From positions 1 to 21,361 of the IMG/VR virus record IMGVR_UViG_3300025806_000271: a stretch of DNA of 21,361 nt, one strand, 5' to 3'. A program made the position numbers and the translations under genes. Source of the DNA: a virus. Below, in pieces: positions 1-21,361 of the stretch (the first letter of the stretch is position 1; every line of letters starts with the position of its first letter). The notes under the pieces are model-generated. The model searched no databases. It was given only the letters and a program-made list of their open reading frames with translations, and was not told the DNA's origin.

Positions 1-64
1 TGGTTGTTCGCTCGCGCGGAATTTCTCTACCCACAAATTTTTAAACTAATGTTCGTTATAAATC

Positions 65-514
65 ATGGAAGTAGACAGTAAGACGCTTGCTGACATTTTC
101 GGTGTAACGACCAAAACGCTTAGGGATTGGGGCCATAAGGGGCTTCCAGTGGTGGTTAGGCAGACTGGACCTAATGGGAACACATATAACACAGTTGACT
201 GTCTCGCATGGTGGCGCGATCAAGAGATACAGCGCCGAGTAGTTACGCAAGATGGCAAGCATTACGACAAGCAAGAAGAAGAAGCGCGGCTCAAACACCA
301 CCAAGCCAATATGGAGCAGCTAAAAGAAGAAGAAAAGCGGGGCGAGTTAATTCCGCTTGATGTTGCGGTTTCAGAGTTTGGTCAGTTGGTGGGCAATGCT
401 AGGTCTAAGATTTTACAGCTTGGCAAATTAGTGCCTAAGAAGCACCGAGACAAACTAAACGAAGGAATCACGCTGGCACTAGATGAGCTATCAGAAGCAG
501 AGCCAGTTATTTAG
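65..514 (+). CDS. Terminase small subunit, Nu1-like (149 aa)
   Basis: Probable small terminase subunit that binds the packaging site and recruits the large subunit. The N-terminus (about residues 4-30, ADIFGVTTKTLRDWGHKGLP) has the winged-helix/MerR-like helix-turn-helix pattern of lambda gpNu1, followed by a Trp-rich stretch (CLAWWRD). Residues about 80-115 are charged and helical, fitting self-assembly. It lies directly upstream of a GpA-type large subunit and overlaps it by 32 bp, the usual order in lambda-like phages. The length is normal for the family (lambda Nu1 is 181 aa). No strong Shine-Dalgarno precedes the ATG, and no in-frame alternative lies within the 64 bases upstream. Confidence 0.85.
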   Translation: MEVDSKTLADIFGVTTKTLRDWGHKGLPVVVRQTGPNGNTYNTVDCLAWWRDQEIQRRVVTQDGKHYDKQEEEARLKHHQANMEQLKEEEKRGELIPLDVAVSEFGQLVGNARSKILQLGKLVPKKHRDKLNEGITLALDELSEAEPVI

Positions 515-2390
515 GCGGGGTGTAGCTAAGTTATTCACGCCACCACCTGATTTAACCGTTGCGGAATGGTCTAGCGAGTATCGGTATCTATCAAACGAGT
601 CTAGCGCATTAGCCGGGCGGTATGATTTGAGCCGTACTCCGCATTGTGAGTTACCAATGACGCTGTTATCGCCTAAGAATCCATGTAAGCGGGTTTTGTT
701 GCCCTGGTCTAGTCAAATAGCTAAGACGACAGTAGCTGAAAACTTTATCGGTTACATAATGCACCAAGACCCTGCGCCAGTGTTGGTCGTACAGCCAAAC
801 GTAGAGCCGATGGGTAAGGCGTTTAGTACGGACAGACTAGCGCCGATGATTCGAGACACTCCGGCACTAACGGATTTGGTCAAAGACTCAGATAAGCGTA
901 ATTCAGGAAACACTATCGGACGTAAGACGTTCCCTGGCGGGTTCATTGCGATTGCAGGGGCAAATAGTCCGGCGGGTTTGGCTTCACGTCCTATTCGTTA
1001 CTTGGTCTGTGATGAGTTGAATCGGTGGGAGTCTACGAAAGAGGGCAACAGCTTGCTTTTAGCGCGTAAGCGTTTGGCCCGATTCCCTAACTCTAAAGAA
1101 TTAACGGTAAGTTCTCGGACTTACGACGGAATAGGAATAGATGCAGAGGTGTTTGGCGCGATAGATGACGATGGCGAGCGCGGTGATGGTGCGGATCAGA
1201 TTTACTATTGGTCTTTGGCTTGCTTAAAGTGCGGTGAATATCAATACCCTGAATTTAAACATTTAAAGTTTACGGATAGAGACGTTGAGACAATCACTTA
1301 TGAGTGTGAGTCGTGCGGGAATCTTCACGGATTAGACCAAGAAGATGAGATTAAGCGTACTGGAAAGTACATTCTCAAACATGACGAAGGTGTAGAGATT
1401 GTTGCGTTATTTGCAAATACGCTAGGCACTTTGATTTGCGAGTGGCGCGAGTCGGTTCAAGCGTTTTTATCGGCGCAAGGCGATCCAGACAAATTACAGG
1501 TGGTCGTTAATACAGACTTTAACGAAACGTGGAAAGACTTGGAAGGCGATGGCATCCAGGGTAATGAGTTGTATGAGAAGCGCGAGACATACGCGCAAGA
1601 CGTTCCAGAAGGGGCGCAAGTATTAACCTTTGGCGCAGACATTCAGGCGGATCGTATTGAGTGCGAGGTTGTTGGATGGTCTGAGGATGAAGAAAGCTGG
1701 TCTATTGATTACCAGATATTCGACGGCGATACGTCATCAACTAAGAATCACGTTTGGGATGATTTTAAAGAATACCTAACTACAGAGTTCAAGGGTAAGG
1801 ATAGAAATTACACGCTTTCGGCTGGTGTTATTGATGCGGGTTATTTGCCTAGCGTTGTTCACTCGTTCGTTAAGAGTTTAAACAGGCGTTATGTTTGGGC
1901 TGGCATAGGTCGAGCTGGTAAGCGTCCGATTGTTGAGAGCAAAGAGCTTAGGCAATTAAGGCTTAGGAAGTCTCGAAGCAAGAAAAAGAAGTCCGAGATT
2001 ATTGGAACGGATGAAGCTAAAACGGTTTTGTATTCGCGTTTGAAGTTGAAGCAAAATGAGTCGGGCATAACGCCAGGCTATTGCCACTTTCCGATTGACC
2101 CAAAGTATGACCCTGAGCATTTTGAGCAGCTAACGGCTGAGAGGGTTGTGCGGAAGTTGATACAAGGTCAGACCACATTAAAGTGGGTTTTGAATCACGC
2201 AGGACAGAGAAACGAGCCTTTAGATTGTCGGGTTTATTCTCATGCGGCGTTGCGGCTAATGTCGCCTAAGTGGGGCAGGCTATCGGGTGCGGTTAAGCAG
2301 ACACCAGAAGCGCCTATAGCAAAAACAATTACGCGCAGAGGCTCGCCTTTACGCAAGAAAAGACCAAGCGGGTTTGTAAATTCATGGTAG
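483..2390 (+). CDS. Terminase large subunit, GpA family (635 aa)
   Basis: ATPase-nuclease motor that cuts and packages phage DNA into the prohead. The N-terminal ATPase half shows a degenerate Walker A region (SSQIAKTT, Lys81) and a Walker B motif (YLVCDELNRW, Asp177-Glu178). A Cys4 cluster follows (Cys247, Cys250, Cys275, Cys278), typical of GpA proteins. The RNase H-like nuclease half has acidic residues in FGADIQADRIE (Asp386) and VIDAGY (Asp451). The length matches lambda gpA (641 aa). The start at 483 is the only sensible in-frame start and lies inside the small-subunit gene, implying coupled translation. The C-terminus is Arg/Lys-rich, as expected for the portal-docking tail. Confidence 0.95.
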   Translation: MSYQKQSQLFRRGVAKLFTPPPDLTVAEWSSEYRYLSNESSALAGRYDLSRTPHCELPMTLLSPKNPCKRVLLPWSSQIAKTTVAENFIGYIMHQDPAPVLVVQPNVEPMGKAFSTDRLAPMIRDTPALTDLVKDSDKRNSGNTIGRKTFPGGFIAIAGANSPAGLASRPIRYLVCDELNRWESTKEGNSLLLARKRLARFPNSKELTVSSRTYDGIGIDAEVFGAIDDDGERGDGADQIYYWSLACLKCGEYQYPEFKHLKFTDRDVETITYECESCGNLHGLDQEDEIKRTGKYILKHDEGVEIVALFANTLGTLICEWRESVQAFLSAQGDPDKLQVVVNTDFNETWKDLEGDGIQGNELYEKRETYAQDVPEGAQVLTFGADIQADRIECEVVGWSEDEESWSIDYQIFDGDTSSTKNHVWDDFKEYLTTEFKGKDRNYTLSAGVIDAGYLPSVVHSFVKSLNRRYVWAGIGRAGKRPIVESKELRQLRLRKSRSKKKKSEIIGTDEAKTVLYSRLKLKQNESGITPGYCHFPIDPKYDPEHFEQLTAERVVRKLIQGQTTLKWVLNHAGQRNEPLDCRVYSHAALRLMSPKWGRLSGAVKQTPEAPIAKTITRRGSPLRKKRPSGFVNSW

Positions 2391-2965
2391 CGACTGTAGC
2401 AAGCAAAGAGCCAGAGAAGTTGGTGGCGGGGGATACCCTTAAATTTACCAAGTCTGTATCAGATTACGCGCCAGAGGATAGCTGGGTTTTGTCTTATGCG
2501 CTGGTATCTTCAACGAATCAATATAACTTTAGTGCGTCTGATAATGGCGATGGTACGCACTTAGTCAATGTTGCGGCAGCGACTACGGTTGCGTGGGTTG
2601 TTGGTACTTACAAGTGGCAAGCATACGTTACAAAAGCAAGCGAGCGTTATTCGGTAGGCGCGGGAACACTTGAGGTTGTTTCCGACTTTTCTGGTGAGAC
2701 TTCGTTTGATGCGAGGGCGCACTGTAAGAAGGTTTTAGACGCTATTGAGTTGACTATTGAGGGCAAGGCCAGCAAAGACCAGCAAAGCTATTCGATATCA
2801 TTTGGTGATAGCGGTGCAAGTCGTTCTATCTCCAGACTTTCTTTTGGTGAGCTTATCGAGGCTCGAAAATTCTATAAGAACGAATACCAGCGATTGAAAA
2901 GACAGGAGCGCATTGCTAACGGCTTAGACAGTGGCCGCACAATTCATATCAGGATGGGCGTTTAA
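2384..2965 (+). CDS. Head-tail connector, gpW-like with N-terminal Ig-like domain (193 aa)
   Basis: It sits between the large terminase and portal genes, the place of gpW in lambda. Residues 1-105 are a predicted beta-sandwich rich in Thr/Val/Tyr (VAGDTLKFTKSVSDY, GTYKWQAYVTK), like Ig-like domains of phage virions. Residues about 110-193 are helical and end in LSFGELIEARKFYKNEY followed by a basic tail with RTIHIRMGV, recalling the gpW pattern. Plain lambda gpW is only about 68 aa, so the N-terminal domain is an addition. The ATG overlaps the terminase stop by 7 bp and the stop overlaps the portal ATG (TAATG). The connector role is inferred from position and the C-terminal pattern. Confidence 0.6.
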   Translation: MVATVASKEPEKLVAGDTLKFTKSVSDYAPEDSWVLSYALVSSTNQYNFSASDNGDGTHLVNVAAATTVAWVVGTYKWQAYVTKASERYSVGAGTLEVVSDFSGETSFDARAHCKKVLDAIELTIEGKASKDQQSYSISFGDSGASRSISRLSFGELIEARKFYKNEYQRLKRQERIANGLDSGRTIHIRMGV

Positions 2966-4368
2966 TGTTTGGGTTATTCAAAAAGAGAATCAAAGACGAT
3001 TACGCACCGAGTAAATCGCAGTTTCAGAAGCGTGATTTTAGCGCGGCCCAGAACAAGTTATTTTTTGACGGTTGGACTACACAAGCATCAAGCATAGACC
3101 AGATATTAAAGAGCCAGCATAGTTCTTTGGTGGCTAGAAGTAGAGAGCAGACGCGAAATAATCCATTGATGCGCCATGCGGCTAACATCATGGCCAAGAA
3201 CGTGATCGGCTCAAAAGGCATTACGGTGTATCCAAAGGTTAAGCGTGATGCCCAAAGGCTAGACAAGCCAGCTAACGAGGCGATTAAAGCGGCGTGGATG
3301 GACTGGTGCGTTAATGACTGTGATTACACTGGAAGTATGAGCTTTGTAGAGCTTTGTTCTCTTTGGGTAAAAACCGCTTTTGTTGATGGTGAGTTCTTAT
3401 TCATTGTTCATAACGAGGGAAAGTATGGCTTGCAAGTTGAGAACATCGACCCGCAGCTTATCTACACAGAGCGCAACCAAAAAGAGACAAGCGGCAATGT
3501 TACACGCTTAGGTGTGGAGTATTCAGGCTCTAAGGTTGCGGCTTTATGGCTTAAGACAATAGATGAAGATGGTGGATACTCGGCTTACAACGTAAGACGT
3601 ATTGATGCTGGGCAAATCTACCATTGCTTTATTCGAGATTGGGCGAATCAATCAAGGGGTATTCCCTGGGCCAGCGCGTCACTAACTAGGTTGAAGCACT
3701 TAGACGCTTTTGACGAATCGGCTTTGATAGCGGCTCGTGCGGGTGCGTCTAAAATGGGATTCATAAGCGGCGCTGATGATGATGATGATGAGTACGACAA
3801 CGGCTTGCCTACAATGGACTTTAGCCCAGGCACTATTGAGAAGTTAGCCGATGGTGAGGAGTTCACAGGCTTTGATCCTAACTACCCAAGCGATGCTTAT
3901 ACGCCGTTTACTAAGAAGGGTATACGCGATGTAGGCGCGGGAATGGATATTAGTTACGCCTCACTTTCTGGTGATATGTCGGACGTTAACTACTCATCTA
4001 TTCGGTGGGGTGGTCAAGACGAGCGAGAGAGCTTTATTGACAGACAGAATTGGTTTATCCGTTGCGTAGTAAAGCCGTTATATGAGGACTTTATTAGGAA
4101 CGCTGTTTTGCGTCAACAAATAATGATTGGGACTAGACCATTATCTAGGCCAGTTAATGAATACATGAAGGCGCATTTTCAGGGGCGTAGATGGTTGTCT
4201 ACAGATCCGCAGAAAGAGGCTAAGGGCTATCAGATGGACTTAGAGAGCGGATTGATTTCGCCTCAAAGAATCATTGCTAGTCGGGGTGAAGATCCAGAAG
4301 AAATACTTGAAGAAATTAGAGAATGGGAATCCATGAGGGGCATAAAGAATGACCAAGAAAATAAATAA
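2965..4368 (+). CDS. Portal protein, lambda gpB family (467 aa)
   Basis: Forms the ring at the unique capsid vertex through which DNA enters and leaves. Family features include the N-terminal SREQTRNNPLMRHAANIMAKN helix region, the SFVELCSLWVKTAFVDGEFL segment, and the C-terminal DVNYSSIRWGGQDERESF wing/stem motif seen in lambda-type portals. An acidic loop with five consecutive Asp residues occurs near residues 270-275, encoded by a GAT run at about 3775-3789. The start overlaps the preceding stop (TAATG) and the end overlaps the protease-capsid gene by 20 bp. The length (467 aa) is somewhat shorter than lambda gpB (533 aa) and the C-terminus looks intact. Confidence 0.95.
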   Translation: MFGLFKKRIKDDYAPSKSQFQKRDFSAAQNKLFFDGWTTQASSIDQILKSQHSSLVARSREQTRNNPLMRHAANIMAKNVIGSKGITVYPKVKRDAQRLDKPANEAIKAAWMDWCVNDCDYTGSMSFVELCSLWVKTAFVDGEFLFIVHNEGKYGLQVENIDPQLIYTERNQKETSGNVTRLGVEYSGSKVAALWLKTIDEDGGYSAYNVRRIDAGQIYHCFIRDWANQSRGIPWASASLTRLKHLDAFDESALIAARAGASKMGFISGADDDDDEYDNGLPTMDFSPGTIEKLADGEEFTGFDPNYPSDAYTPFTKKGIRDVGAGMDISYASLSGDMSDVNYSSIRWGGQDERESFIDRQNWFIRCVVKPLYEDFIRNAVLRQQIMIGTRPLSRPVNEYMKAHFQGRRWLSTDPQKEAKGYQMDLESGLISPQRIIASRGEDPEEILEEIREWESMRGIKNDQENK

Positions 4369-6196
4369 GAATTTAACCCGCGAGATGAGAATCGCGGATT
4401 TTACAAATACAGACGAAGAAAAAAGAACCATAGAGGTGGCTTTTTCTTCGGAAGTCCCGGTCGAGCGTTTTATGAATGGCTCGACTGTCGATGAAGTCTT
4501 AGACCATAACCCGCAAAGCGTGAGGCTCGACCGTTTGAACAACGGCGGCGCGGTGTTAGTGGAGCATGACAGAAACGACCAGGTGGGCGTTGTAGAGAGC
4601 GCGAGAATTGACGGCGACCGCGTTGGTCGAGCAGTTATTCGCTTCTCAAAAAGCAAGAGAGGTAAAGAGATTTACCAAGACGTTATTGACGGTATTAGGA
4701 CGCTCATATCTGTTGGCTATTCGGCTGGCGATTGGGAAGAAACTAGAGACAACGAAAGAACACAAATAAGGGCGAAAAAATGGACTCCATACGAGATTTC
4801 AATCGTCTCAATTCCATCAGACTGGCAGGGCGCAGGGGTTGGAAGATCAAACAAACAAAACAAAAAGGAAACTAAAATGACTGACGTTAAAAAAGAAGTA
4901 GAAGCACAAGCCGAGCGCAAAGTAGAAGCGCCTCAAATAAACGTTCGTGAATTGCAAGACAAGACACGCAGACAAGAGCTAGACCGAATTAACTCTATTC
5001 GTCAAATGGCAGAACAGCACGACTTTGATAAGTTGGGCGCGGACGCTATCGAGCGCGGTACAGACTCAAACGCTTTTTATAAAGAGCTTTTAGAGAAAGT
5101 TGGTGAGCGTAACGCTGCGGTTCGAGCAAAGCAAGAAACAGAAACTGGCGAAGCGGCCGGTAATGTTGGACTATCACGCAAAGAGAAAAATGCTTTCTCA
5201 ATGGTCCGTTTGATGGATGCAATGGCTAACCCGAATGACCGTTCAGCACAAAATGCGGCTGGCTTTGAGTTGGAAGTATGCGCTGAAGCAGAGCGTACAC
5301 TGCCTGGCGATTTCAAAGTGCGCGGCTCGTTCATTCCAACCGAAGTTTTCAACCGTGATCTAACGGCTGGAACGGCTACGGATGGCGCTGAGTTGGTTGC
5401 GACTAACTTGCTTTCTGGTTCTTACATTGACGTATTGCGTAACAACATGGTTGCCCTACAAGCTGGCGCTACTATGCTTCCGGGCTTAGTTGGTAATGTT
5501 GCAATCCCACGACAGACTTCTGGCGCGGCTGCGACTTGGATTAGTGCCGAAGATGGGGACGCTACAGAGAGCGAGCCACAATTCGACCAGATCACGTTAT
5601 CACCTAAAGACCTTGCGGCTTATACCGAAGTGTCTCGCCGTTTGAGCCTACAAAGCTCACCAGCGATTGAAGGCATTGTGCGTAACGACTTGTTCATGGC
5701 GTTAGCTTTGGGTATGGATGCGGCTGTTTATTACGGTTCTGGTTCATCTGGTCAGCCACAAGGAATTGATGGTGCGACTGGCGTTGCAGACCCTACGTTC
5801 GCAAGTGCTACAGCTCCAACTTATGCCGAGTTAGTCACTCAAATGAAAACTTTGATGACTTCAAACGCTGCTAATAACCTTACTTACATCGGTTCACCTG
5901 ATTTTTGGGAGACTGTTAAAACTACGCCTAAGCAGGGTTCAGGCGTTGAGGGTAACTTCATTAGCGACGGCAATAGCATCTTGGGTCGTAACCTTTTGAC
6001 TAGCTCACAGCTGGCGGCTGATGATTTTGTGTTAGGCGACTTTAGCAACATCTTGATCGGTGAGTGGGGCGGTATTGAATTAAATACAGACCCTTACACT
6101 CATTCGCTTAAGGGCAAGACTCGTTACGTCATCTTTAAGACTTGCGACATCGCTATACGTCACCCACAGGCGTTCAGCTTCCATAACGCAGCTTAA
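4349..6196 (+). CDS. Fused prohead protease, scaffold and HK97-fold major capsid protein (615 aa)
   Basis: Three modules in one frame. Residues 1-170 are an HK97/S78-like prohead protease with a likely catalytic His73 (LVEHDRND), Ser121 (TLISVGYSAGDW) and a conserved Glu149 (PYEISIVSIPSD). Residues about 177-265 are charged and helical, like the delta/scaffold domain removed during maturation. Residues about 270-615 are HK97-fold major capsid protein, for example FIPTEVFNRDLTAGT, GNVAIPRQTSGAAATW and the C-terminal KTCDIAIRHPQAFSF. In most phages protease and capsid are separate genes. An in-frame ATG at 4877 (Met177) has its own ribosome site and would make a 439-aa scaffold-capsid protein without the protease, which would solve the stoichiometry problem. 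Confidence 0.93.
   Translation: MTKKINKNLTREMRIADFTNTDEEKRTIEVAFSSEVPVERFMNGSTVDEVLDHNPQSVRLDRLNNGGAVLVEHDRNDQVGVVESARIDGDRVGRAVIRFSKSKRGKEIYQDVIDGIRTLISVGYSAGDWEETRDNERTQIRAKKWTPYEISIVSIPSDWQGAGVGRSNKQNKKETKMTDVKKEVEAQAERKVEAPQINVRELQDKTRRQELDRINSIRQMAEQHDFDKLGADAIERGTDSNAFYKELLEKVGERNAAVRAKQETETGEAAGNVGLSRKEKNAFSMVRLMDAMANPNDRSAQNAAGFELEVCAEAERTLPGDFKVRGSFIPTEVFNRDLTAGTATDGAELVATNLLSGSYIDVLRNNMVALQAGATMLPGLVGNVAIPRQTSGAAATWISAEDGDATESEPQFDQITLSPKDLAAYTEVSRRLSLQSSPAIEGIVRNDLFMALALGMDAAVYYGSGSSGQPQGIDGATGVADPTFASATAPTYAELVTQMKTLMTSNAANNLTYIGSPDFWETVKTTPKQGSGVEGNFISDGNSILGRNLLTSSQLAADDFVLGDFSNILIGEWGGIELNTDPYTHSLKGKTRYVIFKTCDIAIRHPQAFSFHNAA
4865..4879 (+). promoter_or_regulatory. Internal ribosome binding site and start codon for capsid without protease
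   Basis: AAGGA at 4865-4869, a 7-base spacer, then ATG at 4877-4879 in frame with the fusion ORF (codon 177). The start falls exactly at the junction between the protease domain and the scaffold-like helix. Initiation here would give a 439-aa product ending at 6196. This is inferred from motif quality and position, with no expression evidence. Confidence 0.6.
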
Positions 6197-6216
6197 TCAA
6201 GCTACAAGTAATTAAG

Positions 6217-6241
6217 AGGCGGCCTTCGGGTCGCCTTTTTT
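6217..6241 (+). terminator. Hairpin terminator after the capsid gene
   Basis: AGGCGGCC, a TTCG loop, then GGTCGCCT form an 8-bp stem (one G-U pair) closed by the very stable UUCG tetraloop and followed by a run of T (6236-6241). It lies 20 bases after the capsid stop and just upstream of the next gene's ribosome site. It could terminate or attenuate transcription to favour capsid mRNA, or protect the 3' end of a processed transcript. Read-through must occur for the tail genes to be made. Confidence 0.8.
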
Positions 6242-6254
6242 ATTGGAGAAACGA

Positions 6255-6434
6255 ATGAAGATCAAAATAACACAAAACTGTTATGTGGAAGGCAAGGCGG
6301 CAAAGGTTGGCGATGTTGTCGATACAGACAAAGCCAATTTGTTGATCGGTTTAGGCAAGGCGAAGCAGTACACAAAGCCAGAACCAAAGCCAGAGCCTAA
6401 GCAAGAAGCGAAAACAAAACGGAGTAAGAAATAA
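6255..6434 (+). CDS. Small DUF7210-like protein (59 aa)
   Basis: A short protein with an N-terminal beta-rich core (MKIKITQNCYVEGKAAKVGD followed by a DVVDTDKANLLIGLGKA-type ending), as in small proteins encoded next to phage capsid genes (DUF7210 pattern, from memory). The C-terminus is low-complexity Lys/Pro/Glu (residues about 40-59). I chose ATG 6255 because GGAG at 6245-6248 sits 6 bases upstream; the longer TTG start at 6243 would overlap that ribosome site. The stop overlaps the next ATG (TAATG). The role is unknown, probably virion- or assembly-related from position. Confidence 0.7.
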   Translation: MKIKITQNCYVEGKAAKVGDVVDTDKANLLIGLGKAKQYTKPEPKPEPKQEAKTKRSKK

Positions 6435-6823
6435 TGTCATTACTAAACGCAAACGTGGTGCAGTTGATTCCATGTCAAAACGCAACGTCTACAGTGACCG
6501 GCACAGGTGTTGATGTTTCTGGTTATACGGATGCAATGCAAGTTGTTCTTGCTTCGTCTGTTTTTGGGGGTACTACTCCAACTTGTAACGTAAAGATACA
6601 AGACTCAGCAGACAACAGCGCATGGTCTGATGTAACAGGCGCAACATTTACCGAGGTTACTGATGCGGCAGATTTGACGCAAATGATTACCTTGAAAGTG
6701 AATGAGACAGCAAAGTATATCCGAGCTGTAGCGACACTAGCGGGAACGTCACCAGATGGGAACATCGCCGTCGTTGCTCTAGGTCAGCGTCAAGCGGGTT
6801 ACAACGCATCACAATCAATCTAA
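6434..6823 (+). CDS. Putative capsid decoration/structural protein (129 aa)
   Basis: A Thr/Ala/Val-rich beta protein with the pattern VKIQDSADNSAWSDVTGATF followed by KYIRAVATLAGTSPDG. The same pattern is common in small virion proteins encoded just downstream of major capsid genes, sometimes proposed as decoration or cement proteins. No signal peptide or membrane segment. It is coupled to both neighbours by TAATG overlaps, so it is probably made in high amounts with the capsid. A tail or adaptor role is also possible; the decoration role rests mainly on position. Confidence 0.55.
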   Translation: MSLLNANVVQLIPCQNATSTVTGTGVDVSGYTDAMQVVLASSVFGGTTPTCNVKIQDSADNSAWSDVTGATFTEVTDAADLTQMITLKVNETAKYIRAVATLAGTSPDGNIAVVALGQRQAGYNASQSI

Positions 6824-7077
6824 TGGATAATTTTCTGTCTGATTTCGGTGTTACGGCTTCGGCTAGTGGGCAGACATTCACAGTCATTATTGATAAAGCA
6901 ACTCATTTTAGATTAGGTATGGATTCGATATTCCCAACGATTGTAGGGGTAACGGCTGATATGCCTAGTTTAAGCGTGGGCGATGCAATAACGGTAGATG
7001 GTGTGAGTTATCAAGTAGCTCACCCTCCATTGATTGATTCAGAAATGACGACTATTGCACTAAAAGATGGCGCATAA
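6823..7077 (+). CDS. Head-tail joining protein, FII-like (84 aa)
   Basis: A small beta protein with a lambda gpFII-like layout: a Phe-rich N-terminus (MDNFLSDFGVTA), a central basic strand region, then VDGVSYQVAHPPLIDSEMTT near the C-terminus, which resembles the conserved ending of FII-type joiners. It precedes a tail-terminator-like gene, as in lambda-like phages. The length is close to lambda FII (117 aa) but shorter. The start overlaps the previous stop (TAATG). No gpZ homologue follows, unlike lambda. Confidence 0.6.
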   Translation: MDNFLSDFGVTASASGQTFTVIIDKATHFRLGMDSIFPTIVGVTADMPSLSVGDAITVDGVSYQVAHPPLIDSEMTTIALKDGA

Positions 7078-7486
7078 AAGAACACTAATCAGAAACGCTT
7101 TTGTATCTACCTTGACAGGGCTAACCACTACGGGGAGTCGTGTATACGGTTCACGGTTGGCTAATTTTGCCGAGGCAGATATTCCTGCTTTGAAGGTTTA
7201 TCTAAAAGATGAAACTTCGACAGATGAGGCGAGTGGTTACGATGGGATTGTTGAATGTGAGGTGATGGTCGAGGCTTATGTCAAGGCTAACAGCACTTTT
7301 GATGATGACTTGGACTTGATTCTTGAAGAGGTTCAAGCTGCGATCGATGCGGCTAGATTAACCACCTTTCGGAGTCTTGTTAAGTCTCTTTTTTACGACA
7401 GTTTAGAGGTGGAGTATATGGATGCAGACCAAGACGCTGGTCGGCAGATAATTAAATTCAGAGTTCAATATGAGCAGAGATTATGA
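7067..7486 (+). CDS. Tail terminator, gpU-like (139 aa)
   Basis: The probable ring protein that caps the tail tube and attaches it to the head. The N-terminus RTLIRNAFVSTLTGLTTTGS with RVYGSRLANF next, then IPALKVYLKDE and a helix FDDDLDLILEEVQAAID, follow the gpU/tail-terminator pattern. The length matches lambda gpU (131 aa). It overlaps the FII-like gene by 11 bp, and its stop is coupled to the next small ORF by an ATGA overlap at 7483-7486. Order (joiner, terminator, tube) supports the call. Confidence 0.75.
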   Translation: MAHKRTLIRNAFVSTLTGLTTTGSRVYGSRLANFAEADIPALKVYLKDETSTDEASGYDGIVECEVMVEAYVKANSTFDDDLDLILEEVQAAIDAARLTTFRSLVKSLFYDSLEVEYMDADQDAGRQIIKFRVQYEQRL

Positions 7487-7641
7487 GTAAACAAGTAGAA
7501 ATGAAAAGCGGGGCGACAGTTGTAAAAGTTGCGCCGTATCAAGTCAAAGAAATGGAGGCGCGAGGCTATAAAATAGTTGAAGCCAAGCAGCCTAAAACAA
7601 TATTTAAAAAAGTAGAGGAAAAATCAGATGGCAAAGTATAA
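7483..7641 (+). CDS. Small hypothetical protein before the tail tube (52 aa)
   Basis: An ORF of 52 codons starting at the ATGA overlap with the tail terminator and overlapping the tail tube gene by 14 bp. It begins MSKQVEMKSGATVVKVAPYQ and continues with VKEMEARGYKIVEAKQ, a short beta-alpha-beta pattern typical of small basic phage proteins in this position. It fills an otherwise empty 140-base gap and keeps the coupled-overlap style of the operon, so I take it as real. Function unknown. Confidence 0.65.
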   Translation: MSKQVEMKSGATVVKVAPYQVKEMEARGYKIVEAKQPKTIFKKVEEKSDGKV

Positions 7642-8023
7642 CGGCACTAACGGCCTAGTAAAGATAGGTGCAACAACGGTGGGCGAAATTAACGCCTGGG
7701 AATATAACGATGACGTGACGCCTATCACTGGCAGAGCTTTTGGTGCAACTTTGGAGACTTCGGTTGCAGGTGTTCGCAAGATCACTGGCTCAATTAGCGG
7801 CTTCTATGACCCTAACGACTCAGGCGGTCAAGATGCAATCATTACAGGTGCTACAGTGGCTTTAGATTTGTATTATGACGGCACTTCTAGTGGCGATGAT
7901 TACGATGCTTTTAGTGCGGTATTAATCACTAATACATCACGATCTACGGCTAATGATCAGTATGTAACTTTTTCAGCAAGCTTCACGGCTAACGCTGTAC
8001 CTACGTTTAGTCAGGTAGCGTAA
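7628..8023 (+). CDS. Major tail tube protein (131 aa)
   Basis: The likely tube subunit. It has the beta-rich, Gly/Thr-rich composition and pattern MAKYNGTNGLVKIGATTVGE, then ITGRAFGATLETSVAG, KITGSISGFYDPND and the C-terminal FSASFTANAVPTFSQV found in small siphovirus tube proteins. It sits between the tail terminator and the G/GT chaperones, the canonical position. Shorter than lambda gpV (246 aa) because the C-terminal Ig-like domain of gpV is absent. The ribosome site AGAGGAAAAATCAG precedes the ATG. Confidence 0.85.
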   Translation: MAKYNGTNGLVKIGATTVGEINAWEYNDDVTPITGRAFGATLETSVAGVRKITGSISGFYDPNDSGGQDAIITGATVALDLYYDGTSSGDDYDAFSAVLITNTSRSTANDQYVTFSASFTANAVPTFSQVA

Positions 8024-8442
8024 TGAGTGTTGATAGCAGGCTAGAGGCACTAGAGGAGGACTTTCAATCTAAGCTAAGTCAAGATTTAGTTAAGGTTGAA
8101 TTTCCTGAATCTGGTAGCCCTGTTTATGTTAGAAAAACTCATAACACATTCAGAAAAGCACCTTGTTTAAAAGCGATTGCTGAGAATAAGTATGACGAGT
8201 TCAACGCTCTGATGATTATACAGTTTGCAATGGACAAGGATGGTTCTGGATACATTTTCAAGCGAGGTAATTTAGATTTTCTTTTGAAGAAAGTAGACGC
8301 GGCAGTTCTTGCGCGTGTCGCTCAAGAGATTTCAGAGATTATCAAGTTTGAAGAAGAAGAAGAACCAGAGATGAAGGTGGCTAAAAAAAACTCCGAGAAG
8401 GGGGCGAGGTCTATGTCAGATTCGTCCTCGCCAGAAAGTTAA
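8023..8442 (+). CDS. Tail assembly chaperone G (139 aa)
   Basis: The zero-frame product of the tail chaperone pair found just upstream of the tape measure. It is helical with a middle segment FNALMIIQFAMDKDGSGYIF and an acidic C-terminus (about residues 108-116). It contains the slippery sequence A AAA AAC at 8385-8391, where a fraction of ribosomes should shift to make the longer G-T protein. The last 16 codons after the slip site encode a Ser-rich tail that looks like filler. The start overlaps the tube-protein stop (TAATG). Confidence 0.8.
   Translation: MSVDSRLEALEEDFQSKLSQDLVKVEFPESGSPVYVRKTHNTFRKAPCLKAIAENKYDEFNALMIIQFAMDKDGSGYIFKRGNLDFLLKKVDAAVLARVAQEISEIIKFEEEEEPEMKVAKKNSEKGARSMSDSSSPES
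8385..8432 (+). other. Programmed -1 frameshift site: slippery heptamer and hairpin
   Basis: The heptamer A AAA AAC (8385-8391) is in register with the zero frame (codons AAA at 8386 and AAC at 8389). Eleven bases downstream a perfect 7-bp stem GGCGAGG (8403-8409) / CCTCGCC (8426-8432) with a 16-base loop can act as a stimulator. A purine-rich AAGGTGG at 8374-8380 upstream could act as an internal Shine-Dalgarno stimulator, though the spacing is short. Confidence 0.75.
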
Positions 8443-8540
8443 AAAGGCCGATTGAGGAAGTCATGGAGTGGGGCGATTTTGTTCTATTCCATTGGCTTGC
8501 GTTTTTAGAAATGGAGCAAAAAGAGAATGACCACAGCTAG
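8391..8540 (+). CDS. T extension of the tail chaperone, reached by -1 frameshift (49 codons)
   Basis: In the -1 frame after 8391 the sequence is open for 49 codons to TAG at 8540 with no start codon needed. It begins LREGGEVYVRFVLARKLKRP and continues IEEVMEWGDFVLFHWLAFLE, an aromatic helical pattern typical of T-domain ends of tail chaperones. Joined to the first 123 residues of G it gives a protein of about 172 aa, a normal G-T size. It closes the gap between G and the tape measure and overlaps the latter by 14 bp. Confidence 0.8.
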   Translation, partial: LREGGEVYVRFVLARKLKRPIEEVMEWGDFVLFHWLAFLEMEQKENDHS

Positions 8541-11235
8541 GTTCAACATTGAAGGCCGCGATAAAACTGCCAAGGCTTTTAATTCTGTAAAGGGTCGCCT
8601 TGATCGTTTAGATCGCTCCGTTTCTAAATTGTCTCGCGGGTTTGGTGCGCTTGCAGGTGGCGCGGTTGTTGCAGGGATTGGCGCTATAGCAAAAAAGTCG
8701 ATTGATGCGGCTGACGCTATCCAGAAGCTAGGCGTAAGGACTGGCGCAAGTTCTGAGTTTTTGAGTGAAATGCGGGTAGCAATATCGCAAGCTGATGTTT
8801 CAAGCACAGAGTTTGCTAATTCATTAACTAAGCTAAACAAATCAGCGCAGGACGCATCTGATGGACTTTCTACGCCAGCTAGGGCTTTTGAGAAGCTAGG
8901 CATAAGTGTTCAAGAGTTTAACAACCTCAACACAGACCAAAAATTCACGGCTGTAGCTGAAGCGGTAAGTAAGATACAAGACCCAGCAATCAAGACGCAG
9001 GTTGCCATGGATTTAATGGGTCGTTCTGGCTCACAGCTTCTTACTGTCATGGAGGGCGGCGCGGCTGGTCTTGATGAGTACCGAAATAAAGCGGTAGAGC
9101 TAGGGCAATCATTATCACAGGAGATGGTGGATGGTGCGGCGGAGGCTAATGATGCTCTAGATTTATTGGGCAAGTCTATTAGCGGGTCAATTTCTCAGAC
9201 CATACTTACATACACAGATGAGATCAAAGCGGCAGCCGATTTAACGCGCGAGTACCTACCAAAAGCTATTGGGTTTTTGATTGATATGTTCAAAGGCTTA
9301 AAGGCCGTTATTGAGTTTGTTGTTAGTTTTGTTATTAACCGACTCGGTGACTTTCTATCTTTCCTTTCAAAAATACCGGGTGTGGGCAAATACTTCGACG
9401 GCATGCGCGACTCAGTGAAGCTGATGGGCGAGGTAATGGATGATCAGTTTGAGTCTACGGTCGGCAGCATGGGCAAATGGCGCGATGGTGCTCAGAAAAC
9501 CGAAGGCGCGGCTAAGGATTTAGGCGGTGAAATAAAAAAGGGCGCGGGTGTTTTGGTTGATTTCGGAGAAGCATCAGACGAAGCAACATCTAGCGTTAAG
9601 TCTTTATCTGACCTAATGCCTGGTTTCAATGATAGAATCAAGGCGGCTAATGATGTTTTCAACGAAGCTAGTGACATCCTTGATGAGTTGGTAAGAAAGC
9701 ACAACGAGTTTGATGATGCGTTGTCGACTGTAAAAGGTGAAATAGAGCAGACTAAGCGCAATCAAGAGAAGTTCAACAAGATGCTTGCAACTGGTACGCT
9801 GACCGCAGAAGAAGCGGCGGCTATGGCTTCTAAGCTAGGCTTAGAGTACGAAGGCTTAGGCGAGAAAACATCAATAGTCTCAGACGCATGGGAAGATGCA
9901 AACCGTAAGATTTTCGACTCTATGCAAACCTTCTTTAGGGATGGTTTAGACGGATGGGATAACTTCGGTGATTCGGTAAAAGACATAGTTAAGGACATGA
10001 TCGCGTCTATTCTCGCGCAGATCACTCAATTATTAGTGTCTAACGCTTTCAAAAAAATGATTAGTTTTCTGACAAACGGCAAGAAGTTTGGCGGCACTGG
10101 TTTATTCGATGGTCTAGGCTCGTTGTTCGGCGGTGAAGAGTCACCAATATCAAGTGATGGCGTTGGTGACGTAGCAACCGTAGGCGGCACTATCGCCAAA
10201 ACTCTTGGTGGTGTTGGCACTTCAATTAAGGCTGGCGCTACTGCGGCATGGGGTTCAATTAAGGCGGCTGGCTCTGCCTTGTTGGCTGGGGCGAAGTCTT
10301 TAATTTCAGCAATACCAGGATGGGGTTGGGCGATTGCTGGAATAGCTGCGGCATACAAGATATTCGGCGGCGGCAGATCACCACAAGAGTTAGGCGAAGA
10401 TCAGCTTCAGGCGGTTTCTGACGCGACTAAGGCGGGCCGCAATACTCAGGTGCAACTAGGCTCAGTCGGTGGGGTTGCTACCAGCTTTCTAGGCGGCTTT
10501 GATGAGAACTCTACATTTTTTGGCGTTGATTTACTCAAAGATGAATTACAGAAAGTCGGCGACGTTCTAAAGACTAAATTCGGCTTCGATCAGGCTCTCG
10601 CGCTCAAAGATGGCGTTATTAGATTAGAAGATTTCAGCCGTGAATTTAGCGCAAACAACGAGGAAATAGTTGCAGAGGTTCAGGCTTCTATTTTAATCGC
10701 TAAACACGCCTTTGATGATGCTGAGTTAGCTAAGGTTAAATCTTTGGGTAAGTCTGTTATCGCAATGGATAGGCTTTACGATCAATCTGCGGATAGTGGT
10801 AAATCTGCGGCTGATAGACTTAAAGAAGCCTACATGGGCGCGTTCGGAGCGTCTGAGGATGCGGCTACGACAGCCCTAGCCAACATGGGGTTAGAGACTG
10901 AGCGACTTGCTCAAATATTCGACACTTCAAGCAATGAAATACTAGCCACATTAACAGGCGTTGCGACCGATGGCTTAGGTCTATTCGGTCAAAGCATATC
11001 CGAAATGGGTACGCAAGCTGACGCGACATTCAACCAGATAGAGCAGAGAATTAACGGCGTATCTGTAGCGGCTCAGAATAGCGCTGGCCAGGTTGTTAAT
11101 GCCTACGATGGAGCATACGACAGAGTGCAAAGCAGAGACGATGCGTTCTCAAGAAGGCTACTCCAAAAGCTAGACCAGATCACGGATAACTCTAGTGTTA
11201 CTCGTGGTAACAGCCAGCCACTAGCGGGAATTTAG
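8527..11235 (+). CDS. Tail tape measure protein (902 aa)
   Basis: Sets tail length and is ejected with the DNA. It is the longest ORF in the window and follows the G/GT chaperones. The N-terminus is basic and coiled coil-like (SVKGRLDRLDRSVSKLSRGF), followed by a Gly/Ala hydrophobic stretch (about 36-55), a hydrophobic region near 245-280, and a hydrophobic Gly/Trp segment near 575-610 (AIPGWGWAIAGIAAAYKIFG). By the usual ratio of about 0.15 nm per residue the tail would be about 135 nm. No lysozyme or peptidase domain is evident. The ATG lies inside the T extension, fitting coupling. Confidence 0.92.
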   Translation: MTTARFNIEGRDKTAKAFNSVKGRLDRLDRSVSKLSRGFGALAGGAVVAGIGAIAKKSIDAADAIQKLGVRTGASSEFLSEMRVAISQADVSSTEFANSLTKLNKSAQDASDGLSTPARAFEKLGISVQEFNNLNTDQKFTAVAEAVSKIQDPAIKTQVAMDLMGRSGSQLLTVMEGGAAGLDEYRNKAVELGQSLSQEMVDGAAEANDALDLLGKSISGSISQTILTYTDEIKAAADLTREYLPKAIGFLIDMFKGLKAVIEFVVSFVINRLGDFLSFLSKIPGVGKYFDGMRDSVKLMGEVMDDQFESTVGSMGKWRDGAQKTEGAAKDLGGEIKKGAGVLVDFGEASDEATSSVKSLSDLMPGFNDRIKAANDVFNEASDILDELVRKHNEFDDALSTVKGEIEQTKRNQEKFNKMLATGTLTAEEAAAMASKLGLEYEGLGEKTSIVSDAWEDANRKIFDSMQTFFRDGLDGWDNFGDSVKDIVKDMIASILAQITQLLVSNAFKKMISFLTNGKKFGGTGLFDGLGSLFGGEESPISSDGVGDVATVGGTIAKTLGGVGTSIKAGATAAWGSIKAAGSALLAGAKSLISAIPGWGWAIAGIAAAYKIFGGGRSPQELGEDQLQAVSDATKAGRNTQVQLGSVGGVATSFLGGFDENSTFFGVDLLKDELQKVGDVLKTKFGFDQALALKDGVIRLEDFSREFSANNEEIVAEVQASILIAKHAFDDAELAKVKSLGKSVIAMDRLYDQSADSGKSAADRLKEAYMGAFGASEDAATTALANMGLETERLAQIFDTSSNEILATLTGVATDGLGLFGQSISEMGTQADATFNQIEQRINGVSVAAQNSAGQVVNAYDGAYDRVQSRDDAFSRRLLQKLDQITDNSSVTRGNSQPLAGI

Positions 11236-13308
11236 ATGACGGCTCAAACTATCCTGGCAAGTAATCGGGCGGTTACGATTGTTTTAGAAGTTCGCACCGA
11301 TAACACAAAGGTTATTCCGGCATCTTATTCTGATTGGGTGGGCGGCCCGTCTATGCTTGCTTATCCTCTAGGCGTGACGGTTGAGGATAATAGTTTGTTG
11401 TATTTATCGACTGGCGCGGTTGCTGGTTTAGCTTATAACGAAGTTGTGTTTAGCGACTTCTTTGTTGAGCGGTCACTAGCTGCACCGTTCACAGGTGGCG
11501 GTGGTTTATCCATTAACGGATTGCCTAACGCTCCGAGTTTTGCGGGGCTAGACATATTTGTGGCTGGCGATGATTTAGAGCTTTACGCTAGAGATTGGGA
11601 GAATAAGCCGTTTACTCTTTACGTTGGTTATGAGGGTGATGATTGGGCTAATTTCGAGGTTTACTTTACAGGTAAGACTATCGGACACTCATTGATTAAC
11701 GATGGTATTCAGGTTGACCTAAGCCTTAATCCCACAGGGACAGACAAGCTATTTCCTGTTAATCGCTTTGATGATGGGCGCGTTAAGCCTTATGTATTCG
11801 GAGCGGTTAAGAACATCAAGCCAGTAAAGGTTAACCCGGACGCTGACGATGGATTATGGCGATTCCACGACGGCACTGTAGGCACTACAGATACAGAGTG
11901 GGCCGCTCTGCCGTATTGTGTTATAGATTTTGAGCGTGACATTTATGCTGGCATTATAGATTTTCAACTTTTCGATGCAGCAGTATTAGGTGTAGATGTA
12001 GATGAGGACTCTCTGTATGATTCATCTACAGCGACAAACGCGCTGCCCGACGACATCTCGACCAGTACAGGCGCCGTAAGCGTAGAGAGCGACCACATAT
12101 TGGTGACTTTGCCAAACCAAGACTCACCAACAACATTTCCCGACGAATGTAGAATATCGTTACAGTCTGAGGCTGCTCTAGCTGGGCTGAATTACGATAT
12201 CGAGATTGATATTAGCTTAGACGACTCATCGACAGTCGATAGCTTTCAGATGAGCGGATTTTATAGTAATTATCAAAACAAAACGATAACGAGAAGCGTT
12301 CAAACATATAAAAGACTAAACAATATAACAACTTCTTATTATAGCTACAAACTGCAACACTCTTGGCTTCTGTATAAAAATTCAAGTCAAAACTCAGAGA
12401 CAATAAAATTAAGAATTTACGGCGCTAGGCTAATACCTAGACGAATTTCAGGCGCAGACGTTCAGGCTTTTAACGCCTCATCTGCAACGCCTTCGGGGTT
12501 TTCTGCTATTCCAACATATAGAGTTGCAGATGTTTTAGCACATGGCCAAGTCCCCAATTTTGTCTCTATCTATGACGACACTGGACTTATCAGAGTAGAT
12601 TCAGAAAATACAGATTTCGTCATGAAAGCTGTAGGCGACACCACAAACAACGACTTAGTCGCGGCTTGTCAGTATATCTCAACACAAGCTAACGGCTCTG
12701 ATTCACCTGTCACGTCTAGCATAACATCGCCTACCGTTGGCGTTTATTGCGATAAGGCTAAACCTATTGTGGAGTGGTGGCGTGAGTGGTGTGATGCTGT
12801 AGACGTTTACCTTGATGTAAGCCTAACGACTTCAACTACCGACCTTAAAAGACGATTCAATAACCAAGTTTTTGATGCTGATGGTGTCTTGAATGTAACG
12901 GATTCGTTTAGCTTTACCGAGGACGACATGCTTACATTTAAGCAACTGGCAAACGAGGCAAGCGTTAGCCAATACGAGGTTAGCTATAAATACAACCACG
13001 AAAGACCAAAGGACAGCCCAACAGCAACCAACATAAACCCATTCGCAAGGTTAAACCAAGTGAAGCGAATTGATACGGTTCTAGTTAATCAATCAGACGC
13101 TACGGTTGTTGCAGAGCTTAATAACAGGGATGGCAACAAGCGAAGTTTTTATGAGTTTGAGGTTGCGGGTGCGGGCCATGGTCTATCACCTAATGACACT
13201 GGCTTTATAAGCCACTCAAAAATCAAAGACGGGAAGTTCACGCTCAGGTTTGTTCGCGAATATCCGTTACAGAAAAAGACATTATTAAAGGGCGTGAAGA
13301 ATGGCTAA
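11236..13308 (+). CDS. Tail-tip hub-like protein with inserted domain (690 aa)
   Basis: Starts directly after the tape measure stop with no spacer. The first 255 residues contain beta-rich modules, including a segment KPYVFGAVKNIKPVKVNPDA that resembles hub proteins of other siphoviruses. The last third (about 500-690), with IVEWWREWCDAVDVYLDVSL and a following FNNQVF region, looks like a second conserved part. Residues about 255-405 look inserted: they are Ser/Thr/Tyr/Asn-rich, and 12241-12420 is only 29% GC by hand count. There are no Cys-His peptidase motifs. It probably replaces lambda gpL/gpJ functions at the tip. The hub role rests on position and weak patterns. Confidence 0.55.
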   Translation: MTAQTILASNRAVTIVLEVRTDNTKVIPASYSDWVGGPSMLAYPLGVTVEDNSLLYLSTGAVAGLAYNEVVFSDFFVERSLAAPFTGGGGLSINGLPNAPSFAGLDIFVAGDDLELYARDWENKPFTLYVGYEGDDWANFEVYFTGKTIGHSLINDGIQVDLSLNPTGTDKLFPVNRFDDGRVKPYVFGAVKNIKPVKVNPDADDGLWRFHDGTVGTTDTEWAALPYCVIDFERDIYAGIIDFQLFDAAVLGVDVDEDSLYDSSTATNALPDDISTSTGAVSVESDHILVTLPNQDSPTTFPDECRISLQSEAALAGLNYDIEIDISLDDSSTVDSFQMSGFYSNYQNKTITRSVQTYKRLNNITTSYYSYKLQHSWLLYKNSSQNSETIKLRIYGARLIPRRISGADVQAFNASSATPSGFSAIPTYRVADVLAHGQVPNFVSIYDDTGLIRVDSENTDFVMKAVGDTTNNDLVAACQYISTQANGSDSPVTSSITSPTVGVYCDKAKPIVEWWREWCDAVDVYLDVSLTTSTTDLKRRFNNQVFDADGVLNVTDSFSFTEDDMLTFKQLANEASVSQYEVSYKYNHERPKDSPTATNINPFARLNQVKRIDTVLVNQSDATVVAELNNRDGNKRSFYEFEVAGAGHGLSPNDTGFISHSKIKDGKFTLRFVREYPLQKKTLLKGVKNG

Positions 13309-14044
13309 TTTCGCAATATACGCGCAAGCGGCAAGTCTATCGGCTTTGAAGGTTGGCGCTAGTGCCTCACCGACATCATATACGCAGATAAGCAAGACTC
13401 AACGCTTCTCATTGCCGGGCGGTGCTACTGATGAGGTTAAGCTAGAGTATTCAGCGACTCAGACTTTTAACGCTGTAGCTATCACTGGATTAAATCAATT
13501 TCCTACTGTAACGGTTACAAAGACGTTAAGCGCGGCCGATACAAGTCTAGGCACTATAAGCGGCTCAACTTATTCGGCAACGAGTCGAGCGCGGAGTACG
13601 TTTAACGCTTTGCTAATTTTCTCTGATGAGTCGGCTGATGATATTACGCTGACCTTTAGCACACCTTACCCTACTAGCTTTAATACGGTTTTTGCTGGCT
13701 ATCTATCATTCCAGCCTACTACTAACTTTCAGCGCGGCGTTAATTTCACGACTAATAGCCAGATGGACTCATTACAAACTAGGTCGGCAACGTATCACTC
13801 CACAAGGTCAAGGCTTAGAGAATTTAGCCCACAAATGGCGCTGCTCACTGACGAAGAGTTTTTTGATGTTGAGTTTACTAAGTCGCAAATAGACGACTCT
13901 AATTGCCTAGTGGTTTTAGATTCAGCAGATACAAGCCCTGAAAAGTGGATGATAGCTAACATTTTTGGCGGTGATGGCAGCTTGTCAGGCGAAGGAACAA
14001 ACTCACAAAACTTAAACTTTATGGAAGCGCAAAAATGGCTTTAG
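13301..14044 (+). CDS. Tail-tip protein of unknown family (247 aa)
   Basis: Overlaps the hub gene by 8 bp and the next gene by 10 bp. The protein is beta-rich, with a Ser/Thr-rich first half (MANFAIYAQAASLSALKVGA) and a second half with REFSPQMALLTDEEFFDVEF followed by CLVVLDSADTSPEKWMIANI and an EAQKWL C-terminus. I do not recognise the family with confidence. Between hub and fibre-like genes, a distal tail or baseplate-ring role is likely. No membrane segment, signal peptide or enzymatic motif is visible. Confidence 0.6.
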   Translation: MANFAIYAQAASLSALKVGASASPTSYTQISKTQRFSLPGGATDEVKLEYSATQTFNAVAITGLNQFPTVTVTKTLSAADTSLGTISGSTYSATSRARSTFNALLIFSDESADDITLTFSTPYPTSFNTVFAGYLSFQPTTNFQRGVNFTTNSQMDSLQTRSATYHSTRSRLREFSPQMALLTDEEFFDVEFTKSQIDDSNCLVVLDSADTSPEKWMIANIFGGDGSLSGEGTNSQNLNFMEAQKWL

Positions 14045-14835
14045 AATTAGCAAGCGGTGCAAGAGAGACTTGCACAGCATCAGGAAACGACTTTACATTA
14101 ACAGGCGCGACAAGTGGCGCTATTGACTGGCTGGCGGCCATCACTAAAACGGCCTTAACTGTAGATGGTTCGACGGTGTACGCTTATGCCTTCGAGTCAG
14201 CCGACCCTAGCACTTACGAAGTCATGGAGATGACTTATAACAGCGCGTCAAATAAGCTCGTGAGAGTTAGCACTAATCACGGATCAAATGGTGCAAGCGC
14301 GGTTACTTTTGATACAAACACAAGCGCGGTTATTATCTATCGCGTGCTGACTGAGTTTGATATTACGCCACGAGATATCAGGCGACTGCAAAAAGTTAGA
14401 AAAACTACATCCGATTTAGGGACATTAACCACAGACCACGCAACAACCACTTACGTCGCTGGTCATACTACGTCGGTCACGGTGATTCCATCAGAGTCTG
14501 GCTCTGTTCTGGATGTTGACTTTTTTGGTAAGTATCGGACCGAGGCTAACGCGTCGAGCTCAAGCTCAAGAAGCAATTTAAGACTCTATTATAAAAACTC
14601 GGCAGGTACTTGGACTGGTTTTGGCGACGCTATGCTTGTGGGCGAGTTCTCGGATGCTGCGAGTGATGCTAACGCGGGGCTGGATGGGTCATTCTATCAC
14701 AGCGTAGAGCTAGACGACACACAGCAGAACGCAAGCGGTAACTGGGAAGTTAAAATTTACGTCGCTATACAAGACGCTGATACTAATGTCACGTTAGTTT
14801 CAGGGAACTTTAAGTGCGTCGAAGAAAAGTATTAG
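14035..14835 (+). CDS. Tail fibre/receptor-binding-like protein (266 aa)
   Basis: The N-terminal 110 residues follow the tail-fibre attachment pattern found in many phage tip proteins: MALELASGARETCTASGNDF, then YEVMEMTYNSASNKLVRVST and SAVTFDTNTSAVIIYRVL. The C-terminal half (about 125-266) is a separate beta-rich domain with a Ser-rich linker (EANASSSSSRSNLRLYY), plausibly a jelly-roll receptor-binding domain. It is the last structural gene before the lysis genes, where receptor-binding proteins usually lie. The protein is short for a fibre. The C-terminal role is inferred. Confidence 0.6.
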   Translation: MALELASGARETCTASGNDFTLTGATSGAIDWLAAITKTALTVDGSTVYAYAFESADPSTYEVMEMTYNSASNKLVRVSTNHGSNGASAVTFDTNTSAVIIYRVLTEFDITPRDIRRLQKVRKTTSDLGTLTTDHATTTYVAGHTTSVTVIPSESGSVLDVDFFGKYRTEANASSSSSRSNLRLYYKNSAGTWTGFGDAMLVGEFSDAASDANAGLDGSFYHSVELDDTQQNASGNWEVKIYVAIQDADTNVTLVSGNFKCVEEKY

Positions 14836-14864
14836 ACGCTTGATCGAAAAAACAACACCACTCC

Positions 14865-14885
14865 GCCGGAGTTAGCGGCTTTTTT
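14865..14885 (+). terminator. Possible weak terminator before the holin
   Basis: GCCG (14865-14868) pairs with CGGC (14876-14879) around a 7-base loop, followed by six T (14880-14885); alternative 4-5-bp pairings exist. The stem is short, so termination would be partial. The holin ATG starts at the next base, so the hairpin could also affect holin translation. Confidence 0.4.
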
Positions 14886-15092
14886 ATGAAAAATCAAATA
14901 CTAGAACAGTCTCAAAATATAAGCTGGGTCGGCGCTACAGTTGGTGTTGTCGGTGGAATAACACTGACCGAGTGGATGGCGTTGGGCGGTTTCATTCTAG
15001 CCTTGATCGGCGCGGCTGTTAATTTTTGGCATAAGTACAGCTTGGTACAGATAGAGCGAAAACGGTTCGAGATGGAATCGAAGGACGGCTAA
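14886..15092 (+). CDS. Holin, class II-like (68 aa)
   Basis: A small protein with two hydrophobic segments, ISWVGATVGVVGGITL (about 12-27) and ALGGFILALIGAAVNFW (about 32-48), separated by TEWM, then a charged tail (YSLVQIERKRFEMESKDG). The LTEWMALGGFILALIGAAVNFW pattern is the common class II holin signature in proteobacterial phages. Function would be timed permeabilisation of the inner membrane. The ATG directly follows a T run and lacks a properly spaced Shine-Dalgarno; no better start is present. The stop overlaps the next ORF (TAATG). Confidence 0.75.
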   Translation: MKNQILEQSQNISWVGATVGVVGGITLTEWMALGGFILALIGAAVNFWHKYSLVQIERKRFEMESKDG

Positions 15093-15217
15093 TGACTCAC
15101 GCCTTGCACCTTGTCGGCTACTCGCTTCTAGCTGTGATAACTGGATTATGTGCGGTTTTGTTGGTTTTCTATTTTATGTTTGTCTTTGTTGAAGTGGCGA
15201 TAGAAGAAAGAGAATGA
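15092..15217 (+). CDS. Small single-span membrane protein in the lysis cassette (41 aa)
   Basis: An ORF of 41 codons, coupled to the holin (TAATG) and to the endolysin (ATGA). It reads MTHALHLVGYSLLAVITGLC, then AVLLVFYFMFVFVEVAIEERE: one strongly hydrophobic segment (about 8-33) with an acidic C-terminal end. It could be a holin partner, antiholin or lysis-timing peptide. No specific family recognised; its status as a gene rests on tight coupling and the clear transmembrane segment. Confidence 0.6.
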   Translation: MTHALHLVGYSLLAVITGLCAVLLVFYFMFVFVEVAIEERE

Positions 15218-15642
15218 ATTTAACAAAACATTTCACTTTAGACGAATTAACGCGCAGTCAAACGGCGATTAGGCTCAACATTAGCAACACGCCAGCCAGC
15301 GAAATTGTATTCAATCTCGGACGGTTAGCGCATCAATTAGAAGTTATCCGGTTAATAGTCGGCAAGCCTATTCAAATAACCTCAGGCTTTCGTTCTTACG
15401 CACTCAATAACGCTATCGGCGGATCTAAAACAAGCGACCACATGAAAGGCCGAGCGGCTGATTTTATTGTCGATGGAATGACTCCAGCCGAGGTTATAGA
15501 GGCGGTCAAAGACTTCGTACCTCACAAGCAATTAATTGAGGAATTTGGTCGGTGGGTTCACTTCTCAATACCTGAATCCTACGGCGGTGAAGTTTTACTG
15601 GCAACAAAAAATAATGGCAAGGTGACTTATGAACAGGCTTAA
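15214..15642 (+). CDS. Endolysin, peptidase M15 family (142 aa)
   Basis: A murein endopeptidase of the M15A/M15_3 type: the zinc motif SDHMKGRAADF gives His76 and Asp83, and GRWVHFS supplies His116; an acidic residue in QLIEE (Glu109/110) is the likely catalytic base. SGFRSYALNNAIGG before the motif matches the family. It has no signal peptide or membrane anchor, so it needs the holin for release. The length is normal. It overlaps its neighbours by 4 and 14 bp. Confidence 0.9.
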   Translation: MNLTKHFTLDELTRSQTAIRLNISNTPASEIVFNLGRLAHQLEVIRLIVGKPIQITSGFRSYALNNAIGGSKTSDHMKGRAADFIVDGMTPAEVIEAVKDFVPHKQLIEEFGRWVHFSIPESYGGEVLLATKNNGKVTYEQA

Positions 15643-15805
15643 ACCCTGCACATGCGGAGAGCGTGATTATTGCTCTGCTGATTACAGCGTATCAATTCGC
15701 GGTGTGATTAGCCGAAGCGCTAAAAACTTAATGGCTTGCGGCAAGGTCAGGCGAGCAATAGAAAAAACTAGGAAGGTGGTAAATCATGAGCGAGCAATTA
15801 ACTAA
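15629..15805 (+). CDS. Small Cys-containing hypothetical protein (58 aa)
   Basis: An ORF of 58 codons, overlapping the endolysin end by 14 bp and the next gene by 20 bp. It starts MNRLKPCTCGERDYCSADYS, with Cys7, Cys9 and Cys15 and a fourth Cys37, then a basic helix (VRRAIEKTRKVV). Four cysteines in a protein this short suggest metal binding or disulphides. Placed inside the lysis genes, it may have a small regulatory role, but the function is unknown. It fills a 140-base gap otherwise without coding. Confidence 0.55.
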   Translation: MNRLKPCTCGERDYCSADYSVSIRGVISRSAKNLMACGKVRRAIEKTRKVVNHERAIN

Positions 15806-15989
15806 GTTCAAAACGGAATGCTTGAGCTTTCTGCGCGAGTTCGACGAGTACGTTCTGCCGGGCTTAAAGGTTTACATCTTAGCCGTGGTTGTCGTGGTGT
15901 CTCTGCTCGTGTTACCTGAATCCAAAATAGCGGCATTCGTGGCGATTATGAGCGCGGTCGGTGTAGCACTATTGCGGTCGGTGAAATGA
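15786..15989 (+). CDS. Small membrane protein, possible second holin (67 aa)
   Basis: An amphipathic N-terminus (MSEQLTKFKTECLSFLREFD) is followed by two hydrophobic segments, LKVYILAVVVVVSLLVL and IAAFVAIMSAVGVALL. Such layouts occur among holin-like and pinholin-like lysis proteins. A strong ribosome site (GGAAGGTGG, spacer about 7) precedes ATG 15786. It overlaps the spanin gene by 4 bp (ATGA). With the holin at 14886 and the 41-aa protein this gives three candidate lysis membrane proteins. Confidence 0.6.
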   Translation: MSEQLTKFKTECLSFLREFDEYVLPGLKVYILAVVVVVSLLVLPESKIAAFVAIMSAVGVALLRSVK

Positions 15990-16288
15990 GCATATTTAAA
16001 TGGCTAGGCTCAATCGCTAGTGACACGTTCGCAAATAACGGATTGTCGGTAATCGTCACCGTTTTGGGCGTGTTAGCTCTAGGCGGTGGCTACCTACACT
16101 TTACCCACAAGCTCGAAAAGGTGGAGCTAGCGCGACAATGCGAAGTCTACCGAGAGGCCGCACAAGACAAAATCACGCAACTAAATCGGAGTAATTCCAA
16201 TGTTACCGAAACGATTGAAAGCATCGACCCTGATAATCTTAATGATTGGGTCGAGCGCATTAATGGGATGCAGCGCAAAGCTGACTAA
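15986..16288 (+). CDS. Inner-membrane spanin, Rz-like (100 aa)
   Basis: An N-terminal transmembrane segment (GLSVIVTVLGVLALGGGYLHF, split about residues 19-40) is followed by a charged periplasmic helix from residue 42 onward (HKLEKVELARQCEVYREAAQ). This is the i-spanin plan. The neighbouring nested lipoprotein ORF supports it strongly. The protein is short compared with lambda Rz (153 aa). The start overlaps the previous gene (ATGA). The role is fusion of inner and outer membranes in the last step of lysis. Confidence 0.75.
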   Translation: MSIFKWLGSIASDTFANNGLSVIVTVLGVLALGGGYLHFTHKLEKVELARQCEVYREAAQDKITQLNRSNSNVTETIESIDPDNLNDWVERINGMQRKAD

Positions 16289-16469
16289 AGACCTACAACC
16301 CACCAAAACTTACACACCTATTCTGATAAACCAGAATCCCACGACAACCGACCTAGCCATTGCATTGACGCAGTGTATAGCCGACCGCGAATTACTCTAT
16401 TTAGATTTCGAGCGCATACAGAAAAACGAACAAAAGGTTAATAAGAGATTATGGGAAATATGGAAGTAG
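16200..16469 (+). CDS. Outer-membrane spanin lipoprotein, Rz1-like (89 aa)
   Basis: Starts out of frame inside the Rz-like gene and runs past its end, the overlapping spanin layout. The basic N-terminus and hydrophobic core lead to a lipobox SALMGC with Cys24 followed by Ser, a signal for outer-membrane sorting. The mature part is about 66 aa with Pro/Thr stretches (LQPTKTYTPILINQNPTTT). The ribosome site GGAG (16188-16191) lies 8 bases upstream of ATG 16200. It is larger than lambda Rz1 (60 aa precursor). Confidence 0.8.
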   Translation: MLPKRLKASTLIILMIGSSALMGCSAKLTKDLQPTKTYTPILINQNPTTTDLAIALTQCIADRELLYLDFERIQKNEQKVNKRLWEIWK

Positions 16470-17821
16470 TAATAGGCATTATCTTAATCCTGGTTATCGG
16501 CGCAATAGTCAAGACAGCAAAGGATAAAAAAGAGCGCAAAGAGTTCAACGAGCGCGAGACACCTGCACCGACCCCATTAATTGCAGATTTACCAGTGGGT
16601 AATTACTGCATTATTGATGAGTGTACGCCAGAGGTCGCAGCAGGGCGCGAGACTAATGGAGCGCAGGACGTTCAGGCTCAGTTGTATCTGCTTATATCCG
16701 AGACAGGCACTAAACCCGCTTTTATTGGGGTTTCATGTGGCGAGCATGGGGTAAATAAACAGCCCACCATCAACGCTATAAAAGAGCTATGCCTAAACAT
16801 TCCGATACTCGAAGGCGCACCGACTTACGCAGGCGCAAAGTCTGAGTTAAGCGATGCGATTGTAGAACATACCAAAAAGGGTGTATTCAAAATCTATCTC
16901 GGATCTCCTGCAGGCGATGTTGCTAGAGCTTTCAAAGATGGGGCGCACATTCATAATATCAAACTACCTCGACTGCTAGAGCATACATGGAACGAGCATA
17001 TAAATTATGTATCGGCTAAGTACGTTTTAGACCGATTGCAAGACAAATCAGGCGCGGTGACTGAATACTACGAGCTCATCAAGCGCAGTAATTTACCTCC
17101 AAAATTCCAAGATACGCACACTTTTATAAACCTAAATCGAACCCTAAAGGCATGGGATTTAGCTAATAGCCCTGAAATTCTAAAGCGTAACCAAGAGTTA
17201 AATGCAGGGATTAAAGACAACACTGGAGTCTTGCGAATCGCTGACGTTCTATGTGTAGCTAAGGATTTAGGTTTCGAGAAAGACATTGCGCGGACATTTA
17301 ACGGTATTCAGCACGGAATGGATATTTGCAAAGATCGAATTGCTTTAGGCGCGGTAGAGAATCTAGTTCAATCTACGCCTCCACTATCAAGTCTGGATAT
17401 GACCCCCATAAACCGCGATACGTTCAATGAGTCTAATTGCAAGGTATACGGCGGCACTCGCAACCCATTCAGATACGCTCAAACTTCCACAATACAAAGC
17501 GCATCAATAGGCATTAACAGCCACACCATACGCCACAGTAAGGCAGGCAAGTGGAAGGGTAAGACTTACCAGGCAGGGCGTAAAATTGATGGTACCCATG
17601 GCATTGTTAGTTATGACCGCGAGACAAAGCAGTGGTATGTGTTTATGTTTGAGTACAGCGTAATAGGCGAGCCAAGACGACCAAAGGGCTGGCAGTTTCT
17701 TAACTGGATTCAGCAGGGCGACCCGGTTGGTTTAATCGCAAGCACTAACACCAGGAGTCCGCAATGGGATGTTCGGGGCCAAGCGAACGAGCGCACTAAT
17801 ATTCAGTGGGTTACAGCGTGA
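16451..17821 (+). CDS. Membrane-anchored protein resembling nucleoside hydrolases (456 aa)
   Basis: N-terminal anchor (about 4-21, MEVVIGIILILVIGAIVK), a charged linker, then a domain from about residue 45. Its start CIIDECTPEV, with Asp56, then NGAQDVQAQLYLL, with Asp73, recalls the DxDxGxDD region of inosine-uridine-type nucleoside hydrolases, though key aspartates differ. IPILEGAPTY and VFKIYLGSPAGDVARAF resemble later motifs of the fold. The C-terminal part (about 330-456) has QWYVFMFEYS and GWQFLNWIQ and I do not recognise it. Activity is uncertain because the metal site is not fully conserved. It overlaps the o-spanin by 19 bp and the next gene by a GTGA junction. ATG 16460 (Met4) is an alternative start. 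Confidence 0.5.
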   Translation: MGNMEVVIGIILILVIGAIVKTAKDKKERKEFNERETPAPTPLIADLPVGNYCIIDECTPEVAAGRETNGAQDVQAQLYLLISETGTKPAFIGVSCGEHGVNKQPTINAIKELCLNIPILEGAPTYAGAKSELSDAIVEHTKKGVFKIYLGSPAGDVARAFKDGAHIHNIKLPRLLEHTWNEHINYVSAKYVLDRLQDKSGAVTEYYELIKRSNLPPKFQDTHTFINLNRTLKAWDLANSPEILKRNQELNAGIKDNTGVLRIADVLCVAKDLGFEKDIARTFNGIQHGMDICKDRIALGAVENLVQSTPPLSSLDMTPINRDTFNESNCKVYGGTRNPFRYAQTSTIQSASIGINSHTIRHSKAGKWKGKTYQAGRKIDGTHGIVSYDRETKQWYVFMFEYSVIGEPRRPKGWQFLNWIQQGDPVGLIASTNTRSPQWDVRGQANERTNIQWVTA

Positions 17822-18066
17822 CCCTAGACGAATTATTCCCTAACGTAGCCGCGCAAGTAAAGGCGGCTCTAGCTTCAAACGCCGATCAATACGGCGAGGG
17901 GCTGACATACGGCAAGCACCAACAGGAGTTAGATAAGGCGGTGAGTCATTTAATGCAGTCACTCATCAATAACGATAATTCTGAGGATGGTACGACTCAT
18001 CGAGTTAGTACATTGATTCGGCTGGCAAAGGTGATTGAATTAGATGCGATTACAAATATCGACTAA
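17818..18066 (+). CDS. Small hypothetical protein (82 aa)
   Basis: I prefer GTG 17818, which forms a GTGA overlap with the preceding stop, over GTG 17806. The protein is helical. A segment with His44, Glu56-Asp57 and His61 (SHLMQSL, then NSEDGTTHRVSTL) loosely recalls the His/Glu-Asp pattern of small phage dATP/dGTP pyrophosphohydrolases (DUF5664), but the match is too weak to name it. It overlaps the following gene by 23 bp and is coupled to both neighbours, so it is probably real. Confidence 0.55.
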   Translation: MTLDELFPNVAAQVKAALASNADQYGEGLTYGKHQQELDKAVSHLMQSLINNDNSEDGTTHRVSTLIRLAKVIELDAITNID

Positions 18067-19585
18067 TCGAGCTGAGAAAATAGCCCACCATTGGGACTCA
18101 GACTCGACACTGTTTGAAAATATGCGTTCTGCTGGCTTAAAAGTTAATGACAGGCGCAGTATGCACCGATACCGCAGACAAGCCGAAGAAATTACCGGGC
18201 AAAAGTTAGACCTCAACAGCCCACAAGCACACCAGCAAATTGATTGCCATTCCACACTAAACCTCACAGACGCTCGAAAGCATAAGACTTTCGTGATCAC
18301 CTCACACACTAACGACTCCCCGATTGTTGACGCATTTTGGGATTCTCTACAGCTTTTCTGTCAGTCTAAAAGCGCACAGCTATTAGTCGTTCCCCTAAGA
18401 TACCAGAACAAAACCGCTATGAATGCGGTCGCTGATTATCAGTGGGATGAGCGGATCTATCCTTATGCGGTTACAAAAGACTTTCACATACACAAGCACC
18501 TTGTTATATCGGGCCATAAACTAAACGCGACTACAGTTAATCCGTTAGCTGGTAAGCAAGCATTAAGCGGTATTAAAAGCGCGGTGTATGGGCATCCACA
18601 AGTCGCATTGCAGAATGTGGGTACACCTAAAGACGAATTGCCTAAGTCTATGATGACTACAGGCAGTTGCAATAAGCCAGTTTATTCATCAAGCGAGACA
18701 GGCGGGAAAGCGGCTTTTAATCATTCGGTTTCCGCGGTAATAGTTCACTTAGTCGGTAAAAGGTACTTCTTTACTCAGTTAGGCTTTGATGGTGAGGGAT
18801 TCCAGTTTCTAAACGAGTATTGGACACCAGAGGGCGTAGAGAATCGACACGCTGAGATTGTTCACGGTGATATACACGCATGGTATGAGCGCAAAGACGT
18901 TACTAAATCAAAGCTAAGAATCATTGATAGGGTAAAACCTACTACTCAAATATTCCATGATTTACACGATCAGCACATCGGCTCACATCATGCCACTATT
19001 CGCGAAAGAGTAGAGCAAGCACTAAAGGGTGAAGTGTCGATTGAAAAAGAGGTGAGGTTATCCATTGATTACCTGGAGCGCATCGGCAAGGGTACGAAAA
19101 ACCTAATTGTCGGCTCTAACCACAATGACCATTTAGACCAATGGCACGGATCGTATAAGGTAGAGCGCGACCCATATAACGCAAAGTTTCACGGCTGGCT
19201 TTCTAGCCAGATTTACGGCACTGACAGGAATTGTCTACAGGCTTGCTTTGATGAATTTGGTTGTAAAGTTCATTATGAATTTATATCAAGAAACAAGCGC
19301 CACAGCATATCAGGCGTGGATACCTCACAGCATGGTGATAAAGGCGTGAACGGTGCAAGGGGAAGCGCACAAGGGTTTAGCATGACTATGTTAAAAACCA
19401 TGATCGGTCATGGCCATTCTGATGGAATATTTAAGGGATGCTGGCAAGTAGGCACGAGCGCAGATGGGATGACCTACGCTAACGGCTACAGCACATGGAC
19501 GCTCACGGATGGGCTAATATACCCTAACGGCAAACGCGCACTAATCCGGCATATTAACGGCAAGACTATTGCGGATTATCTGTAA
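18044..19585 (+). CDS. Putative calcineurin-like metallophosphoesterase (513 aa)
   Basis: A metal-dependent phosphoesterase signature appears in order: VHGDIHAWYE (Asp276, His278), LHDLHDQHIGSHH, GSNHNDHLDQW (Asn359, His360, Asp362, His363) and GHGHSDGIF (His456, His458). These match the GD.H, GNHD and GH.H blocks of the superfamily. The N-terminal 60 residues look helical and basic and may bind DNA. I recall similar phage proteins, including the T5 A1 type linked to host DNA breakdown, but assignment to that group is unproven. It is the last gene of the rightward block; the stop is at 19583-19585. Confidence 0.6.
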   Translation: MRLQISTNRAEKIAHHWDSDSTLFENMRSAGLKVNDRRSMHRYRRQAEEITGQKLDLNSPQAHQQIDCHSTLNLTDARKHKTFVITSHTNDSPIVDAFWDSLQLFCQSKSAQLLVVPLRYQNKTAMNAVADYQWDERIYPYAVTKDFHIHKHLVISGHKLNATTVNPLAGKQALSGIKSAVYGHPQVALQNVGTPKDELPKSMMTTGSCNKPVYSSSETGGKAAFNHSVSAVIVHLVGKRYFFTQLGFDGEGFQFLNEYWTPEGVENRHAEIVHGDIHAWYERKDVTKSKLRIIDRVKPTTQIFHDLHDQHIGSHHATIRERVEQALKGEVSIEKEVRLSIDYLERIGKGTKNLIVGSNHNDHLDQWHGSYKVERDPYNAKFHGWLSSQIYGTDRNCLQACFDEFGCKVHYEFISRNKRHSISGVDTSQHGDKGVNGARGSAQGFSMTMLKTMIGHGHSDGIFKGCWQVGTSADGMTYANGYSTWTLTDGLIYPNGKRALIRHINGKTIADYL

Positions 19586-19708
19586 GTTTATCCGCGTCCA
19601 AGTGTAAACTTTATCCGCGTCCAAGTGTAAGCTAGGCTTATCCGCGCTAGGGTGTAATCTAGGCATCAAAGAGCGGCTTAGTGTAAGTTTACATTCGGTT
19701 ATGTGTAG
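19581..19708. repeat. Array of six TGTAA/TGTAG-type repeats
   Basis: TGTAA or TGTAG occurs at 19581, 19603, 19626, 19653, 19682 and 19704 (steps 22, 23, 27, 29, 22). Copies 2 and 3 sit in an exact 20-mer TTATCCGCGTCCAAGTGTAA (19588-19607 and 19611-19630); copy 4 is TTATCCGCGCTAGGGTGTAA. The rest are diverged. TTATCCGCG resembles, but does not equal, a DnaA box. It could be an iteron set, operator cluster, partition site or integrase arm region; no partner gene is in the window. Confidence 0.75.
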
Positions 19709-19729
19709 GTATCCATAGTACCTATCAGC

Positions 19730-19779
19730 GTTCAATTTTAAACTCGTTCAATAATCGCGAACAGCCTTGTAAATTGAAC
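19730..19779. repeat. 9-bp inverted repeat with a third GTTCAAT copy
   Basis: GTTCAATTT (19730-19738) and AAATTGAAC (19771-19779) are perfect inverted repeats 32 bases apart. A further direct GTTCAAT lies at 19746-19752, making CGTTCAAT twice. No T run follows, so it is not an obvious terminator. It sits at the convergent gene junction next to the repeat array and may be part of the same binding region. Confidence 0.55.
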
Positions 19780-19802
19780 ATGGCGCGGTGTATTTGCATG
19801 GT

Positions 19803-19991
19803 TTATCGGGGCGGCTTAGGGGCTTGTTCACTGAAAGCCAAAAACTCATCAGCTAGATTAAACGCAACCTTTATTATTCGCTTTCTGTTTGGCTTAAGGG
19901 ATAAGTCGCCTATAATTTTTGCTCTTAGCATTATGTCAGGAGCGCAAAGAATTTCTAACGCTATTTTTTCTCGCTTACTTAAATCACTCAC
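19803..19991 (-). CDS. Small hypothetical protein, last gene of the leftward operon (62 aa)
   Basis: Starts with GTG at 19991 overlapping the HTH gene stop (GTGA), so it should be translated by coupling. The protein is short and helical (MSDLSKREKIALEILCAPDI, then RIIKVAFNLADEFLAFSEQ), with a basic middle and Pro-rich end. The KREKIALEIL opening is common in small phage-encoded proteins, but I do not know a function. A plus-strand ORF at 19774-20019 runs across the same DNA and looks like its shadow. Confidence 0.6.
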   Translation of the reverse strand: MSDLSKREKIALEILCAPDIMLRAKIIGDLSLKPNRKRIIKVAFNLADEFLAFSEQAPKPPR

Positions 19992-20158
19992 TTCACCACC
20001 CCCACAAGTTCACGTCTAGGCGAGTACAATACGCCACCTTCAACGATAAAGCCCTTAGCTATCCATTGATATACTTGAGGCACTTTAACGCCTTGAGCCT
20101 TCGCAAATTCGACCTTTGAGCCGTTGTAATTAGCGGATATGTATTCGTCTAGGGTCAT
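19988..20158 (-). CDS. Cro-like HTH protein (56 aa)
   Basis: A 56-codon ORF with ATG at 20158 overlapping the upstream stop (ATGA). Residues 13-36 (GSKVEFAKAQGVKVPQVYQW) form a helix-turn-helix, followed by IAKGFIVEGGVLYSPRRE, an ending seen in small Cro/YdaS-like phage repressors. It is therefore a likely DNA-binding regulator, perhaps acting at the palindromic operator upstream of this operon. It is flanked by the 113-aa and 62-aa genes with 4-bp overlaps on both sides, supporting a three-gene operon. Confidence 0.75.
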   Translation of the reverse strand: MTLDEYISANYNGSKVEFAKAQGVKVPQVYQWIAKGFIVEGGVLYSPRRELVGVVK

Positions 20159-20496
20159 GCAAACTCTGCCATAGCTTCTTCGGCTTCAGCTTTAGTATTG
20201 TAAACGATAGGGCTGTCGTCACCACTCAGTAGATCAAATCGGTGGCAAAGCATTAGAGCATGGTCAGCCTCTTCTTCGCTGTCAAAAGTCTCAACAAGCG
20301 CAGGATTATTTCCACCTACTCCCCAAGTCCAAAGCTCTATGCCTTCGCGCAAGTGAAACCTTTTATTAATTCCGCTTGGGGTGGTTGTTTCTTCGGCAAA
20401 TTCTAAGCAAAGTTCACGCAAAGTGATTTTCTCAATTTCGTTATCTTCGATGATGTAAAATGATTGGTCAAAATTTTCTGATTCGTAAAAGTTCAT
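20155..20496 (-). CDS. Acidic hypothetical protein, first gene of the leftward operon (113 aa)
   Basis: Acidic soluble protein starting MNFYESENFDQSFYIIEDNE, with a middle segment (HLREGIELWTWGVGG) and an acidic C-terminal helix (NTKAEAEEAMAEFA). No family recognised. AGGA at 20505-20508 (minus strand) lies 8 bases before the ATG. The mRNA would start near 20523 from a strong promoter. The stop overlaps the HTH start, so the protein is co-expressed with the regulator. It may be an anti-host or early-phase protein, by context only. Confidence 0.7.
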   Translation of the reverse strand: MNFYESENFDQSFYIIEDNEIEKITLRELCLEFAEETTTPSGINKRFHLREGIELWTWGVGGNNPALVETFDSEEEADHALMLCHRFDLLSGDDSPIVYNTKAEAEEAMAEFA

Positions 20497-20529
20497 TGTC
20501 TTAATCCTGTTGGTTGATTCAATAAATAC

Positions 20530-20558
20530 ATATTAAGCGAAACACTTAACTATTGCAA
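20530..20558 (-). promoter_or_regulatory. Sigma-70-type promoter of the leftward operon
   Basis: On the minus strand: -35 TTGCAA (20553-20558), a 17-base spacer, -10 TAATAT (20530-20535), giving a start near 20523, about 27 bases before the 113-aa ATG. Five of six -35 bases and five of six -10 bases fit the consensus in spirit (TTGACA/TATAAT have differences), with ideal spacing. Confidence 0.65.
20533..20549. promoter_or_regulatory. 17-bp palindromic operator candidate
   Basis: TTAAGCG-AAA-CACTTAA: two 7-bp arms inverted with one mismatch and a 3-bp centre, lying in the spacer and -10 region of the leftward promoter. The size and symmetry suit a small HTH dimer such as the 56-aa protein encoded in the same operon, suggesting autoregulation. 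The pairing of protein and site is inferred. Confidence 0.5.
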
Positions 20559-20651
20559 GCATTATTTTAATATTTAGCGCAAATAATTACGCCTAGCCAT
20601 ATCTAAGCCATTTGCTCAACGATTAACACTCGTTTAGTGGTGGCGTTCTAT

Positions 20652-20711
20652 TCATTCTGACTCATGTATAGCGCACATAGCGCCGTTATGGTATTTGTGT
20701 AGTGCGTTCAT
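20652..20711 (-). CDS. Possible 19-aa leader peptide
   Basis: ATG at 20711 behind GGAG (spacer 7), reading MNALHKYHNGAMCAIHESE then TGA. Its stop overlaps (ATGA) the ATG of an 10-codon ORF ending at 20623 (MNRTPPLNEC). The initiation site is a near copy of the 113-aa gene start, so it could be translated, or could be a relic of a duplication. Coding status is uncertain. Confidence 0.3.
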   Translation of the reverse strand: MNALHKYHNGAMCAIHESE

Positions 20712-20740
20712 TGTCTTACTCCACTCATACGTTTAGTTTT

Positions 20741-20779
20741 AATCGTGCGGTTTTAGCGATACGTCACCGCACGATTTTT
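20741..20779 (+). terminator. Strong plus-strand intrinsic terminator
   Basis: AATCGTGCGGT (20741-20751) and ACCGCACGATT (20766-20776) form a perfect 11-bp stem with a 14-base loop, followed by T to 20779. The T run makes it active on rightward transcripts only. The adjacent annotated genes all read leftward, so it would stop late-operon read-through or an unannotated rightward RNA. Confidence 0.75.
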
Positions 20780-20889
20780 ATTCAAAATTCATGCAAGATG
20801 GTTAGCCTTGCCTAATTTCGCTTATTGTGCTGTGCGTTAGTTCGCTTTTTGTGTTTCATTACTTTATGCGCGTGTTTTGTTGCTTGCGC

Positions 20890-21361
20890 CTAAGCCGATG
20901 CTTCAATCTCAGCCATTCGGTTAATCTCAGCTAAGGCATCCTCGTTACTCGCGTAGAAATTCAAAGCAAAAGGCAAATCTGAGCTTTTGCGATATATGAG
21001 ATAAGCGGCTGTAGCTGTTGATGTTTTCTTTTCAAGCTCATACCCAGCATCCCCTGCAAGATGCACCGCCCAACCAGCACGACAATGGCTTGTGCCGCAA
21101 TGCCAATCGCCCATTTTAAGTGCGCCTTTGTGTTTGGTCGCTTTCTGTATTTCTTGGTGAATGTTCTTAATGACAGGGACATTAAGGTATGCGCCTTCAA
21201 GGTATGCGCCTCTACGGTATGCGCCTGTAAGGTCTGCGCCTCTAAGGTTTGCGCCTGTAAGGTCTGCGCCTCTACGGTATGCGCCTGTAAGGTATGCGCC
21301 TCTAGGGTATGCGCCTGTAAGGTATGCGCCTTCAAGGTCTGCGCCTCTAAGGTTTGCGCCT
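20890..21361 (-). CDS. Pentapeptide-repeat protein, C-terminal part (156 residues visible; 5' end beyond the window)
   Basis: On the minus strand the frame is open from the window edge to TAG at 20890. The first 60 visible residues are twelve pentapeptides of type GA(Y/D/N)LX, which fold as a four-sided beta helix. A linker (VPVIKNIHQEIQKATKHKG) leads to a C-terminal domain beginning about 21114: GDWHCGTSHCRAGWAVHLAG, then TATAAYLIYRKSSDLPF and FYASNEDALAEINRMAE. I recall the same WHC-x-TSHCRAGW ending on other pentapeptide-repeat proteins. The internal ATG at 21114 is not the true start. The repeat part could mimic DNA, as in Qnr/MfpA proteins; the function here is unknown. Confidence 0.85.
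   Translation of the reverse strand, partial: GANLRGADLEGAYLTGAYPRGAYLTGAYRRGADLTGANLRGADLTGAYRRGAYLEGAYLNVPVIKNIHQEIQKATKHKGALKMGDWHCGTSHCRAGWAVHLAGDAGYELEKKTSTATAAYLIYRKSSDLPFALNFYASNEDALAEINRMAEIEASA
21181..21360 (-). repeat. Twelve 15-bp tandem repeats encoding pentapeptides
   Basis: Twelve units of 15 bases, each ending in plus-strand TGCGCC (minus GGCGCA), run to the window edge. Between 21211 and 21330 they alternate between Arg-ending and Thr-ending pentads, so the repeat order is really 30 bp, four copies, a sign of recent tandem duplication. Copy number at the window edge may be uncertain in the assembly. Confidence 0.9.

Follow-up and report, generated by a model that had tools for sequence, protein, structure and literature searches.

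The window analysed here is a stretch of viral DNA of 21,361 nucleotides (positions 1 to 21,361 of the IMG/VR record IMGVR_UViG_3300025806_000271) that carries, behind genes for a lambda-type terminase and a lambda-family portal protein, one open reading frame in which a prohead protease, a scaffold and a capsid protein are joined (Table 1). The ribosome-binding region of the full-length start sits within the end of the portal gene. An identical single-frame layout was found in 67 full-length ORFs, that of the window among them, and the window protein matches phrog_617 (major head protein) over residues 7-611 (E 3e-134), as a full-length member does. The nearest NCBIfam fusion model, NF045541 (scaf_prot_MCP2, "prohead protease/major capsid protein fusion"), gives 173 bits against a cut-off of 525, which marks the window protein as related to that model and below its membership score. 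On the Pfam S78 and capsid matches given below, the phrog_617 placement and NF045541 as nearest model, the window fusion is by its sequence an unremarkable representative of an already known class (phrog_617). The fusions of the phrog_617/NF045541 type in VP882, phiHAP-1, vB_EcoM-ep3, RcCronus and R4C have the protease-scaffold-capsid order in one ORF, as the window does, but they are annotated as one product, unlike the two-start reading developed here. At the far end of the window, on the minus strand (20890-21360), lies a pentapeptide-repeat protein (PF00805, E 2e-21) that is cut by the window end; other frames are open there too.

Table 1. Features of the fusion gene and its surroundings in the window
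Feature	Position	Strand	Remarks
Lambda-family portal gene	2965..4368	+	Directly upstream; 20-base overlap with the fusion start
Ribosome-binding region of the full-length start	4335..4348	+	GAGGGG 8 bases before ATG 4349; anti-SD energy -7.7
Protease-scaffold-capsid fusion gene	4349..6196 (stop counted)	+	Open ORF, 615 aa
S78-type prohead protease domain	4349..4816	+	Residues ~1-156; His73, Ser121, Glu149
Disordered hypervariable linker	4817..4939	+	Residues ~157-197; pLDDT < 50; holds the internal start
AAGGA, Shine-Dalgarno (SD) site of the internal start	4865..4869	+	7-base spacer to the ATG
Internal in-frame ATG, codon 177	4877..4879	+	Proposed start of a 439-aa scaffold-capsid
Helical delta-like scaffold domain	4943..5296	+	Residues 199-316, AlphaFold2
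Mature HK97-fold capsid domain	5384..6193	+	Starts at about Gly346; cleavage is presumed within residues 336-346, just before it

The original prediction, made from the DNA letters, had assigned the N-terminal part of the ORF to a protease with His73, Ser121 and Glu149, and this assignment holds. Pfam Peptidase_S78 is matched at residues 68-157 (E 1.3e-5, above cut-off); H73, S121 and E149 are invariant in an alignment of 29 fusions, and in a protease-only alignment that takes in remote members H73 and S121 are invariant and E149 nearly so. AlphaFold2, run on the window protein with relatives from IMG/VR and genome contigs aligned, gives a protease fold at residues 7-155 (pLDDT 86 for the domain modelled alone), and the model aligns with the T4 prohead protease gp21 over 140 residues (Z 12.6, rmsd 2.9), with the herpesvirus proteases as next-best structural matches (Z 5-7). 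The His, Ser and acidic residue and the assemblin-like fold by which an S78 prohead protease is recognised are present in sequence and model. In some relatives an extra N-terminal region of about 230 residues, belonging to phrog_2859 (unknown function), was also seen (L083, 778-1500; L076, 769-1500; L087, 411-1127); S-CBS3 and CRP-811 have it fused ahead of the protease, and in CRP-823 it forms an ORF by itself.

A delta-like helix and an HK97-fold capsid had been read in the same ORF, and both are borne out by the models and matches. AlphaFold2 predicts helices at residues 199-316, Pfam Phage_capsid is matched at residues 357-610 (E 2e-38), and the capsid part is structurally closest to the capsids of Dinoroseobacter phage R4C (8gta) and HK97; a helical scaffold followed by an HK97-fold capsid is what Pfam, AlphaFold2 and the fold match agree on. 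A second weak stretch of the model lies at residues 336-357, with the capsid running from about residue 346. The R4C gene (L088) is itself one of these protease-capsid fusions, and its solved chain (8gta) has 268 residues, the first of them equivalent to Gly346; thus, by analogy with R4C, the mature shell seems to lack both protease and scaffold. The R4C shell consists of 415 such subunits with T=7 (PMC10276861).

Within this gene, the ATG at 4877, with AAGGA seven bases upstream, had been proposed as the start of a 439-aa product at the junction of the modules, and the position fits the claim: the ATG is in frame, at codon 177, and falls in the middle of the linker, between folded modules, where pLDDT is below 50. 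Ribosome sites were scored by a crude model from our own script that considers SD pairing, spacing and local structure. On this scale 4877 reaches -6.2 and 4349 reaches -2.4, and the best of the remaining in-frame ATGs stands at +8.5, so that 4877 is by far the best-scored of the 11 in-frame ATGs past codon 45 and, for the window, about 3.8 kcal/mol better than 4349 under this crude model. Its surroundings are A-rich and are predicted to be among the most accessible 2% of the ORF. Such values could be taken to mean that the internal start makes nearly all of the functional product, the long form being a minor or dispensable read-through and the protease able to act in trans, since 4877 is predicted in the window to be both stronger and far less structured than 4349. 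Conservation of the active-site residues and of the unbroken frame, which indicates that the fused protease is under selection, makes this improbable, and the window ORFs that were examined showed no recognisable second protease gene. Family-wide, prediction favours the internal over the annotated start in 12 of 18 records, which comprise the window and the named phages; in contigs it favours the internal start over the best early one in 13 of 28. Internal and full-length starts are thus merely comparable in predicted strength. An excess of the short form as a family-wide prediction is not uniformly supported by these counts and is not established, because they are not consistent across the family.

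The relatives used to examine conservation came from an IMG/VR scan with capsid-only peptides and from named phages; once the sequences had been clustered at 80% identity, 47 full-length fusions were left. Bacterial genomes, when scanned, yielded just a single relative. A first scan peptide (QNKKETKM) had included the internal Met, and the repeat with capsid-only peptides recovered the same loci and 41 more; as the peptides come from the capsid alone, the set is not biased toward the linker. One otherwise close relative (L040) with a frame change in the capsid part (at about 1531), probably a sequencing error, was left aside. Each of the 47 non-redundant fusions, the most distant of them at about 30% identity, has an in-frame linker ATG, placed past the protease end (typically PADxxVGVGR) and ahead of the scaffold. 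The linkers differ in length and sequence and are unalignable, and the residues that follow the Met resemble an N-terminus (MT, MS or ME, then E or D).

Presence of a Met is by itself weak evidence in any one member, and the argument is carried by the position-specific SD and by the controls along the ORF. For the 38 SD-type fusions among the 47, the mean anti-SD energy at the linker ATG is -6.4 kcal/mol versus -2.05 kcal/mol at 491 other in-frame ATGs (p=1e-17), and the difference persists (p 1.7e-12) when the comparison is repeated with single-ATG linkers alone, as a guard against choosing the best SD among several ATGs. The anti-SD energy profile has its minimum at the linker ATG, and SD 4-mers centre at -9/-10. 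Additionally, a scan of the whole ORF in 42-residue segments found ATG and SD together in the linker of 34 of the 47 fusions and at most in 17 of the 47 elsewhere. The original prediction had made it a test whether close relatives conserve the internal start, and the start is kept there and also at 30-40% identity. The further expectation that ATG and AAGGA are both conserved stands for the ATG in all 47 and for the position of the SD, but not for the SD sequence, and no SD was found at the linker ATG in 9 of the 47 (the Synechococcus phages and the uncultured L048-L057 clade). Linker ATGs without an SD were noted in L029, L083, L084 and L048-L057, where initiation would need another signal, and the SD sites of L077 and L085 are weak. 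In L083 and L084 (the cyanophages S-CBS1 and S-CBS3) a major tropism determinant (mtd) gene is annotated close downstream of the capsid fusion.

The same pattern might be ascribed to the peptide rather than to the ribosome, if the Met and the charged residues around it formed a peptide signal (a self-cleavage site, for example) and the SD-like bases merely followed from Lys, Glu and Gly codons. Lys/Glu-rich linkers do lead to purine-rich DNA, and when the upstream codons are recoded synonymously most members fall short of significance individually, the window included (0.36). Taken over the whole set, on the other hand, 0 of 1000 recoded sets reach the observed mean SD strength; the peptide before the Met varies freely (KKETK, KEDDK, QQEAT, QKEVH), and the SD peak lies at the spacing expected for initiation, so that a peptide signal is a very remote explanation.

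Further evidence comes from relatives in which the modules are arranged otherwise. In L062, L064 and L066-L072, which were reached through the capsid part, protease and capsid are separate: behind an S78-like ORF comes one for the capsid, about 390-425 aa long, with an ATG of its own and mostly an SD as well. This capsid ORF begins at the place that corresponds to the internal start, and in content (scaffold and capsid) it matches the 439-aa chain predicted from 4877. As far as sequence comparison can tell, the fusion thus resembles two neighbouring genes that lost the stop and the spacer between them and kept the start of the second. Fusions with a second capsid family were also found. Stenotrophomonas phage S1, with an S78 protease and a phrog_4523 capsid, has CAGGAG and an ATG at codon 207, and Gifsy-2 (ClpP-like protease, S1-related capsid, phrog_133) has GAGGAG and an ATG at codon 221, in both cases just past the protease. 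Among the non-redundant S1/Gifsy-2 relatives a linker ATG is present in 50 of 51 loci, and in 82% of those 50 the SD reaches -4 or better (p 5e-22 versus other in-frame ATGs); the exceptions are L127, without a linker ATG, and several S78 members with weak sites. S1 and Gifsy-2 resemble each other downstream of about S1 residue 202, while the proteases before that point are unrelated, which places the protease swap close to the internal start. Because S1-type fusions resemble phrog_617 in protease and scaffold, we do not count the three protease/capsid combinations as having arisen independently. The loci with the other capsid family (L091, 7461-9443; L092, 2472-4562; and L093-L247) have S78 or ClpP-like proteases, with an SD and an ATG immediately behind the protease, close to where one protease type gives way to the other. 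One locus, L148, has an ORF of about 1220 residues, over 550 of which precede the S78 protease and give no Pfam match.

These comparisons bear on a rival reading of the gene, namely that only the full-length fusion is made, that each subunit brings its own protease, which is later self-excised, and that the linker ATG is left over from the start of the former capsid gene. The named phage records examined agree with it in that no internal start is annotated at the junction, and it is plausible that the linker is cut by proteolysis, given that the N-terminal parts are missing from the modelled R4C shell. A relic, however, should decay, whereas ATG and SD are retained in an unalignable linker down to about 30% identity and are found beside a different type of protease as well, which makes the full-length product alone an unlikely outcome.

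The best and simplest explanation appears to be dual initiation, with protease-scaffold-capsid and plain scaffold-capsid chains that co-assemble and are then cleaved; we assign it a probability of roughly 0.82. The gene would then hold two genes nested in a single frame: ribosomes starting at 4349 would make the 615-aa protease-scaffold-capsid, and those starting at 4877, which has a ribosome site of its own in the disordered linker, would make the 439-aa scaffold-capsid, the counterpart of the complete capsid protein in HK97-type phages whose genes are separate. Sharing their scaffold and capsid parts, the two forms would co-assemble into the prohead, so that the long form would bring the protease into its interior at a sub-stoichiometric dose, and the protease would cut the linker and the scaffold (near residues 336-346) to leave a shell of subunits of about 270 aa. 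The two-start reading of the original prediction is supported at the level of sequence, by the anatomy of the gene, the conserved start and ribosome site and the equivalence to stand-alone capsid genes; the use of 4877 by ribosomes, the ratio of the forms and their co-assembly are inferred.

Each element of this scheme has known counterparts. In HK97, the gp4 protease and the gp5 delta-capsid are encoded by separate genes and the protease is not covalently tied to a capsid subunit; an S78-type protease and a delta-capsid of similar size are common to HK97 and the window, and the 439-aa form corresponds to gp5. In lambda, a nested in-frame start within C, after the portal gene, gives a protease-scaffold and the scaffold alone (Nu3), while the capsid protein E is the product of a separate gene and the protease is not of the S78 type. 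The comparison with lambda C/Nu3 drawn earlier stands for the logic of nesting and for the position after a lambda-type portal gene, but not for the capsid, which is in the same gene here; the short product is scaffold only in lambda and scaffold-capsid in the window. An in-frame internal start with a ribosome site of its own, conserved in relatives, is present in the window by sequence, as expected of a nested two-start gene. The herpesvirus UL26/UL26.5 pair also has a protease-scaffold and a scaffold-only form with a common C-terminus, made from nested transcripts, and a separate capsid protein; long and short forms that share a C-terminus and a related protease fold recall the window, unlike the nested transcripts, the lack of an internal ribosome site and the separate capsid protein. 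A "tripartite capsid gene" has been described in Gifsy-2 (Effantin et al., 2010, as cited in PMC8538268). Gifsy-2 resembles the window in having protease, central domain and capsid in one gene, with GAGGAG and an ATG after the protease, and differs from it in the ClpP-like protease and the capsid family (phrog_133).

Head genes with a nested in-frame start are already known, and so are genes in which protease and capsid are fused. An internal start in protease-capsid fusions was not reported in the searchable literature (the Gifsy-2 and phiHAP-1 papers lay outside the search), and a full capsid precursor made from inside such a fusion is absent from the annotations examined. On a wider scale, the balance of evidence tilts slightly toward dual initiation being general for the fused protease-capsid genes of tailed phages, in which case the linker ribosome site would be a fixed joint at which S78 and ClpP-like proteases are exchanged, and the covalent minority subunit would set the dose of protease per prohead. 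If dual initiation is true, it would explain how phages with a fused polypeptide avoid one protease per subunit (415 subunits in R4C), and it would correct the annotation of, and the expression work on, many phages for which only the full-length protein is recorded. It would also explain how different proteases can be swapped onto one capsid module.
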